DNA from: Bradyrhizobium sediminis
GTDB lineage: Bacteria; Pseudomonadota; Alphaproteobacteria; Rhizobiales; Xanthobacteraceae
DNA: 64,000 nucleotides
NCBI RefSeq assembly: GCF_018736085.1
Contig: NZ_CP076134.1
Coordinates: 5,280,501 to 5,344,500 of the forward strand
Direction: 5' to 3'
The position numbers and the translations under genes are program-made. A model generated the notes under the pieces. That model did not search any database and was not told the DNA's origin. It worked only from the letters and a program-made list of their open reading frames with translations. Of the stretch, positions 1 to 64,000 are shown piece by piece. The number at the start of each line of letters is the position of its first letter. Position 1 is the first letter of the stretch.

Positions 1-1382
1 ATCGGTTCGAGGATGCCAACATCCGGTTTCCGTCAGGCACGCAATATTCCTCGACCCTGGATTTCCAGTCGATCCGCGTCGGCCTCAACCGCAAGATCGA
101 CTGGCCGGGATCGCCCCATTTCTCGCCGAAGACGTCGCTGAGCGATCCGGAATCCGATCGGTGGGAAATCCACGGTCAGACGACTTATCTGCCGCAAGGC
201 TATCCGCGCTTTCGCGCGCCCTATACCGGAACCAACAGTTTTACGCCGGCGCCTCAGGCGCAGGCGACCTGGAGCAATGGTCTGTATCTGAACGCCCGGC
301 TGTGGGAAGGCGGCGAGGTCTATTACAACCCCGAACTGCTGCAGGGCTTCGGCTTGAACAACACCGTCGGCGCCGCGGGCTTTCCCAACGGCGAAGCGCA
401 AAAATCCAATTTCCCCTACCCGCATTACAACACCTCGCGGCTGTTCCTGCGCCAGACGTTTGGCTTTGGCGGCGAGCAGGAGGAACTGGCGAGCGCACCC
501 GGCCAGCTCGCCGGCAAGGTCGATGTTTCGCGGCTGACGCTGCAGGCCGGCAAGTTCGCGGTCCTGGATGTCTTCGACGGCAACTCCTACGCCAAGGATA
601 CCCGCAAGGACTTCATGAACTGGTCGATGTGGGCGCCCGGCGCGTTCGATTATTCGGCCGACAAGGTCGGGCTGACCTACGGCGCCACCGCGGAGTTGAA
701 TCAGAAGCAATGGGCGCTGCGCGCAGGCTATTTCCTGATGCAGTCGGTATCCAACGCCAACAGCTTCGACACCAAAGTGTTCGAGCGCGGAACCTATGCG
801 ATCGAACTGGAGACGCGCTATTCGCTGTTTTCGCAGCCAGGAAAACTGCGCACCATCGCCTGGTTCAACAGCGCCAATTCCGGCAGCTACCGCGAGACCT
901 TGAACAATCCGGCGTTCGATCTCGACATCGCGCAGACCCGCAGGGGCCGCATCAAATACGGCTACGTCGTCAGCATGGAACAGGCCTTGAACGACCAGGT
1001 CGGATTGTTCGGGCGCTGGAGTTGGAACGACGGCAAGACCGAGATCATGGCGTTCACCGATATCGATGCCTCGCTGTCGCTCGGCCTTTCGATCAAGGGC
1101 GCCAAATGGGGCCGGCCCGATGACGTGATCGGGATCGGCGGCGCCATCAACGCGCTGTCCCGGGATCACCGCGATTTCATCGCCGCCGGCGGGCTCGGCG
1201 TGCTGATCGGCGACGGCGCGCTCAACTACCGGCGCGAGCGTATCCTCGAAACCTACTACGCCTACGCGCTCAACAAACAGCTCACGCTGACCGCCGACTA
1301 CCAGCTCATCACCAACCCCGCCTATAATGCCGACCGCGGGCCGGTCCACATCTTCTCGGGTCGCTTCCACGGCGAGTTCTGA
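1..1382 (+). CDS. Carbohydrate-selective porin, OprB family (5' end outside window)
   Basis: The reading frame is open from the left edge (first full codon at base 3) to a TGA at 1380-1382, giving 459 visible residues. The protein is rich in aromatic and glycine residues in alternating strands, with stretches such as GLNNTVGAAGFPNG and YNTSRLFLRQTFGFGGEQ followed by GRWSWNDGKTE. These are typical of the C-terminal two-thirds of OprB-type outer-membrane porins that pass sugars and other small solutes. It ends in a short beta-strand with a terminal Phe (FHGEF), as expected for an outer-membrane beta barrel. The N-terminus and signal peptide are missing, so substrate and full length cannot be judged. 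Confidence 0.8.
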   Translation, partial: RFEDANIRFPSGTQYSSTLDFQSIRVGLNRKIDWPGSPHFSPKTSLSDPESDRWEIHGQTTYLPQGYPRFRAPYTGTNSFTPAPQAQATWSNGLYLNARLWEGGEVYYNPELLQGFGLNNTVGAAGFPNGEAQKSNFPYPHYNTSRLFLRQTFGFGGEQEELASAPGQLAGKVDVSRLTLQAGKFAVLDVFDGNSYAKDTRKDFMNWSMWAPGAFDYSADKVGLTYGATAELNQKQWALRAGYFLMQSVSNANSFDTKVFERGTYAIELETRYSLFSQPGKLRTIAWFNSANSGSYRETLNNPAFDLDIAQTRRGRIKYGYVVSMEQALNDQVGLFGRWSWNDGKTEIMAFTDIDASLSLGLSIKGAKWGRPDDVIGIGGAINALSRDHRDFIAAGGLGVLIGDGALNYRRERILETYYAYALNKQLTLTADYQLITNPAYNADRGPVHIFSGRFHGEF

Positions 1383-1394
1383 GGCCAGTTTACT

Positions 1395-1491
1395 CGTCAT
1401 TCCGGGGCGCTTGCGAAGCAATCGAACCCGGAATCCAGAAGTTGTCAGCACGAGATTCCGGGTTCGCGCCGACGCGCGCCCCGGAATGACG
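1395..1491. repeat. Intergenic palindromic repeat, family C (copy 1)
   Basis: The two ends are inverted copies (CGTCATTCCGGGGCGC and GCGCCCCGGAATGACG), with a second inner pair AACCCGGAAT / ATTCCGGGTT. It lies between convergent genes. A second copy is at 44148-44250. Confidence 0.75.
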
Positions 1492-1507
1492 GCGCTCAGC
1501 GCCGCCT

Positions 1508-3139
1508 CTACCCCGCCGGCGCAAAGGATTCCGCCCGCGCCACGGCCCAGGCGTTGCGGAAGCGCGGATCGCTGGTGCCGTCGATCAACTCGCCCGGGCG
1601 AAGCGACGGATAAAGTTGCGCGAATGACAGTACCTCGGTGGCGGACGATCGCTTCGAGAAATGGATCGGCCGCAAATCCCTTGGATGTTCGAGACCCGCG
1701 GCGGCAAGCAGCTCCGCCAGCGCATGCAGCGTCGCATGATGATAATTGTACACCCGCTCGATCTTGTGCGGCACCACCAGCGCGCGGTTGCGCGTGGGAT
1801 CCTGGGTGGCAACGCCGGTCGGACAGCGGTCGGTATGACAGCTCAGCGACTGGATGCAGCCCAGCGAGAACATGAAGCCGCGCGCCGAATTGCACCAGTC
1901 GGCGCCGATCGCCATGGCGCGCGCCATGTCGAAGGCGGTGGCGATCTTGCCGGAGGCGCCGATCCTGATGCGGTCGCGCGCGTTGATGCCGATCAGCGCG
2001 TTATGGACGAAGTTGACGCCCTCGCGCATCGGCGTACCCAGATGATCCATGAATTCCAGCGGTGCTGCGCCGGTGCCGCCTTCATTGCCGTCAACCACGA
2101 TGAAGTCGGGATAAATTCCGGACTGCAGCATCGCCTTGCAGATCGCGAGGAATTCCCAGGGATGGCCGATGCACAACTTGAATCCGGCCGGCTTGCCGCC
2201 GGACAGCCGGCGCATCTCGGCGATGAACGCCATCATCTGAAGCGGCGTCGAAAACGCACGGTGCGACGCCGGCGAGACGCAATCCTCGTCCATCGCCACG
2301 CCCCGGATCTTGGAAATCTCCTCCGAGACCTTGGCCGCCGGCAGCACGCCGCCATGCCCGGGCTTGGCGCCCTGGCTGATCTTGAGTTCGACCATCTTGA
2401 TCTGGTCTTCGCCCGCGACGCTGGCGAATAATTCGGGGTTGAAACTGCCGTCGCGGTTGCGGCAACCGAAATAGCCTGAGCCGATCTCCCAGATGATGTC
2501 GCCGCCATTTTCGCGGTGATAGGGACTGACGCCGCCCTCGCCGGTATCGTGGGCGAAGCCGCCCTTCTTGGCCCCGGCATTCAGCGCGCGCACTGCGTTC
2601 GGGCTGAGCGCGCCGAAGCTCATCGCGGAAATATTGAAGACGGAAGCCGAATAGGGCTTGGCGCAATCGGGGCCGCCGATGGTGACACGGAATTTCTCGC
2701 TGGCATGGGTCTTGGGCGACATCGAATGATGCATCCATTCGTAGCCCTCGCGATAGACATCCTCCTGGGTGCCGAACGGCCGCTTGTCGAGCTCCATTTT
2801 GGCGCGCTGATAGACCACCGCGCGGGTGTCGCGGCTGAAGGGCATGCCGTCCTTCTCGCTCTCGAAGAAATACTGCCGCATCTCCGGCCTGATCTCTTCG
2901 AGCAGGAAGCGGATATGCGCCGAGATCGGATAATTGCGCAAAACCGCATGGTTCTTCTGCGTGAGATCGCGTAGGCCGAGCAAAGTGAGGGCGCCGAAAA
3001 TCAGGATCGGCACCATGATCAGTTCCCACACCTTGGTATTGGCATCCACGATCCCGATCGTGAGCAGCAAGGCCGTGACGACGGCGCAGATCGTCAGGAC
3101 GATGAAGCGCGGCGAGAACGGAAGCATCAGCGTTTCCAT
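1508..3139 (-). CDS. FMN-binding glutamate synthase family protein
   Basis: A 543-residue protein corresponding to the FMN-barrel central domain of the glutamate synthase large subunit, without the glutamine amidotransferase domain and without the C-terminal GXGXG domain. Two hydrophobic segments (about residues 10-32 and 38-56) suggest a membrane anchor. The FMN/substrate barrel shows GEGGVSPYH and GNEGGTGAAPLEF. The 3Fe-4S site follows the family pattern, with cysteines in SLGCIQSLSCHTDRCPTG near residues 423-440. Such stand-alone proteins are usually annotated as glutamate synthase-like, but their real electron donor and substrate are mostly unknown. The gene is transcribed alone; the upstream 415 bases hold only a decayed repeat. 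Confidence 0.85.
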   Translation of the reverse strand: METLMLPFSPRFIVLTICAVVTALLLTIGIVDANTKVWELIMVPILIFGALTLLGLRDLTQKNHAVLRNYPISAHIRFLLEEIRPEMRQYFFESEKDGMPFSRDTRAVVYQRAKMELDKRPFGTQEDVYREGYEWMHHSMSPKTHASEKFRVTIGGPDCAKPYSASVFNISAMSFGALSPNAVRALNAGAKKGGFAHDTGEGGVSPYHRENGGDIIWEIGSGYFGCRNRDGSFNPELFASVAGEDQIKMVELKISQGAKPGHGGVLPAAKVSEEISKIRGVAMDEDCVSPASHRAFSTPLQMMAFIAEMRRLSGGKPAGFKLCIGHPWEFLAICKAMLQSGIYPDFIVVDGNEGGTGAAPLEFMDHLGTPMREGVNFVHNALIGINARDRIRIGASGKIATAFDMARAMAIGADWCNSARGFMFSLGCIQSLSCHTDRCPTGVATQDPTRNRALVVPHKIERVYNYHHATLHALAELLAAAGLEHPRDLRPIHFSKRSSATEVLSFAQLYPSLRPGELIDGTSDPRFRNAWAVARAESFAPAG

Positions 3140-3554
3140 GGGACCCCTCGGGCAGATTGTGCCGATATCATTCTTGCCGGCCTTGAGCCTGATCCAACTC
3201 TCGAAATAATCCTGTACACGATATCCGGCGTTACAGGTTACGGATTTGACGGCAGATCGTTTCGCGGAAGGCTACCGAATCATCCGGCGGAGAAGCAATG
3301 CGACCCGATGCCGGCCGCGGCGCGCTCTTTCGCACTGCAACGTAACTGCAGGTTCGCATGGTGAAGGGACGAGCGGAGCTGCGTGGCCCAGGGCGAAGCG
3401 CGATCCGGGACACGCCGGCAGATCGCGAAGAAGATCCCCGGATTTCGCTTCGCTTCATGCGCCGGGCGCCGACCCCAGCCTTGGCAGCAATGCATGCATC
3501 GGTGGTTGGGTCCCCAATCGCGGTCGCGGGCTCGCTTGCCCGGGACGACGGGGG
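3140..3554. other. Non-coding stretch with a decayed palindromic repeat
   Basis: No convincing gene. The right half (about 3380-3551) contains pieces of the common repeats, including GATCCCCGGATTTCGCTTCG and a CCGGGACGACG end like that of family B. No promoter was assigned with confidence. Confidence 0.5.
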
Positions 3555-4328
3555 TCAGCGCTCGACGAACGCCTTCTCGATGACGAAATGGCCGGGCTCG
3601 CTGTGGCTGCCTTCGAGAAAGCCGCGTGTCTCGAACATCGTCCGCAGCTCTTCCAGCATGGCGGGGCTGCCGCACATCATGATGCGGTCGGTTTCGATGT
3701 CGAGCGGCGGCTGACCGATGTCGTTGAACAGCTGCTCCGAGGTGATCAGGTCGGTGATGCGGCCGCGGTTGCGGAACGGCTCGCGCGTCACGGTCGGATA
3801 ATACTGCAGCTTCTCGGTCAAGAGCGGTCCGAACAGTTCGTCGTCGCGCAGCTTCGCCACCAGCTCTTCGCCATAGGCGAGTTCGGAGACCTGCCGGCAA
3901 CCGTGCACCAGCACGATGCTCTCGAACCGGTCGTAGACGTCGGGATCCTTGATCAGGCTCGCGAACGGCGCCAGACCCGTTCCGGTCGACAGCAGCAGCA
4001 GCCGCTGGCCCGGGATCAGGTTGTCGGCGACCAGCGTGCCGGTCGCCTTGCGTCCGACCAGGATGGTGTCGCCTTCCCTGATCTTCTGGAGCTTGGAAGT
4101 CAGCGGCCCGTCGGCGACCTTGATCGAGAAGAATTCCAGCGATTCCTCGTGATTGGCGCTCGCCATGCTGTAGGCGCGCAGCAGCGGACGGCCATCAACC
4201 TCCAGGCCGATCATGGCGAATTGCCCGTTCTGGAATCGGAAGCCGGAATTGCGGGTGGCGGTGAAGCTGAAAAGCGTATCGGTCCAGTGCCGGACGGAAA
4301 GAACTTTCTCTCGATGGAATGCGCTCAT
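3555..4328 (-). CDS. fpr: Ferredoxin--NADP+ reductase
   Basis: A 257-residue flavoprotein of the bacterial Fpr type, which exchanges electrons between NADPH and ferredoxin or flavodoxin. Visible motifs are the FAD-binding RAYSMAS (about residues 50-56), the NADP-binding GTGLAPFASLIKDP (about 110-123), CGSPAM and the characteristic C-terminus HFVIEKAFVER. The ATG at 4328 (MSAFHREKV) is preferred over longer in-frame starts because family members begin at this point. Ferredoxin partners could include the FdxA at 61967-62305, though they are far apart. Confidence 0.92.
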   Translation of the reverse strand: MSAFHREKVLSVRHWTDTLFSFTATRNSGFRFQNGQFAMIGLEVDGRPLLRAYSMASANHEESLEFFSIKVADGPLTSKLQKIREGDTILVGRKATGTLVADNLIPGQRLLLLSTGTGLAPFASLIKDPDVYDRFESIVLVHGCRQVSELAYGEELVAKLRDDELFGPLLTEKLQYYPTVTREPFRNRGRITDLITSEQLFNDIGQPPLDIETDRIMMCGSPAMLEELRTMFETRGFLEGSHSEPGHFVIEKAFVER

Positions 4329-4632
4329 GTGTTTTCGTTTTTCCTGACGGCCTGACGTGGAACGAACGGGTTGTTCGGCCTCGAGAGAGGCCAAAAACCC
4401 CTGCAATGTCTGGTGATTTGGCGTTTCACCTACGCCAAAACGGGAGATAGTCAACCAGCCTTGAAGCGCAATTGCGCGCTCGGAATGGCAGTCGATTCAT
4501 CTTGAAAACCGGTTCAGAAAAATCTTCATCGCCTGAGCGGCGCATACGCAATTAACTTGCTGAAATACGTGCCGTTGCGGCAGGAAATTGCCCCGCGACC
4601 TCCGAAATTTCGTTAAAGATAAAGCACCAAAA
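4329..4632. other. Divergent intergenic region, fpr / ATP-grasp gene
   Basis: About 300 bases separating the divergent fpr and the ATP-grasp/Mur-ligase pair, so promoters for both should lie here. It is visibly more AT-rich than its surroundings near 4490-4630. No repeat or RNA was recognised. An alternative upstream TTG start for the ATP-grasp gene lies at 4588. Confidence 0.4.
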
Positions 4633-5667
4633 ATGGAATGCCAGATCGCCGGATATTGCATGCGCGACTTGAGGGATTTTCGAGCGGGAAAGCCGGGCTT
4701 CTATCCGGACCAGACGCTCTATGCCGCCTATGCCTGCGCCGAATTCGGCCTCGCGTTTGCGGATCTCGACGGCGGAACGGGGCTGGTGTTCAGCGTCAGT
4801 TCGTCGACCGGCCGCGTTCATTTCGGCGCCGGGCGCTGCTCATACTATCCGCAGAACAACGCCACCGCATCGACACTGGCGTCGGACAAATACTTCACCA
4901 GCCGGATTCTCGAACAGGCCGGCGTCGCGACGCTGGGCGGCGAATATTTCTTCCTTTGGGACCGCCACCGCGCCCATCGCCCCGCGGGGCATGAGCGCGA
5001 GGATGCGCTGGCGCATTTCCGGAAACTGGGTGGGTCGGCTTTCGTCAAACCCCTGACCGGTTCGCGCGGCGATTTCGCGCAGGCGGTGCATGACGAGGCC
5101 TCGCTGGTGCGATATCTCGGCGAGGTCGCGCCCTATTACGACGCGATCCTGATGCAGCCGGTCGTCGCAGGAACTGAATACAGGGTGTTCCTGCTCGACG
5201 ACGAGGTGCTGTTTGCGGCGCGCAAATATCCGCCCTCGCTGCTGGGCGACGGCGTCAGCCGCATCCGCGATCTCCTGACCGCGCACAATGACGGCTTGCG
5301 ATCGCGCGGCCTTTCGCCGGTTGCCCTGACCAGCGATCGCGGCACCGCGCTCGATGCCGTGCTGGCGAAGGACGAGCGCTGGGACATTCCCGGACGCATG
5401 AACCTGAGCGCGGGCGGCACGATGCGGATCGAACCGTTGCCTTCCGGACCCGCGCTGACGCTGGCGAAGAAGGCCGTGAGCGCGCTCGGACTGCGCGTCG
5501 CCGCCGTCGACCTGTTCACCGATATCGGCGGCGACCCGGGGGCGATGCGGGTGATCGAGGTCAACTCCAACCCGTCGATCCGGCTCTTGGAGCAATCGGA
5601 GCGCGGCGACCTGATCCTGAAAATCTGGCATCACACCTTTTCCGCGATGGGACTACTCGGTGTTTGA
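4633..5667 (+). CDS. ATP-grasp enzyme resembling the cyanophycin synthetase ligase domain
   Basis: A 344-residue protein (from the ATG at 4633; a TTG at 4588 would add 15 residues and ATG 4660 is also possible). It has an N-terminal region without clear matches, then an ATP-grasp fold: SDKYFTSR at 84-91, the ATP-binding lysine strand FVKPLTGSRG at 137-146, RVFLLDDEVLFAARKYPPS around 184-202, NLSAGGT at 257-263 and the metal-binding EVNSNPS at 309-315. RKYPP, NLSAGGT and the order of motifs are closest to cyanophycin synthetase (CphA) and glutathione-type ligases, which join an amino acid to a carboxylate using ATP. Its stop overlaps the start of a Mur-type ligase by 8 bases, so the two are co-translated and probably act together. 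The substrate is unknown. Confidence 0.75.
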   Translation: MECQIAGYCMRDLRDFRAGKPGFYPDQTLYAAYACAEFGLAFADLDGGTGLVFSVSSSTGRVHFGAGRCSYYPQNNATASTLASDKYFTSRILEQAGVATLGGEYFFLWDRHRAHRPAGHEREDALAHFRKLGGSAFVKPLTGSRGDFAQAVHDEASLVRYLGEVAPYYDAILMQPVVAGTEYRVFLLDDEVLFAARKYPPSLLGDGVSRIRDLLTAHNDGLRSRGLSPVALTSDRGTALDAVLAKDERWDIPGRMNLSAGGTMRIEPLPSGPALTLAKKAVSALGLRVAAVDLFTDIGGDPGAMRVIEVNSNPSIRLLEQSERGDLILKIWHHTFSAMGLLGV

Positions 5668-6976
5668 TCTCCCGAAATATGGCGATGGCGTCTGCCTGGC
5701 GCGGATGGCCGAGCTGCTCGAGGCACTGGCGATCGACCGCGAGCGGCTCGCACGCGTCTGCGTCGTCGTCACCGGGTCCAACGGCAAGGGCTCCACCGCG
5801 GCGCTTTGCGCCGGCATCGGCCGCGCCTATGGCCTGCGCACGGGCTTGTTCACCTCGCCGCACCTCTATCGTTTCAACGAGCGGGTTCAGGTCGATGGCG
5901 CTCCGATCGGCGACGGCGATCTGGCGCGGCTGAAACGGCGGATCGAGGCCGCGATCGCCGAGGTCTCACGCCGACGCGGCGAGCAATTCGGCGCCTTCGA
6001 AGCGATGTTTGCGCTGGCCTGCCTGCATTTTCAGGAGTGCGAATGCGAGTTTGCCGCCTTCGAGGCCGGCATCGGCGGGCGCTACGATCCGGTGCGTCTG
6101 ATCGGCGCGCTCGTCGCCTGCGTCACCTCGGTCGATTACGAGCACGTCGAACTGCTCGGCCATTCCCTTGAATTGATCGCCTCCGACAAGAGCGATGCCT
6201 GCGCCGCCGGCGGCACCATCGTTTACGGCGAGAATTGCCGGATGCTGCGGCCGCACCTGATCGAATACAACCGCAATCGCAACATTGCTTCGCTGTTCGT
6301 CCGCGAGCAGATCGGCATCGACAGCGAAGTCGCATCGGCGTCAGGGCAACGGTTCGATTATCAGTTCGGATATTTCGATTTTCGCCTCGTCGAAATCGGC
6401 TTGCTCGGCGCGTTTCAGATCGGTAACGCAGCCATCGCGACCACCCTGTTCCTGCTCTGGCTGCAACGCGCGCACCCCCGCAAGGCTCCCGACCGGATTG
6501 AAGCCGCCGTGCGATCCGGCCTTGGCGCGGTGCGCTGGCCCGGCCGCCTCGAAACGATCAAGCAACACCCGCTCACGGTGATCGACGTCGGCCATACCCC
6601 AGACGGCGTCAGGCAAGCGCTCGCCGGCCTCAAGGCGATCCACGGCGCGGACGGCTGGATTCTGGTCACCGGCGTTTCCCGCGACAAGAAGGCCGAGGAG
6701 ATCGCGGGCGCGCTGGCGCCATCCTTCGACACCATCGTCTGCACAGCAGCCCACCACAAGGGCGCGGACGCGGACCACATCGCAAGCGCGGTGCGCGCGG
6801 CCAATCCGCAGGCCGCCGTTCACATCGCCGCCACCATCGAGGACGCGGTCGGCATCGGCGAAAAACTCGCCGCCGCGCAAAATCGGCAGATCTACGTCGC
6901 CGGCGGGCTGTTCCTAGCGATCGAATACACGGTCGTCGCGCGAGGCGGCCGCGCGGAGGAACTGAAGTTCTTCTGA
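5660..6976 (+). CDS. Mur ligase family protein (FolC-like)
   Basis: A 438-residue protein starting with GTG inside the end of the ATP-grasp gene. It has the Mur/FolC nucleotide loop VTGSNGKGSTAAL (37-49), SPHLYRFNERVQVDG (66-80), EAGIGGRYDP (135-144) in place of the folylpolyglutamate synthase GGRLDATN box, SVDYEHVELLG with a conserved-position lysine in SDKSD (about 157-179), and a C-terminal domain with DVGHTPDGVRQAL (about 310-322). The family ligates an amino acid to an acyl phosphate made from ATP. Sequence layout resembles FolC, but several folate-site positions differ. Pairing with a CphA-like ATP-grasp protein, rather than accD or cell-wall genes, argues against simple folate synthesis. 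Confidence 0.75.
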   Translation: MFDLPKYGDGVCLARMAELLEALAIDRERLARVCVVVTGSNGKGSTAALCAGIGRAYGLRTGLFTSPHLYRFNERVQVDGAPIGDGDLARLKRRIEAAIAEVSRRRGEQFGAFEAMFALACLHFQECECEFAAFEAGIGGRYDPVRLIGALVACVTSVDYEHVELLGHSLELIASDKSDACAAGGTIVYGENCRMLRPHLIEYNRNRNIASLFVREQIGIDSEVASASGQRFDYQFGYFDFRLVEIGLLGAFQIGNAAIATTLFLLWLQRAHPRKAPDRIEAAVRSGLGAVRWPGRLETIKQHPLTVIDVGHTPDGVRQALAGLKAIHGADGWILVTGVSRDKKAEEIAGALAPSFDTIVCTAAHHKGADADHIASAVRAANPQAAVHIAATIEDAVGIGEKLAAAQNRQIYVAGGLFLAIEYTVVARGGRAEELKFF

Positions 6977-6991
6977 ACAGGGCATCAGCCT

Positions 6992-7077
6992 CGTCATTGC
7001 GAGGAGCGCAGCGACGAAGCAATCCAGCTTCCTTAGCGCAAGGAAAAATGGATTGCTTCGCTGCGCTCGCAATGACG
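6992..7077. repeat. Palindromic repeat, family A (copy 1)
   Basis: Inverted arms begin CGTCATTGCGAG and end CTCGCAATGACG, with inner GAAGCAATCCA / TGGATTGCTTC. It lies between a gene end and the next promoter. Other copies are at 26935-27018, 46036-46119 and 52628-52704. Confidence 0.85.
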
Positions 7078-7143
7078 GTGAGTTTGGTCTAGCGTCCGGC
7101 ACAACGCATCATGTGGGCAACCGCAGGTCAGGAAGGAAACGCC

Positions 7144-8145
<1,002 letters not shown>

Positions 8146-8162
8146 GCCGGACTCTATCAGTT

Positions 8163-8299
8163 GTCGTCCCGGCGCACGCCGGGACCCATACTCCGCGGCG
8201 GATGTGATGTGGAAAGCCGGCTGACATTCTGCGCAAAGGAGAGGACACGGCGTATGGGTCCCGGATCAGCGCTCGCTATGCTCGCTTGTCCGGGACGAC
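8163..8299. repeat. Palindromic repeat, family B (copy 1)
   Basis: Starts GTCGTCCCGGCGCACGCCGG and ends with CCGGGACGAC. It carries internal inverted GGGACCCATAC / TATGGGTCCC boxes. Further copies are at 18896-19027, 54497-54611 and 56027-56163, with fragments at about 3508-3551 and 22537-22562. Confidence 0.85.
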
Positions 8300-8333
8300 G
8301 GAGATCTTGAATGCCCGGGCATGACGAGCAAGC

Positions 8334-11300
8334 CTAATGCGTCCCGCGCGGCGTCGGCGCAACCGGCTGCGGCGCCGGCGCCTCGCTCTTCCGTCCCGCC
8401 AGCCAGTTCTCGAACCGCTGCACCACGACGAAGAAGGTCGGGACGAACAGCACGGCGAGGCAGGTCGAGGCGATCATGCCCGAGAACACGGTGATGCCGA
8501 TCGACTTGCGGGCGCTGGCGCCTGCGCCGGTCGCCAGCACCAGCGGCACCACGCCGAGGATGAAGGCGAACGAGGTCATCAGGATCGGGCGGAACCGGGC
8601 CCGCGCCGCCTCGATCGCGGATTCCATCAGCGGCTTGCGGTCGCGCACGTGCAGCTCCAGCGCCACTTCCACGATCAGGATGGCGTTTTTCGCCGACAGC
8701 GCGATCAGCAGGATGATTCCGATCTGGGTGTAGAGGTTGTTCTCGATCCGTAACGCCGTGAGCACCGACATCGGGCCGAGCAGCGACAGCGGCACGGCGA
8801 GGATCACCGAGATCGGCGCGTACCAGCTTTCATATTGCCCGGCCAGCACCAGGTAAACGAGCAGCAGGGCGAGGCCGAACGCGAAGTAGATCTGGCCGCC
8901 GACGACCTTCTCCTGATACGACATCGCCGTCCATTCATAGCCGGTCCCCGCCGGCAGGGTCTTGGCGGCGATCTCTTCCATCAGCGCCATCGACTGGCCG
9001 GAGCTGTAGCCGGTGGCCGGCAGGCCAATCACCGTCGCGGACGGATAGAGATTGTACAGGCTGATCAGCGAAGGGCCGACCGCCGGCGTGATCTTCGCCA
9101 CCGTGCCGAGCGGAATCATGTCGCCCTGGCTGTTGCGCACCATCAGCTTCTCGATATCCCGCGGCGTCAGGCGGAATTGCGCATCCGCCTGGGCGTAGAC
9201 CTGGAAGGTGCGCCCGAACTTGTTGAACTGGTTGACGTAGGTCGAACCCATATAGGAGGACAGGGTCGAGAAGATCTGGTCGGTGGTGACATGCAGGGTC
9301 TGCGTCTTGATCCGGTCCACCTCGACGTCGAACTGCGGCACCATCGAACGGAACGACGAACTGACGCGCTGCAGCGCGCTTTGCGTCTGCGCGTTGGAGA
9401 CGATCGCGCCGGCGATCGCCTGCAGCTTGCCGAAATCGGCATTGCCGTCACGCAGCTGGACCTGCATGGCGAAGCCCGCGGCGTTGCCGATGCCCTGTAT
9501 CGGCGGCGGCGGGATCACCAGAATCCGCGCCTCCTGGATCACGGACAGCTTCTCGTTCAAGCCGACGAACAGCGACCGCAGATCCTCGCCCGGGCCGCGC
9601 GCGCTCCATTCCTTCAGGACCAGGTAGGCGACGCCGGCATTGGCGAGGCTCGAGGAATTGTCGAGCGCCGATATGCCGGCGATGCCGATCACCTGTTCGA
9701 CGCCCGGCGACTTGCCGGCCAGCTCGCTGACCTGATGGAGCACGCGCTGGGTACGGTCGAGGGCGGCGCCATCGGGCAACTGCACCGCGACGAGCAGGTA
9801 GCCCTGATCCTCGGTCGGAATGAAACCCGTCGGCACCCGCGACAGGCCGTAACCGGCGATGCCGATCAGGATCAGCGCCGATATGACCGACAGATTGCTG
9901 TGCGCGACCAGGCGGCCGATCAGCCCGGCGTACCCCCTCTCAAGGCGGTCGTAGACGGCGTTGAAGCCGCGATAGAAGAAGTTGCGCTGTTCCGGCGGCA
10001 CCGGCCGGCGCAACCACAGCGCACATTGCGTTGGCTTCAACGTTGCGGCGTTGACGGCACTGAGCAGCGCGGTCGCGGCGATCACCAGCGCGAATTGCGC
10101 GTACATCCGTCCCGTCAGCCCCGGCAGGAACGCCGCCGGCAGGAACACCGAGATCAGCACCAGCGTGATGCCGACGATCGGCGCGAACAGCGCATCCATC
10201 GCCTTGATCGCCGCGTCATGGCCCGACATGCCCTGCTCGATATTGTGCGCGGCGCCCTCGACCACGACGATGGCGTCGTCCACCACGATGCCGATCGCGA
10301 GCACGATCGCAAACAGGGTCGAGATGTTGACGGTGAAGCCGAGCGCCGCCATCGCGGCGAAGGCGCCGATGATCGTCACCGGCACGGTGGTGGCAGGGAC
10401 CAGCATCGCCCGCCAGTCCTGCAGAAAGATCAGGATCACGATCAGGACCAGGAAGCCGGCCTCGATCAGGGTCTTGTAGACTTCCTTGATCGATTCCGAG
10501 ACGAATTTGGTGGTGTCGAACGGCGTGTCGTATTTGATGTCCTGCGGAAACCCCTTCGCCAGCGCCGCCATCTTGGCCTCGACCGCCTTCTCGACCTCGA
10601 GCGCATTGGCCCCCGGCGACTGGAATACGCCGATGCCGGTGGAGGGCTTGTTGTTGAGCGAGAATATCTGGCTGTAGGTCTGCGCGCCCAGTTCGACCCA
10701 GCCGACGTCGCGCACGCGGGTGACGTCGCCACTGCTGCCGGTCTTGACGATGATGTTCTCGAACTGGCTCTTGTCGTCGAGGCGTCCGTTGACGTTGAGC
10801 GTGTACTGGAACGCCTGCCCGGCCGGCGTCGGCGGCGCGCCGACCTGGCCCGCGGTCACCTGCTGGCTCTGCTGCTGGATCGAGGAAATGACGTCCTGCG
10901 GCATCAGCCCGCGGACCTGCAGCTTGTTCGGGTCGAGCCAGACCCGCATCGAATACTGGCCGGCGCCGAACACCGTGACGTTGCCCACGCCCGGCAGTCG
11001 CGACAGTTCGTCCCGGATGTTGATGGTGGCGTAATTGGAGAGGAAAAGGCTGTCATAGGTCGCGTTCGGCGAAGTCAGCGTCACGAACAGCAGGATCGCC
11101 GTCGACCTCTTCTGCACGGTGACGCCCTGGTTCTGGACCGACTGCGGCAGTTGCGACAGCGCGCTCGACACCCGGTTCTGTACCAGCACCTGCGCAAAAT
11201 TGAGATCGGTGCCGATCTTGAACGTCACCGTCAGCGAGTAGGTGCCGTCGGCGCCGCTGTAGGACTGCATGTAAAGCATGTCCTCGACGCCGTTGACCTG

Positions 11301-11504
11301 CTGCTCGATCGGCAGCGCCACGGTGTCGATCACGGTCTTGGCGCTGGCGCCGGGATAGCGGGTGGTGACCTGCACCGTCGGCGGCACCACGTCGGGATAT
11401 TGCGCGACCGCGAGGCTGAACAGCGCCACCCCGCCGATCAGGATCATCAGGATCGCGATGACGTTGGAAAGAACCGGCCGCTCGATGAAAAATTTCGAAA
11501 TCAT
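8334..11504 (-). CDS. RND multidrug efflux transporter, inner-membrane permease (AcrB/MexB type, HAE1)
   Basis: A 1056-residue inner-membrane pump starting MISKFFIERPVLSNV, typical of hydrophobe/amphiphile RND permeases that drive drug export with the proton gradient. The proton-relay aspartates are present in GIVVDDAIVVVE (TM4) and the partner lysine in ALSAKNAILIVEVA (TM10). Length and the repeated 12-TM layout are normal for the family. The gene begins 10 bases after the adaptor gene stop, so the two form an operon. No TolC-like outer-membrane factor is adjacent. The in-frame extension upstream of 11504 overlaps the adaptor gene and was rejected. Confidence 0.93.
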   Translation of the reverse strand: MISKFFIERPVLSNVIAILMILIGGVALFSLAVAQYPDVVPPTVQVTTRYPGASAKTVIDTVALPIEQQVNGVEDMLYMQSYSGADGTYSLTVTFKIGTDLNFAQVLVQNRVSSALSQLPQSVQNQGVTVQKRSTAILLFVTLTSPNATYDSLFLSNYATINIRDELSRLPGVGNVTVFGAGQYSMRVWLDPNKLQVRGLMPQDVISSIQQQSQQVTAGQVGAPPTPAGQAFQYTLNVNGRLDDKSQFENIIVKTGSSGDVTRVRDVGWVELGAQTYSQIFSLNNKPSTGIGVFQSPGANALEVEKAVEAKMAALAKGFPQDIKYDTPFDTTKFVSESIKEVYKTLIEAGFLVLIVILIFLQDWRAMLVPATTVPVTIIGAFAAMAALGFTVNISTLFAIVLAIGIVVDDAIVVVEGAAHNIEQGMSGHDAAIKAMDALFAPIVGITLVLISVFLPAAFLPGLTGRMYAQFALVIAATALLSAVNAATLKPTQCALWLRRPVPPEQRNFFYRGFNAVYDRLERGYAGLIGRLVAHSNLSVISALILIGIAGYGLSRVPTGFIPTEDQGYLLVAVQLPDGAALDRTQRVLHQVSELAGKSPGVEQVIGIAGISALDNSSSLANAGVAYLVLKEWSARGPGEDLRSLFVGLNEKLSVIQEARILVIPPPPIQGIGNAAGFAMQVQLRDGNADFGKLQAIAGAIVSNAQTQSALQRVSSSFRSMVPQFDVEVDRIKTQTLHVTTDQIFSTLSSYMGSTYVNQFNKFGRTFQVYAQADAQFRLTPRDIEKLMVRNSQGDMIPLGTVAKITPAVGPSLISLYNLYPSATVIGLPATGYSSGQSMALMEEIAAKTLPAGTGYEWTAMSYQEKVVGGQIYFAFGLALLLVYLVLAGQYESWYAPISVILAVPLSLLGPMSVLTALRIENNLYTQIGIILLIALSAKNAILIVEVALELHVRDRKPLMESAIEAARARFRPILMTSFAFILGVVPLVLATGAGASARKSIGITVFSGMIASTCLAVLFVPTFFVVVQRFENWLAGRKSEAPAPQPVAPTPRGTH

Positions 11505-11514
11505 GGGCCCGGTC

Positions 11515-12717
11515 CTATTTGGCCGACGCCGGCGACGCTTCGATCTTCTGCAGCTGCGGGTCGACCTTCTGGCCGGGGATCGCGCGCAACAGCCCTGCGA
11601 TGACGACGCGATCATCGGGCTTCAGGCCGTTTTCGATCACGCGCAGCTCACCATCCAGCGGTCCGGCCTGCACCTTGCGCTGCTCGACGACATTATCCTT
11701 GTTCACCACCAGCACGTAGCGTCCGGCCTGATCGCTGCCGAGCGCCGCGTCGGGCACCAGCAATGCGTTCTGCTGCTGATCGAGAGGCACGCGAATCCGG
11801 ACGAAAGAGCCGGGCAGCAATGCCCGGTCGGAATTCGGCAGCACGCCGCGCACCGCCAGCGTACCGGTCGACTGGTTGATGGTCGGCGCGGCGTAATCGA
11901 GCTTGCCCTTGTGCGGATAGCCGTCTTCGGTCTGCAGCCCGACCTCGATCGGCAATTGCCGGAGATCGTTCACCGTCATGCCCCGCCGGCGCGCTTCCTC
12001 GCGAATCCGCAGCACGTCCTGTTCGTTGACGCTGAAATTCACGTAGATCGGATCGAGCGCGACGATAGTCGCCAATTGCGTCGGCGACGACGCGCCGACG
12101 AGTTCGCCGACCGAGATGAGATGCGCGCTGACGACGCCGTCGAACGGCGCCGTAACGGTGGTGTAGCCGTAATTGACCTGCGCGATCCTGGTGTTGACCT
12201 GGGCCTGCGCGAGGTTGGCCTGCGCGTTGTCGCGGGACGACGTCGAGGTGTCGAGCGTGGCCTGCGAGACGACTTGCCGCGAGACCAGTTCGGACTGGCG
12301 CTTGAAATCGGATTCCGCTTGTTTCAGCGACGCCTGCGCGCCGGCCTCGGCCGCCTGCGCCTGTTCGAGCTTGAGCTTGTAGGTCTCGGGCTCGATCGTG
12401 AACAGCGTGGTGCCCTGCTTGACGAAGTTGCCGTCCTGGTAATCGATCGATTGCAGAAATCCCTGCACCCGCGCGACCAGATCGACGCTCTTGATCGGAG
12501 CGGTGTTGCCGGTGGCTTCGAGAAAACGCGTGATGCTTCGCAGCGCCGGCACGCCGACATCCACCTTCGGCGGCGGCGGCGGCACGAAACTATTTTGTTC
12601 GCAGGCACTTAATGTAACGAGCGCGAACAGCGCGAAAGCAGCACGGCAAGCGCCGGTGACTCTTTGCCGAACACTGCCGTTCGGACCGCTGCAGGCTGGC
12701 GAACGCGCAGGCATCAT
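11515..12717 (-). CDS. RND efflux periplasmic adaptor lipoprotein (AcrA/MexA family)
   Basis: About 400 residues starting at one of two adjacent ATGs (12717 or 12714). A hydrophobic stretch ending in LSAC gives a lipobox, so the protein is predicted to be tethered to the inner membrane facing the periplasm. It then shows the membrane-fusion layout: a biotinyl-lipoyl strand (RVQGFLQSIDYQDGNFVKQG), a coiled-coil hairpin rich in Gln/Ala (LKLEQAQAAEAGAQASLKQA), and a beta-barrel region (VTAPFDGVVSAHLISVGELV). It bridges the RND permease to an outer-membrane channel. It is transcribed first in the operon; the promoter should lie in the 210-base gap shared with the divergent Cys-repeat gene. Confidence 0.9.
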   Translation of the reverse strand: MMPARSPACSGPNGSVRQRVTGACRAAFALFALVTLSACEQNSFVPPPPPKVDVGVPALRSITRFLEATGNTAPIKSVDLVARVQGFLQSIDYQDGNFVKQGTTLFTIEPETYKLKLEQAQAAEAGAQASLKQAESDFKRQSELVSRQVVSQATLDTSTSSRDNAQANLAQAQVNTRIAQVNYGYTTVTAPFDGVVSAHLISVGELVGASSPTQLATIVALDPIYVNFSVNEQDVLRIREEARRRGMTVNDLRQLPIEVGLQTEDGYPHKGKLDYAAPTINQSTGTLAVRGVLPNSDRALLPGSFVRIRVPLDQQQNALLVPDAALGSDQAGRYVLVVNKDNVVEQRKVQAGPLDGELRVIENGLKPDDRVVIAGLLRAIPGQKVDPQLQKIEASPASAK

Positions 12718-12927
12718 TCGCGGACCCCAATTTGTTCTTATTCCGAAAAGGTTTTGGTTCGGAAGCAGGCCATCCATGAATAGCAACAATCCTCTTGCGG
12801 TAAAACCTGAAACCGAAAATGATAATGCTGCGTTCGAAATTTTCTCTGTCACCCTTTTGTCACCCCTCTACTGGATTTCGCTTCGATTGCAGCGGCGGCT
12901 CGAGCGACACGATAAGGATTTCTTCAA

Positions 12928-13764
12928 ATGATCAACACGTTAAAACATTGGGCAGTGATGGCAACCGCCATGTTCATGGTGGTGACGACGGCGTTTTCGC
13001 AAGCACCGACTGATGCACAACGCAGCGCCATCCGGTCCGAATGCCGCGCCGATTATCAGGCGCATTGCGCCAGCGTGCCGCCGGGCGGCGAAGCGTCGCT
13101 GCAATGTCTGCAGAAGAACATGTCGAGCCTTTCGTCGGGCTGCGCGGGCGCGGTGCGCGCGGTGGGACCTGCCGCAGCGCCGAAGGCCGAATCCGCGCCG
13201 GCCGCGGCACCCAAGGCCGAGCCCGCTCCGGCTGCTGCACCGGCGAAGCCCGCTGCAGCGACCGCGGCGCCAGCGGCGGCGCCGGCCGCTGCTCCCAAGG
13301 CGGCGACGGGCGCACCGGCGAAACAGCCTGATGATGCGCAGGTTTCCGCGATCCGCAACGCGTGCCGCTCCGATTATCAAAAGGTTTGCGCCGGGGTACC
13401 GACCGGCGGTTCTGCGGCGCTGCAATGCCTGGAGAAGAACAAGGCGAAGACGTCGGGCGGCTGCCAGCAGGCCCTCAACGCCGTCAGCGGCGGCACGGCC
13501 GCGCCTGCCGCAGGCGTCGCTACCGCAACTGCCAGTCCGGGAGCGGCGCCCGCCGCGGCTGCGCCCGCGCCGGCCTTGAGGCTGCGGCCGATGCTGCCGC
13601 GCGAGGAGTTGTTCGTGTTGAGGTCGGCTTGCAGCGGCGACGTTCGCGGGCTCTGCGGCGGCGTAGCGCCCGGCGGCGGCCGCATCATGCAATGCCTGGC
13701 GAACCAGGCCGCCACGATTTCGCCTGCCTGCAAACAGGTGCTGGTGCAGTTCGCCGCGCAATAA
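12928..13764 (+). CDS. Secreted protein with three cysteine-rich repeats
   Basis: A 278-residue protein with a signal peptide (about 1-25, ending AFSQA). It has three repeats of about 45 residues at roughly 34-80, 139-187 and 228-276. Each repeat has four cysteines with exactly the same spacing, C-x7-C-x12-C-x11-C (C39/47/60/72, C146/154/167/179, C235/243/256/268). The repeats are joined by Ala/Pro/Lys linkers that look flexible. This resembles the Cys-rich GLG1 (Golgi apparatus protein 1) repeat family found in many rhizobial secreted proteins of unknown role. A periplasmic location with disulfides inside each repeat is inferred. It is divergent from the efflux operon. Confidence 0.8.
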   Translation: MINTLKHWAVMATAMFMVVTTAFSQAPTDAQRSAIRSECRADYQAHCASVPPGGEASLQCLQKNMSSLSSGCAGAVRAVGPAAAPKAESAPAAAPKAEPAPAAAPAKPAAATAAPAAAPAAAPKAATGAPAKQPDDAQVSAIRNACRSDYQKVCAGVPTGGSAALQCLEKNKAKTSGGCQQALNAVSGGTAAPAAGVATATASPGAAPAAAAPAPALRLRPMLPREELFVLRSACSGDVRGLCGGVAPGGGRIMQCLANQAATISPACKQVLVQFAAQ

Positions 13765-13780
13765 GTCGGCGCAGGCAAGC

Positions 13781-13803
13781 CCGGCGGCCTCGCAGGCCGC
13801 CGG
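13781..13803. terminator. GC-rich hairpin after the Cys-repeat gene
   Basis: A perfect 10-base stem CCGGCGGCCT / AGGCCGCCGG with a 3-base loop lies 16 bases after the stop. There is no following T-run, so it may be a 3'-stabilising or Rho-assisted structure rather than a classical intrinsic terminator. Confidence 0.45.
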
Positions 13804-13921
13804 TCATTCCCCGCGAAACGCGAGGATGAGCTGGATCAACCGCACCGACTACGAAAAGTACATAACGTACGCTGAATTTCTCCATCGGCCGATAACGCCG
13901 ACGTCAGCAGGACCGCCCGGT

Positions 13922-14788
13922 TCAGCGTGATGCTGCGGAACCCGGCGAGTTCTGGCTCGTCGTCCAGCGACCGCCGATCTTTTCCGTCAAAGTGCGGCAG
14001 ACCTGCATCAGCCTTTCGACCACGGCCTGGTCATGCCGGCGGTCGAAGGCGGACGTCGCGATCACGGTGACGACGAGCGCGGCACGTGCCTGGATATCGA
14101 GAATCGGCACCGCGGTGGCCCGCAATCCCGGGATCAGCATCTCGTCGACGGATGCCGACATGGCGCCCCGCACCTTGCTGCGGATGGCGTTCACATCGAC
14201 GGCGCGCTTGTCGACCGGTTTCTCATCTTCGATCGCGTTGGCCGCTTCTTCGTCATTCATGAAGCTGAGGAAGACGTGTCCGGTGGCCGATCCGAGCAGC
14301 GGCAGCACCGATCCAACCGTCAGCGACGTCGTCACCGGCGGGCGGCCGGCGTGCCAGCGCACGATGGTTGGGCCGAGCGGGCCGCGGGCTGCGACCAGCG
14401 TGGTGCGTCCGGTCTCGCGCGTGAAGGCTGCGATGGCTGGATCGGCGTCCGCGAAGACGTCGGTGCGCGCGAGAGCCGCAAGGCCGATCTGGATCGCCTG
14501 CGGGCCGAGGTCGTAGCGGCCCGATGAGGCGTCCTGATGCGCCATGCCGGAGGCGATCAGGCTCGCGAGATAGCGATGGGTCTGGGAAGCGGACAGGCCC
14601 GAGCGCTTCGCCACGACGCCGAGCGTGGCCGATTCCGGCTCGGCCGCCAGCGCGGCCAGCACGCGGAAACCGATATTGACCGACTGAATGCCGCGCCGGG
14701 GGGACGGCGTCGCATCGGACTCTCCGTCGATGCGCAGGCCCTTCAGCGCTTTGCTGGTCGTTACCGGGCGAGGCTTCTTGGTGCGCAT
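13922..14788 (-). CDS. IclR family transcriptional regulator
   Basis: A 288-residue regulator. The N-terminal winged helix-turn-helix is visible around residues 35-95 (IQSVNIGFRVLAAL, GLSASQTHRYLASLIASGM) and the C-terminal effector domain around 110-275 (LGPTIVRWHAGRPPV, LLGSATGHVFLSF). IclR proteins commonly control aromatic catabolism and bind the substrate or its CoA ester. The gene is divergent from the flavin monooxygenase/CoA ligase operon, and the intergenic region carries palindromes at 14870-14898, so local control of that operon is likely. The effector is not known. Confidence 0.9.
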   Translation of the reverse strand: MRTKKPRPVTTSKALKGLRIDGESDATPSPRRGIQSVNIGFRVLAALAAEPESATLGVVAKRSGLSASQTHRYLASLIASGMAHQDASSGRYDLGPQAIQIGLAALARTDVFADADPAIAAFTRETGRTTLVAARGPLGPTIVRWHAGRPPVTTSLTVGSVLPLLGSATGHVFLSFMNDEEAANAIEDEKPVDKRAVDVNAIRSKVRGAMSASVDEMLIPGLRATAVPILDIQARAALVVTVIATSAFDRRHDQAVVERLMQVCRTLTEKIGGRWTTSQNSPGSAASR

Positions 14789-14869
14789 GGCGGGTCACGA
14801 TCGAAGTTCAGGGACGGGAACCTACGCAGTGGCGGCCGGATTTGACCATCGGTCCCGTCGATACGGACT

Positions 14870-14898
14870 ATTGCATATTTGGCAATGAATTGTACAAT
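14870..14898. promoter_or_regulatory. Candidate IclR operator palindromes
   Basis: Two adjacent inverted repeats lie between the divergent IclR and monooxygenase genes: ATTGC-N7-GCAAT at 14870-14886 and the perfect palindrome ATTGTACAAT at 14889-14898. They sit 25-50 bases upstream of the monooxygenase start. Assignment to IclR is by position only. Confidence 0.45.
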
Positions 14899-14922
14899 GT
14901 AAAAAAAACGATGGAGGAGCAT

Positions 14923-16074
14923 GTGCGTATCGCCGTGATCGGCGGGGGCCCCGGAGGTCTCTATTTCTCGTACCTCTGGAAGAAGCGCCACCCGGACGCC
15001 CAGATCGATCTGTTCGAGCAGAATCCGGCCGGCGCCACCTGGGGCTTCGGCGTGGTGTTCTCCGAGCAGGCGCTCGAATTCCTGCGCGCCGACGATCCCG
15101 ACACTGTCGACGCGATCGCGCCGCGGATGGAGAGCTGGAAGAACATCACCCTGAATTTGCGCAGCGAAAGCGTCGAGATCGACGGCGTCGGATTCTCCTC
15201 GATCGGCCGGCTCGAGCTTTTGACCATCCTGCAGCAGCGCGCCCATGCCGTCGGCGTTACGCCGCAATATGAAACGCTGCTGCAGTCGCTGGATCAATTG
15301 ACCGGCTACGACCTGATCGTCGCGGCCGACGGCCTGAACTCGCTGGTGCGCCGCGGCTTCGAAGGCGACTTCGGCACTTCATTGTCCTATTCCACCAACA
15401 AGTTCGCCTGGTACGGCACGACCAAGCGCTTCGAGACGCTGTCGCAGACCTTCGTGAAGACCGACCTCGGCACCTTCAACGCCCATCACTACCGCTACTC
15501 GCCTGACATGAGCACGTTCCTGGTCGAGTGCGATGCCGCGACCTGGCAGCGCTATGGTTTCGCCGACAAGACGATCGAACAATCGCAGGCGATCTGCGAG
15601 CAGGTCTTCGCCGCCACGCTCGGCGGACACAGGCTGGTGTCGAACAAATCGGTGTGGCGCAACTTCCCATGGATCTGGAACGAACGCTGGTCGTTCAGAA
15701 ACATGGTGTTGATCGGCGATGCCCTGCATACGGCGCATTTCTCGATCGGATCTGGCACCCGGCTCGCGATCGAGGATGCGATTGCGCTGGTCAAGGCGCT
15801 GGAGGCCGAGCACGATGTGTCCGCGGCGCTCAACCGCTACCAGGCCGACCGCAAGCCGATCGTGCATAAGCTGGTGAAGGCGGCGCGGACCAGCGCCGAC
15901 TGGTACGAAAACTTTCCCGAACATATGAAGCTCGATCTGATGGATTTTGGTTACAGCTACATCACCCGCTCCGGCCGCATCGACGATATCCGGCTGCGCG
16001 CGATGTCGCCGGCCTTCATGGCGCGCTACGAGGCGTCGAAGCGGCCGTTGCAGCAGGGCGGGAGCCGGACATGA
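14923..16074 (+). CDS. FAD-dependent monooxygenase, salicylyl-CoA 5-hydroxylase-like
   Basis: A 383-residue class A flavin hydroxylase. It begins RIAVIGGGPGGLYFSYLWKK (Rossmann FAD site), followed by GFGVVFSEQALEFLRADDP, and has the second FAD motif GDALHTAHFSIGSGTRLAIE (around residues 268-287). These segments match the salicylyl-CoA / 2-aminobenzoyl-CoA monooxygenase subgroup rather than free-acid hydroxylases. The start chosen is GTG 14923, because a strong GGAGGAG site lies just before it; the ATG at 14911 overlaps that site. Its stop overlaps the CoA-ligase start by 4 bases, so the ligase would make the CoA ester and this enzyme would hydroxylate it. The product would be gentisyl-CoA if the substrate is salicylate (inference). 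Confidence 0.75.
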   Translation: MRIAVIGGGPGGLYFSYLWKKRHPDAQIDLFEQNPAGATWGFGVVFSEQALEFLRADDPDTVDAIAPRMESWKNITLNLRSESVEIDGVGFSSIGRLELLTILQQRAHAVGVTPQYETLLQSLDQLTGYDLIVAADGLNSLVRRGFEGDFGTSLSYSTNKFAWYGTTKRFETLSQTFVKTDLGTFNAHHYRYSPDMSTFLVECDAATWQRYGFADKTIEQSQAICEQVFAATLGGHRLVSNKSVWRNFPWIWNERWSFRNMVLIGDALHTAHFSIGSGTRLAIEDAIALVKALEAEHDVSAALNRYQADRKPIVHKLVKAARTSADWYENFPEHMKLDLMDFGYSYITRSGRIDDIRLRAMSPAFMARYEASKRPLQQGGSRT

Positions 16075-17699
16075 CGCGGCCGGATCGCACGCTGGAGATC
16101 GCCGACGGCGTGCCGTCCGACAGCCCCGGTGCGCGCGAAATCGGCTTTGCGATTCCGCAAATCTACAATGCGAGCCGCATCCTGTTCGACAATCTCGGCA
16201 AGGGCCGCGGCGACCGGCCGGCGCTGATCGGCCCGGGCGGATCGCGCAGCTATGCCGAGCTCTGCGCTGAAGCCTGCCGCTGGGGCCACGGCTTCATCTC
16301 GCTCGGACTGAAGCGCGGCGACCGCGTCCTGATGTTCCTCGACGATACGCCGGCCTATCCGGCGGCGTTCTTCGGCGCGGTGCGCGCCGGTTTCGTGCCG
16401 CTGCTGATCAACACGCTGACGCCGCCGGACCTGCTGCAATTCTATCTCGCCGATTCCGGCGCCGCGGTTGCCGTCACCGACGCCGAATTTGTTGCGCGCT
16501 TCGACGCGCAGGCCTGCAAGGATACACAGCTGCGCACGCTGATCGTGGTCAATGGCGCGGCCGGCGATCATGCAGTACCGGACACGATCATCACCGGGCC
16601 GTGGCTGCAGGGATTTTCCACCGAGCTCGCGGAAGCCGGCACCGACCGCAACGAAATGGCGTTCTGGATGTATTCGTCGGGTTCGACCGGACGGCCCAAG
16701 GGTATCGTCCACCTGCAGCACGACATGGCCTATAGCGAGGCCGCGTTCGCACGCAATGTGCTAAAGCTTGAAGCCAACGACATCTGTTTCTCGGTGCCGA
16801 AGATGTTCTTCGCCTACGGCTTCGGCAACTCCATCACCTTTCCGTTCGCGGCCGGCGCGGCGACGCTGCTGCTGCCGGGCCAGCCGAAGCCGGCGGCGAT
16901 CTTCGCGGCGATCGAACGGTTCAAGCCTTCCGTCTTCTTCGGCTTGCCGACGCTCTACACTTCCCTGACCAAGGCCGACGGTGCAACCAACACGGATTTC
17001 TCCTCGCTGCGGATGGCGCTATCAGCCGCGGAAGTGCTTTCGGCCGAGGTCTTCAATGGCTGGAAGCGGCTGACCGGCCTCGAGATCGTCGAAGGGCTGG
17101 GATCGACGGAAGTGCTGCACATCTATCTCAGCAATCGTCCGGAGAAGAAAAAGCTCGGCGCCGCCGGGTTGCGCGTGCCCGGCTATGAGGTCGCGCTCAG
17201 GGACAAGGATGGCCGCGAGGTCGGCGACAACGAGGAAGGCATCTTGTGGGTGCGCGGCGATTCCAACACGCCGCTGTACTGGAACCGGCCGGACAAATCG
17301 GCCGAAACCATCCGCGACGGCGGGTGGATCTACACCGGCGACCGCTTCGTGCGCGATGCCGACGGCTTCCATTTCTTCCGCGGCCGCGCCGACGACCTCG
17401 TCAAGATCTCCGGCCAGTGGGTCTATCCGCTCGAGGTCGAGCTTTGCCTCGCCGAACATCCCGCCGTTCGCGAATGCGCGGTGTTCGCCGCCGAACTGCC
17501 CGATCGGCGCATGACCCTGAAGGCGGTGGTGGTGATGAACGACCGCGGCTTCGATGCCGGCAATGTGACGAAGATGCTGCAGGATTTCGTCAAGGCAAAG
17601 CTGCTGCCCTACAAATACCCGCGCGAGATCAGCTTCATCGAGGAATTGCCGAAGACCGGCACCGGGAAAATCGACCGGCAGGCGTTGTTGAAGGTGTAA
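16071..17699 (+). CDS. Benzoate-CoA ligase family protein
   Basis: A 542-residue AMP-forming acyl-CoA synthetase. It has the phosphate-binding loop MYSSGSTGRPKGIVH (about 199-213), the A5-type motif EGLGSTEVLHIYLSN (about 343-357) and the C-terminal hinge and lysine in ELPKTGTGKIDRQALL. SVPKMFFAYGFGNSITFPF is characteristic of benzoate/2-aminobenzoate/hydroxybenzoate CoA ligases. It overlaps the preceding monooxygenase (ATGA) and so shares its substrate, probably salicylate or anthranilate. An IS630-family element begins directly after its TAA stop, leaving the coding sequence intact. Confidence 0.85.
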   Translation: MTRPDRTLEIADGVPSDSPGAREIGFAIPQIYNASRILFDNLGKGRGDRPALIGPGGSRSYAELCAEACRWGHGFISLGLKRGDRVLMFLDDTPAYPAAFFGAVRAGFVPLLINTLTPPDLLQFYLADSGAAVAVTDAEFVARFDAQACKDTQLRTLIVVNGAAGDHAVPDTIITGPWLQGFSTELAEAGTDRNEMAFWMYSSGSTGRPKGIVHLQHDMAYSEAAFARNVLKLEANDICFSVPKMFFAYGFGNSITFPFAAGAATLLLPGQPKPAAIFAAIERFKPSVFFGLPTLYTSLTKADGATNTDFSSLRMALSAAEVLSAEVFNGWKRLTGLEIVEGLGSTEVLHIYLSNRPEKKKLGAAGLRVPGYEVALRDKDGREVGDNEEGILWVRGDSNTPLYWNRPDKSAETIRDGGWIYTGDRFVRDADGFHFFRGRADDLVKISGQWVYPLEVELCLAEHPAVRECAVFAAELPDRRMTLKAVVVMNDRGFDAGNVTKMLQDFVKAKLLPYKYPREISFIEELPKTGTGKIDRQALLKV

Positions 17700-18866
17700 T
17701 ACCAACGGCCTCAAGGAATGACCGTCGCCCAGGTTCTGGATGTGATTGAGGCAACGCGCTCGGGGTCGTCGGCGAAGAAGCGCCAAGCAGCGCAGGATTT
17801 GTCGACAATGTCGTCGTAGCTTTCGAACACGGTGATGGCGAGTTTGTTGCCGCGCAGATATTCCCAGACATTCTCGACCGGGTTCAGCTCTGGAGCGTAG
17901 GGCGGCAGGCGGACGAGCGTGATGTTGCTTGGAACGGAGAGACGCGCCGCGACGTGATAGCCTGCGCCATCAATGACGAGCGCAGCATGTGCTCCCGGCG
18001 CAACACGGCGGCCGATTTCGGCCAGATGCATGGACATGGCATCGGTATCGGCGGCGGGCAGGACGAGCGCCGCCGTAGCTCGGCGTTGCGGACAGACGGC
18101 GCCAAAAATGTAAGCCCACTCGTAGCGTTGGTCGCGTGGCGCACGAGGCCGTGTTCCTCGCTTGGCCCAGACGCGGGTCAGCGTCCCTTGCTGGCCGATG
18201 CGGGCTTCGTCCTGGAACCAGATTTCGATGGGTTTGTCTTTCGCGCGGTCGGGGAGTTGCGCCGCGACCGTTGCGGCAAAGTTTTTTTAAAGGCCTCCTG
18301 GGCTTCTTCGTCGGCCTGCGGATGGCGCGGACGCACCGAGAGCCGGCGGTAGCCGAGCTTCGCCAGCACCTTGCCGACCGAGCGTTCATGCAATGCGACG
18401 CCAAAGCGCCGTTGCAACTCGTCGCGCAAATCCACGCGCCGCCAGCGCACTACCCCATGGCGAGCCGGATCGGGCCCGGCCTCAACCAGCTTGGCCAGTT
18501 CGGCTTGCTGCTCCGCTGTGAGTTTTGGCGTGGGACCTGGCGTCTTCAAATCGTGCAGGCCGTCCAAGCCCTCAGCGTTGTAGCGATGCACCCAATCCCG
18601 CAGGGTCTGGCGATCCATGCCGCAGCTCTCCGCCGCCGACTTGCGATCCATCCCATCGAGCACCATCGCAAGAGCCAACATCCGCCGTGCTGCTGAACCA
18701 TCCTTCTCCCGGCCCGCCGCCGCACGAAGGTCCTTTGCCGTCAAATCAAGCCGTAGGATCCTAACCGCTCCACCCATCGATGCTGCTCCTCTCAAAAGCA
18801 AACATCGAGTCAGAGTTTCTCTGATTTGGGAATCCCAAAATGAGTCAAAAGCCGCGGCCGTTGGTA
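17700..18866 (-). mobile_element. IS630-family insertion sequence
   Basis: The left end TACCAACGGCC at 17700-17710 and the right end GGCCGTTGGTA at 18856-18866 are exact inverted copies, beginning with TA as expected for the TA target preference of the IS630/Tc1-mariner group. About 1.17 kb long, with one transposase in two frames on the minus strand. It sits between the stop codon of the CoA ligase and the end of the convergent 3-hydroxybenzoate hydroxylase gene, so it breaks no gene. Confidence 0.85.
17711..18777 (-). CDS. IS630-family transposase (two frames, probable -1 frameshift)
   Basis: The first part (18777 down to about 18287) starts MGGAVRILRLDLTAKDLR and contains a helix-turn-helix N-terminus (SAAESCGMDRQTLRDWVHRY) and a winkled linker. 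The second part (about 18287 down to 17711), in the -1 frame, reads NFAATVAAQLPDRAKDK and then the DDE catalytic region: IEIWFQDEARIGQQG (first Asp), LVIDGAGYH (second Asp) and LPPYAPELNPVENVW (final Glu). The junction is a run of seven A on the coding strand (T-run at 18284-18290). Fusion gives about 355 residues, normal for the family. A true frameshift mutation or a programmed slip both fit; many IS630 elements use the latter. Confidence 0.8.
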
Positions 18867-18895
18867 TAAGACTCATACGCTTCAACAAACTCGAT

Positions 18896-19027
18896 GTCGT
18901 CCCGGCGAACGCCGGGACCCATACGCCGCGGCTTCTCGTCTTGGAAACAGCTGCCCAACGACTTTCGCACAACATCAACAGTTGTGGCTATGGGTCCCGG
19001 CTCTGCGCTTCGCTTGGCCGGGACGAC
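18896..19027. repeat. Palindromic repeat, family B (copy 2)
   Basis: GTCGTCCCGGCGAACGCCGG at the left and GGCCGGGACGAC at the right, with inner GGGACCCATAC / TATGGGTCCC. It lies just outside the IS630 right end and is separate from it. Confidence 0.85.
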
Positions 19028-19040
19028 GGATAGTTTTTGT

Positions 19041-20231
19041 CTATCCACCCAGCCCTGTCCCGCCATAGAGCCACTGGAGATGCCCGTAATAATCCTCCGA
19101 CGTCTTGGCGCCCATGATGGCGTTGCGGATGCGGGCGTGTTCGCCGGCGGGATGATAGATGTGTTCGCCGATGGCGCGGGATTGCAGCTGGATCCGCGCG
19201 GTGCGCGCGAAGCGCTGCGACAGGTAGTGCTTGAGCGCGGCAGCGTGATCGTCCGGATAGGCGTCGAGCATGTGCGACAGGCACACCGCGTCCTCCAGCG
19301 CCATGCAGGCGCCTTGGGCGAAATATTGCAGCGTCGGGTGCGCGGCGTCGCCGAGCAGCACGACGCGGCCGTCGATCCAGCGTTCCATCGGATCGCGGTC
19401 GCACAGCACCCAGAGCTTCCAGTTCCTGCCGTGACGGATGATGTTTTGCGCCCGCCGATGCACATGCGCAAAGCCCCGCATCACTTCGTCGTGGGATACC
19501 GCTTGGCCTGCGACCGGCGCCGGCGCGTGGTTGTGATAGGTGACGACGAGATTGAACACCTTCCAGCCCGACAGCGGGTAATGCACGATGTGGCACTTCG
19601 GCCCGGCCCACAGCGTCGCCGCATTCCAGCGCAGGTCTTCCGGCATCTCTTCGGTCGGAATCACCGAGCGGTAGGTGGAATGACCGGATACCCGCGGCAG
19701 TCCGTCGGCGGCGACCTGCTTGCGGATGTTGGACCACAGCCCGTCGGCGCCGATCAGCAACGATCCCGTGATGCGTTCGCCGGAGGCGAGATGCGCCGTC
19801 ACCGAGGAGCCGTCCTGGTCGTAACCCATCACTTCGCTGGAGACGCGCAGCTCGATCAGCGGGTGGTCCTGGCACGCTTTCAGGAACACGCCGTGCAGGT
19901 CGCCGCGATGCACGACGCCGTAGGGGTTGCCGAACCGGGTGCGGAAGGCTTCGCCGAGGTCGATATGGGTGATCTCCTCGGCGTTCAGCGCATCCATCAG
20001 CCGCAGCTTGTCGATATAAACCGCCATGCCGCGCGCGGCCTCGCCGACGCCGAGATAATCGAAGGCGTGGAAGGCGTTGGGCCCGAGCTGGATGCCGGCG
20101 CCGATCTCGCCGAGCGCCGAGGCCTTTTCCATGAGGATCGACGCAATGCCCTTTTGCGCCAGCCCAAGCGCGGCGGCGAGGCCGCCGATGCCGCCGCCCG
20201 CGATCAGGACGGGCCGTTTGCTTACCGTCAT
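19041..20231 (-). CDS. FAD-dependent 3-hydroxybenzoate 6-monooxygenase-like enzyme
   Basis: A 396-residue class A flavin hydroxylase. It has an N-terminal FAD site LIAGGGIGGLAAALGLAQKG (about 9-28), the DG-type motif LLIGADGLWSNIRK (about 160-173) and the second FAD/ribityl motif GDAAHPTLQYFAQGACMALE (about 300-319). The latter is the form found in MhbM/XlnD-type enzymes that turn 3-hydroxybenzoate into gentisate with NADH and O2. It is translationally coupled to marR (its ATG overlaps the marR stop) and lies in one operon with maleylpyruvate isomerase, divergent from gentisate dioxygenase. A salicylate hydroxylase activity is possible but less consistent with the context. Confidence 0.82.
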   Translation of the reverse strand: MTVSKRPVLIAGGGIGGLAAALGLAQKGIASILMEKASALGEIGAGIQLGPNAFHAFDYLGVGEAARGMAVYIDKLRLMDALNAEEITHIDLGEAFRTRFGNPYGVVHRGDLHGVFLKACQDHPLIELRVSSEVMGYDQDGSSVTAHLASGERITGSLLIGADGLWSNIRKQVAADGLPRVSGHSTYRSVIPTEEMPEDLRWNAATLWAGPKCHIVHYPLSGWKVFNLVVTYHNHAPAPVAGQAVSHDEVMRGFAHVHRRAQNIIRHGRNWKLWVLCDRDPMERWIDGRVVLLGDAAHPTLQYFAQGACMALEDAVCLSHMLDAYPDDHAAALKHYLSQRFARTARIQLQSRAIGEHIYHPAGEHARIRNAIMGAKTSEDYYGHLQWLYGGTGLGG

Positions 20232-20740
20232 CAGCCTGCCTTCCCGAGATGTTCGAGCGCGTCTTCGGCGCGCAACGGCACGCGCGAGGCCTCGTTGCTG
20301 AGGTCGACCAGTTGGGTCAACAGCGCCAGCAGGGTCTTGCGATCGGCCGGTTTGAGCGGCTGCAGCATCCGCGCCTGCGCCCGATCGACCGACGGCATGA
20401 TATCGCGCAGCAAGGCCGCGCCTTCCCTGGTCAGGTAAAGCAGCTTTATTCGCTTGTCGCCGGGCGAGGGCTTGCGCTCGATATGGCCCTTGCTCTCCAG
20501 CCGCTCGATCACATTGCCGAGCGTGGAGCGGTCGAACGCGATCACGGCGGACAACCGGGTGGCGTCGATGCCGGGATGGGTGTGGATCGCGACCAACGCG
20601 GCAAATTGCACCGGCGTCAGGTCGTAGGCCCGGCACTCCTCGACGAAGATCGACACCGCGATCTGCTGCATCCGGCGGAACAGATAGCCGGGCGCATCGT
20701 AGACCGCGTCCATCGTCACTGGCGTTGGCTTACTCGGCAT
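20231..20740 (-). CDS. MarR family transcriptional regulator
   Basis: A 169-residue winged-helix regulator: FAALVAIHTHPGIDATRLSA (helix-turn-helix about 47-66), FDRSTLGNVIERLESKGHIE and the wing RKPSPGDKRIKLLYLT. It lies between and overlaps both neighbours (11 bases with the isomerase gene end, 1 base with the hydroxylase start), so it is part of the operon it probably controls. The palindrome at 21419-21438 in the divergent promoter is the natural operator candidate. MarR members in gentisate operons usually respond to the aromatic substrate or product. Confidence 0.9.
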   Translation of the reverse strand: MPSKPTPVTMDAVYDAPGYLFRRMQQIAVSIFVEECRAYDLTPVQFAALVAIHTHPGIDATRLSAVIAFDRSTLGNVIERLESKGHIERKPSPGDKRIKLLYLTREGAALLRDIMPSVDRAQARMLQPLKPADRKTLLALLTQLVDLSNEASRVPLRAEDALEHLGKAG

Positions 20741-21362
20741 CGGGCTGCCTGTCCGGTGCGGCGTCGGTGAACGCCTTCATGGCCTGCGCCGCCGCCTCGG
20801 CCCTGAGCAGCCGCGGATAGGCCGAGACGTCGACGCCGAAGCGCCGCGCGTTGAACAGCTGCGGCACCAGGCAGAGATCGGCGATGGTCGGCGTGTCGCC
20901 AAAACAGAATGGACCGGGCTCGCTCGCGATCAGCGCTTCGCAAGCGGCAAGGCCCTCGCGGTTGGCCCAGGCCGCCCAGCCCGTCACCTGCTCCTCGGGC
21001 AGGCCGAGTTCGCGCAATCGCGCCAGCACTTTCAGATTCTGCACCGGGTGGATATCGCAGGCCACGGCCTGCGCGAAGGCGCGAACCTTGGCGCGGCGCA
21101 GCGGATCTTTCGGCAGCAGCGGCGGCTCGGGGTGGGTTTCGTCCAGCCATTCGATGATGGCGAGCGACTGGGTCAGCACCGCGCCCTTGTCGTCCTGTAG
21201 CGCCGGGACCAGCCCTTGCGGGTTGAGGGCGAGAAAGGCGGGGTCGCGCTGTTCGCCCTTGCGCAGGTGGTGGGAGAGCTGATCGGCGCGCAGGCCCTTC
21301 AGATTCAACGCGATTCTGACCCGGTAGGACGCGCTGCTGCGGAAATAGCCGTGCAGCTTCAT
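20730..21362 (-). CDS. Maleylpyruvate/maleylacetoacetate isomerase (zeta-class GST)
   Basis: A 210-residue glutathione-S-transferase-fold protein starting MKLHGYFRSSASYRVRIALN. The SSASYRVRIALNLKG segment is the zeta-class active-site motif, followed by NPQGLVPAL, TQSLAIIEWLDE and CDIHPVQNLKV, all as in maleylacetoacetate and maleylpyruvate isomerases. It uses glutathione for cis-trans isomerisation of maleylpyruvate to fumarylpyruvate, the step after gentisate 1,2-dioxygenase, whose gene is divergent 112 bases away. Context favours maleylpyruvate as substrate. Confidence 0.88.
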   Translation of the reverse strand: MKLHGYFRSSASYRVRIALNLKGLRADQLSHHLRKGEQRDPAFLALNPQGLVPALQDDKGAVLTQSLAIIEWLDETHPEPPLLPKDPLRRAKVRAFAQAVACDIHPVQNLKVLARLRELGLPEEQVTGWAAWANREGLAACEALIASEPGPFCFGDTPTIADLCLVPQLFNARRFGVDVSAYPRLLRAEAAAQAMKAFTDAAPDRQPDAE

Positions 21363-21418
21363 TACGAACCTCCCCCTCAAATCTCTTGTTGGTCGTCGTT
21401 ACGGTTGACGATAGCCAC

Positions 21419-21438
21419 ATTGTAAGTATACTGTCAAT
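21419..21438. promoter_or_regulatory. Candidate MarR operator, gentisate divergent promoter
   Basis: ATTGTAAGTATACTGTCAAT is a 20-base imperfect palindrome (16 of 20 positions match the reverse complement, with AGTATACT in the core). It sits in the AT-rich middle of the gap between the isomerase-marR-hydroxylase operon and the gentisate dioxygenase gene, placed to control both directions. Confidence 0.6.
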
Positions 21439-21474
21439 CTATTGAAGCCAACGATAACCTCAGGGAGGCTGGTC

Positions 21475-22515
21475 ATGGAGCCCGTGCTGAAGACGCCGGA
21501 ACGCGAGGCGTTCTACAAGAAGATCGACGGCGAAAATCTCTCGGCGCTGTGGAACGTGATGGGCGATCTGATCACGCCGGAGCCAAAGAGCGCCTGCCGG
21601 CCGCATCTGTGGAAGTTCGACGCCATCCGCGACTACATGACCGAAGCCGGCAAGCTGATCACCGCCAAGGAAGCCACAAGGCGGGTGCTGGTGCTGGAAA
21701 ATCCGGGGCTGCGCGGGCAGTCGAAAGTCACGACCTCGCTGTTTGCCGGCGTGCAGATGGTGATCCCCGGCGACATCGCGCCGTCGCACCGGCACAGCCA
21801 GTCGGCGCTGCGTTTCGTGCTCGAAGGCCACGGCGCCTATACGTCGGTCGACGGCGAGCGCACCGCGATGGAGCCCGGCGATTTCGTCATCACCCCGTCG
21901 ATGACCTGGCACGACCATTCCAACGAGACCAGCGATCCGATGTTCTGGCTCGACGGGCTCGACATCCCGATGGTGCAGTTCTTCGACGCGTCCTTTGCGG
22001 AAGACTCCAAGGAGGACCAGCAGAAGATCACCCGTCCCCCGAACGACAGCTTCGGCCGCTACGGCCACAACCTGCTGCCGGTCGACGAGAAGCGCAAATC
22101 CAAGACTTCGCCGATCTTCAACTATCCCTACGCCCATACGCGCGAGGCGCTGGAACAGGCCAAGGCGCGCAACGAGTGGGACCCCTGCCACGGGCTGAAG
22201 CTGAGATTCTCCAATCCCGAGACCGGCGATTTCGCGATGCCGACCATCGGCACCTTCATCCAGCTGTTGCCGAAGGGCTTCAAGACCGCGCGCTATCGCT
22301 CGACCGACGCCACCGTGTTCGCGGCGATCGAGGGCAAGGGCCGCTCCCGGATCGGCGAGCAGACCTTCGAATGGGGCCCGCGCGATTTGTTCGTGGTGCC
22401 GAGCTGGCAGTGGGTCACCCACGAAGCCGACGTCGATTCCGTGCTGTTCAGCTTCTCGGATCGTCCGGTGCAGCAGAAGCTGGATTTGTTCCGGGAGGAC
22501 CGCGGCAACGCGTGA
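21475..22515 (+). CDS. Gentisate 1,2-dioxygenase
   Basis: A 346-residue bicupin iron enzyme that opens the ring of gentisate to maleylpyruvate. The N-terminal cupin shows MVIPGDIAPSHRHSQSALRF (metal histidines near residue 105) and MTWHDHSNETSDPMFWLDG; the second cupin is near RIGEQTFEWGPRDLFVVPSW. These segments are distinctive for gentisate dioxygenases. ATG 21475 follows AGGGAGG at a normal spacing, so the longer in-frame ATG at 21442 is not needed. No fumarylpyruvate hydrolase gene follows within the window, so the last step must be encoded elsewhere. Confidence 0.92.
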   Translation: MEPVLKTPEREAFYKKIDGENLSALWNVMGDLITPEPKSACRPHLWKFDAIRDYMTEAGKLITAKEATRRVLVLENPGLRGQSKVTTSLFAGVQMVIPGDIAPSHRHSQSALRFVLEGHGAYTSVDGERTAMEPGDFVITPSMTWHDHSNETSDPMFWLDGLDIPMVQFFDASFAEDSKEDQQKITRPPNDSFGRYGHNLLPVDEKRKSKTSPIFNYPYAHTREALEQAKARNEWDPCHGLKLRFSNPETGDFAMPTIGTFIQLLPKGFKTARYRSTDATVFAAIEGKGRSRIGEQTFEWGPRDLFVVPSWQWVTHEADVDSVLFSFSDRPVQQKLDLFREDRGNA

Positions 22516-22880
22516 GGGAGTGGACCTCGATCTTTCGTCGTCCCGGCGAACGCCAGGACGACGGTAGACTGGATTGCTTCATCGCGGGGCCTGTCATCGG
22601 GCGCGCATCTCGCCATCTTCCTGCGCATATCGGCCGCATTTTAGGTCGCAACTGCCGGCGCGGAGCCATGGCATGCCGCTGCCGTGGATAAGGTTGGGCA
22701 CCGGAATTATGGGGCAATCCGGGGGCGAATTATTCAGCACACGTCATGGTAAGTAGCGTACCGACGACGGCAGGCTGGCGACGATTCTTGATGACGTAGC
22801 CGTTGCGGTGACCAACGGGTTGTAAGGAAGGTTCATTCGGCGTCCGCGGGGGACGTCAAGACCTGATTGAGGGCAGTCCT
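22516..22880. other. Non-coding stretch upstream of the spermidine-synthase-like gene
   Basis: 365 bases. It holds a short family-B-like remnant (GTCGTCCCGGCGAACGCC..AGGACGAC at 22537-22562) and otherwise no gene or hairpin that could be defended. Confidence 0.4.
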
Positions 22881-25337
22881 TTGCAAGCATCCCCCGGCAT
22901 TTCGAGCCGCCATTATTTCGCAATCTTTATATTGGCCTCCGCCACCCTGTCCTACCAGATACTGGTAACTCGTTTTTTCAGCGTCATGCTGTATTATCAT
23001 TTTGCATTTGCTGCCATTTCACTTGCCATGCTCGGACTTACGCGCGGAGCGATGGAGGTCTACAACAAACCTGCCCGCTATGCTCTCGAACGGGTGGGAG
23101 TGGAATTCGCGCGCCACGCATCATGGTTTGCGATTACCGGCGTCGGCGCAATGATTGCCTTCCTGTGCGTGCCGCTCGTGATCCCCGGGGGATACGTACC
23201 TGCAGCCCTCGCGGTCGCGACGTTCGCCTTCGTGATGCCTTTTACCGAAAGCGGTGTCTGCATAACGCTTTTGTTGACTCGCCTGCCATACGGCGGCGGA
23301 TGGCTCTATGCGGCCGACCTTTCAGGGGCGGCGCTCGGATGCCTCGGGGTTATCTTCGTATTACTCATCGTCGATCCTGTGAGCGCCACACTATGGATCG
23401 GAGCCTTTGCCGCTGGCGCGGGCTGGATAGTGGTGCGGGACAGCGGCGACATCCGCAGCCTGCGCCTGAGCGGCGCCGTCGCACTTACGCTGGCTGCCGC
23501 CGCCACTGTGCACACCGGTCTGGCCGTTTCCGGCAAAGACCATCTGGGCGTCTTCTGGGCGAAGGGCTCTCAGCAGATGGGAACGCTGTTCGAGCGCTGG
23601 AATACCTACTCACGCGTGAGGGTGACGGCGCTTGGCGAGAGCACTCCGTTCGGCTGGGGCCTCGCCCACACGCCGGAGACGAAGATAGACCAGTACCACC
23701 TCGATATCGACGCCGATGCGGCCACGGTCATCACCCGGCACGACGGCGATCTCGGCAAGCTATCCTACTTGAAGGATGACGTCGTCAATGCCGCCTACCT
23801 GGTGCAGTCGCCTGACGACGTCGCTGTGGTGGGCGTGGGCGGCGGTCGTGACATTCTTTCCGGGCTCTTCTTCGGCGCCAAGCACATACGTGGAATTGAG
23901 ATCAACCCCGCGATCTTCGAAGTCCTCACTGACAAATTTGCCGATTTCTCTGGCCATCTCGATCGCCAGCCCGGCGTATCGTTGGTCAATGCCGAAGCCC
24001 GCAGCTACATCAACCATTCGCCCGATCGATACGACCTTGTCCAGATTTCGCTGATCGACACCTGGGCTGCAACGGCTGCTGGCGGGCTGACACTCACGGA
24101 AAACCGTCTCTATACGGTGGAGGCATGGGCTGACTTCTACCGGGCGCTGAAGCCTGGCGGGCTATTGTCAGTATCGCGCTGGTACGAGCCGGACCATCAC
24201 CGCGGTGAGTTTTATCGCCTCGTGGCGATCGCGGCGAGTGCGCTCCAGCGTCAGGGTGTGCCCGCAGCCGCACTGGCAAACCATGTTATCGCACTGAACG
24301 TCGACAACATCGTAACGGTGATTACCCGTCCTGACGCCTTCACCAAGGCCCAGTGGCAAGCTGCGCGCACAAGGCTTCTGGCCCAGGACTTCAAGATACT
24401 CCTGGGGCCGGATGTCAATTTCGACACCGTCACATCGACGCTGCTGTCCGGCAAGGCCGACGCGGCATTCTTCGCGTCACTGCCGGAAAACATCATTCCT
24501 TCAACGGACGACAATCCGTTCTTCTTCTATACGACGAGCTTCGGAAATCTTGCCGACGTGCTCTCATCGGCTCGCACCAACAACAGCGCGGCGATCAGCA
24601 TGACCCTGCTGCTGCTCCTGGTCGCGCTTTGCGCCTGCGGGTACTACATCGCCATTCCGTTTGTCCGCCTCGCAAAGCGGATGCCGCTGTCGACGCTGAC
24701 GCCACCCGTGGCGTATTTCTGCGCGATCGGCATGGGCTTCATGCTGATTGAGATATCGCAGATGCAGCGGCTGATGGTCTTCCTTGGACATCCCGTCTAC
24801 GGACTGGGCGTGGTACTGTTCACGATCCTTCTCTTCAGCGGGATCGGCAGCGCCACGGTCGGCGCCCATGCCCTTCGATCGAGCGCGGTCGTCACCAGGG
24901 TTGTCGCGCTCGTGACAACGCTCGTGCTGGCGGGGCTATTGACTCCCTTGTTCACCACATGGGCGCGATCGGAAGCTACCGACATGCGCATTCTGTTGTC
25001 CGTAGTACTGCTCGCGCCACCGGCGTTCTGCATGGGGATGATGTTTCCGCTCGGGCTAAGCATCTGGCGCCGTCACGCGGAGCTTCTTCCGTTCTTCTGG
25101 AGCGCCAACGGAATTACCTCGATGTTTGCGTCGGTGCTGGGCATGGCCTTATCGATAGAATTCGGCATCGCGATGACATATGCGCTAGGCACCTGTTTCT
25201 ATGTCGTCTGCGCATTCATGATCGCCCGGAGCAGCCGGAGCGAACCGCATGGGCGTGTCCGCGGCGAGGCCGCTCAAGGGACTGGAATTGGTGCGCCAGC
25301 TAGCGCCAGTGCAACAGCCGCGTCTCCAGCAGATTGA
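22881..25337 (+). CDS. Membrane protein with spermidine-synthase-like Rossmann domain
   Basis: An 818-residue protein beginning with TTG (GAGGG 9 bases upstream). Several hydrophobic segments occupy residues 12-220. A soluble Rossmann domain covers about 300-440: VAVVGVGGGRDILSGLFFGA, GIEINPAIFEVL and YDLVQISLIDTW. A further membrane block lies around 570-790. This matches the family often annotated as fused MFS/spermidine synthase, but the DP-GPA-type catalytic loop of true aminopropyltransferases is not seen, so polyamine synthesis is doubtful. Base composition is lower in GC and codon use differs from its neighbours, hinting at transfer. Its 3' end overlaps the convergent permease gene by 38 bases. 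Confidence 0.7.
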   Translation: MQASPGISSRHYFAIFILASATLSYQILVTRFFSVMLYYHFAFAAISLAMLGLTRGAMEVYNKPARYALERVGVEFARHASWFAITGVGAMIAFLCVPLVIPGGYVPAALAVATFAFVMPFTESGVCITLLLTRLPYGGGWLYAADLSGAALGCLGVIFVLLIVDPVSATLWIGAFAAGAGWIVVRDSGDIRSLRLSGAVALTLAAAATVHTGLAVSGKDHLGVFWAKGSQQMGTLFERWNTYSRVRVTALGESTPFGWGLAHTPETKIDQYHLDIDADAATVITRHDGDLGKLSYLKDDVVNAAYLVQSPDDVAVVGVGGGRDILSGLFFGAKHIRGIEINPAIFEVLTDKFADFSGHLDRQPGVSLVNAEARSYINHSPDRYDLVQISLIDTWAATAAGGLTLTENRLYTVEAWADFYRALKPGGLLSVSRWYEPDHHRGEFYRLVAIAASALQRQGVPAAALANHVIALNVDNIVTVITRPDAFTKAQWQAARTRLLAQDFKILLGPDVNFDTVTSTLLSGKADAAFFASLPENIIPSTDDNPFFFYTTSFGNLADVLSSARTNNSAAISMTLLLLLVALCACGYYIAIPFVRLAKRMPLSTLTPPVAYFCAIGMGFMLIEISQMQRLMVFLGHPVYGLGVVLFTILLFSGIGSATVGAHALRSSAVVTRVVALVTTLVLAGLLTPLFTTWARSEATDMRILLSVVLLAPPAFCMGMMFPLGLSIWRRHAELLPFFWSANGITSMFASVLGMALSIEFGIAMTYALGTCFYVVCAFMIARSSRSEPHGRVRGEAAQGTGIGAPASASATAASPAD

Positions 25338-26133
25338 TCAGCTTGCCCACGGCGAGCCCGAACAGCGACAGGATGACGACGCCGGCGAGCAGCTGATCGG
25401 TCTGCATCAGGTTGCCGGCCTGCAGCACGAAGGCGCCGATGCCGAACTGGGCGCCGATCATTTCGGCGCTGACCACCAGCAATAGCGCCACCGAAGCCGA
25501 GATGCGGAAGCCGGCGAGGATCGACGGCAGCGCGCCGGGCCAGATCACCCGGCGCACGATGGAAGCGAACGGCACGTTGAAACTCTGCGCCATCCGGATC
25601 AGGTTGCGCGGCACCGCATCGACGCCGCTATAGACCGAGATCGCGGTGGAGAAGAATACCCCGAGCGCAATGGTCGCGATCTTCGGCTCTTCGCCGATGC
25701 CGAGCCACAGGATCAGCAGCGGCAATAGCGCGATCTTCGGAATCGGAAACAGCGCCGAGATGAAGGTGATGCCGACGCCGCGCGCGACGCTGGAAAGCCC
25801 GATCGCGAACCCGACCAGGACACCGGCGGCGGTGCCGAGGATCCAGCCGGAGCCGATCCGCATCACCGAGACCGACACGTGCTGCCAAAGCGCGCCCGAG
25901 ATCGCGAGCTTCCAGATCGCCAGCGCGATCGCCGACGGCGGCGGCAGGAACAGCGGATTGACGAGAGCCGCGCTGCCGGCGAGTTGCCAGAGCGCCAGCA
26001 CCAGTAGGAGCGCGATCCAGCCGGAATAGCGGCCTGCCTTCGGCGCGAAGCCGGCGCCGCGAAACGCGACCGGCCGCGACACGGCCGCGACATCGGTTTG
26101 CGGCGGATCCTTTGGCGGCGCGCGCTCAAGCAT
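25300..26133 (-). CDS. ABC transporter permease (SsuC/TauC type)
   Basis: A 277-residue inner-membrane protein with about six hydrophobic spans and the permease-ATPase coupling loop around RNLIRMAQSFNVPFASIVRRVIWPGALPSI (quoted in part: NVPFASIVRRVIWPGALPSI). The EAA-type loop and overall length fit the nitrate/sulfonate/taurine importer family. It overlaps the ATPase gene by 8 bases and ends the operon. The substrate cannot be told from sequence; the co-transcribed FAD oxidoreductase suggests an organic acid or amine. Confidence 0.88.
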   Translation of the reverse strand: MLERAPPKDPPQTDVAAVSRPVAFRGAGFAPKAGRYSGWIALLLVLALWQLAGSAALVNPLFLPPPSAIALAIWKLAISGALWQHVSVSVMRIGSGWILGTAAGVLVGFAIGLSSVARGVGITFISALFPIPKIALLPLLILWLGIGEEPKIATIALGVFFSTAISVYSGVDAVPRNLIRMAQSFNVPFASIVRRVIWPGALPSILAGFRISASVALLLVVSAEMIGAQFGIGAFVLQAGNLMQTDQLLAGVVILSLFGLAVGKLINLLETRLLHWR

Positions 26134-26899
26134 GCTGGACCTCGCGCTCGGCGTCGATCGCCTGTTCGCGGATCTTCGACCACAACTCGTTCTGCAGCGC
26201 CAGCAGGCGTTCGCGGGCGTGGATGTCGCCGCGCTCGCTGCGCGTCATCGGAATGCTGACGACCTCGCGGATGCGGCCGGGCCGCCGCGACAGCACCACG
26301 ATACGGTCCGCGATCCGCACCGCCTCCTCGAGATTATGCGTGACGTAGACCGCGCCCATCGCGCCGTCGGCGAGCAGTCTGACAAAATCCTCCATCAGCA
26401 GTTCGCGGGTCTGCGAATCCAGCGCCGACAGCGGCTCGTCCATCAACAGGATCGCAGGTCTCACCGCCAGCGCGCGGGCAATGCCGACGCGCTGGCGCAT
26501 GCCGCCGGACAATTGCTTCGGATAGGCGCCGCGAAAGTCCGACAGGCCGGTGCGGCGCAGGGCGTCGTCGACAACAGCGCGGCGCTCGCCCTGGGCCAGG
26601 CCGGTGTGCAGCAACGGGAACTCGACATTCTCCTCCACCGTGCACCAGGGCAGCAGCGCGAAATCCTGGAACACGAAGGTCAGCGGATTGCGGCTGTCCG
26701 GCGGCGGCGCGCCGCGCCATTCCGCCGCGCCCGCGCTCGGCTGCAGCAGCCCGCCCAAGATCGACAACAGCGTGCTCTTGCCGCAACCGGACGGACCGAC
26801 GATCGCCACCACCTCGCCCGAGCGCACCGTGAACGACACGTCGTCGAGCACTTCGAGCGCGCCGAAGCGGTGGCTGATATGGTCGGCGATCAGGTGCAT
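26126..26899 (-). CDS. ABC transporter ATP-binding protein (SsuB/TauB type)
   Basis: A 257-residue ATPase with Walker A GPSGCGKST, Q-loop VFQDFALLPW, signature LSGGMRQRVGIARAL, Walker B ILLMDEPLSALD and the switch histidine in VYVTHNLEEAV. The start is the ATG at 26899 (MHLIADHISHRFGALEVL), since the region upstream is a palindromic repeat and not coding. It powers the adjacent permease; the binding protein follows beyond the repeat. Confidence 0.93.
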   Translation of the reverse strand: MHLIADHISHRFGALEVLDDVSFTVRSGEVVAIVGPSGCGKSTLLSILGGLLQPSAGAAEWRGAPPPDSRNPLTFVFQDFALLPWCTVEENVEFPLLHTGLAQGERRAVVDDALRRTGLSDFRGAYPKQLSGGMRQRVGIARALAVRPAILLMDEPLSALDSQTRELLMEDFVRLLADGAMGAVYVTHNLEEAVRIADRIVVLSRRPGRIREVVSIPMTRSERGDIHARERLLALQNELWSKIREQAIDAEREVQHA

Positions 26900-26934
26900 C
26901 TGGTGTTTCGTTTCCGGCCCACGCTCTCGCAACT

Positions 26935-27018
26935 CGTCATTGCGAGGAGCCAAGCGACGAAGCAATCCAACTTCTTCTTTGCGGCGCCATGGATTGCTTC
27001 GCTGCGCTCGCAATGACG
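26935..27018. repeat. Palindromic repeat, family A (copy 2)
   Basis: CGTCATTGCGAGGAG at the left, CTCGCAATGACG at the right, inner GAAGCAATCCA / TGGATTGCTTC. It sits inside the ABC operon, between the binding-protein and ATPase genes, where the hairpin may set relative expression by protecting or terminating the upstream message. Confidence 0.85.
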
Positions 27019-27024
27019 GATGCG

Positions 27025-28029
27025 CTAATCCGCCTTCACAAATTCCCTGGCGACGATCGCGTCGACGCCAAATCCCTTGTCGACGAAACCCTGTGCCTGT
27101 AGCCATTCGATCTGGTTGGCGACATTCCTGACGTCGAGCTTGCCGTCGGGATCGATATAGGCGCAGTTGCCGACCACCTGCTCGACCGGCAGGTTGGTGT
27201 ATTTGGCGATGATCTCCAGCAGCGGTCTGGTCTTGTCGTTGATCGAAGCCTTGCCGTCCTTGATCGAGGCCAGGATCACGTCGTGATATTCGCGGTCGGC
27301 GCGAGCCAGCGCGCCCAGCAGTTTGGTAACCAGCGGCTTGTTGGCCGCGGTCTTGGTCGACGCAAACACGGCGCCGAGCTGCCACGGCGTCTCGTCGCCG
27401 ACCCAGCCCAGCAGTTTCGCGCCGCCGTCGTCGATCAGCTTGCGCGCGGTCGAGACCGGCAGCAGTGCTGCGTCGACGGTCTCGCCTTTCAGGGCGGCGG
27501 CGGCATTCGACAGCGACTGCAGCGGCAGCACCTTCACCTCGGCAAGCTTGAAGCCGTATTTGTCGGCAAGCAGGCCGAGCGAGTAGTGAAAGCTCGATCC
27601 GGTCTGGGTCACGGCGATGCGCTTGCCGGCAAGATCCTTCGGCGTCTTCAGGCCGCTCACATAGGCGTTGTTGCTGGCGAAATAGCCGATCAGGGGATAG
27701 CCGGCCTTCTCGCGGCTCATGCCGCCGATCACTTTCAGCGTGCCCTTGCCGGCGAGATTGTAGAGCCCGGCGGTGAATGCCGTGATGCCGAAATCGACAT
27801 CGCCCGAAGTGGTCGCGACCGCGATCGGCTGCGCGGCGTCGAAGAACTTCAGCTCGATATCGAGTCCGGCCTCTTTGAAGTAGCCCTTGTCCTGCGCGAT
27901 GAACACCGGCGCCGAGGACGACAGCCGCAGCACGCCGATCTTCGCCTTCAAGGGTTCGTCCGCCCGCGCGATTCCACTCGCCGCCAAAGCCATCAGGCCC
28001 GCAAATGCGAGCCGCGCCAACATCTTCAT
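27025..28029 (-). CDS. ABC transporter substrate-binding protein (NMT1/SsuA-like)
   Basis: A 334-residue periplasmic binding protein with a signal peptide (MKMLARLAFAGLMALAASGI, cleavage near ARADEP). The mature domain shows PVFIAQDKGYFKEAGLDIEL, the hallmark of the NMT1/taurine-nitrate-sulfonate binding family, and DVDFGITAFTAGLYNLAGKG. It is second in an operon that starts with an FAD oxidoreductase and continues with the ATPase and permease. Ligand unknown. Confidence 0.9.
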   Translation of the reverse strand: MKMLARLAFAGLMALAASGIARADEPLKAKIGVLRLSSSAPVFIAQDKGYFKEAGLDIELKFFDAAQPIAVATTSGDVDFGITAFTAGLYNLAGKGTLKVIGGMSREKAGYPLIGYFASNNAYVSGLKTPKDLAGKRIAVTQTGSSFHYSLGLLADKYGFKLAEVKVLPLQSLSNAAAALKGETVDAALLPVSTARKLIDDGGAKLLGWVGDETPWQLGAVFASTKTAANKPLVTKLLGALARADREYHDVILASIKDGKASINDKTRPLLEIIAKYTNLPVEQVVGNCAYIDPDGKLDVRNVANQIEWLQAQGFVDKGFGVDAIVAREFVKAD

Positions 28030-28048
28030 CCGGTTTCCTCCGTCTTTA

Positions 28049-29413
28049 TTACAGCCCTTCGGGCACGCGCTGGTCCCGCCCGATAAAGGCGCCCTGTTGC
28101 TTCAATTGTTGTTGCAACTTTTCGACCGCAATGTCGCGCGGAATCGTGTTGCCTGACAGCGCCAGCGCCGCGGCCGACCCCGCGGCCTCGCCCATCGCAA
28201 AGCAGGCGCCGGAGACCCGCGCCGCCGACTGGCCGTCATGGGTCATCGAGGCGCAGCGCCCGGCGATCAAGAGATTGTCGATGCCGGCGGGAACCAGCAT
28301 GCGATAGGGCAATTCGTTGAAGCCGCGCGACTCCGGGATCGGCGGAAACTTGAAGACCACGTCGCCGACGACATGGGATTCCATCGGCCAGCCGTTGACG
28401 CCGATACTGTCGTCGAACGAGGCGCAGCCGAGCACGTCTTCGCCCGACAGCATATAGCCGCCGACCACGCGGCGGGTTTCGCGGATACCGAGCTGCGGCG
28501 GCAGGTCGACGATGTAGGATTTCTCGAAGCCCGGCACCGTGCGCAGGAACTCGAACGCCTGGATGGCCTGCCGGCGGCCGTCGATCTCGCCGCGGGTAAG
28601 ATCGTCGGGCTCGAGCCCGCTGATCGCGCTGCCGTCGTCGCGCGAAAGCTGGGTGAAATTCACCCGCCATTCGATTTGCGACCGCTGCGGCCGCACGATC
28701 GCGGCCTTGCGCGGAAAATGATGCGTGCCGGCGGCCTCGGCCGCTTCCATCAGCGCCGGAATCGTCCGCCAGGCGTCGCCGGCTTTTTCGGGGTCGATGC
28801 CGTTGAGGCGGAACATCATCGAGGGATAGAGCATGCTGCCGGCGTTGTCGCCGACCTCGAACGCGGCACCGGCCCAGGTGGCGAGATCGCCGTCGCCGGA
28901 GCAGTCGATGAAGATATCCGCACGCACCGCCTGACGCCCGGCTTTCGTTTCCACCATCAGCGCATTGACGCGCTTGTCGTCCTGCATCGCCACGCCGGCG
29001 CCGAGCGCGTGAAAGAGAATGTCGACCTTGTGGGCGGCCAAGAGATCGTCGGCCGCGATCTTGTAGGCCGCGGTGTCATAGGCCTGCGCCAAAATCTTGC
29101 CGAGGACCAGATGCGGCGCATTGAGCCCGCCGAGCCGGTCGATTCGCGTCAGCAGCTCGGAGGCGACGCCCTGCACCACCCGGTGCATCTCGCCGAAAAC
29201 ATTGGCATGCAGCCCGCAGAAATTGGTGACGCCCGCCGCCGTCCCCATGCCGCCGAGAAAGCCGTAGCGCTCGATCAACAGCGTGCGCCGCCCCGCCCGC
29301 GCCGCAGCCACGGCGGCCGCGATGCCGGCGGGGCCACCGCCGAGAACTGCGACTTCATATTCGCCGTACAGCGGAATTTGACGGGCGGGTTCAGTGATGG
29401 ATTTGGAGGGCAA
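28049..29413 (-). CDS. FAD-dependent oxidoreductase
   Basis: A 454-residue flavoprotein starting with a Rossmann FAD site VAVLGGGPAGIAAAVAAARA (about 23-42) followed by LIERYGFLGGMGTAAGVTNF, and with a second motif DIFIDCSGDGDLATWAGAAFE. This is the FAD-dependent oxidoreductase family (PF12831-like) whose members are often found beside transporters and act on varied substrates. The C-terminal LLIAGRCASMTHDGQSAARV closes the FAD site. It is the first gene of the ABC importer operon (19 bases to the next), so it probably oxidises or reduces the imported compound. The specific reaction is unknown. Confidence 0.8.
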   Translation of the reverse strand: MPSKSITEPARQIPLYGEYEVAVLGGGPAGIAAAVAAARAGRRTLLIERYGFLGGMGTAAGVTNFCGLHANVFGEMHRVVQGVASELLTRIDRLGGLNAPHLVLGKILAQAYDTAAYKIAADDLLAAHKVDILFHALGAGVAMQDDKRVNALMVETKAGRQAVRADIFIDCSGDGDLATWAGAAFEVGDNAGSMLYPSMMFRLNGIDPEKAGDAWRTIPALMEAAEAAGTHHFPRKAAIVRPQRSQIEWRVNFTQLSRDDGSAISGLEPDDLTRGEIDGRRQAIQAFEFLRTVPGFEKSYIVDLPPQLGIRETRRVVGGYMLSGEDVLGCASFDDSIGVNGWPMESHVVGDVVFKFPPIPESRGFNELPYRMLVPAGIDNLLIAGRCASMTHDGQSAARVSGACFAMGEAAGSAAALALSGNTIPRDIAVEKLQQQLKQQGAFIGRDQRVPEGL

Positions 29414-29561
29414 GGCGGATTCCCGGATGGTCAGTGAGTATCATGCTCCGGGTGCGGAATTTTAGCCATCTCGTCAAGGCCCGCATCACCGGTTGCACTG
29501 CGGAGCCGGCTTGTGGAAACTGGCCGAAGTGTCGACCCCTCCAGCAGGAACCTCCTCCCCC

Positions 29562-30536
29562 ATGCGTATCTGCATTTTCGGCGCGGGCGCCGTCGGCAGC
29601 CATTTTGCGGTGCGGCTGGCGCTGGCCGGGCACGACGTATCTTGCGTGATGCGCGGGCCGCATCTGGAAGCTGTGAAAGCGAACGGCCTGACGTTGCGGG
29701 TCGGCGACGCCGAATTCAAAGCAAGAGTGAACGCCTCCGACGATCCCGCCGCGCTGGGACCGCAGGATGTCGTGATCTCGACGCTGAAGGCGACGGGCGT
29801 CGCTGCGCTCGCGACCGGCCTCAAGCCGCTGCTGCGCGACGACACCGCCGTGGTGTTTGCCCAGAACGGGATTCCCTGGTGGTACGATATCGGACTATCG
29901 GCCGATCATCCGCCGCCGCCCGATCTCGGCTTTCTCGATCCCGGGAGCAAGCTGCGATCGGCGGTCGCAAAAGACCGCATCATCGGCGGGGTGATCTTTT
30001 CGTCGAACGAGGTGATCGCGCCCGGCGTGGTGGCCAATCTCTCGCCCGAGCGCAACATGCTCTTGATCGGCGAATGCGACGACCGCAGCAGCGAGCGCAT
30101 CGCCCGGCTGCGCGCCGCGCTCGAAGGCGCTTTGATTACCTCGACGCCGGTGGCGCGGATCCGGGAGACGATCTGGACCAAGCTCCTGACCAACATGTCG
30201 ATGTCGGTGCTGTGCCTCTTGACCGGACTGACCGCGCGGGGCGTGCGGGACGACCCGGCGCTGCAGGAGGTCATTCCGCGCCTGCTCGAAGAAGCCAACG
30301 CCGTCGCGCAAAGCTGCTTTCCCGGCGTCAAGCGGCTCACGCGAAGCGGGCCCGCACCCGACCACAAGCCGTCGATCCTGCAGGATTACGAACTCGGCCG
30401 CGCCATGGAGATCGACGTGCTGGTGCGCGCGCCGGCGGCGTTCGCCCGCGCCGCTGATTTGCCGACGCCGATGCTCGACCTGATGGCGGCGCTCGCGATC
30501 CGCCAGGCGCGCGACAAGGGGCTTTATCAGGGCTGA
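29562..30536 (+). CDS. 2-dehydropantoate 2-reductase family protein
   Basis: A 324-residue NADPH-dependent reductase of the ketopantoate reductase (PanE/ApbA) fold. It begins MRICIFGAGAVGSHFAVRLA (nucleotide site), has KATGVAALATGLKPLL and the FAQNGIPWWY segment typical of the family, and a C-terminal helical domain with the conserved lysine in ETIWTKLLTNMSMSVLCLLT. ATG 29562 is chosen because it opens the nucleotide-binding strand directly; an upstream ATG at 29493 adds an implausible tail. Members beyond PanE reduce other 2-keto acids, so a role in pantothenate synthesis is not certain. Confidence 0.85.
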   Translation: MRICIFGAGAVGSHFAVRLALAGHDVSCVMRGPHLEAVKANGLTLRVGDAEFKARVNASDDPAALGPQDVVISTLKATGVAALATGLKPLLRDDTAVVFAQNGIPWWYDIGLSADHPPPPDLGFLDPGSKLRSAVAKDRIIGGVIFSSNEVIAPGVVANLSPERNMLLIGECDDRSSERIARLRAALEGALITSTPVARIRETIWTKLLTNMSMSVLCLLTGLTARGVRDDPALQEVIPRLLEEANAVAQSCFPGVKRLTRSGPAPDHKPSILQDYELGRAMEIDVLVRAPAAFARAADLPTPMLDLMAALAIRQARDKGLYQG

Positions 30537-30572
30537 GCGTCACATTCGGAAGCTGCTGCCAACAGGCTTCTT

Positions 30573-30620
30573 GACGCGTTTTCTTTACGCGAACCGGTAC
30601 CCACTTCGCTCGAAAACGCT
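30573..30620. repeat. Short intergenic repeat, family E
   Basis: ACGCGTTTTCTTTACGCG..CGCTCGAAAACGCT: ends GCGTTTTC / GAAAACGC are inverted. I recall this as a frequent intergenic sequence in rhizobial genomes; only one copy is in this window. Confidence 0.55.
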
Positions 30621-30628
30621 ATAGCCGG

Positions 30629-31972
30629 TCAAAAACCGTACCTGCGGGAATGCCGCCGCCTGGTGTCGGCCTGATCCGCCGTGCGCCGCGGGCCGATCGC
30701 CTCGAATTGCGCCTTCTGCTCGTCGCTCAGCGTTCCGTAGAAATCGTCAAGCGCCGACCGCACCTGCTTGATCGCCTGCAGCATGGTGTCGAGCCGTTTG
30801 CCGGCAGCCGCAAGGCGGGCCGGCGGTGTGACCGTGTCCCCGGCCGGGCACGCGGTCCTGAGCATCTCCGCCGCTTTGGCGCCGGCGTCCTGCAGCGCGA
30901 CGAGGCGCGGGCGCTGCGCGTCGGTCGGACGCAGCCTCGCATCGATCTCCTCGGTCGGCCATTGCAGCGCGGCAGGCTGCGCGGCGTCGCAGCTCCAGAC
31001 CAGCGACCGGTTGCTCCTTCTCGCGGTGGCTTGCCGCTGCTGGTCCTCGGCCAGCGCGTTGAGCCGCGCCTTCTGCTCGTCGTTGAGCAGGCCATAGAAT
31101 TTATCCAGCACCGGCCGCACCATGGCCACCGCCGCGATCATCGCCTCGATCCGCTGCTGCATCGATGCCAGCCGGCTTGGCGCGGTCAGCGCTATCTTGT
31201 CCGGGCAGGCTGCCTTGATGTTCCGCGCGGCCGTGACCGAAACGCTGGCGAGATCGTCGAGCGCGGCACGTTGCGTCTCGGTCGGCTCGATCGCCTGCTG
31301 GATCAGATCGATCGGCAGGCCGGCAATATCGCGGCTGTCGTCGCCGCACATCTGGGCCAGCCGGTCCATCGCGGCGTCGCGACCGCCGGGCGAGGCGCGT
31401 GGCGGCAGATAGAATGCGAGGTCGTCATAGTCGTAGGGCGCAAACAAGCCGGCATAGATGTCGCCGTAACCGTAGCCCCAGAACGGTGCGCCAACGCCGT
31501 TACCCCAGATCGCATAGTCATAGATGTCGAAATAGGCGAACGGCCAGAACAGCGGTCCGACCCATCCGTATCCGCCGTTACCGTGTCGCCACCACCCGCT
31601 GCCGCTGCGGCCGTAGTGCCATCCCGCCAGCGCCGCGCTGGCGGCGATCCGGGTGCGCATGCCGGGGCTGTGCAGCGCAGCCGTACGGCGCATCGAGCGG
31701 GCAAGCGCACGGGAACTCGGCGCGCCGGATCTGAAGTTTTGCGCCGCGACGGCGCGATGGCCACTGATGTGGCGTCCGCCGCGGAAATGCGCGCGGCCAT
31801 GATGCCCGCCGCCATGGCCGCCACTACGGAAATGCGCGCCGCCGTGACCATGACCGCCACCATGGCCATGACCGCCGCCGTGACCGCCACCGCCTTTCGC
31901 AGCGGCATATCCTGCAGCCGACAGCACGGTCACGAGAACGATGGCGGCAAGCCTGATGTTGAATCTCGACAT
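30629..31972 (-). CDS. Exported His/Gly-rich protein with Spy/CpxP-like LTxxQ motifs
   Basis: A 447-residue protein with a signal peptide (MSRFNIRLAAIVLVTVLSAA, cleavage near AAAK). Residues 25-70 form a very regular Gly/His tract (GGGHGHGGGHGHGG), followed by an aromatic Gly-rich region (about 150-220) and a helical C-terminal half. That half has four LTxxQ-like motifs (TETQRAALDDL, DEQKARLNAL, TDAQRPRLVAL, SDEQKAQFEAI) arranged as two tandem Spy-type domains. Spy/CpxP proteins are periplasmic chaperones or metal/stress sensors. The His tract suggests binding of Zn, Ni or Cu (inference). It is transcribed alone, divergent from an SDR gene. Confidence 0.72.
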   Translation of the reverse strand: MSRFNIRLAAIVLVTVLSAAGYAAAKGGGGHGGGHGHGGGHGHGGAHFRSGGHGGGHHGRAHFRGGRHISGHRAVAAQNFRSGAPSSRALARSMRRTAALHSPGMRTRIAASAALAGWHYGRSGSGWWRHGNGGYGWVGPLFWPFAYFDIYDYAIWGNGVGAPFWGYGYGDIYAGLFAPYDYDDLAFYLPPRASPGGRDAAMDRLAQMCGDDSRDIAGLPIDLIQQAIEPTETQRAALDDLASVSVTAARNIKAACPDKIALTAPSRLASMQQRIEAMIAAVAMVRPVLDKFYGLLNDEQKARLNALAEDQQRQATARRSNRSLVWSCDAAQPAALQWPTEEIDARLRPTDAQRPRLVALQDAGAKAAEMLRTACPAGDTVTPPARLAAAGKRLDTMLQAIKQVRSALDDFYGTLSDEQKAQFEAIGPRRTADQADTRRRHSRRYGF

Positions 31973-32154
31973 GGCACTGTCCCCGCGCGCCGCGAATTTG
32001 CGGGCTATCCGAAAACGCAGGCTCGACGATATGGTTCCCACGGCGGCTGTGAAATTCGGGCCATCGGCAGGCCGCATGACGGGCGAGGTTGCCCGCCGGC
32101 CCGAACGAAGCGAAGATATCGCCGCATCGTCAAGACAAACCGGAAAGCGCCCGC

Positions 32155-32934
32155 ATGCACGTCAAGGGAAAAGTCTGTGTCGTCACCGGAGGCGCCAGCG
32201 GCATCGGCGAGGCGGTGGCCCGAGCCTGGGCCGCGGCCAGTGCGCGCGGCGTGGTGGTCGCCGATCTCAAGAGCTCGCGCGAGCGGCTCGCCAAAGTCGC
32301 GGGCGAGATCGACGGCCTCGCCGTGACCTGCGATGTCGGCCAGGAGGAAGACATCAGGGCGCTGATCGCCGCGGCCGAGGACAAGTATGGCCCGGTCGAC
32401 GTGTTCTTTTCCAATGCCGGCCTGTCGCGCAAGGGGCAGGAGAGCGCCGACGACGCCGACTGGGACGTCAGCTGGCGGGTGCATGTCATGAGCCACGTAT
32501 TCGCGGCGCGCGCGCTGGTGCCGGGCATGCTCGCGCGCGGCTCCGGCTATCTGCTCAATACCGCTTCCGCAGCGGGGCTGCTGGCGTCGCTGAACTCCAT
32601 GCCCTATGGCGTGACCAAACATGCCGCGGTGGCGCTGGCCGAGCATCTCGCCATTCAATATGGCGACCGCGGCATCCGGGTTTCGGTGCTGTGCCCGCAA
32701 TCGGTGCAGACCGGCATGACGACGCCGGGGCCGAGCGCGGCGCGGGTCGACGGCGTGCTGCAGCCGGCCGAGGTGGCGCGCATGGTAATCGAGGCGATGG
32801 AGGCCGAACGTTTCTTGATTTTGTCGCATCCGCAGGTACACGAATACATGCAGCGCAAGGCCGCCAACACCGAGCGCTGGCTGACCGGGATGCGGCGGCT
32901 GCGCGACAGGATCTATGGCGCCCCAGCAGGCTGA
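32155..32934 (+). CDS. SDR family NAD(P)-dependent oxidoreductase
   Basis: A 259-residue short-chain dehydrogenase with the cofactor loop VTGGASGIGEAVARAW (about 9-24), NAG in FSNAGLSRKG, and the catalytic Tyr-Lys as YGVTK (about 147-151) after the serine in LNTASAAGL. An acidic residue after the second strand (VVVADLKSS) favours NAD. The substrate is not indicated by context. Confidence 0.87.
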   Translation: MHVKGKVCVVTGGASGIGEAVARAWAAASARGVVVADLKSSRERLAKVAGEIDGLAVTCDVGQEEDIRALIAAAEDKYGPVDVFFSNAGLSRKGQESADDADWDVSWRVHVMSHVFAARALVPGMLARGSGYLLNTASAAGLLASLNSMPYGVTKHAAVALAEHLAIQYGDRGIRVSVLCPQSVQTGMTTPGPSAARVDGVLQPAEVARMVIEAMEAERFLILSHPQVHEYMQRKAANTERWLTGMRRLRDRIYGAPAG

Positions 32935-32985
32935 TAGCTGATATCTGCTCCTGGATCGAGAAACCGGCGGGAAGGACCGACAGCC

Positions 32986-33240
32986 TTGAACCTGATTCTA
33001 TCCGTCATGCTCGGCCTGATCCTCGGCGCTGCTCCCGCCCTGGCGGCGGTGGAGCAATGCCGGTTCATCCAGGCGAAGCCCGAACGTGAGGCCTGCTATC
33101 AACGCCAGGAAAAGGAGCTCGCGGCGAAGCGTAAGCCCGCGCCCGCCGCCAACACCAGGGCGACGGAAACGCTGGAGCAGATGCGGCGGGAAGACGATGC
33201 CGTTTACAAGAGCCTGCGCGGCATCTGCCGGGGATGCTGA
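32986..33240 (+). CDS. Small secreted protein of unknown function
   Basis: An 84-residue protein from a TTG start preceded by GGAAGGA. It has a signal peptide (NLILSVMLGLILGAAPALAA), then a Lys/Glu/Arg-rich helix (PEREACYQRQEKELAAKRK) and four cysteines in the mature part, two close together at the C-terminus (ICRGC). No family was recognised. A periplasmic location is inferred. Confidence 0.6.
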   Translation: MNLILSVMLGLILGAAPALAAVEQCRFIQAKPEREACYQRQEKELAAKRKPAPAANTRATETLEQMRREDDAVYKSLRGICRGC

Positions 33241-33258
33241 GCGGCCGGTTCGCGCGGT

Positions 33259-34047
33259 TTATTTCTTGAGGCCCGCCCAGTTGCCCGCGCGCTTTTCGGC
33301 GAACGAGGCAAGGCCTTCGGATGCCTCCGCGGTCCGGCGCCGCGCCGAATGCATCCGCACCAGCCGCGCATAGGCCTCATCATCCACGGCCATGCCGCCG
33401 AACGAGCTTTCCAGCGCAAGCCGCTTGGTCTCGGCCATGGCCTCGGGGCCGTTGGCCAGCAACTGGTCGACGACTTTCGCGCCCGCGGCTTCCAGATCGT
33501 TGAGCGGCACCACTTCGTGCACGAGACCGATGCGGCGCGCGTCCTCGGCGCCGAAGCGCTCGCCGGTCAGCGCATAGCGGCGGACCTGGCGGACGCCGAT
33601 GGCGTCGCACAGTTGCGGGATGATGATGGCGGCCGTCAGCCCCCAGCGCACTTCGGTGATCGAGAACAGCGCATTGTCGGCGGCGATCACCACGTCGCAG
33701 GCGGAGATCACGCCGGTGCCGCCGCCGAAGCAGCCGCCCTGCACCAGCGCCACGGTCGGGATCGGCAACAGGTTCAGCCGCTGCACGGCCTCGAACGTGG
33801 CTTGCGACACCGCTTCGTTTTCGGCAGGCGATTTCGGCCGCACGCCGTTGATCCATTTCAGGTCGGCGCCGGCCTGGAAGTGCTTGCCGTTGCCCTTCAG
33901 CACCACGACGCGCAGCGAAGGCTGCTTGCCGAGATCGGCCATCGCCGCGAGCACGCCGTTGATCAGGCCGGCGTCATAGGCGTTGTTGACCTCCGGGCGG
34001 TTCAGCGTCACCGTGGCGAGGTCCCACAGGACCGGGTTGGCAGGCAT
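33259..34047 (-). CDS. Enoyl-CoA hydratase/isomerase family protein (AUH/LiuC-like)
   Basis: A 262-residue crotonase. The oxyanion-hole segments are KGNGKHFQAGADLKW and GGCFGGGTGVISACDVVIAAD. The first catalytic glutamate position is kept (SITEVRWGL), whereas the second position is Arg in VRRYALTGERFG. RRYALTGERFGAEDARRIGL is typical of the methylglutaconyl-CoA / isohexenylglutaconyl-CoA hydratase branch (leucine and acyclic terpene degradation). No other Liu/Atu genes are adjacent. The ATG at 34047 (MPANPVLWD) is chosen over an in-frame start 25 codons upstream. Confidence 0.82.
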   Translation of the reverse strand: MPANPVLWDLATVTLNRPEVNNAYDAGLINGVLAAMADLGKQPSLRVVVLKGNGKHFQAGADLKWINGVRPKSPAENEAVSQATFEAVQRLNLLPIPTVALVQGGCFGGGTGVISACDVVIAADNALFSITEVRWGLTAAIIIPQLCDAIGVRQVRRYALTGERFGAEDARRIGLVHEVVPLNDLEAAGAKVVDQLLANGPEAMAETKRLALESSFGGMAVDDEAYARLVRMHSARRRTAEASEGLASFAEKRAGNWAGLKK

Positions 34048-34118
34048 GGACGCTTCCCCTGGTTGGATGTTGGCGACTGTTACGAGGGCAATACGCCGGG
34101 ATCGCCGGCAGTGCCAGA

Positions 34119-34184
34119 TCACTTCGCCTTGGTGCCGGCGATGCGGCCGGGCGAGCCCGCGAAGAATTCGTGCACGCCGCTCAT
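34119..34184 (-). CDS. Possible 21-codon micro-ORF coupled to the rhodanese gene
   Basis: The ATG at 34184 overlaps the rhodanese stop (ATGA) and the frame encodes MSGVHEFFAGSPGRIAGTKAK before TGA. Coupling is suggestive, but the length is too short to judge; it may be chance. Confidence 0.2.
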   Translation of the reverse strand: MSGVHEFFAGSPGRIAGTKAK

Positions 34185-34525
34185 TTCTCCACCAGGCCCT
34201 TGCGCGCCCGCCATCCCGCCATGCCGGCCGGATAATGCTGCGCGTCCTGCCGCCCGGCAGCGATCATTCGCTTCATGGCGGCTGCAGATCGCCCCCCGGC
34301 CTGACAGATCAGCACGACGCGCTCGCCGCGCGGCACGCGAGCAGGATCGAATTGGGAGAGTGGATGATTGACCGCGCCGGGAATGTGCCCACCGGCATAT
34401 TCGTGCGCCTCACGCACATCCACGACCGTGCACGCTCCGCTTCGATGCGCTTGCAGGAGTTCCTCATGCGTAATGGCCGGAGTGCTGGAGGTAGCCATAA
34501 ACTTGCGCAAGAATTGAGACAGCAT
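34181..34525 (-). CDS. Rhodanese-like domain protein
   Basis: A 114-residue single-domain sulfurtransferase: VVDVREAHEYAGGHIPGAVN (about 34-53) and the active loop CQAGGRS with the catalytic Cys at 74. Such proteins move sulfane sulfur (thiosulfate, persulfide) and commonly belong to sulfide-detoxification units. The start at 34525 is preceded by a purine-rich AAGGGAAAGG; an internal ATG at 34498 is an alternative. An AT-rich inverted repeat 77 bases upstream may be an operator. Confidence 0.87.
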   Translation of the reverse strand: MLSQFLRKFMATSSTPAITHEELLQAHRSGACTVVDVREAHEYAGGHIPGAVNHPLSQFDPARVPRGERVVLICQAGGRSAAAMKRMIAAGRQDAQHYPAGMAGWRARKGLVEK

Positions 34526-34601
34526 CGAACGAGCCTTTCCCTTGTCACGAGACCTGACCGCTCCTGGCGGCTTCGAACTGCGTCAGCGACGCGATCGCGT
34601 G

Positions 34602-34625
34602 ATATATTCGAATTCTCTAATATAT
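34602..34625. promoter_or_regulatory. AT-rich inverted repeat upstream of the rhodanese gene
   Basis: ATATATT at 34602-34608 and AATATAT at 34619-34625 are exact inverted arms around CGAATTCTCT, standing out in GC-rich DNA. It is a plausible operator or promoter element for the rhodanese gene; no repressor gene is adjacent. Confidence 0.45.
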
Positions 34626-34813
34626 GTCAGTAACGAAGGCGGATCAATGGCCCGGCCGCAATTCGCAATCGGGAGCCCGCGGCTGCGAACGTTGACCCCG
34701 CCTTTTCCGGTCGCCAAAGGTCGATGCCGTGGATCGCTGCGACTGTTTTCGCCAACGATCTCTTCTTGATGGCGTGAAAATCTTCACAGTCAGGGTACCC
34801 TTCGATCGCGAAT

Positions 34814-35512
34814 TCAGGATACCGCTTCTCCAGCCCCGATCGCAGCGATCCAGCGCGCGAACGCATCGAGAATTTCGTTCAGGACTTCGCGGTCGTTGCG
34901 GCCCGAACGCACCGGCACGTGGAAGGAATGATCGGCCGCTTCGACGAGATGCAGCGTGGCCGTTGGCCCGAGTTTCCCGACGACCGGCTCGATCAGCTTC
35001 GTCTCCGCGAGCTTGTCGCTCGTGCCCTGCAGGAACAGCATCGGAATCTCGATGTCGGCGAGGTGTCTGGCGCGATCGTCGGACGGCTTGCCCGCCGGAT
35101 GCAGCGGAAAGCCGAAAAACGCCAGTCCGTCGACGCCCGGAAGCGGCGCAATCGCCTGCGCCTGCGAGGTCATGCGGCCGCCGAAGGATTTGCCGCCCGC
35201 GATCAGGCGCAGTCCGGAGCAGCATCGCGCGGCTTCCGCCACCGCGGCACGCACGGCGGCGTGCGCGAGCGCTGGCGGGTCGGGCCGCTTGCTGCCCTTC
35301 TCCATATAAGGAAACTGATAGCGCAGGCTCGCGACGCCACGTTCGGCGAGACCACGGGCTGCCGCCTCCATGAAGGAATGCGTCATCCCCGCTCCCGCCC
35401 CATGAGCGAAGACAAAACACACGCGCGCGTTGGCGGGACGGATCAGCAGCGCGGAAACCGAACCCGCGTTCCCGACCGCGATCTCTAGCTGCTGCGGGCC
35501 GGCGACGCTCAT
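34814..35512 (-). CDS. Alpha/beta hydrolase (dienelactone-hydrolase-like fold)
   Basis: A 232-residue alpha/beta hydrolase: FVFAHGAGAGMTHSFMEAAA (oxyanion region, about 33-52), the nucleophile elbow GGKSFGGRM (Ser near 107), the acid in LFLQGTSDKLAE (about 161-172) and the catalytic His in VEAADHSFHVP (about 194-204). This is the small hydrolase group related to TEX30/KANSL3, function unknown. The start at 35512 is preferred because an upstream in-frame ATG at 35542 would reach close to the tRNA gene. Confidence 0.8.
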   Translation of the reverse strand: MSVAGPQQLEIAVGNAGSVSALLIRPANARVCFVFAHGAGAGMTHSFMEAAARGLAERGVASLRYQFPYMEKGSKRPDPPALAHAAVRAAVAEAARCCSGLRLIAGGKSFGGRMTSQAQAIAPLPGVDGLAFFGFPLHPAGKPSDDRARHLADIEIPMLFLQGTSDKLAETKLIEPVVGKLGPTATLHLVEAADHSFHVPVRSGRNDREVLNEILDAFARWIAAIGAGEAVS

Positions 35513-35547
35513 CCGGTGAGAAACCCGATCAGCATTTGGCAAAGATT

Positions 35548-35624
35548 TGGCGATCCCGGCATGACTCGAACATGCGACCTACGGTTTAGGAAACCGTCGC
35601 TCTATCCGGCTGAGCTACGGGACC
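35548..35624 (-). tRNA. tRNA-Arg (anticodon CCT)
   Basis: On the minus strand the acceptor GGTCCCG pairs with CGGGATC (one G-U pair). The D-arm is GCTCAGCCGGATAGAGC, the anticodon loop TTCCTAA sits between ACGGT and ACCGT, and the T-arm contains GCATGTTCGAGTCATGC. A genomically encoded CCA ends the gene. The anticodon CCT reads AGG arginine codons. It belongs to the class of tRNA genes often used as integration sites; see the partial copy at about 37988-38055. Confidence 0.95.
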
Positions 35625-35758
35625 GAAGCCCCGCAAATGGGCGCGGGGACTTGGGAGCTAATTACCAGAGGCAACGCGGCATCGCCAGCCCTCCGGTACG
35701 CTGGAGGGCTGGCGACGGCAGCGCCTGCGGCCAGCGCCCCCCGCCGCCGTCCGGAACT

Positions 35759-36718
35759 TTACGCCTTGATATTGTTCTCGCGCACCACCTGGCCCCAGAT
35801 GCTGACCTGTTTGGCGAAGAATGTGCCGAAGTCCTTGGCGTCGGCCAGCACCAGGGTCATCTGCTGCGTCTCGCGCAGCTGCGCCGCCACGGCCGGCTCG
35901 CTCAAAATCTCCCGGACCGATTTCGCCATGCTGGCGATGACATCCGGCGGCGTGCCTTTGGGAGCGAAAATGCCCCACCAGGCCAGCGTCTCGAAATCGG
36001 GGAAGCCTGCCTCGATCGCCGTCTGGGTGTCCTTGAGCACCGGCAGCCGCTCGCGCCCCAACTGCAGGATGGGACGAAGGTTGGGCCCGAGCTGGGCCGT
36101 CACCAGCGCCGCCGATCCCGCGATCAGATCGACATGTCCGCCGAGCACATCATTCATGGCCGGACCACCGCCGCGGTACGGCACATGCGTGATCTCCACG
36201 CCGGCCTTCTTGGCGAGCAGCGTCATGGCCAGATGGCCGAGGGTACCGATGCCGACCGAGGCGTATTGGACCGAGCCCGGCTTTGCTTTCGAAGCCGCAA
36301 TGACGTCGGCAAACGTCTTGAACGGCCGGCTGGCGTTCGCCGCAATCACATAAGGGGCCGTGCCGACCAGAAACACCGGCACCAGATCCTGCTCGACGTC
36401 GACCTGCGGCTTTTCGAGAATGGCGGGAATGACCGCGTGCGAGTCGAAGGTCACGAGAAACGACGAGCCGTCCGGCGGGCTCTTGGCGACCTGGGCGGCG
36501 CCGAGCGAACCGGCCGCGCCGGACTTGTTCTCCACCAGCACGGTGCGGCCGAGCTTCGTCTGCAGATGGGACTGCAGCAGCCGGGCCAGGGCGTCGGTGG
36601 AACCTCCCGGCGGGAATGGCACCACCAGCGTCATTATCTTCGAAGACTGCGCCAGCGCCGGCGCGACCGCGAACGCGGCCGACGTCGCCAGCATGGTACG
36701 TCTGGTGATCCTCTTCAT
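35759..36718 (-). CDS. Bug family tripartite tricarboxylate transporter substrate-binding protein
   Basis: A 319-residue periplasmic receptor of the TctC/Bug family. It has an N-terminal signal with an Arg-Arg pair (KRITRRTMLATSAAFAVAPA, cleavage after ALAQ), the family motifs VVPFPPGGSTDALARLL (about 33-49), GAAGSLGAAQVAKSPPDG and PYRGGGPAMNDVLGGHVDL. Such receptors bind carboxylates or other small ligands for TTT transporters, but the TctAB membrane genes are not adjacent. It is the last gene of an operon with a cupin and an RraA-like aldolase. Confidence 0.88.
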   Translation of the reverse strand: MKRITRRTMLATSAAFAVAPALAQSSKIMTLVVPFPPGGSTDALARLLQSHLQTKLGRTVLVENKSGAAGSLGAAQVAKSPPDGSSFLVTFDSHAVIPAILEKPQVDVEQDLVPVFLVGTAPYVIAANASRPFKTFADVIAASKAKPGSVQYASVGIGTLGHLAMTLLAKKAGVEITHVPYRGGGPAMNDVLGGHVDLIAGSAALVTAQLGPNLRPILQLGRERLPVLKDTQTAIEAGFPDFETLAWWGIFAPKGTPPDVIASMAKSVREILSEPAVAAQLRETQQMTLVLADAKDFGTFFAKQVSIWGQVVRENNIKA

Positions 36719-36775
36719 TGCTCTCCCCCCCGATTGTTGCTGCGCTTTTGCGCTTGTTCACAGTCTATTGCAGGT

Positions 36776-37147
36776 TCATTGATTCCCGAAGCCCGATCCG
36801 GGCTTCTTATATTCCGGTCGCGGCGGACTGAAGATATCGAGCACGCGCGCGCCCTCCGGCCCGGCGCGCATGGTATGCGGCACGTTGCCCGGTGTGCGCC
36901 AGAAATCGCCCTTCTTCACCGCAATCTCCTCATCCCCTTGCACCCGGATGGCCGAGCCGTCCAGCAACACGCCCCATTGCTCTTCGGGGTGATGATGCAG
37001 GGTCCCTTGAGAGTGCGGCGCCAGCGTTACCACCGACAGCATGGCCTGTTCGCCGGCGAAAATGCGCGTGGTGAGGCCCGGCGCGAGATCGCGAAACAGG
37101 CCGTCATGCGGATTATCCAGATTGTGAAACTCGTCCTTCTGACTCAT
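36776..37147 (-). CDS. Small cupin-domain protein
   Basis: A 123-residue single cupin. The metal motif GTLHHHPEEQWGVLLDG (about 58-74) provides three consecutive histidines and a glutamate, and a second motif ends in NVPHTMRAG (about 95-103). The start at 37147 is preceded by AAGGAAGG. Function is likely metal-dependent binding, isomerisation or decarboxylation in the RraA/Bug operon, but no reaction can be stated. Confidence 0.8.
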   Translation of the reverse strand: MSQKDEFHNLDNPHDGLFRDLAPGLTTRIFAGEQAMLSVVTLAPHSQGTLHHHPEEQWGVLLDGSAIRVQGDEEIAVKKGDFWRTPGNVPHTMRAGPEGARVLDIFSPPRPEYKKPGSGFGNQ

Positions 37148-37179
37148 CGTTCCTTCCTTCAATGCCGGTTGCGTGTCGA

Positions 37180-37818
37180 TCAGGATTTTGCGTAAGAGCC
37201 CTGGTAACGGCCCTCGCGGATCGAGACGATGGTTTCCTCTTCGCGCTTGATCTGGACGTGGACCGCCTCGAGCAAGGTCGATGCGATCGAGGCGGGAAAG
37301 GACACCACGCCGTCCTCGTCGCCGACCACGATGTCGCCGGGCGATATCACCGAGCCGCCGATCGAGACCGGCACGTTGATTTCGCCCGGACCGCTCTTGT
37401 AGGGGCCGCGGTGAATGACCGCGCGGGCAAAGCATGGAAAGTCGGACGCGGCGAAGGCGGCGACGTCGCGGATGGCGCCGTCGATCACATAGCCCGCAGC
37501 GCCGCGATACTCGGCGATGTTCTTCATGATCTCGCCGACCAGCGCCCTGGTCTCGTCGCCGCCGCCATCGACAACGATCACGTCGCCCGGCCCGACCAGT
37601 TCGAGCGCCCGGTGGATGGCAAGATTGTCTCCCGGCCGCGTGCGCACGGTGAACGCAACTCCCACCAACCTGCCGCTGCGATGGAACGGCCGCAGCCCCA
37701 CGGCGCCGGGCAGCCGGGCAAGGTTATCGCTGATGATCGATGTCGGCGCGCTCCTGAACGCCTCGATCAACGCCGGCGCAGGCTTCGGCACGTTCATCAT
37801 GGCCGTGGTGACGCTCAT
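37180..37818 (-). CDS. RraA family protein (HMG/CHA aldolase-like)
   Basis: A 212-residue protein of the RraA fold: PGDVIVVDGGGDETRALVGE (about 75-94), YVIDGAIRDVAAF with the substrate-binding Arg-Asp pair (about 109-121), and SPGDIVVGDEDGVVSFP (about 158-174). The RD pair and DEDG are features of class II 4-hydroxy-4-methyl-2-oxoglutarate / 4-carboxy-4-hydroxy-2-oxoadipate aldolases rather than RNase E inhibitors. First gene of the operon with the cupin and Bug receptor. The substrate is inferred only from family. Confidence 0.83.
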   Translation of the reverse strand: MSVTTAMMNVPKPAPALIEAFRSAPTSIISDNLARLPGAVGLRPFHRSGRLVGVAFTVRTRPGDNLAIHRALELVGPGDVIVVDGGGDETRALVGEIMKNIAEYRGAAGYVIDGAIRDVAAFAASDFPCFARAVIHRGPYKSGPGEINVPVSIGGSVISPGDIVVGDEDGVVSFPASIASTLLEAVHVQIKREEETIVSIREGRYQGSYAKS

Positions 37819-37987
37819 GCAGACTGCTCCCCCTGTACAGTTCCGGCGCGTGCAAGCGCGCGCTGATCCGCGGGCGCGGCCGAAGCATTGTCTGCTTTTG
37901 CATGCCGCCCCCCGGGCGCAACATCTGCAGCCTGTACCGTGGAGAGGTCAAGTTACGCTCTGAACCTGTTTTTCAATACCTGATATT

Positions 37988-38055
37988 CAGGAAACCGTCG
38001 CCCGATCCGGCCGGGCCACGGGACCGAAGCTCCGCATGCAGGCGCGGGGCTTGGC
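37988..38055 (-). pseudogene. Decayed copy of the 5' half of tRNA-Arg plus its leader
   Basis: Aligns with 35587-35654 (5' half of tRNA-Arg including the anticodon-stem GGAAACCGTCGC and acceptor CGGGACC, plus the following GAAGC..CCGC..GGCGCGGGG). Substitutions are scattered and mostly transitions. The 3' half of the tRNA is absent. It forms a direct repeat around the RraA-cupin-Bug operon. Confidence 0.75.
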
Positions 38056-38195
38056 AGCAACAGTGGCGTCGATCCGCGCGTCTCCAATTTTGCGGGCAAT
38101 CAGACGTCGGTCAATTTCCTCGCGCTGCCCGGGCTCGCAAAATCGGGATCGACCAGTAAGGGCAGGACGATGCAAGCTATTCGCTTCCGCTGCGA

Positions 38196-38912
38196 TCAAT
38201 GCAGCGACCCGATTCGCTCCAGCTCGGCGGGATTGCGGACTTGCAGAGTACCGTCTGACACCTCGACGACGCCGCGATCACGAAACAGGCTGAGCACCCG
38301 ACTCACATGAACCGGCGTGAGTCCGACGGCATCGGCGATATGTTGCTGGCGCAATGGAAACGGGTAGCGCTGATCACGGATCACGCTTCGGGCCGCGATC
38401 CGCCGCATGAGGTGCAAGAGCAAATAGGCAATGCGTTCCTCCGCCGAGCACTGGCCGAGCGCAGTCTGCATCTCATCCGCTGCTTCGGTTTCAGCGACGC
38501 AGGAGGTTGCCAGCGCCGTCAGAATTTCGGGATTGGCAGCCAGCCTTGATTGGACTTCCTCGCGCCGCATCGCGCTTATTTGCGCCTCAGTCAATGCTTT
38601 GATTGAAAAGCGGAACCTCTGCTCAAATACTGAGGTAACGGAGAACAGATCGCCCGGCAGCAGGAAATTCAATATTTGCCTGCGGCCGTCGGGCAATTGA
38701 AGGAACCGGAATCCCCAGCCGCCGCACAACACAAAGACATCTTCGGATACCTGGTTTCGAGCGCCGATTTGCTTGCCTGCAGGAACTGTTTGGTGATGTT
38801 GCCAATTCCCGCCTTGGTCCGAAAGCGATTGTTCGAATCGTTTATCGAACAGCGTGCCGCAGAAGCCGAGATCACGGTGTGGACACATTACACAGGGTGA
38901 CACGGCTTGCAT
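38196..38912 (-). CDS. Crp/Fnr family transcriptional regulator with N-terminal cysteines
   Basis: A 238-residue regulator with a cNMP-fold sensor domain and a C-terminal helix-turn-helix QQHIADAVGLTPVHVSRVLS (about 186-205). Cysteines at positions 7, 10 and 18 (C-x2-C-x7-C) and further ones at 63 and 138 recall the [4Fe-4S] ligand arrangement of FNR, though the spacing differs (FNR has C-x2-C-x5-C), so oxygen or redox sensing is plausible but unproven. A perfect TTGAT-N4-ATCAA box lies upstream at 39018-39031. Confidence 0.8.
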   Translation of the reverse strand: MQAVSPCVMCPHRDLGFCGTLFDKRFEQSLSDQGGNWQHHQTVPAGKQIGARNQVSEDVFVLCGGWGFRFLQLPDGRRQILNFLLPGDLFSVTSVFEQRFRFSIKALTEAQISAMRREEVQSRLAANPEILTALATSCVAETEAADEMQTALGQCSAEERIAYLLLHLMRRIAARSVIRDQRYPFPLRQQHIADAVGLTPVHVSRVLSLFRDRGVVEVSDGTLQVRNPAELERIGSLH

Positions 38913-39017
38913 TTGAGTACAATCCGAGGGCGGGGAAGACGTGGCATTATGTATCTAGCAAGAGCGGCACGATTCGCTCACCCAATAGCGCATGGCAGAT
39001 ATGCGACTTAGCTGAAA

Positions 39018-39031
39018 TTGATATAGATCAA
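39018..39031. promoter_or_regulatory. FNR/FixK-type box
   Basis: TTGATATAGATCAA matches the TTGAT-N4-ATCAA consensus bound by FNR, FixK and Anr proteins without mismatch. It is 106 bases upstream of the Crp/Fnr gene and 266 bases upstream of the chemoreceptor gene, so it could control either. Confidence 0.7.
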
Positions 39032-39147
39032 TGACAAGGATTGAATTGCTGTGTCGCGGCGGAAGCATGAACGTCAGCAGAAAGCTGAATTCGCACAATA
39101 TTGACGGCGAATGAGCACAAGACAGTCACCATCCATCCGACGGCACT

Positions 39148-39192
39148 CCTCTCAAGTTGATGCAGATTAACAATCTACATCAACTCGAGAGG
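39148..39192. repeat. 45-base near-perfect palindrome
   Basis: Arms CCTCTC-AGTTGATG-AGATT and AATCT-CATCAACT-GAGAGG, with only two mismatched positions and a 3-base centre. It ends 104 bases before the receptor gene. No T-run follows it closely, so an operator or RNA hairpin is more likely than a terminator. Confidence 0.6.
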
Positions 39193-39296
39193 ATCAATTT
39201 TGACTCAAGATCAATCATCTTGTCCCGACCGGGCAGCAGTCGTCGGCGTATCACCTGCCGATTCCCTCCTTCCCTAATACAAATCGAAGACAGGAC

Positions 39297-40670
39297 ATGA
39301 GCGCGATGACGTCCCATGCGACAAACTCCGGCGCCACCGGCGCCCCCCAGGATCGGGAGACCCGGATGCGCTTCATGCGCATCGATGCCCGGACCGGCGA
39401 ACTGCTGCGCGAGTTCTGGAAGGTCGTCGAGCCGGTGCTGCCAGAGGTGCTCGAAGGCTTCTATCAGCACATCACCAGGGAGCCGCAGCTCGCGCGCATG
39501 ATCGGGAGCGATATCCCCCGCCTCAAGACGGCGCAGGGATCGCATTGGGCGCGTCTGTTCAATGGCCGCTTCGACCATGAGTATATGCAGGGCGTGCGCA
39601 CGATCGGCCTCATCCACAACAAGATCGGGCTGGAGCCGCGCTGGTATATCGGCGGCTACAATTTTGTACTGAGCCAGCTCGCTACTCTCGCCGTTCGTCA
39701 ATATCGCTGGAAACCAAACCATCTCTCGGCGGTGCTCACTGCCCTGAACTGCGCGGTGCTGCTGGACATGGACATCGCGATTTCCGTCTATCAGGAAGCG
39801 ATGCTGGCGGAGCGTCAGAAGCAGCAGGACAAAATTACGGCCGCGATTCAGGATTTCGACGGTCAGATGAAAATCGTTCTGAAAACAGTCGGTGGCTCGG
39901 CGACCAATCTGCAAAATGCCGCCAACGTGCTTGCCTCCAGTGCTGAAGATTCGACCCAGCGATCGACCGCCGTCGCTGCGGCCTCGGAACAGGCGTCCAC
40001 CAATGTGCAGGCCGTGGCAGCTTCGACCGAGGAGCTGACATCGTCGGTCAGAGAAATCGGCCGTCAGGTCACCGAGTCCACCAGGATGACCGGCATGGCC
40101 GTGGAGCAAGCTAGCCGATCCGGCGCCACGATGCAGGGCCTCGCCAACGCGGCGCAAAAGATCGGCGACGTCGTCGAGCTGATCAACACCATCGCAGGCC
40201 AAACCAACCTGCTGGCTCTGAATGCCACCATCGAGGCGGCGCGCGCCGGCGAAGCCGGCAGGGGCTTTGCCGTGGTGGCCTCCGAGGTGAAGGCGCTGGC
40301 GGAGCAAACCGCGCGAGCGACCGGCGAAATCGGTCAACAGATTCTGGCTATCCAGCAAGCGACCAAGGAATCCGTCGGATCGATCCAGGAAATCGGGGCA
40401 ACGATCGCTTCAGTCAATGAGATCGCCACCGCCATTGCTGCGGCCGTTGAACAACAAGGCATGGCAACCGCCGAGATCGCACGCAATGTCCAGGAGGCTG
40501 CCCGCGGCACCCAGGAGGTTTCGAGCAACATCGGCGGCGTCAGTCAGACCGCGAGCGGGACCGGGCAAACGGCGGCGCAACTACTGTCCTCGGCCAATGA
40601 CCTCTCGCAGCAGTCGGAAACGCTGCGCACCCAGGTAGAAGGGTTCTTCGCTGCAATCCGATCAGCATAG
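39297..40670 (+). CDS. Globin-coupled sensor chemoreceptor (HemAT-like)
   Basis: A 457-residue soluble methyl-accepting protein with no membrane segments. Residues 20-180 form a protoglobin domain: [18 protein letters not shown], and the haem-proximal His 107 in [20 protein letters not shown], as in oxygen sensors of the HemAT group. Residues 200-455 are the signalling coiled coil, with the conserved hairpin tip [20 protein letters not shown] and [20 protein letters not shown] that contacts CheA/CheW. It probably steers motility by O2 (or NO/CO), acting with chemotaxis proteins encoded elsewhere. ATG 39306 is an alternative start. Confidence 0.9.
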
Positions 40671-41193
40671 CATCTCAACCTCAAGATTTGCTTCGCCGAT
40701 ATTGAGATCACTTAGCCAGGCCACCGGCAGAACCGATCCAAGTCAATACTGGCCCCCTCGCAACCGTAAAAACCATTGCCGCATCGAAAGTCATGCGACC
40801 AAGGGCAATGCCACCACGCTGGTGGCTCACCTGCTTCGAGTTCTGGGATGACCACCGGGCCAGGGAGAGTCCGCGGCGTGACACGGTCACGCCGCTGGAT
40901 CAAAATAGGATTCGCATCACGGGCGCTTCCTATATTCGCTGCTCGGATAGCTGCGCGTCAGCGCCTGTCGTTTTCGGATAACCCAACAATTTCAGCGCGA
41001 TACTGATTCGTTCCGGCTGCCACGGCAGCAGTGGACTGTTACAGCTTTCCGGACACTGGCCGGTCACGCCATCTTAACCGCAAATACATTCTCAGGCTGT
41101 ATTTTTACGGTGAACCATCGTTCGCTCGGGCGCTGATCGGATGCAGCTTGCCCGGCGGATTTTGCTGCGGCGCTTCCAACGAGGCAGACACTC
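40671..41193. other. Long non-coding stretch upstream of the GGDEF-EAL gene
   Basis: 523 bases without a credible gene. A perfect 9-base inverted repeat CGGCGTGAC-ACG-GTCACGCCG lies at 40874-40894; it has no T-run and may be an operator. No repeat family was recognised. Confidence 0.45.
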
Positions 41194-43296
41194 ATGCGGG
41201 CAGAGCAGCCCAAGGCAAACCAGGCGGCTGGCGCAGGCGCGGCCCCGGACGATTCATTTCAGCTGTTGTTCGATGCCAACCCGGTTCCGATGTGGATCTG
41301 GGACCACGAAACCTATCGTTTTCTCGCCGTCAACGACACCGCCGTCGCGCATTACGGCTACAGCCGCGAGCAGTTCCTGAGCATGCGGTTGTTCGAACTG
41401 AAACCGCCCGAGGATCACAGCGAGATCCGGGAAATCGCACAGGGCGGCAATGGCTATCGGGTAGGCCGGGTTACCCGGCACATCAGGGCGGATGGCGGCC
41501 TGATCGATGTGGCGATCTATGGCCGATCGCTCGACTACAGAGGCCGGCCAGCATCGCTGGTGGCCGTTGTCGATGTTACCGCACGCAAGCGCGCCGAGGA
41601 CGAAGTGCGCAGCACGCGTGAGTTCCTGAGCGTCGTGATCGAGAATGTCCCGGTGTCCATCTCCGTGAAGAACGCGGCCGATCTTCGCTATGTGCTCGTC
41701 AATCGCGCCGCGGAGGAATATCTCGGCCTTTCGCGCGGGGAGATCGTCGGCAAGACCGCTCATGACCTCTTTCCGGGCTCGACCGCGGATGGTGTGGTCG
41801 CGCGCGACCGCGATCAGCTCAAGACCGAAGGCTGCGGCAGCCTGGAAGAACATGAGATCGAAACTCCGCGCAACGGCATTCGGGCCGCCAACAGCAAGCG
41901 GCTGACGATCCGGGGCGTCGACGGGCAAGCCCAGTACCTGCTGGTCATGACCGAAGACGTCACCGAAAAACACAAGGCGGAAGCCCGGATCAAGCATCTG
42001 GCTCACCACGATCCCCTGACCAACCTTCCCAACCGGGCGAGTTTCAACGCGCACCTTGCCGAGGCCATCGATCGCGCCGACGCCTCCGGCGCAAGCTTTG
42101 CCGCCCTGTGCATCGATCTCGACCGGTTCAAGGAGATCAACGACGTCTTCGGCCATTCCGTCGGCGATGCGCTGCTGTGCCAGGTCGCCGCCCGGATGAG
42201 AGAAGTCGCCGGCAGCGCGTTCATCGCCCGCCTCGGCGGCGATGAATTCACGATCATTCTCCAGGGCAGCGACCAGCCGGAAGCCGCCGCCATTTTGGCC
42301 GATCGCCTGCGCGAAGCCATGTCGCCCGAATTCGAAATCGAAGGGCAGCGGCTGCGCGCCGGCCTCAGCATCGGAATTGCCGTCTATCCGAGCGACGGGA
42401 CCACCGCCGCGACCCTGCTTTGCAATGCAGATGCCGCGCTTTATCGATCGAAGGAAGACGGCCGGGGCACCATCCGCTTCTTCGAGCCTGAGATGGACAA
42501 GCGGCTGCGGGAACGCCACGCCATTCAGCAGGACCTGCAATCGGCGATCGCACGCGGCGAACTCGAATTATATTATCAGCCGCAAGCAACGATCGGGGGA
42601 GGCATCATCGGCTTCGAAGCGTTGCTGCGCTGGCATCATCCCAGCCGCGGCTTGATTCCGCCGATGACTTTCATTCCGATTGCCGAGGAGAGCGGGCTGA
42701 TCGTCCGGATCGGCGAATGGGTGCTGCGGGAGGCATGCCGTGAAGCGGCGACGTGGCCGATTCCTCTTCAGGTCGCAGTAAATCTCTCGCCGGTGCAGTT
42801 CCGGCATGGCGATCTGCAGACCCTCGTGCACACCGTGCTTTTGGAGACCGGGCTCGCGGCCAGCCGGCTCGAACTCGAGATCACCGAAGGCGTCTTGATC
42901 GCGGATTTCGGGCGCGCGGTTTCCGTGCTTCGCCGGCTCAAGGCGCTTGGCGTGAGGATCGCGATGGACGACTTCGGAACCGGCTATTCCTCGTTGTCCT
43001 ATTTGCAGGCCTTCCCATTCGACAAGATCAAGATCGACCAGTCCTTCATTTCCAACCTGGAGCATAATCATCAGTCCGCGGCCATCGTGCGCGCCGTGGT
43101 GAGCCTTGCGCACGGCCTCGGTCTCCCGGTCATCGCGGAAGGCGTCGAAAGCTCCGCTCAGCTGGAATTCCTGACGCGCGAAACGGTCGACGAAGTCCAG
43201 GGTTACCTGCTGGGCCGCCCCTATCCCATCAAGCATTATGCCGGACTGATCGGCCATCAGCCCGATGCGGAAAAAATGGCGGGCCGCACCGGCTGA
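41194..43296 (+). CDS. PAS-PAS-GGDEF-EAL protein (cyclic-di-GMP turnover)
   Basis: A 700-residue cytoplasmic protein. Two PAS sensors (about 26-125, starting DSFQLLFDANPVPMWIWD, and 145-265) are followed by a diguanylate cyclase domain with an intact RLGGDEF (GGDEF at 348-352) and a phosphodiesterase domain with intact EALLRW (about 474-479) and DDFGTGYSS (about 591-599). Both catalytic sites look functional, so the protein may make or break c-di-GMP depending on signal. No RxxD inhibitory site is visible just before GGDEF. It has no membrane segment. It follows the globin chemoreceptor, suggesting a linked motility/biofilm response. Confidence 0.92.
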   Translation: MRAEQPKANQAAGAGAAPDDSFQLLFDANPVPMWIWDHETYRFLAVNDTAVAHYGYSREQFLSMRLFELKPPEDHSEIREIAQGGNGYRVGRVTRHIRADGGLIDVAIYGRSLDYRGRPASLVAVVDVTARKRAEDEVRSTREFLSVVIENVPVSISVKNAADLRYVLVNRAAEEYLGLSRGEIVGKTAHDLFPGSTADGVVARDRDQLKTEGCGSLEEHEIETPRNGIRAANSKRLTIRGVDGQAQYLLVMTEDVTEKHKAEARIKHLAHHDPLTNLPNRASFNAHLAEAIDRADASGASFAALCIDLDRFKEINDVFGHSVGDALLCQVAARMREVAGSAFIARLGGDEFTIILQGSDQPEAAAILADRLREAMSPEFEIEGQRLRAGLSIGIAVYPSDGTTAATLLCNADAALYRSKEDGRGTIRFFEPEMDKRLRERHAIQQDLQSAIARGELELYYQPQATIGGGIIGFEALLRWHHPSRGLIPPMTFIPIAEESGLIVRIGEWVLREACREAATWPIPLQVAVNLSPVQFRHGDLQTLVHTVLLETGLAASRLELEITEGVLIADFGRAVSVLRRLKALGVRIAMDDFGTGYSSLSYLQAFPFDKIKIDQSFISNLEHNHQSAAIVRAVVSLAHGLGLPVIAEGVESSAQLEFLTRETVDEVQGYLLGRPYPIKHYAGLIGHQPDAEKMAGRTG

Positions 43297-43509
43297 GGCA
43301 CAGCGCCCGGCCGTTGAATATCCTCGATAATTCCAGCGAGGCGCGGGGCGCGCGTATCCCTTCGGTCACAGGCCCGGCGAAGCTTGCGCGCGCCGCCGGA
43401 AAAATGCCCGGTTCCGGGGTGACAAGACGGCCGATAATGGCGACAATTGGTGTAAGTTGTGTCGAGCGAATCTTCTCTTGAAAATGGTGCGTTGGGAAAA
43501 TCGTCCGTG

Positions 43510-44136
43510 ATGCCGTCACGTACATCCGTGCTGCTGATCACAGCAGCCGCTGCCTGCGTCGTACTGGCGCCGTCGCACGCGCACGCGCAGTGGTGGAGCC
43601 GTGCGCCGGCCGATTTCGAGGACTGCGCCGACAGGGCCGAGAAGGCGCCGAGCAAGGAAGAGAAGGCCGCCAAGCTCGCCGAGTGCCATTCCAAATTCGC
43701 CGGCCGGCGCAAACCCGGCGGCGGCTACAGCTATTTCGATTTCATGCAGAACCGGCACTTCGACATCGCAGGACCCAACCCGACGCCGGAAGAACAGAAG
43801 AAGATCGACGAGCAGTATATCGTCTATCTCGATCAGGAGCGGCGCAGCACCATCGCCGCCGCCTTCACCGCCAAGCAGCAGCAACAGTTGCAGCAGGCCT
43901 CGCTGAGGACCGAAACCGCAAAGGTTCCGGTGCCGCGCCAGAGTCCCGCCAAGCAACAGGCCACGGCCGCTGAGGCAAAGTCCGGTGAGCTGAGGTCTGG
44001 CGAGCTGAGGTCACGGACGAGAGCCACCAATTGCGCGAAAGGCTCGTTCTCCTGCGAGTGGCCGCGGCTCTCCGGGGGCCTCAACGATATCAAGAAGCTG
44101 TTCAGCTCGTCGCCGAACAAGGCCAAGCGCAGCTGA
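43510..44136 (+). CDS. Exported protein of unknown function
   Basis: A 208-residue protein (a GTG at 43459 would add 17 residues). The N-terminus is a signal peptide (PSRTSVLLITAAAACVVLAP, cleavage near AHAQ). The mature part has a short Cys pair (EDCADRAEKAPSKEEKAAKL..EC), a Gln-rich helix (AKQQQQLQQASL) and a tandem SGELR/SGELR duplication near 165-175. The C-terminal third has another Cys pair (NCAKGSFSCEWP). No family was recognised; a periplasmic location is inferred. Confidence 0.65.
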   Translation: MPSRTSVLLITAAAACVVLAPSHAHAQWWSRAPADFEDCADRAEKAPSKEEKAAKLAECHSKFAGRRKPGGGYSYFDFMQNRHFDIAGPNPTPEEQKKIDEQYIVYLDQERRSTIAAAFTAKQQQQLQQASLRTETAKVPVPRQSPAKQQATAAEAKSGELRSGELRSRTRATNCAKGSFSCEWPRLSGGLNDIKKLFSSSPNKAKRS

Positions 44137-44147
44137 TTTGAGGGTAT

Positions 44148-44250
44148 CGTCATTCCGGGGCGCGCGAAGCGCGAACCCGGAATCTCGAGATTCCCCGATG
44201 TGCAATTGCACATCTGAGGTCTGCGCCTGGCGGCGCATCCCGGAATGACG
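44148..44250. repeat. Palindromic repeat, family C (copy 2)
   Basis: CGTCATTCCGGGGCGCGC at the left and CATCCCGGAATGACG at the right, with inner CCCGGAATCTCGAGATTCC. Sits between convergent genes, like copy 1 at 1395-1491. Confidence 0.75.
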
Positions 44251-44259
44251 CCGTTGGCG

Positions 44260-44697
44260 TCAATCCGTAATCACCATCGCCCAGAATTTCCGGTACGGCG
44301 ATTTCGGGTTGGCGACCGAGGCGACGCCGACGCGGCGCGCGCCGGGCATCAGCAGGTTCTCGCGATGGCCACGCGAAGCCTTCCACTCCTTCAGCATTTC
44401 GGAAAACGCCAAAAATCCGGCGCCGATATTTTCCGCGGCCCGCGATTTGCGCAAGGGAGCCACGCGCGAAGAAAACTGGCCGCCGACACTGTGGGTAATG
44501 GTGCCGCTCGCGGCCATCGCCTGCGCCTGCTTCAGGGCGACTGCAGCCAGCCGGCCGTCCGCCTTGACCACGGACAATCCGTTGGCCCGACGGTAGGCGC
44601 TGATCTCGCTGGCATAGTCGCCCGCGGCCGCCGTAGCGGCGAAGCCCAGGCTGAAGCCGAGCACGAGCAGCAGCCTCATTCGCAAACGCACCGGCAT
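44260..44697 (-). CDS. CAP-domain protein (SCP/PR1-like), exported
   Basis: A 145-residue protein with a signal peptide (MRLLLVLGFSLGFAATAAAG) and a CAP fold: YRRANGLSVVKADGRLAAVA, MAASGTITHSVGGQFSSRV, ENIGAGFLAFSEMLKEWKAS and RENLLMPGARRVGVASV. The His/Glu cavity residues of the family are suggested by THS and ENIG. CAP proteins are secreted and of varied function. The next gene upstream on the same strand, 44702-44929, ends 4 bases away. Confidence 0.8.
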   Translation of the reverse strand: MPVRLRMRLLLVLGFSLGFAATAAAGDYASEISAYRRANGLSVVKADGRLAAVALKQAQAMAASGTITHSVGGQFSSRVAPLRKSRAAENIGAGFLAFSEMLKEWKASRGHRENLLMPGARRVGVASVANPKSPYRKFWAMVITD

Positions 44698-44701
44698 GCC
44701 G

Positions 44702-44929
44702 TCAATGCGCGTGGATCCGCTTCGCCCGGCGCGGCGGCGCCGGCTTGGGATCGGGCACGACCACGACAGGCGCATTCACCGTCCGCGCGGCGCGGCTCGC
44801 CTGCAGTCGCGCGTCGTATCCCGGCGACGGCGTTGCGGTCGGCGGCACGGCGATGGCTGGCGCTGCAGAAGCCAGGCCGCCGAGCACCACCAGCGCGGCG
44901 ACGGCAGAATTTGTGCAAAATTGTTTCAT
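44702..44929 (-). CDS. Small exported proline-rich peptide
   Basis: A 75-residue protein with a GGAGC ribosome site before ATG 44929, a signal peptide (AVAALVVLGGLASAAPAIA) and a Pro/Lys/Arg-rich mature tail (VVVVPDPKPAPPRRAKRIHA). It ends 4 bases before the start of the CAP-domain gene and so is probably co-transcribed. No family was recognised. Confidence 0.55.
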   Translation of the reverse strand: MKQFCTNSAVAALVVLGGLASAAPAIAVPPTATPSPGYDARLQASRAARTVNAPVVVVPDPKPAPPRRAKRIHAH

Positions 44930-45120
44930 ATCGTTGCTCCCGACTCGAGCGAGTCTCGCGCCGGATCGTCGCCATTTCAAGGCAGAACCATCTCGCGGCC
45001 AGATCGCGATCAATCTTCAAAGCACCACCCCGCACGGCAACCTCGGCGCCTCCTCGCCTTGTAACCGTCATGGCGCGCCGTTATGTTTGACGCCGGGCAG
45101 GCACGCGGCAGGAGAGAGCC

Positions 45121-45702
45121 ATGGGTTTACTCGATGTACTCAACGGCATGCAGAACGGCCCGCGCGGCCCAAGCAATCCCAATGCACAAGACAAGGGCGG
45201 GATGTCGCCGATCACGATGGCGATCCTGGCTCTGCTCGCCTACAAGGCCGTCAAGCATCTCGGCGGCGGCAAGCCCAGTGCGGCACCTGCGCCGGCGCCC
45301 GCCCCCTCACCCAATACGATCAATGCCGGCCTGCCGGGCGGAGGTAGTATGGGTGGAGGTCTTGGCGATCTGTTGAAGGGCGGACTGGGCGGCCTGCTCG
45401 GCGGCGCCGCCGCCGGAAGCGTGATCTCAGGCGGACTCGGCGACCTGCTCAAGCAATTCCAGCAGAACGGCCAGGGCGAAGTCGCCGATTCATGGGTTGG
45501 CAGGGGTGAGAACAAGCCGATCGCGCCGGGCGATCTCGGCAAGGCCCTGGGCGTCGATCAGATCAATACGCTGGCATCGCAGACCGGCTTGTCGCGCGAC
45601 GAGCTGCTGAGCGGCCTCAGCCAGTATCTGCCCGACGTGATCGACCAACTGACGCCGGACGGACGGCTGCCGACGGAGAACGAATTGTCGGAACGGATCT
45701 GA
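45121..45702 (+). CDS. YidB family protein (DUF937-like)
   Basis: A 193-residue protein starting MGLLDVLNGMQNG after AGGAGAGAG. It has a membrane-like helix (SPITMAILALLAYKAVKHL), a glycine-rich low-complexity linker (GGGLGDLLKGGLGGLLGGAA) and the conserved C-terminal region QNGQGEVADSWVGRGENKPI, DLGKALGVDQINTLASQTGL and LSQYLPDVIDQLTPDGRLP. This is the YidB/DUF937 family of unknown function. Co-directional with the stress membrane protein downstream. Confidence 0.85.
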   Translation: MGLLDVLNGMQNGPRGPSNPNAQDKGGMSPITMAILALLAYKAVKHLGGGKPSAAPAPAPAPSPNTINAGLPGGGSMGGGLGDLLKGGLGGLLGGAAAGSVISGGLGDLLKQFQQNGQGEVADSWVGRGENKPIAPGDLGKALGVDQINTLASQTGLSRDELLSGLSQYLPDVIDQLTPDGRLPTENELSERI

Positions 45703-45748
45703 CGCCGGCGTTTTGCCCTTCTGCTTTTTCGAGAAAAGGACGACCGCA

Positions 45749-46027
45749 ATGAGCGGCATTCTCTGGATCATCATCGTCGGCTTTGTCGCAGGGCTTATCG
45801 CGCGCTGGCTGTCGCCGGGCCCGAACACTCCGAGCGGCTTCATCCTGACCACGGTGCTCGGCATCGCCGGCGCGTTTCTGGCGACCTTCGTCGGCCAGGC
45901 CATCGGCCATTACAGCCTCGACCAGGGCGCCGGCTTCATCACCGCGACGATCGGCGCGGTGGTGGTGCTGTTCATCTGGAACCGGCTGGTGGCGAGCGGC
46001 GTGATGTCCGATCCGGGGAATCGGTAA
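45749..46027 (+). CDS. GlsB/YeaQ/YmgE family stress-response membrane protein
   Basis: A 92-residue membrane protein with three hydrophobic spans (ILWIIIVGFVAGLIARWLSP, GFILTTVLGIAGAFLATFVG and GFITATIGAVVVLFIWNRLV). It fits the transglycosylase-associated/GlsB family by length and motifs (GLIAR, TTVLGIAGA). An AAAGGA site lies before ATG 45749. Probably stress-induced, 46 bases after the YidB gene. Confidence 0.9.
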   Translation: MSGILWIIIVGFVAGLIARWLSPGPNTPSGFILTTVLGIAGAFLATFVGQAIGHYSLDQGAGFITATIGAVVVLFIWNRLVASGVMSDPGNR

Positions 46028-46035
46028 CGGCCTGG

Positions 46036-46119
46036 CCGTCATTGCGAGCGAAGCGAAGCAATCCAGCTTTATCGCGGCAAAGCTGGATTGCTTCGTCGCT
46101 TCGCTCCTCGCAATGACGA
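46036..46119. repeat. Palindromic repeat, family A (copy 3)
   Basis: CGTCATTGCGAGCGAAGCGA at the left; CTCCTCGCAATGACG at the right. Lies between convergent genes. Confidence 0.85.
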
Positions 46120-46129
46120 TTTTGAGACC

Positions 46130-46912
46130 TCACGTAATCAGATGCAGCCCCGCATCCATCCGCACCAGTTCGCCGGTCATGTTGCTCGATGCCGGCGTCG
46201 CCAGGAAGCATACCAGCGCCGCGATATCCTCGGCCGTTGACGCGACCTTGAGCGGCACCTTGGCGACCACGGAATCGCGCACCTGCCTGGCGCCCTCCTC
46301 ACCGCGGCCCTTGGTGAACCAGGGCGTATCGATATAGCCGGGACATACCGTGTTGACGCGGATCAGCGGCGCCAGCGCGCGCGCCAGCGAAAAAGTAATG
46401 GTGTTGAGCGCGCCCTTGCTCGCGGCATAGGCGATCGACGAGCCGACGCCGCTGATGCCGGCGACCGACGACACGTTGACCACCGCGGACGCCTGGCCCG
46501 AGGCCCTGGCGCCGTCCTCCAGCAGGCTGCGCGCCGCCCGCACCATCTGGAACGGGCCGATGGTGTTGACGCCGAACAGCCGCTGAAAATCCTCCGCCGA
46601 CAGTCCGTCGAGATTGCCGTGCGGCATGTGCTTGGTGGTGCCGGCATTGTTGATCAGCGCGTCGAGACGGCCCCAGGGCGCGGCGGCGGCGACGATCTTC
46701 CTGCAGTCCTCGTCGCGCGAGACGTCGCCCTGCACCACCACGACTTCGCCGCCGGCGCTGCGGCAGAGATCGGCGGTCGCTTCGGCTTCCTTCTGGCTGG
46801 AGGAATAGTTGACCACGATGCGCGCGCCGCCCTTGGCCAGAATGGCCGCGGTCGCCGCCCCGAGGCCGGACGCCGAACCGGTGACAATCACGCACAAACC
46901 ATCCATCGACAT
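46130..46912 (-). CDS. SDR family NAD(P)-dependent oxidoreductase (FabG-like)
   Basis: A 260-residue short-chain dehydrogenase with VTGSASGLGAATAAILA (about 10-26), NNAG, the catalytic serine region VNVSSVAGISG and YAASKG (Tyr-Lys about 158-162). The C-terminus SNMTGELVRMDAGLHLIT resembles 3-ketoacyl/3-hydroxyacyl reductases. It is divergent from the acyl-CoA dehydrogenase operon and probably handles a hydroxyacyl intermediate of the same pathway (inference). Confidence 0.87.
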   Translation of the reverse strand: MSMDGLCVIVTGSASGLGAATAAILAKGGARIVVNYSSSQKEAEATADLCRSAGGEVVVVQGDVSRDEDCRKIVAAAAPWGRLDALINNAGTTKHMPHGNLDGLSAEDFQRLFGVNTIGPFQMVRAARSLLEDGARASGQASAVVNVSSVAGISGVGSSIAYAASKGALNTITFSLARALAPLIRVNTVCPGYIDTPWFTKGRGEEGARQVRDSVVAKVPLKVASTAEDIAALVCFLATPASSNMTGELVRMDAGLHLIT

Positions 46913-47188
46913 CCCTGATTTCCTCTTTATTGATTATGCAAGCCAGGCCGTTGCGCCGCCATCTACCATATCGCGCAGGGAGATGCCTGCAAATCCGCGA
47001 AACTCCACTGGACGGAATTCATTGGTTCGACCGCCGTCGCTGCATGCCGACCGTGCAGGCCGCCCTGCGGAGCCAGGCGCTTGTGTTGGCGGTAGCTTTT
47101 CCTCATCATCCGGTGCAAGAAAAGACCGCATTCGATCCCCCGGCGGAGCCGCCGGGTGCGATCCAGGCCAATCAAAACGAGGAACGCT

Positions 47189-48253
47189 GTGGCGGAGAGT
47201 GAGAACATTGTTGCCGAGACCGCGGAGAAGATCTTTGCGGATCTCGCCGACGCCCAAACCATCAACAGCGACAAGAACGGCAGCTGGAAGGCGCCGCTGT
47301 GGCAGGCGCTGAGCGACGCCGGCCTGCCGCTAGCCTGGGTGCCGGAGGATTGCAACGGCTCCGGCGCCAGCCTCGCCGAAGGTTTTTCCGTGCTGAGTGC
47401 GGCCGGCCGCTTTGCGGTCGCGGTGCCGCTGGCCGAGACCATGCTGGCCGGATGGCTATTGGCGCAGGCCAGGATTGCTTCCCCCGACGGCGAGATGACG
47501 GTGGCGCCGGCGAGCCCGAAGGACCGCATCGCCCTCAACGCCGACGGCACCCTGTCGGGCCGCGCCCGCGGCGTGCCCTTCGCCAAGGCGGCAAAGCACA
47601 TCGCCGTGCTCGCCAGCGGTTCAAACGGGTTTTCGATCGCGCTGGTCGAAGCCGGCGCCTGCCGGATCGAAGCGGGCCTCGGCCTCGGCGGCGACAACAG
47701 CGATACGGTGACGCTCGCCAACGTCAAGCCGGTGGCGATCAAGCCGGCGCCGAAAGGCTTCGACCAGACCTCGCTGATGCTGATGGGCGGCGTGGCGCGC
47801 TCCCTGCAGATCGCGGGCGCGCTGGAATCGATGCTCGAGATCAGCGTGCGCTATTCCAACGAGCGCGTCGCGTTCGAGAAGAAGATCTCGAAATTCCAGG
47901 CGGTGCAGCACAATCTGGCAAAACTCGCCGGCGAGTCGGCGGCGGCACTGGCGGCGGCGACCTCGGCCGCGGATGCGGTCGCCAACAGCACATCGTTCGA
48001 CGATGCGTTCTTTCTCGAAGCCGCCGCCGCAAAGATCCGCTGTTCGGAAGCCGCCGAGAAGGGCGGCGCGATCGCCCATCAGGTGCACGGCGCGATCGGT
48101 TTCACCATCGAGCACATCCTGCATCGCTACTCCTTGCGCGCACTGGCATGGCGCGACGATTTCGGCTCCGAGAGCTACTGGGCGGTCGAGCTCGGCAAAC
48201 TGGTCGCCGACCGCGGCGCCGACGAGCTGTGGCCGCTGGTGGCCTCGCGCTGA
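47189..48253 (+). CDS. Acyl-CoA dehydrogenase family protein, short subunit
   Basis: A 354-residue protein starting at GTG 47189 (MAESENIVAETAEKIF) with GAGGA 7 bases before. It has the acyl-CoA dehydrogenase N-terminal helical domain (ALSDAGLPLAWVPEDCNGSG), a shortened middle domain and the C-terminal helical bundle (ISKFQAVQHNLAKLAGESAA, HQVHGAIGFTIEHILHRYSL). The terminal GGT-E-RNIIA-type FAD/active-site region of normal enzymes is missing. The gene is followed 30 bases later by a full dehydrogenase. Such pairs form heterotetramers in several steroid and aromatic degradation systems. Confidence 0.82.
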   Translation: MAESENIVAETAEKIFADLADAQTINSDKNGSWKAPLWQALSDAGLPLAWVPEDCNGSGASLAEGFSVLSAAGRFAVAVPLAETMLAGWLLAQARIASPDGEMTVAPASPKDRIALNADGTLSGRARGVPFAKAAKHIAVLASGSNGFSIALVEAGACRIEAGLGLGGDNSDTVTLANVKPVAIKPAPKGFDQTSLMLMGGVARSLQIAGALESMLEISVRYSNERVAFEKKISKFQAVQHNLAKLAGESAAALAAATSAADAVANSTSFDDAFFLEAAAAKIRCSEAAEKGGAIAHQVHGAIGFTIEHILHRYSLRALAWRDDFGSESYWAVELGKLVADRGADELWPLVASR

Positions 48254-48283
48254 TCAACTGAATTCGAAAGTCGAGACTCCAAA

Positions 48284-49444
48284 ATGACCGCAGCCCTCCG
48301 TTTCGATCCGATCCGCCTGCCGCCCGAATGCGAGAAACTGCGCAAGGAAGTGCGCGCCTTCCTCGCCGACGAAATCGCGGCCGGCACCTTCGATCCGCAC
48401 AAGCCCAATCGCGAAGACACCGACGCACCGGAGTTTTCCCGCCGGGTCGGCGAGCGCGGCTGGCTCGGCATGACCTGGCCGAAGAAATATGGTGGCCACG
48501 AGCGCTCTTTCCTCGAGCGCTATGTGGTGACCGAGGAAATGCGCGTCGCCAACGCGCCGACGCGGCGCTTCTTCGTCGCCGACCGCCAGAGCGGCCCGGT
48601 GCTTCTGAAATACGCGCCCGAGCACATCAAGATGGATATCCTGCCGCGGATCTGCCGCGGCGAGGTCTGTTTCGCGATCGGCATGAGCGAGCCGAATTCC
48701 GGCTCGGACCTGTTCGCCGCAAAGACCAAGGCGACCAAAACCGACGGCGGCTATCTGATCAACGGCACCAAGATCTGGACCTCGTCGGCGCATATCGCCG
48801 ACTACATGATCGCGATCTTCCGCACCTCGCCGCCCACCAAGGAAAACCGCCGCCACGGCCTGACGCAATTCCTGGTCAAGATGAAGCAGCCGGGCATCCA
48901 GGTGAACCCGATCGGCCAGATCACCGGCCAGTACGAATTCAACGAGGTGGTGTTCACCGACTATTTCGTTCCCGACGATCACGTGCTCGGCGAAATCGAC
49001 GGCGCCTGGAAGCAGGCGACCAGCGAGCTCGCCTATGAGCGCTCCGGTCCGGAACGTTTTCTCGAAACCTATTACGTGCTGACCGAGCTGGTGCGCGCGG
49101 TCGGCAAGAACCCGGACACCCGCAGCGCCGAGGGCATCGGCCGGCTGGTGGCGCAACTGCACACCATGCGGCGGATGTCGGTGTCGGTCGCGGGCATGCT
49201 CCAGGCCGGCAAGGAACCGGTGGTGGAAGCCTCGATCGTCAAGGACATCGGCACGGTCTGGGAGCAGCAATTGCCGCACCGGGTGCGCGACCTCGCCGCC
49301 TTCGTCGAGGAGAACGCCACCAACCGCGAGACGCTGGAAAACCAGCTGTCGTTCGCGATCAAGACCGCGCCGAAACTGACTATCCAGGGCGGCACCACCG
49401 AAGTGCTGCGCGGCATCATCGCGCGCGGGCTCGGACTGCGCTGA
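48284..49444 (+). CDS. Acyl-CoA dehydrogenase family protein, main subunit
   Basis: A 386-residue flavoenzyme with CFAIGMSEPNSGSDLFAAKT (FAD and substrate-binding loop, about 124-143), YLINGTKIWTSSAHIADYMI, and the C-terminal GGTTEVLRGIIARGLGL. A glutamate lies in TSELAYERSGPERF, in the region expected for the catalytic base of this subfamily. It introduces a double bond in an acyl-CoA ester. It probably pairs with the short subunit upstream and passes electrons to ETF. The pathway substrate is unknown. Confidence 0.9.
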   Translation: MTAALRFDPIRLPPECEKLRKEVRAFLADEIAAGTFDPHKPNREDTDAPEFSRRVGERGWLGMTWPKKYGGHERSFLERYVVTEEMRVANAPTRRFFVADRQSGPVLLKYAPEHIKMDILPRICRGEVCFAIGMSEPNSGSDLFAAKTKATKTDGGYLINGTKIWTSSAHIADYMIAIFRTSPPTKENRRHGLTQFLVKMKQPGIQVNPIGQITGQYEFNEVVFTDYFVPDDHVLGEIDGAWKQATSELAYERSGPERFLETYYVLTELVRAVGKNPDTRSAEGIGRLVAQLHTMRRMSVSVAGMLQAGKEPVVEASIVKDIGTVWEQQLPHRVRDLAAFVEENATNRETLENQLSFAIKTAPKLTIQGGTTEVLRGIIARGLGLR

Positions 49445-49490
49445 CGCGCGGTCCGGCTCCCGCGCCAACCCCATTCAACGAGGAAACCCC

Positions 49491-50297
49491 ATGAGCAAGT
49501 TTACGGACATCGGCGTCGCCACGGTCGGACACGTCGGCACCATCGAAATCCAGCGGCCGCCGCTGAACTTCTTCGACATCTCGCTGATCAACCAGATCGC
49601 GGACGCGCTGGACGAGTTCGACAAGGATATCGAAATCCGCTCGTCGGTCCTGATGGCACAAGGCAAGGCGTTCTGCGCCGGCGCCAATTTCAGCGATCCG
49701 GCGCGGCAGGCGCAGGAGGCGGCCGAGGCCAAGGGCGATCCCGCCGACAGCCTCGGCTCGATCAACAGTCTCTACATGCACGCCGTACGCATCTTCCGCG
49801 CCAAGAAGCCGATCGTGGCGGCGGTACACGGCGCCGCCATCGGCGGCGGTTTGGGTCTCGCGGTGTCGGCCGATTTTCGCGTCACCTGCCCTGAAGCGCG
49901 CTTCTCCGCCAATTTTACAAAACTCGGCTTCCATCCCGGCTTCGGCCTGACCACGACGCTTCCCGAACTGGTCGGCAAGAACAATGCGGAACTGATCTTC
50001 TACACCAGCCGCCGCGTCACCGGCGAGGAAGCCACGCGAATGGGCCTCGCCAACGTCTGCGTGCCGCAGGATCAGGTGCGCGCGGAAGCAATGAAGCTCG
50101 CCCAGGAGATCGCCGAGTGCTCGCCGCTCGGCCTGCTCTCGACCCGCGCCACCATGCGCGCCGGCCTCGCCGACCGCGTGCTCGCCGCCACCAACCACGA
50201 ACTCGCCGAGCAGAGCCGGCTGCGCAAGACCGAAGACTTCAAGGAAGGCGTCAAGGCTACCGCCGAGCGCCGGGTCGCGAACTTCAAGGGGCGGTAG
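49491..50297 (+). CDS. Enoyl-CoA hydratase/isomerase family protein
   Basis: A 268-residue crotonase in the acyl-CoA dehydrogenase operon, preceded by a GAGGAAA site. Oxyanion-hole segments are AQGKAFCAGANFSDP and GAAIGGGLGLAVSADFRVTC. At the first catalytic glutamate position (NFTKLGFHPGFG) it has Phe instead, while the second is kept (NAELIFYTSRRVTG). That suggests an isomerase or a hydrolase/hydratase variant rather than a classical hydratase. Confidence 0.85.
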   Translation: MSKFTDIGVATVGHVGTIEIQRPPLNFFDISLINQIADALDEFDKDIEIRSSVLMAQGKAFCAGANFSDPARQAQEAAEAKGDPADSLGSINSLYMHAVRIFRAKKPIVAAVHGAAIGGGLGLAVSADFRVTCPEARFSANFTKLGFHPGFGLTTTLPELVGKNNAELIFYTSRRVTGEEATRMGLANVCVPQDQVRAEAMKLAQEIAECSPLGLLSTRATMRAGLADRVLAATNHELAEQSRLRKTEDFKEGVKATAERRVANFKGR

Positions 50298-50302
50298 GTC
50301 TC

Positions 50303-50448
50303 TTCCCTTCTCCCCTTGTGGGAGAAGGTGATCCTCGCGCAGCGAGGATCGGATGAGGGGTCTCTATCCGCGGAGACAGACCCCTCACCCGTCGCGACGC
50401 TCACTGCGTTCGCATCGCGCCACCATCTCCCACAAGGGGAGAGGGGAA
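50303..50448. repeat. Long palindromic repeat, family D
   Basis: TCTCCCCTTGTGGGAGA at the left (50308-50325) and its inverted TCTCCCACAAGGGGAGA at the right end, with inner GATCCTCGCGCAGCGAGGATC and GAGGGGTCT..AGACCCCTC pairs. The whole 145 bases could fold into one long hairpin between convergent genes. Confidence 0.8.
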
Positions 50449-50479
50449 AACAGCGGGGACGACTCGCTGAGGGATTCAA

Positions 50480-52594
50480 CTACTTCTTCCTCACCACCAG
50501 CGCATCGACGATGGTCACGCCCTGCCCTTCGGCGTGCACCAGCACCGGATTGAGCTCGATCTCGGAAATCTCCCCGGCGTGTTGCGCGGCCAGCACCGAG
50601 ACCTGCGCGATCAATTGCGACAGCGCCGGAACGTCCGCCTTCGCCGCGCCCCTGAACCCATTGAGCAGCGGCGCTGCCTTCAATTCGGCCAGCATCGCGA
50701 ACGCTTCCACAGCGCTCACCGGCGCGGGGCGATAGACCACGTCGCGGAACAGTTCCGTGGTGACGCCGCCGAGCCCGACCATGATCATCGGCCCGAAGGT
50801 GGCATCCAGCATGGTGCCGACGATGATCTCGACGCCCGTTTTCGCCATCGGCCCGACCAGCACTCCCTGGATCGCGGCATCGGGCCGATGTCGACCCGCG
50901 GCCACCAGCAACGCCTGATAGGCCAGAAACACTTCGCCCTTGGTGGCGATGTTGACGCGCACGCCGCCGACCTCGCTCTTGTGCGGGATGTCACGCGACT
51001 GGATCTTCATGACCAGCGGAAAACCCGCACGGGCAATCGCGCCGTCCAGCGCGCTCTTCTCCGTCACCAGCACTTCGTCGGGCAGCGCCATGCCGGCCTC
51101 GCGCAGCAGCGCCTTGCTGTCGAATTCGGACAACGTTGTCGATTTCAGATGCGCCGAAATATCGCGCAACGGAGCCGCTGCGGCGTCGACCGCGGGCGCG
51201 AGGCTAAACCGCGCGCGCTCGACCATCCGCCGCAGCGCGACGCCGGCATGAGTCAGTCCCGACAGCACCACGGCGCCGCAGGCCCCAAGCTCGCGGCGCG
51301 CGAAGGCCGACGGCAGTGTGTAGGAATAGAACACGACCGGCTTGTGCTGCGCATCGAGGACAGGCCTGAGCTCGGCCTGCTTGAACGGCATCCGCGTGTC
51401 GCTCGACAGCGACAGCACCACCAGGATGGCGTCGACCTCGTCGGAGACGGCGAGCAGGTCGATGCTCCTCTGCAATCCGCCGCTATGCACGCCCTGTGCG
51501 GTGACATCGATCGGATTGCCGGCCGCACCATAGGACGGCAGCAGCTTCTTGATCTCCGCCTGGATCGCTTGCGACAGTTCCGGCACCCGCAACCCCTGCA
51601 TCGCGACCGTGTCGGCGCCCCAGATGCCGGCGCCGCCAGACACCGTGAGCACGGCGACGCGGTCGCCCTTCGGCAACGGGTTGGTGGTCAGCAGCGCCGC
51701 GATCGTCACGGCCTCGTCGAGATCGTTGGAAACGATAAATCCGTATTTGGCGAACACCGCGTCATAGGCGGCGGACCAGCCGGCCATGCTGGCGGTATGC
51801 GAGGCGGCGGCGCGCTCGCCGGCGCCGGAGCGGCCGACTTTGGTGACGATGACGGGTTTTCCCATCTCCGCCGCGCGCCGGGCGGCGGCCAGGAACTTGT
51901 CGACGTCGCGGATACCCTCGATGAACAACAGGATCACGTCGGTGGAGGCATCCTGTACCATGAATTCGAAAAACTCGCCGGCGCCGAGATCGCTTTCATT
52001 ACCGGTGCTGACGACGTAGCTGAGCGCGATGCCCAGCGCCCTGGCGCGGTGATAGATCGCAAAGCCGATGCCGCCGCTTTGCGCGACGATGCCGATCCGG
52101 CGCTGGCTGGCGACCGGGAGCTGCTCGTTGGGCTTGCCGTCGACGGTCGGGCTGAAGGTGGCGGCGACGCGCTGGACCTGGCTGTAGAACCCTTCGGCGT
52201 TCGGCCCGGAAATCCGCATCCCCGTCCGCGTCGCCAGCGCCACGATGGCGTCCTGCATGGCGGCGCTGTCGCCGCCTTCCTCCGCAAAGCCGGAGGAGAT
52301 GATGACCGCGTTCTTCACACCGGCGGCGGCGCATTGCTCGAGCGCAGCCAGCACCGCCATGGCCGGAATGATGACGATGGCGAGATCGATCGGCTGCCCG
52401 ACATCGGCAATCGACTTGTAGCATTGCAGCCCGTCGATATCGCCGTAATTGGGATTGACTGGATAGATCCTGCCGGGAAATTGGTTCTTGCGCAGCATCG
52501 ACAACAGCCGCCCCGGAATCTTCTCCAGGTCGCGCGACGCCCCGATCAGCGCGATGCTGTCGGGCGCAAAGAATGAGTCAAGCGGATGCGGCAT
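50480..52594 (-). CDS. Acyl-CoA synthetase, NDP-forming (acetate--CoA ligase family, fused subunits)
   Basis: A 704-residue protein with CoA-binding domain (SIALIGASRDLEKIPGRLLS, about 12-31), succinyl-CoA-ligase-like domains (AQSGGIGFAIYHRARALGIA; STGNESDLGAG) with the phosphohistidine in ERAAASHTASMAG (about 258-270) and a C-terminal ATP-grasp domain (SKALLREAGMALPDEVLV, GFPLVMKIQSRDIPHKSEVG). It interconverts acyl-CoA and acid with ADP or GDP phosphorylation. In this neighbourhood it probably activates the organic acid that the acyl-CoA dehydrogenase pair oxidises. It is convergent to that operon. Confidence 0.88.
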   Translation of the reverse strand: MPHPLDSFFAPDSIALIGASRDLEKIPGRLLSMLRKNQFPGRIYPVNPNYGDIDGLQCYKSIADVGQPIDLAIVIIPAMAVLAALEQCAAAGVKNAVIISSGFAEEGGDSAAMQDAIVALATRTGMRISGPNAEGFYSQVQRVAATFSPTVDGKPNEQLPVASQRRIGIVAQSGGIGFAIYHRARALGIALSYVVSTGNESDLGAGEFFEFMVQDASTDVILLFIEGIRDVDKFLAAARRAAEMGKPVIVTKVGRSGAGERAAASHTASMAGWSAAYDAVFAKYGFIVSNDLDEAVTIAALLTTNPLPKGDRVAVLTVSGGAGIWGADTVAMQGLRVPELSQAIQAEIKKLLPSYGAAGNPIDVTAQGVHSGGLQRSIDLLAVSDEVDAILVVLSLSSDTRMPFKQAELRPVLDAQHKPVVFYSYTLPSAFARRELGACGAVVLSGLTHAGVALRRMVERARFSLAPAVDAAAAPLRDISAHLKSTTLSEFDSKALLREAGMALPDEVLVTEKSALDGAIARAGFPLVMKIQSRDIPHKSEVGGVRVNIATKGEVFLAYQALLVAAGRHRPDAAIQGVLVGPMAKTGVEIIVGTMLDATFGPMIMVGLGGVTTELFRDVVYRPAPVSAVEAFAMLAELKAAPLLNGFRGAAKADVPALSQLIAQVSVLAAQHAGEISEIELNPVLVHAEGQGVTIVDALVVRKK

Positions 52595-52627
52595 GGGTGA
52601 CCCCGTTTCAAGAGCAACCTTTTAGCC

Positions 52628-52704
52628 GTCATTGCGAGCGAAGCGAAGCAATCCATCGTGCCAAAAAAGAAAGTATGGATTGCTTCGCTTCGCTCGCAAT
52701 GACG
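52628..52704. repeat. Palindromic repeat, family A (copy 4)
   Basis: CGTCATTGCGAGCGAAGCGA at the left, CGCTCGCAATGACG at the right, inner GCAATCCA / TGGATTGC. Lies between co-directional genes. Confidence 0.85.
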
Positions 52705-52722
52705 GCGAGAGTCGCCCCGGCG

Positions 52723-53511
52723 TTACGCCACCAGCCGAAACGTCACACCGCCGAGCACGAACGAATCGCCCGATACCGCATGGCCCCTGGCCTTGGCGGC
52801 ATCGCGCACCCTTGCGATGTCGCTGACCTTGAACGTCAGCCCACTCATCAGGTCGCTTGCGCCCGTGACGAAGCGGAAGCCGGCATTGGGCAGTCTCAGC
52901 TCGGGATCGCCCGACCTGCCCGTGCTCACCGGGATCCCAATGATCCTGCCCCAGTGCGCGGCCAGCACCTCGGGTTCCGGGCTTTCCATCTCCACCTCGA
53001 CCAGCGCCTGCGTCACATCCCTGGCGATCGATTTCTGCCAATCCGGCCCGGCCGGCGGATACGGACCCAGGATATCGTCGCTGCCGGCGGTGTGATTGAA
53101 CTCGATGAAGGCCGCACGGCAGTCGCGCGGATGCATTTGCACGCCGTGATAGGGCGCATGGTCGATGACGTTGGCGGTACGGACGCCCAATTTATTCGCC
53201 TGCGCCCCCCGCGCGTCGGGATCGTCGCAGCAGAAGATCGCCATGTAGCCGCCGCGGCCGCCGGTTTTCTCGATGAAGCGCCCGGCCGCGGTGCCGGGCT
53301 GGAACGGCGCCACCACTTCCAGCAAGATGGTGTCAACCGGCAGCAGCGCGTTCTCGAGGCCGTATTTGGCGACGTTACCGTCGCGGTAACAGATGTTCAG
53401 CCCCATGATCCCGGCGATATCGCCGACCACGGGCTCGATGGCCGGCGCCGCCAGGCAGATCTGCCGCAGCCTGATATAGCTAGTGCCCCGTTTCCGAAGT
53501 TCGTTATCCAT
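52723..53511 (-). CDS. VOC family protein (glyoxalase fold) with start inside a palindromic element
   Basis: A 262-residue protein with two glyoxalase/dioxygenase-fold modules: residues 12-135 (RLRQICLAAPAIEPVVGDIA, LLEVVAPFQPGTAAGRFIEK, GYMAIFCCDDPDARG) and about 170-262 (EMESPEPEVLAAHWGRIIGI). Metal ligand positions are not obvious. The ATG at 53511 and the first 10 or so codons (NELRKRGTS) lie in the left arm of element 1 at 53480-53556, so the element seems to have supplied the N-terminus. A longer frame starting GTG 53553 runs through the same element. Confidence 0.7.
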   Translation of the reverse strand: MDNELRKRGTSYIRLRQICLAAPAIEPVVGDIAGIMGLNICYRDGNVAKYGLENALLPVDTILLEVVAPFQPGTAAGRFIEKTGGRGGYMAIFCCDDPDARGAQANKLGVRTANVIDHAPYHGVQMHPRDCRAAFIEFNHTAGSDDILGPYPPAGPDWQKSIARDVTQALVEVEMESPEPEVLAAHWGRIIGIPVSTGRSGDPELRLPNAGFRFVTGASDLMSGLTFKVSDIARVRDAAKARGHAVSGDSFVLGGVTFRLVA

Positions 53512-53556
53512 CGCTGCGACCTCTAAAACGAACTTCGGAAACATCAGGGGCACTAG
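53480..53556 (-). repeat. Palindromic element 1 of a back-to-back pair (CTAGTGCC ends)
   Basis: 77 bases. Outer arms CTAGTGCCCC / GGGGCACTAG, inner arms GTTTCCGAAGTTCGTT and its complement, one 4-base bulge (ATCA on the plus strand) and a 21-base loop. Read on the minus strand it has the same design as element 2. Confidence 0.85.
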
Positions 53557-53570
53557 AAAATTTCATCATT

Positions 53571-53649
53571 CTAGTGCCGCTTATCGATGTGAAGTTCCTG
53601 GCACCGACTCGCGGCACCCACTGCAGGAACTTCACATCGGCGGCACTAG
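53571..53649 (+). repeat. Palindromic element 2 of a back-to-back pair (CTAGTGCC ends)
   Basis: 79 bases. Outer arms CTAGTGCCGC / GCGGCACTAG, a 4-base bulge (TTAT) at the same place as in element 1, inner arms CGATGTGAAGTTCCTG and its complement and a 23-base loop. Inner arms share GAAGTTC with element 1 but otherwise differ. The two lie 14 bases apart in opposite orientation. Confidence 0.85.
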
Positions 53650-53672
53650 CCATCTCAATGCCCCCGGTCATT

Positions 53673-54464
53673 TCAATGACCCACGAAGACGGGCTTGCGC
53701 TTTTCGACGAATGCCTTGGCGGCTTCCTTGTGGTCGTCGGTCTCGCCGGAGCGCGAGTGATGCATGGCCTCGGCGTCGAAGCAGGCTTCCAGCGACAAAT
53801 GCTCGGCGTTGTTGATGTTGCGCTTGATGTAGCCCAGCGTCACCGACGGGCCCTGCGCCAGCGACATCGCCAGCTCGTGCGCCGCCGCCTCGACTTCGGC
53901 GTCGGGAACGACCTTGGTCACGATGCCGAGCGCGAGCGCTTCCTGCGCCGACAGCACCGGCGACATCAGATAGAGTTCGCGCGCCCTGGCGCTGCCCAGC
54001 ATCTGCGTGAGGAAGTAGGTGCCGCCGTAATCGCCCGACAGACCGACCTTGGCGAAGGCCGTGGTGATCTTGGCCGAAGCCGAGGCGACGCGGAGGTCGC
54101 AGGCCAGCGCGATCGAGAGACCTGCGCCGGCGGCGGCGCCATCGACCTGCGCCACCACGGGCTTCTGCATCTCGTGCAGGATGCGCGAGACTTCCATGCC
54201 GCGCCGAAGATTGGTCTTCTTGGCTTCGAACGGCAGCGGCGCCCGCCCCTCCGCCATCGATTTGACGTCGCCGCCGACGCAGAACGTGCCGCCCGCGCCC
54301 TTGAGCAGCACGGCGCGCACCTCGTGATCCTCCGCCGCCCGCCGTGCCGCCGCCACCAGCCCCAGCGTCATGTCCGGGTTGAGCGCGTTGCGTCGGTCCG
54401 GCCGGTTCATGGTGATGGTGAGCAGGCCGGACTCAAGCTTCTGCAGGACGATTTCATTGTTCAT
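53673..54464 (-). CDS. Enoyl-CoA hydratase/isomerase family protein (PaaG-like)
   Basis: A 263-residue crotonase with LLKGAGGTFCVGGDVKSMAE and GAAAGAGLSIALACDLRVAS as the oxyanion hole. TTAFAKVGLSGDYGGTYFLT resembles the PaaG-type isomerase loop and lacks the first hydratase glutamate, while RARELYLMSP keeps the second. Such enzymes act as ring-opening or double-bond isomerases on CoA esters. It lies near the other CoA-ester genes but is separated from them by the palindromic pair. Confidence 0.83.
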   Translation of the reverse strand: MNNEIVLQKLESGLLTITMNRPDRRNALNPDMTLGLVAAARRAAEDHEVRAVLLKGAGGTFCVGGDVKSMAEGRAPLPFEAKKTNLRRGMEVSRILHEMQKPVVAQVDGAAAGAGLSIALACDLRVASASAKITTAFAKVGLSGDYGGTYFLTQMLGSARARELYLMSPVLSAQEALALGIVTKVVPDAEVEAAAHELAMSLAQGPSVTLGYIKRNINNAEHLSLEACFDAEAMHHSRSGETDDHKEAAKAFVEKRKPVFVGH

Positions 54465-54496
54465 GAGGTGGCGCCTTTGTTGTTACTGATTTTCAG

Positions 54497-54611
54497 TCGT
54501 CCCTGCGAACGCAGGGACCCATAACCCCGGACGTCAGTTGTTGCCAAGCTGTCTGCCTCTGTCCGGAACGATGGGCCGCAGCGTATGGGTCCCCGCGTTC
54601 GCGGGGACGAC
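54497..54611. repeat. Palindromic repeat, family B (copy 3)
   Basis: GTCGTCCCTGCGAACGCAGG at the left, CGCGTTCGCGGGGACGAC at the right, with inner GGGACCCATA / TATGGGTCCC. The stem sequence has changed compensatorily compared with copies 1, 2 and 4. Confidence 0.85.
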
Positions 54612-54620
54612 GAGGGTCCG

Positions 54621-55829
54621 TCACTTCTTCACCAGCGGGCAGCGCGACAATTCCAACGACTGGAACGCCTCGTTGCCGGGAATTGTCGCCAAGAGCTTGT
54701 AGTCGTCCCAGCGGCCCTTGGATTCCGACGGCTTCTTGACTTCGAACAGATACATGTCGTGCACCATGCGGCCGTCCGCACGGATCTTGCCGTTTTTGGC
54801 GAACATGTCGTTGATCGGGGTGTCCTTCATGACCTTGATGACGGCGGCCGAGTCGGTGGTGCCTGCGGCCTTCACCGCCTTGAGATAATGCCCGACCGAC
54901 GAGTAGATACCGGCCTGCGCCGCCGTCGGCATCCGCTTGACGCGCGCCATGAAGCGTTTCGAAAACGCCCGGGTGTCGTCGTCGAGGTCCCAGTAGAAGG
55001 CTTCGGCGAGCAGCAGGCCCTGCGCGGTCTCAAGCCCAATGCTGTCGATATCGGTAATGAAGGCGAGCAGCGGCGACAGCTTCTGGCCGCCGCTCTTCAT
55101 CAGCCCGAATTCGGCCGCCTGCTTGATCGCGTTGATGGTGTCGCCGCCGGCATTGGCGAGCCCGACGACCTTGGCCTTCGATGCCTGCGCCTGCAGCAGG
55201 AACGAGGAGAAGTCGGAGGTATTGAGCGGATGCTTGACGCCGCCCAGCACCTTGCCGCCGGACTTCACCACCACGTTGGTGGTGTCCTTTTCCAGGTCCT
55301 GGCCGAACGCATAGTCGGCGGTCAGGAAGAACCAGGTCTCGAACCCTGATTTGACGGTCGCAAGCCCGGTGACGTTGGCCTGGGCGAAGGTGTCATAGGC
55401 ATAATGCACGGTATAGGGACCGCACGCCTCGTTCGAGAGCCGGATCGAGGCGGGACCGTTGAAGATCACGATCTTGTTGCGCGCTTTGGCGATCTCGCCG
55501 GCGGCGAGCGCGGTGGCGGATGCGGCGACATCGATGAGGGCTTCGACGCCCTGGTTGTCGAGCATATCGCGCGCGATGCTCGCGGAGAGGTCGGCCTTGT
55601 TGAGATGATCGGCCGCGATGATCTCGATCTTGCGCCCCAGCACCTCGCCGCCGAAATCCTCCACCGCCATCTTCGCGGCGGTCTCGCTGCCCGGTCCGGT
55701 GATGTCGGCATAGAGCCCGGACATGTCGAGAATGGCGCCGAGTTTTAGCGGCGGCTTGCTCTGCGCGAATGCCGCGGTGGCGGCCAGCGCCAGCACCGAT
55801 GCGAGAACAGACGAAAATACGCGCTTCAT
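54621..55829 (-). CDS. ABC transporter substrate-binding protein (branched-chain amino acid/aromatic type, LivJ-like)
   Basis: A 402-residue periplasmic binding protein with a signal peptide (MKRVFSSVLASVLALAATAA, cleavage after AFAQ). LKLGAILDMSGLYADITGPG, AAKMAVEDFGGEVLGRKIEI and YDTFAQANVTGLATVKSGFE define the Leu/Ile/Val-binding superfamily, which also binds aromatic acids and short acyl compounds. A good GGGAGG site precedes ATG 55829. The permeases and ATPases (LivHMGF) are not adjacent. Its place beside CoA-ester genes suggests uptake of that pathway's substrate. Confidence 0.88.
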   Translation of the reverse strand: MKRVFSSVLASVLALAATAAFAQSKPPLKLGAILDMSGLYADITGPGSETAAKMAVEDFGGEVLGRKIEIIAADHLNKADLSASIARDMLDNQGVEALIDVAASATALAAGEIAKARNKIVIFNGPASIRLSNEACGPYTVHYAYDTFAQANVTGLATVKSGFETWFFLTADYAFGQDLEKDTTNVVVKSGGKVLGGVKHPLNTSDFSSFLLQAQASKAKVVGLANAGGDTINAIKQAAEFGLMKSGGQKLSPLLAFITDIDSIGLETAQGLLLAEAFYWDLDDDTRAFSKRFMARVKRMPTAAQAGIYSSVGHYLKAVKAAGTTDSAAVIKVMKDTPINDMFAKNGKIRADGRMVHDMYLFEVKKPSESKGRWDDYKLLATIPGNEAFQSLELSRCPLVKK

Positions 55830-56215
55830 GAAAACCTCCCTGCGGGCAGGCCGCATTGCCTGCGGCCTCCATTTCTGTTGTCGCGATCATGCCGGAAGGT
55901 GCCGGCAGCGGCAAGCAGCGCGCCAGCGCGGCAGTCATGCTGTTGCTTCACGCTTCACTCAGTTTTTTCCGCAAAGCGGAATGGTCAGCGAATGCTTGTC
56001 GTCGCGATGGAGAAATCTATCAACGAGTCGTCCCGGCGAACGCCGGGACCCATACGCCGTGCATTATCGTTCGGGCACGGAGGCAGAGACCTTCTGCAGC
56101 AATCAACGCCGGTGGCTATGGGTCCCGGCTCAGCGCTCGCTATGCTCGCTTGGCCGGGACGACGATGGTGGGTCGATGCGGGCTGAATTGGGTGCGCACG
56201 AAGCGGAAATGAGCG
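55830..56215. other. Non-coding stretch containing repeat family B copy 4
   Basis: Upstream region of the binding-protein gene; its promoter should lie near 55840-55960. The right part is the family B repeat at 56027-56163. No gene was recognised. Confidence 0.5.
56027..56163. repeat. Palindromic repeat, family B (copy 4)
   Basis: GTCGTCCCGGCGAACGCCGG at the left and GGCCGGGACGAC at the right, with inner GGGACCCATAC / TATGGGTCCC, as in copies 1 and 2. Confidence 0.85.
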
Positions 56216-56629
56216 TCACCCCAATAGCCCCTTCCCCGGCACATGGTTGAGCTCGAGCCTGATGCCATCCGGATCCTCGAACAGCAGCGAGTAATAGCCC
56301 GGCGCCCACTGATCCTCGCGCGGCGCGCGGATGATCCTGGTGCCGAGCGAGACCAGAAAAGTGTGTAGCTCGTCGATGTCGGCGCGCTCGCGGGCGCGGA
56401 AGCAGAGGTGGTGCAGGCCGACGCGCTTCTGCTCGAAGGCAGCACCGGCATGCTCGGGCGACGGCGCGCTGATCCCGACCGCGGTGCGGCCGCCGACGCA
56501 GTAATAGGTGGTCTCGGTATCGATGACGGGCTTCAGCCCGAGAAACGGCAGGAGCTTGCGATAGAATTCGCGGGAGCGCTCGAAATTCGATGCGGTCAGG
56601 AAAATGTGCGCGATGCCGTTGACTTCCAT
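56216..56629 (-). CDS. VOC family protein (glyoxalase-like)
   Basis: A 137-residue single-module protein: INGIAHIF-type start as MEVNGIAHIFLTASNFERSR, YYCVGGRTAVGI, VGLHHLCFRARERADIDEL and the C-terminal YYSLLFEDPDGIRLELNHV. Metal ligands fit His 8, His 74-75 and Glu near 127 of the VOC pattern. ATG 56629 with AAGGGGAAG before it is chosen; a TTG at 56650 is possible. Function could be glyoxalase, dioxygenase or resistance; the substrate is unknown. Confidence 0.82.
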   Translation of the reverse strand: MEVNGIAHIFLTASNFERSREFYRKLLPFLGLKPVIDTETTYYCVGGRTAVGISAPSPEHAGAAFEQKRVGLHHLCFRARERADIDELHTFLVSLGTRIIRAPREDQWAPGYYSLLFEDPDGIRLELNHVPGKGLLG

Positions 56630-56707
56630 CGTCTTCCCCTTCGTCGACAATGCGATTTCGGATAAATTCGGATAATGTTATCCGCCGATCGCCGCAAGCA
56701 TACAGGA

Positions 56708-57526
56708 ATGGATCCGATCCAGAGCAGCGTCATGCAGCAGGTGCCCGCTACGCGGGCGCGTTGCGCCGCATTTGCCGCGGCGGCGCTGACATGCGTGGCT
56801 CTTGCCGCCGCTGCGCCGGCGCACGCGGCGGGATGTTCGTTCGCGCCGCTGGGTGAGGGCCGCGTCGCCGCGGTGATCGATGCGCGAACGTTTCGCCTGC
56901 AGGACGGCCGCGAGATCCGCCTCGCCGGCATCGAAACGGCTGCGTCGGGGAAAGCCGGCCGGGCGTCGGCGCTGGCGGCGATCATTGCCGGCCGCGACGT
57001 CAGCTTGCACGGCGAGGACGACACCCCGGACCGCTACGGCCGCCAGCCCGCTTTCGTCTATCTCGCCGGCGCCGACATCCCGGTGCAAGGCGTGCTGCTG
57101 GCGCAGGGCGAGGCGCTGGTATCGGCCGACGTCACCGGGAAGGAATGCGCGGCAAGCCTGTTCGCCGCGGAGGCCGAGGCGCGGGGCGCCAAACGAGGAA
57201 CCTGGGCCGATCCGGCGGCCATAAAAAACGCGGAAAGTCCGGGCGATATTTTGGCCGGGATCGGGCGCTTTACCGTGGTCGAGGGCAAGGTTTTGTCGGT
57301 CAGGCAGGCCGGGGCAACGACTTACCTGAATTTCGGGCGGAACTGGACACGGGACTTTGCCGTGACTATTTCAAGGCGGGTGTTACCGGCGATCGAGGCC
57401 GGAGGGATCGGCCTTAAGTCGCTCGAAAATCGACGGATTCGCGTCCGCGGCTGGGTCGAGGCGCGGCAAGGACCGCGGATCGAAGTGCTGCGGGTGGGAC
57501 AGATTGAAATGCTGGGCGGGAACTAG
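56708..57526 (+). CDS. Exported staphylococcal-nuclease-fold protein, catalytic residues altered
   Basis: A 272-residue protein with a signal peptide (AFAAAALTCVALAAAAPAHA) and an SNase fold: GRVAAVIDARTFRLQDGREI, RLAGIETAASG, PDRYGRQPAFVYLAGADIPV and GVLLAQGEALV. Compared with active nucleases, the first metal Asp (VDGDT) reads DART, and the Pro-Glu after the second Asp (GID-PE) reads GIETAA, so the general base is missing while the DRYGR arginine remains. A C-terminal domain (about 180-272, WTRDFAVTISRRVLPAIEAG) is unassigned. Probably not a nuclease as such. Start uncertain: ATG 56675 or 56732 are also possible. Confidence 0.75.
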   Translation: MDPIQSSVMQQVPATRARCAAFAAAALTCVALAAAAPAHAAGCSFAPLGEGRVAAVIDARTFRLQDGREIRLAGIETAASGKAGRASALAAIIAGRDVSLHGEDDTPDRYGRQPAFVYLAGADIPVQGVLLAQGEALVSADVTGKECAASLFAAEAEARGAKRGTWADPAAIKNAESPGDILAGIGRFTVVEGKVLSVRQAGATTYLNFGRNWTRDFAVTISRRVLPAIEAGGIGLKSLENRRIRVRGWVEARQGPRIEVLRVGQIEMLGGN

Positions 57527-57583
57527 CCCGCCGGCCAACAACGAGTAGCTGAAGTGGCGGTTTGTGCGGGACGGCGCCAGGGA

Positions 57584-59041
57584 ATGACGAGCCGCGGCCT
57601 TTGGGCTGCGGGTTCCCTGCTCTGCGCGCTCGCGCTGGCCGGCTGCGGCGATTTCAGCCGGTTCCAGACCGCCGCGCCCTCGGCCGCCAGTCCGGTCAAA
57701 CCGAACCGGATGGTCGCACAGACGCCCGCCGCCGAGCGCGAACATGAGCGCATCCTCTCCTCCTATGGCGGCGCCTATGACGACCCGAAGCTGGGAGCCC
57801 TGATCGGCAAGACGGTCGACCGGTTGGTGGCGGCTTCCGATCGTCCCGACCAGGCCTACAGGGTGACCATCCTCAATTCCGGCGCGGTCAATGCGTTTGC
57901 GCTGCCGACCGGCCAGCTCTACGTGACCCGCGGCCTGATTGCGCTCGCCAGCGACACCTCGGAACTGTCGTCGGTGCTGAGCCACGAGATGGCGCATGTG
58001 CTGGCCAAGCACGCTTCGATCCGCGAAGACCAGGCGCGCCAGGCCGCCGTCGTCACCCGCGTCGTCACCGACATGGGCAACGATCCCGATTTGACTGCGC
58101 TGGCGCTCGCCAAGACAAAACTGACGATGGCGAGCTTCTCGCGCGCCCAGGAATTCGAGGCCGACGGCATCGGCGTCGGCATTTCGGCGCGCGCCCGTTT
58201 CGACCCCTACGGCGCCGCGCGCTTCCTGGCCTCGATGGAGCGCAACGCTGCGCTGAAGGCGGGCAAGGCCTCGCTCGATCCGCGCGCGCAGGACTTTCTG
58301 TCGTCGCACCCGGCGACGCCTGAACGCGTGCAGAACGCACAGAACTCGGCCCGCCAGTTCACCTCGCCGCAGGGCGGCGAGCGCGACCGCGAAACCTATC
58401 TCGCCGCTATCGACAACATCGTCTATGGCGAAGACCCCAGCGAAGGTTTCGTGCGCGGCCGGCGCTTCCTGCACCCGAAACTCGGCTTCACCTTCGCCGC
58501 CCCCGACACCTTCACGCTGGACAATACCGCGCAGGCCGTGATCGGCGTGCGCGAAGGCGGCACGCAGGCGATGCGCTTCGACGTGGTGCGGGTGCCGGCG
58601 GAGCAGACGCTGGTCGACTATCTCAATTCCGGCTGGATGGAGAACGTCGACAAGGGTTCGGCCGAAGAGCTGACCATCAACGGCTTCCCGGGGGCGTCCG
58701 CGACCGCGCATGGCGACCAGTGGCAGTTCAAGGTCTACGCGCTGCGCTTCGGCAGCGACGTCTACCGCTTCATCTTCGCCTCCCGGCAGAAGACCACCGA
58801 GAGCGAGCGCAACGCGCGGGAAACCGTCAACTCGTTCCGCCGCCTGACGCTGGCGGAAACCCAGGCCGCGCGGCCGCTGCGCATCAAGGTGATCACCGTG
58901 CAGCCCGGCGACACCGTGGAATCGCTGTCACACCGCATGGCCGGCGTCGATCGCCCGGCCGAGCGCTTCCGCATCCTGAACGGGCTCGATGCACACGCCC
59001 AGGTGAAAGCCCGCGACCGCGTCAAGATCGTGGTGGATTGA
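57584..59041 (+). CDS. M48 family metalloprotease, lipoprotein (BepA/LoiP-like)
   Basis: A 485-residue lipoprotein with lipobox LAGC near residues 19-22 and an M48 protease domain (about 60-235): zinc site HEMAH in VLSHEMAHVLAKHASIREDQ, third ligand in EFEADGIGVG, and NAFALPTGQLYVTRGLIALA. The C-terminal half has an unassigned region (AAPDTFTLDNTAQAVIGVRE) and ends with a LysM-like segment (VQPGDTVESLSHRMAGVDRP), which may bind peptidoglycan. It probably performs periplasmic quality control of outer-membrane proteins. ATG 57584 is preferred; the longer frame from 57554 lacks a signal sequence. Confidence 0.88.
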   Translation: MTSRGLWAAGSLLCALALAGCGDFSRFQTAAPSAASPVKPNRMVAQTPAAEREHERILSSYGGAYDDPKLGALIGKTVDRLVAASDRPDQAYRVTILNSGAVNAFALPTGQLYVTRGLIALASDTSELSSVLSHEMAHVLAKHASIREDQARQAAVVTRVVTDMGNDPDLTALALAKTKLTMASFSRAQEFEADGIGVGISARARFDPYGAARFLASMERNAALKAGKASLDPRAQDFLSSHPATPERVQNAQNSARQFTSPQGGERDRETYLAAIDNIVYGEDPSEGFVRGRRFLHPKLGFTFAAPDTFTLDNTAQAVIGVREGGTQAMRFDVVRVPAEQTLVDYLNSGWMENVDKGSAEELTINGFPGASATAHGDQWQFKVYALRFGSDVYRFIFASRQKTTESERNARETVNSFRRLTLAETQAARPLRIKVITVQPGDTVESLSHRMAGVDRPAERFRILNGLDAHAQVKARDRVKIVVD

Positions 59042-59818
59042 GTGGGCTGGTCGGGTTCGACGCTCGATTCGGCGATGCAGACGGAAGCGAACGCCCAGCC
59101 GAACGCCGCGGCTGCTTCGAGCGTCTGGCAATATGGCCGCCGCGGCGACACGATTGAGCAGGCCATCTGGAGCGGCGATTTCAGCCTTCCGCTATCGTGG
59201 CATTTCCACCAGCAAATTCAGATCACGGCGGTTCTGATCGGGCGGCGGCATTTTCTCGCGGCGAACCGGCCTGTCACCGTCAACGCCGGCGAAATCCTCA
59301 TCTTGCCGGCCGGATTGCCGCACAAGGCGCTCGGCATCGAAAACGATCGCACGCTGAGCCTCAATCTCTATCTTCCGCATTCAGCCGACGCCCTGCGGAA
59401 GGATGCGATCATCGTGCCGACCCCGCGCTGGTTTGCGGGCAGGATGACCGGCGGTCTGGTGAGTGACTGGGCCATGACCACGCTGATGCGTTCGGGGCAA
59501 TGCGGCTTCGAACGCGTTGCCGAGGCCGTGGCGACCATGCCGCCGGACGAGCATCTGAACATCAGCGATGTCGCGTCGACGCGGGGCATGAGCCGGGAAG
59601 GCTTCATCCGCTGGTTTCGCCGCAACGCCGGAGTGACGCCTCACGCCTACCGCGTTGCGCGTCGGCTGAACCGCGCCCGCATGCTTTTGGCGACCGACGC
59701 CGCGCCCGCGGAAGCGGCTGCCGAGGCCGGGTTCGCCGACCAGAGCCATTTGGGGCGCCATTTCCGACTCGCCTTCGGCGTCACGCCCGGCGCCTATCGC
59801 CGCGCCGTTCGCCGCTGA
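59042..59818 (+). CDS. AraC family transcriptional regulator
   Basis: A 258-residue regulator with an N-terminal cupin-type sensor (LPLSWHFHQQIQITAVLIGR, VNAGEILILPAGLPHKALGI) and two C-terminal helix-turn-helix motifs (ISDVASTRGMSREGFIRWFR, AAEAGFADQSHLGRHFRLAF, FGVTPGAYRRAVRR). The GTG start directly follows the stop of the M48 gene; ATG 59075 is an equally good start. Stands before a TauE/SafE-type exporter and probably controls it. Ligand unknown. Confidence 0.87.
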   Translation: MGWSGSTLDSAMQTEANAQPNAAAASSVWQYGRRGDTIEQAIWSGDFSLPLSWHFHQQIQITAVLIGRRHFLAANRPVTVNAGEILILPAGLPHKALGIENDRTLSLNLYLPHSADALRKDAIIVPTPRWFAGRMTGGLVSDWAMTTLMRSGQCGFERVAEAVATMPPDEHLNISDVASTRGMSREGFIRWFRRNAGVTPHAYRVARRLNRARMLLATDAAPAEAAAEAGFADQSHLGRHFRLAFGVTPGAYRRAVRR

Positions 59819-59885
59819 CCGCGGTCACTTTCGTTCCAGACGACGCGTGCGCCGCCGGTCAGACTGCTCCCCGACCGGGAGGAAC

Positions 59886-60644
59886 ATGATGGATATCGGG
59901 ACGGCAGCTTTGTTGTCGGGAGCGGGCCTCGTCGGCGGGGTCGTCAATGCCGTAGCGGGCGGGGCCACGCTGATCACCTTCCCGGCCATGCTGGCGGCGG
60001 GATTGCCGCCGCTGATTGCGAACGTATCCAACGCGGTCGCCATGACGCCCGGTCATTTGGTTGCCGCACTGACGGATCGTCGGCAACTCCCCGCGCTGGA
60101 CCGCCGGCTGGCCGCCACGGCTGGCATCGCGATTACGGGCGGCGCGATCGGCGCGTGGCTTCTTCTCGTCACGCCGGAGCGCCTGTTCACGGCGCTCGTC
60201 CCGGCCCTGATCGGCCTGGCCACACTGATCTTCGCGTGTGGCGTTCGCATCCAGTCGGCGCTTTCGCGGAAGTATCGCGATCGCGGCGACCTTGCGAGAG
60301 ATGCGCTGCTGCTGCCGACCGCGGCCTATGGCGGCTACTTCGGCGCCGGCCTCGGCGTCATGCTGCTCGCCTTGCTCACGCTCACGGGTCGGGAAGAGAT
60401 TCGCGCCGTCAATGCACTCAAGAACCTTCTTGCAACGGCCGTCAGCCTCGCCTCGGTGACCGTCTTCGCGATCCAGGGCGTCGTCCACTGGTTTGAGACG
60501 ATCGTGATGTTCGCGGGCGCCTCCTGTGGAGGGGTGCTCGGCGGCAAGCTCATCGCGGTGCTGCCGCCGCCGATCGTGCGCGCGCTCGTTGCCGCGATCG
60601 GGGCCTTGATGACGAGCATCTATGCCTGGCGGTACTGGTGCTGA
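59886..60644 (+). CDS. TauE/SafE family (TSUP) membrane transporter
   Basis: A 252-residue inner-membrane protein with about eight hydrophobic spans: GAGLVGGVVNAVAGGATLIT, MLAAGLPPLIANVSNAVAMT, GIAITGGAIGAWLLLVTPER, ALVPALIGLATLIFACGVRI, AYGGYFGAGLGVMLLALLTL and GASCGGVLGGKLIAVLPPPI. Family members export sulfite or organosulfur anions or import other small anions. ATG 59886 (or 59889) with GGGAGGA before it. Preceded by an AraC regulator. Confidence 0.88.
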   Translation: MMDIGTAALLSGAGLVGGVVNAVAGGATLITFPAMLAAGLPPLIANVSNAVAMTPGHLVAALTDRRQLPALDRRLAATAGIAITGGAIGAWLLLVTPERLFTALVPALIGLATLIFACGVRIQSALSRKYRDRGDLARDALLLPTAAYGGYFGAGLGVMLLALLTLTGREEIRAVNALKNLLATAVSLASVTVFAIQGVVHWFETIVMFAGASCGGVLGGKLIAVLPPPIVRALVAAIGALMTSIYAWRYWC

Positions 60645-60686
60645 TCGCCGCTCCGCGACCACGATGGCGGCAGCCACCGACCCAGC

Positions 60687-60717
60687 AAAAAAGCCCGGTC
60701 TCGCGACCGGGCTTCTT
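60687..60717 (-). terminator. Intrinsic terminator (CarD gene end)
   Basis: Stem GCCCGGTC (60693-60700), 4-base loop, GACCGGGC (60705-60712). On the minus strand it is followed by TTTTTT, so it ends carD transcription. The weaker T-rich side on the plus strand could also serve the TauE gene. Confidence 0.85.
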
Positions 60718-60740
60718 ATTACTGAACCACTGAAGCTGGC

Positions 60741-61550
60741 TTACGCCGCCTCGTCCGCGACGGCGTCATCGCCTTCGGCGTCCGCATCTGCGTCGCCCTC
60801 GGCGCCGGCTTCGGCTTCGGCCTTGGCGCCGCGGCGCGGGCTCTTGGCGAGCTGGCCTTCGATTTCCTTGACCGCTTCGGTCTCGGTCGAGTGCTGCACC
60901 ACGGCGATTTCTCGCGACAGCCGGTCGAGCGCCGCCTCGTAGAGCTGGCGCTCGCTGTAGGACTGTTCGGGCTGCGATTCCGAGCGATAGAGATCGCGCA
61001 CCACTTCGGCGATCGCGACGATGTCACCGGAATTGATCTTGGCTTCGTATTCCTGGGCCCGGCGCGACCACATCGTGCGCTTGACGCGCGCGCGGCCTTT
61101 CAGGGTTTCCAGGGCCTTCTTGACCAGCGCCGGCTCCGACAGCTTGCGCATGCCGACATTGGCGACCTTCGCGGTCGGCACCCGGAGCGTCATCTTGTCC
61201 TTCATGAAATTGATCACGAACAGCTCGAGCCTGGCGCCGGCGATCTCCTGCTCCTCGATGGCCAGGATCTGGCCAACGCCGTGCGCGGGATACACCACGA
61301 ATTCATTGGTCTTGAAGCCCTGGCGCTGGGTCAGAACCTTCTTCGGCTCTTCCACCCGGGGAGCGGCAGCTACGGGCTTGGCGGCGGCAACCGGCTTCAC
61401 CGCGGCCTTCACGACAGGAGCCTTGGCCACGGGAGCCTTCACGGCAGGCGCCTTCACGGCGGCCTTCGGGGCCGTCTTGGGGGCGACCTTCGAGGCAGTG
61501 GCCTTCGCACCGGTCGCTTTCGCGGCAGTTTTTGCAGTCTTGTTTGGCAT
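60741..61550 (-). CDS. CarD/CdnL family transcriptional regulator with H1-like tail
   Basis: A 269-residue protein. The CarD_TRCF RNA-polymerase-interaction domain spans about 75-140 (TNEFVVYPAHGVGQILAIEE, LELFVINFMKDKMTLRVPTA), followed by the helical DNA-contact domain (MRKLSEPALVKKALETLKGR, RRAQEYEAKINSGDIVAIAE). Residues 1-70 are a Lys/Ala/Pro-rich basic tail with repeated KAPVAKAPVVKA-type units, and the C-terminus is acidic (EGDADADAEGDDAVADEAA). CarD regulates initiation at rRNA and stress promoters by stabilising open complexes. A longer frame starting ATG 61835 would extend the basic tail further; the ATG at 61550 is the conservative choice. Confidence 0.87.
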   Translation of the reverse strand: MPNKTAKTAAKATGAKATASKVAPKTAPKAAVKAPAVKAPVAKAPVVKAAVKPVAAAKPVAAAPRVEEPKKVLTQRQGFKTNEFVVYPAHGVGQILAIEEQEIAGARLELFVINFMKDKMTLRVPTAKVANVGMRKLSEPALVKKALETLKGRARVKRTMWSRRAQEYEAKINSGDIVAIAEVVRDLYRSESQPEQSYSERQLYEAALDRLSREIAVVQHSTETEAVKEIEGQLAKSPRRGAKAEAEAGAEGDADADAEGDDAVADEAA

Positions 61551-61966
61551 TGCGCTTCTTTTGTTTTTCGAGGATTTTGCAGCCGAGGCCTTGGTGGCGG
61601 TCCGGGTATCCCTGAGGGACGTCCGGGCACGGCTCTTGGTTGCGCTACGGCTCACCGCGGCGGCTTTTTTCGTCGTCGTCGTCTTGGAAGCACTCTTTTT
61701 ACGCGTTTTCTGTGACACAGCCTGCGCGCGGAACTGCCACGCCCCTGTTCGATGTTTTTCACGGGAACCCATAGGGGCCATACGGGGCTGACGGGTTCGG
61801 CTTATAATGTATGCAATATAGCACATTTTCCGCAAAAATCAATGATTTACGCCCCGTCAGGGGGCTTTGCAGGCGGTTTCGGCCGTTTCAGCGGGATTAG
61901 GGTTAAGTCGACGGCAATTTGGGGCCGAACCGGCCCCAATTCAATCGAGCCAAAGGTGGCTTCGAA

Positions 61967-62305
61967 TCAGTCGCCGGTGCCGGGCTTCGGAGAAAAATAT
62001 TTCTCGAACTTGCCTTCCATCCCCTCGAAATCCTTGGCGTCGTCAGGGGAGTCCTTCTTCTGGGTGATGTTCGGCCAGCTCTTGGCATATTCGGTATTCA
62101 CCTCCAGCCACTTCTCCAGGCCGGGCTCGGTGTCGGGCTTGATCGCGTCGGCGGGACATTCCGGTTCGCACACGCCGCAGTCGATACATTCGTCGGGATG
62201 GATGACCAGCATGTTCTCGCCCTCGTAGAAACAGTCTACCGGGCAGACCTCAACGCAATCGGTGTATTTGCATTTAATGCAGGCTTCAGTGACGACGTAA
62301 GTCAT
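61967..62305 (-). CDS. fdxA: Seven-iron ferredoxin (FdxA type)
   Basis: A 112-residue ferredoxin with the 7Fe-8S pattern: C9, C17 and C50 for the [3Fe-4S] cluster and C21, C40, C43 and C46 for the [4Fe-4S] cluster, in segments [17 protein letters not shown] and [12 protein letters not shown]. The longer C-terminal tail ([20 protein letters not shown]) is usual for this rhizobial form. Small electron carrier; partners may include the Fpr at 3555-4328. Confidence 0.93.
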
Positions 62306-62443
62306 CCAGGGCTCCGAAACGGGTCAGTTTTGCGTGGTTTGCGTAGCGCATGAACTGCGCAGCCGCAAGTGAAGCAACGCGCCAAAAAGGCGCGCTTTCA
62401 GCATTCCTGCGCCAGCCTGAACGCGCATGAAAGCAAATAGTTA

Positions 62444-62710
62444 CTATTGGCGGTCGCGCAAATCCTCGTAAAGCACGCGGGCGGCGGTGGCGTCGCCCCG
62501 GCGCTCCGCGAACGCCACCACCTTCAGAACGCGCACCGAGTTGTCGAGCCCGACGGTGACGACGTCGCCTATCTTGACGGCATGGCCGGGCGCCTTCTCG
62601 CGCACGCCGTTGACGCGGACGTGGCCGGCTTCCACCAGCGCGGCGGAACTGGAGCGGGCCTTCACCACCCGCGCATGCCACAGCCATTTATCGAGACGCT
62701 GACGATCCAA
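62444..62710 (-). CDS. S4-domain RNA-binding protein (Hsp15-like)
   Basis: An 88-residue protein with an S4 fold: MDRQRLDKWLWHARVVKARS, AALVEAGHVRVNGVREKAPG and HAVKIGDVVTVGLDNSVRVL. This is the HslR/Hsp15 group, which binds stalled 50S subunits carrying nascent chains. The frame uses ATG at 62710, next to the end of the helicase-type gene, with which it forms an operon (40 bases). Confidence 0.87.
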   Translation of the reverse strand: MDRQRLDKWLWHARVVKARSSSAALVEAGHVRVNGVREKAPGHAVKIGDVVTVGLDNSVRVLKVVAFAERRGDATAARVLYEDLRDRQ

Positions 62711-62749
62711 GCGACACCACTTCGAGAAGGATCAGCACTTAATGCCCGG

Positions 62750-64000
62750 CTAGTCCTTGCGGCCGGCGGTGAGTTGTTCCTTCAGCGCCGCGAGCTTGGC
62801 GAAGGGCGAATTGGGATCGGCGGGGCGGTCGCGTTCGCGCGGGGCGGCGCTGGTGGCCCACTGCCGGTGTGACGGCCCGAAGTCGCGGCCGCCTTTATCG
62901 CGGTCGCGGCCACCCTTGTCGCGCGGGCCTTTATCTCGGCCACCGCCGAACTTGCCCTTGTCACGGCCCTGGTCGCGATCCCGGCCCTTGTCTCGGCCCT
63001 TGTCCCTGTCCTTGCCTTCAAAGCGCTCGCGCGGCGGACGGCCGCCGCGGTCGTCACGCGGCGCGGGCACGCCTTCGGCGGATGTCGCCGCCACGGCTTC
63101 GGCCGGCGCGTCGGTGCGAGGTTTTCTGAAATCCTGGTGGCGGTCGCGCCGTCCGCGGCGATGCCGCTCGCCCTTTGCCGCCTCGCCGCCGGCTTCGCCG
63201 GTAGCGGCCGCAGGTTCCGCGCCCTGCTGCGGGCGATCCTGATGGCGATGACGGTGGCGATCATGGCGCGGCCGGCGTTCGTCCGAACGGCCGCCGGGCC
63301 GCCAGACTTCCACCAGTTCCGGCGCTGCGGGAACTTCGGGCGCGGCAGCGGCGGTCTCGACCGGCGCAGCGTCGCCGGCGGCAACGGTTTCAGTCGCGGC
63401 TTCAGCGGCAGACTGTTCCGGCGGCGGTTCCGCCGCGGGCGTTTCCACCACAGCCGATGGTTCCGGCTGCGCGGCCTCGACGGTAACGGGCTCGGCCGGT
63501 TCGGGCGCCGGCGCGAATGCGACATCGGGCAGCAGCGTCGTCGACGGCGCCGCAACTTCCGAAGCCTGCGCAACATCGGTACTGGGTTCAGCAACGACCG
63601 CGCTCTCGGCGGCAACCGTATCGGCAGCGACAGCCGTATTCTCGACCGCTGCCTCGGCAGAGGTTTCCGACGCCGCCTCTGCCGGAGTTGCCTCCGCCGC
63701 AACTGCTTCCGCGGCCGGCGCTTCGACCACCACCGGCTTCGGCGGCAATGGCGGCTTGCGGTCCATGCGATAGCCGAGCGCGCGCAGGATCGAGGCGAAG
63801 TCTTCGCCGGCCGAACCGGTCAAGGACGTCATCGCCTGCGTCACCACGAAACCGCGGCCGTCGAACGCGCCGGCGGGCTTTTCGCCCGGCGAGGTTTCGC
63901 GCCATGCCAAAGCGGGACGGATGATATCGGCGAGCCGTTCCAGGATATCGACCCGCACCGCGCGTTCGCCGCATTGCTTGTAGCCGAGCACGCGATAGGC
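62750..64000 (-). CDS. C-terminal part of a large helicase-type protein (5' end outside window)
   Basis: The frame is open from the right edge to a TAG at 62750, about 416 residues. The first 75 or so (GYKQCGERAVRVDILERLAD, WRETSPGEKPAGAFDGRGFV, GSAGEDFASILRALGYRMDR) are characteristic of the region after the helicase core of the rhizobial SUV3-like DEAD-box proteins of about 1100 residues. The rest is low-complexity: Ala/Val/Pro/Glu-rich (about 80-230), then strongly basic with Arg/Asp/Gly/Lys repeats (GKDRDKGRDKGRDRDQGRDK). The basic tail probably binds RNA. Followed by the S4 protein gene. Confidence 0.78.
   Translation of the reverse strand, partial: AYRVLGYKQCGERAVRVDILERLADIIRPALAWRETSPGEKPAGAFDGRGFVVTQAMTSLTGSAGEDFASILRALGYRMDRKPPLPPKPVVVEAPAAEAVAAEATPAEAASETSAEAAVENTAVAADTVAAESAVVAEPSTDVAQASEVAAPSTTLLPDVAFAPAPEPAEPVTVEAAQPEPSAVVETPAAEPPPEQSAAEAATETVAAGDAAPVETAAAAPEVPAAPELVEVWRPGGRSDERRPRHDRHRHRHQDRPQQGAEPAAATGEAGGEAAKGERHRRGRRDRHQDFRKPRTDAPAEAVAATSAEGVPAPRDDRGGRPPRERFEGKDRDKGRDKGRDRDQGRDKGKFGGGRDKGPRDKGGRDRDKGGRDFGPSHRQWATSAAPRERDRPADPNSPFAKLAALKEQLTAGRKD

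Follow-up and report, generated by a model that had tools for sequence, protein, structure and literature searches.

Two overlapping amide-ligase genes, conserved as a pair, alternate with a lone ATP-grasp ligase at one chromosomal site in Bradyrhizobium

Cyanophycin synthetase (CphA) combines an ATP-grasp and a Mur-type ligase in one chain, and a 64,000-nucleotide stretch of Bradyrhizobium sediminis DNA (hereafter, the window) encodes ligases of these two kinds in separate, overlapping genes, here termed A and B (Table 1). Are they a divided cyanophycin synthetase, a folate enzyme with a chance neighbour, or a ligase system of their own? A sequence-only reading of the window had proposed a split peptide or polymer ligase, the two proteins of which would make an amino-acid conjugate or oligomer. 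Both the ATP-grasp and the Mur ligase superfamilies are already known, and we recognised no published description of the A–B combination, or of the site exchange reported below, in the literature searched.

Table 1 Features of the A–B site in the window, and positions of the alternative gene A2 in four other loci (L165–L168).
Feature	Position	Strand	Remarks
Glutamate-synthase-like FMN protein gene (named by eye)	1508..3139	-	conserved site neighbour in Nitrobacteraceae
Divergent reductase gene, ferredoxin-NADP reductase-like (named by eye)	3555..4328	-	one edge of the A–B/A2 site
Gene A, stand-alone ATP-grasp amide ligase of the CphA/GshAB/RimK kind	4633..5667	+	344 aa; alternative start ATG 4660
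Overlap of A stop and B start	5660..5667	+	8 bases
Gene B, FolC/FPGS-like Mur ligase, GTG start	5660..6976	+	438 aa; altered acceptor-loop and C-terminal motifs
GGRYDPVR loop of B, replacing GGRLDATN of FolC	6074..6097	+	
Quinone-oxidoreductase-like gene (named by eye)	7111..8145	+	opposite flank of the site
A2, lone diverged ATP-grasp gene	L165 6453-7379; L166 7471-8460; L167 8502-9470; L168 6852-7697		A–B site

The open reading frame of A has possible starts at TTG 4588, ATG 4633 and ATG 4660 and ends at the stop codon 5665–5667; ATG 4660 may be the true start rather than ATG 4633, since the alignment of many relatives to A begins only at residue 10. The CphA-type motifs noted in the sequence-only reading are present (RKYPP at 5221–5235, NLSAGGT at 5401–5421), and the top profile for A was the NCBIfam cyanophycin synthetase model, with residues 75–323 aligning to positions 203–455 of 862, the G domain of that enzyme. 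Lower scores were obtained for NAGGN synthetase (47 bits), the RimK family (41 bits) and GshAB (36 bits), and A stayed under the Pfam gathering scores for the ATP-grasp R2K clade (PF18299, 24.8 versus 26.2 bits; PF14243, 24.6 versus 26.3 bits), labels that are borne by some of its relatives. Source names of A relatives are RimK-, Ddl- or glutathione-synthase-like. For the own genome (5.55 Mb, single contig), the closest named proteins, at 92–95% identity, come from B. sediminis and a Bradyrhizobium MAG; no second match to A was detected in it at 1e-10. Residues for ATP and Mg binding and for the acyl phosphate are present: R184, N257, E309 and N311 in all 27 aligned rows, K86 and K139 in 26 of them (one gap), and a basic residue at position 198 throughout (K in 23 rows, R in four).

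When A was aligned with CphA1 (7lg5), K139, R184 and N257 matched Lys261, Arg309 and Asn394, and the basic K198 took the place of Arg323 (residue roles in CphA1 as given in the accessible portion of PMC9427784). GshAB in the same alignment also keeps the basic residue and the asparagine, so these residues do not tell the substrate of A. Neither protein reached the CphA equivalog cut-off of 850 bits (A, 75.5; B, 31.8), and a CphA-type N-terminal domain with ATP-grasp and Mur domains in one chain is absent, A being a 344-aa protein and B the product of a separate gene. His267 of the CphA P-loop has no equivalent in A (KPLTGS--RGDF versus KPLDGNHGRG; S, R or G positions in 27 rows). The Mur domain of CphA has been placed near MurE/MurF in the accessible portion of PMC11915815; B is not a Mur ligase of that kind and belongs with the FPGS ligases. 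A quick tree divided 62 ATP-grasp rows, with an SH-aLRT value of 99, into 30 rows of stand-alone proteins, A and A2 among them, and 32 rows comprising all 29 long proteins and three shorter ones. A–B therefore represents a pairing of its own between an ATP-grasp and an FPGS-type ligase. A Mur_ligase_M search of the own genome missed B, and that search is thus no proof of the absence of CphA.

Direct reading of the frames recovered the A/B overlap, the GTG start of B and the EAGIGGRYDP segment, all of which had been described previously from the sequence. The FolC-like fold of B was likewise confirmed. B scored 238.4 bits against TIGR01499 (folC), with a subfamily cut-off of 162.65; the nearest structure is an FPGS–folate complex. 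The catalytic residues K43 (P-loop), K177, D309 and H312 are common to 44/44 B rows and 20/20 FolC rows. At the same time, B departs from the 20 FolCs at five positions that do not vary among them, with R/K for N at 146 in the DATN-type loop (44/44 rows), T/S for N at 313 in the GHN motif (44/44), G for S at 416 in the GSL motif (43/44, one gap), E for D at 161 and G for T at 111. In a tree that contained one Mur row, B and the 20 FolCs lay on separate sides with moderate support (79/94 and 90/83). An authentic accD–folC sits elsewhere in the own genome, and a second, higher-scoring FolC was found in all 14 searched genomes with B. The concern that B would cluster with authentic FolC and be the sole folC of its genome was therefore not borne out, the grouping apart having moderate support, and we ruled B out as the cell's folC on the basis of the separate accD–folC, the tree and the replaced residues. 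Most named B relatives are called folylpolyglutamate/dihydrofolate synthase by their sources, a name against which the present evidence speaks; one (P0122) is called cyanophycin synthetase.

Conservation of the pair in relatives, proposed earlier as a check, held well. A profile scan that took a single genome for each species yielded 44 named loci. In 43 of them, from Alphaproteobacteria and Pseudoalteromonas, B immediately followed A in the same orientation; the sole exception was a Methylococcaceae MAG (L068) with A but no adjacent B. Carriers include Bradyrhizobium, Tardiphaga, Rhodopseudomonas, Hyphomicrobiales UR115, Hyphomonadaceae and other alphaproteobacterial MAGs, as well as Pseudoalteromonas peptidolytica and P. 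piscicida, with identity across loci down to 27–28%. Within Bradyrhizobium, B was beside A in 32/32 A loci fetched (32 of the 41 genomes with A), and a class-wide scan of 385 genomes found the pair in three besides the own genome (G040, G123 and G227). In G123 (L056, 7882–12541), A–B lies directly behind accD and an authentic folC. The first possible start of B was found at the A stop in 31 loci, 29 of them with an overlap of 1, 4 or 8 bases (16, 3 and 10 loci, respectively); the other 13 of the 44 comprised ten with a longer possible B frame, two in which A was missed by the search pattern and one without B. Distances among A and among B proteins co-varied (r = 0.97, 43 rows), also among the six deep rows (r = 0.82, Mantel p = 0.004), with L094 omitted from the comparison because A was missed by the search pattern. 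The pair is old. A without adjacent B occurs in the Methylococcaceae MAG, G1106 (A 42% identical, next to a PEP carboxylase gene named by eye), G004 and G106, which indicates that A is able to function in the absence of this B; the G067 contig stops directly behind A. The genes around A–B vary by lineage and name no pathway, and the three genes that mark the site were all missing from the neighbourhood of the pair in lineages other than Nitrobacteraceae.

These data bear on three alternative explanations. If A and B were two independent genes in incidental adjacency, the occurrence of A without B in several lineages would be readily accommodated, but the 43/44 and 32/32 loci, the overlapping frames and a pairing held across classes and sites make this highly improbable. 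Equally hard to credit is a split cyanophycin synthetase whose product would be a cyanophycin-like polymer: the G-domain profile match of A and the source name of P0122 are in its favour, and we nevertheless ruled it out, given the missing N-terminal domain, the missing P-loop histidine, the kinship of B with FPGS rather than MurE/F and the separation of long fused proteins in the tree. What stands of the split-ligase proposal is that an ATP-grasp and a Mur-type ligase are encoded as a pair; the pair is not a split CphA. Finally, A and B could be folate-tail enzymes, with B a specialised folylpolyglutamate synthase and the CphA/RimK-like A attaching to folates either glutamates in a different linkage or some other amino acid. 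The folC-level score and nearest structure of B are in keeping with such a role, as are the gene order trpB - ... - accD - folC - A - B in G123 and an A relative without B in G004 that overlaps thyA and is followed some 1.5 kb on, in the same orientation, by a DHFR-like gene (both named by eye). Yet the accD–folC and thyA contexts are known from one genome each, no folate gene was recognised at the Nitrobacteraceae site, and the second FolC and the five replaced positions point away from folate; we regard this explanation as unlikely, if less so than the other two.

In Bradyrhizobium, one chromosomal site holds two alternative ALTERNATIVES, A–B or A2. The latter was first seen in four genomes without A–B (G361, G521, G644 and G688), as another ATP-grasp gene in the same place. 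Among 195 Bradyrhizobium genomes searched at E 1e-30, A was matched in 41, A2 in 150, both in none and neither in four, so that 191 carried one of the two; the 41 include fragments (G1222, G1132) and G1106, in which A lacks a neighbouring B and the reductase gene is listed on a different contig. Of the four genomes without either, two are assemblies only 75% and 88% complete; the near-complete G1210 and G1120 have an empty site, with no A or A2 beside the reductase gene. The place of the reductase gene was listed for 149 genomes (among them 40/41 with A and 105/150 with A2, leaving one A and 45 A2 genomes unplaced), on another contig in four A genomes and one A2 genome, which fall outside the one-contig test. 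Wherever both genes shared a contig, A (36/36) or A2 (104/104) was the divergent neighbour of the reductase gene, and A–B occupies the same site in Tardiphaga and Rhodopseudomonas. The mutual exclusion, which arises partly because one site is shared, has a hypergeometric value of 6e-38; as this value ignores kinship, the tree count of about six switches is safer. A tree built on reductase-gene DNA from 74 loci requires six changes between the labels A and A2, at least four of them forced by starred branches, although this is one site-linked gene with bootstrap not settled.

A and A2 are about 25% identical and form separate clades; with this identity, and without an A match at 1e-10 in G361, which has A2, a recent derivation of A2 from A is ruled out. 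The A2 frame was open in 40/40 loci fetched (264–386 aa from the first possible start), and many A2 search matches were flagged with an internal stop. No partner ligase was present beside A2 in the four loci read. Outside the genus, A2 was matched in 3/215 class genomes at 1e-12. Two genomes from another genus of Alphaproteobacteria have an A2 relative directly behind an mreB-like gene (by eye; L172, 7540–8505; L173, 7969–8940), and G247 has A-like and A2-like ATP-grasp genes side by side (L060, 9185–11379), another two-ligase arrangement.

The site might also be a swap place for unlike ligase cassettes, as in surface-polysaccharide loci, with A–B and A2 making different things. The constancy of the site in all testable genomes, the six or so switches, the low identity of A and A2 and the solitary state of A2 in the loci read would all suit such a swap, but both alternatives are ATP-grasp ligases, and just two near-complete genomes of the 195 have no A or A2 match and an empty site. 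From this rarity, something useful seems to be kept there, and we consider a swap of unrelated functions rather doubtful.

Carriage by mobile elements was also considered. Phages gave four partial matches to A, at 24–25% identity, and phage cargo was ruled out. Fifty plasmid records matched the Pseudoalteromonas A at <60% identity, with no FolC-like gene annotated beside the match in three regions opened, the plasmid gene tables being incomplete; plasmid cargo was rejected on these grounds. One of 369 gammaproteobacterial genomes matched the Pseudoalteromonas A at 1e-18, within an 884-aa open frame. In Pseudoalteromonas (L067, 6525–11051; L071, 6733–10979), an orphan gene and a weakly phytochelatin synthase-like gene flank A–B in the same orientation. 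The orphan, ahead of A, has three homologues and lacks a Pfam match; the other, after B, has an FCGICSL motif and a phytochelatin synthase score below the cut-off, and its search against the own genome gave nothing credible (E 0.6). Neither neighbour was counted as evidence. Apparent pieces of an insertion-sequence transposase (by eye) lie at 17711–18978 of the window.

The reading that we prefer, and to which we give an even chance, is that A and B are ATP-dependent amide ligases of one small pathway with a non-folate acceptor and a short amino-acid conjugate or oligopeptide as the product, and that A2 probably serves the same need. Made together from overlapping frames, the two enzymes would divide the work: A would convert a free carboxylate, held by R184 in the place of CphA Arg309, to an acyl phosphate and join it to an amine, and B, a FolC-derived ligase, would by FolC chemistry add an amino acid to the carboxylate of a non-folate acceptor, probably a compound made or used by A. 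A2 alone would probably meet the same need as A–B. We infer the joint pathway, the acceptor and the equivalence of A2; the two-protein ligase of the sequence-only reading gains from the pairing and the intact catalytic residues, while its joint pathway and product stay conjectural.

The maintenance of the pair across two classes and its alternation with A2 in almost all genomes of the genus searched point to a metabolite worth having, of which we found no description as far as the literature was searched. Tentatively, and as a possibility rather than an expectation, nearly every Bradyrhizobium may make one undescribed amide-linked metabolite or cofactor through either of two unlike machineries, A with a B of new, non-folate specificity or A2 alone, swapping at one site. 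If true, B would open a functional branch not known so far among the Mur-domain ligases of the FPGS clan. Bradyrhizobium is a large genus of soil and root-nodule bacteria, and its natural A–B, A2 and empty-site strains can serve to find the metabolite.

Among known systems, CphA1 (TIGR02068; 7lg5, 7wae) resembles A–B in combining an ATP-grasp with a Mur-type ligase and in the likeness of its G domain to A, whereas A–B consists of two chains with no N-terminal domain, no His267 equivalent and a Mur partner of the FPGS kind. From FolC/folylpolyglutamate synthase (TIGR01499; 1jbw, 2vor, 1w78), B differs in its motifs (DATN to DPVR, GHN to GHT, GSL to GGL), in having its own tree group and in not being the only folC of the cell. 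A2 is, like A, an ATP-grasp ligase and is encoded at the same site, but has no Mur ligase partner beside it in the four loci read. The glutamate ligases MyfA and MyfB of methylofuran, as described in the accessible portion of PMC8141765, are like A–B two ligases in succession on a small acceptor; unlike A–B, both are ATP-grasp enzymes, with no FolC-like partner.
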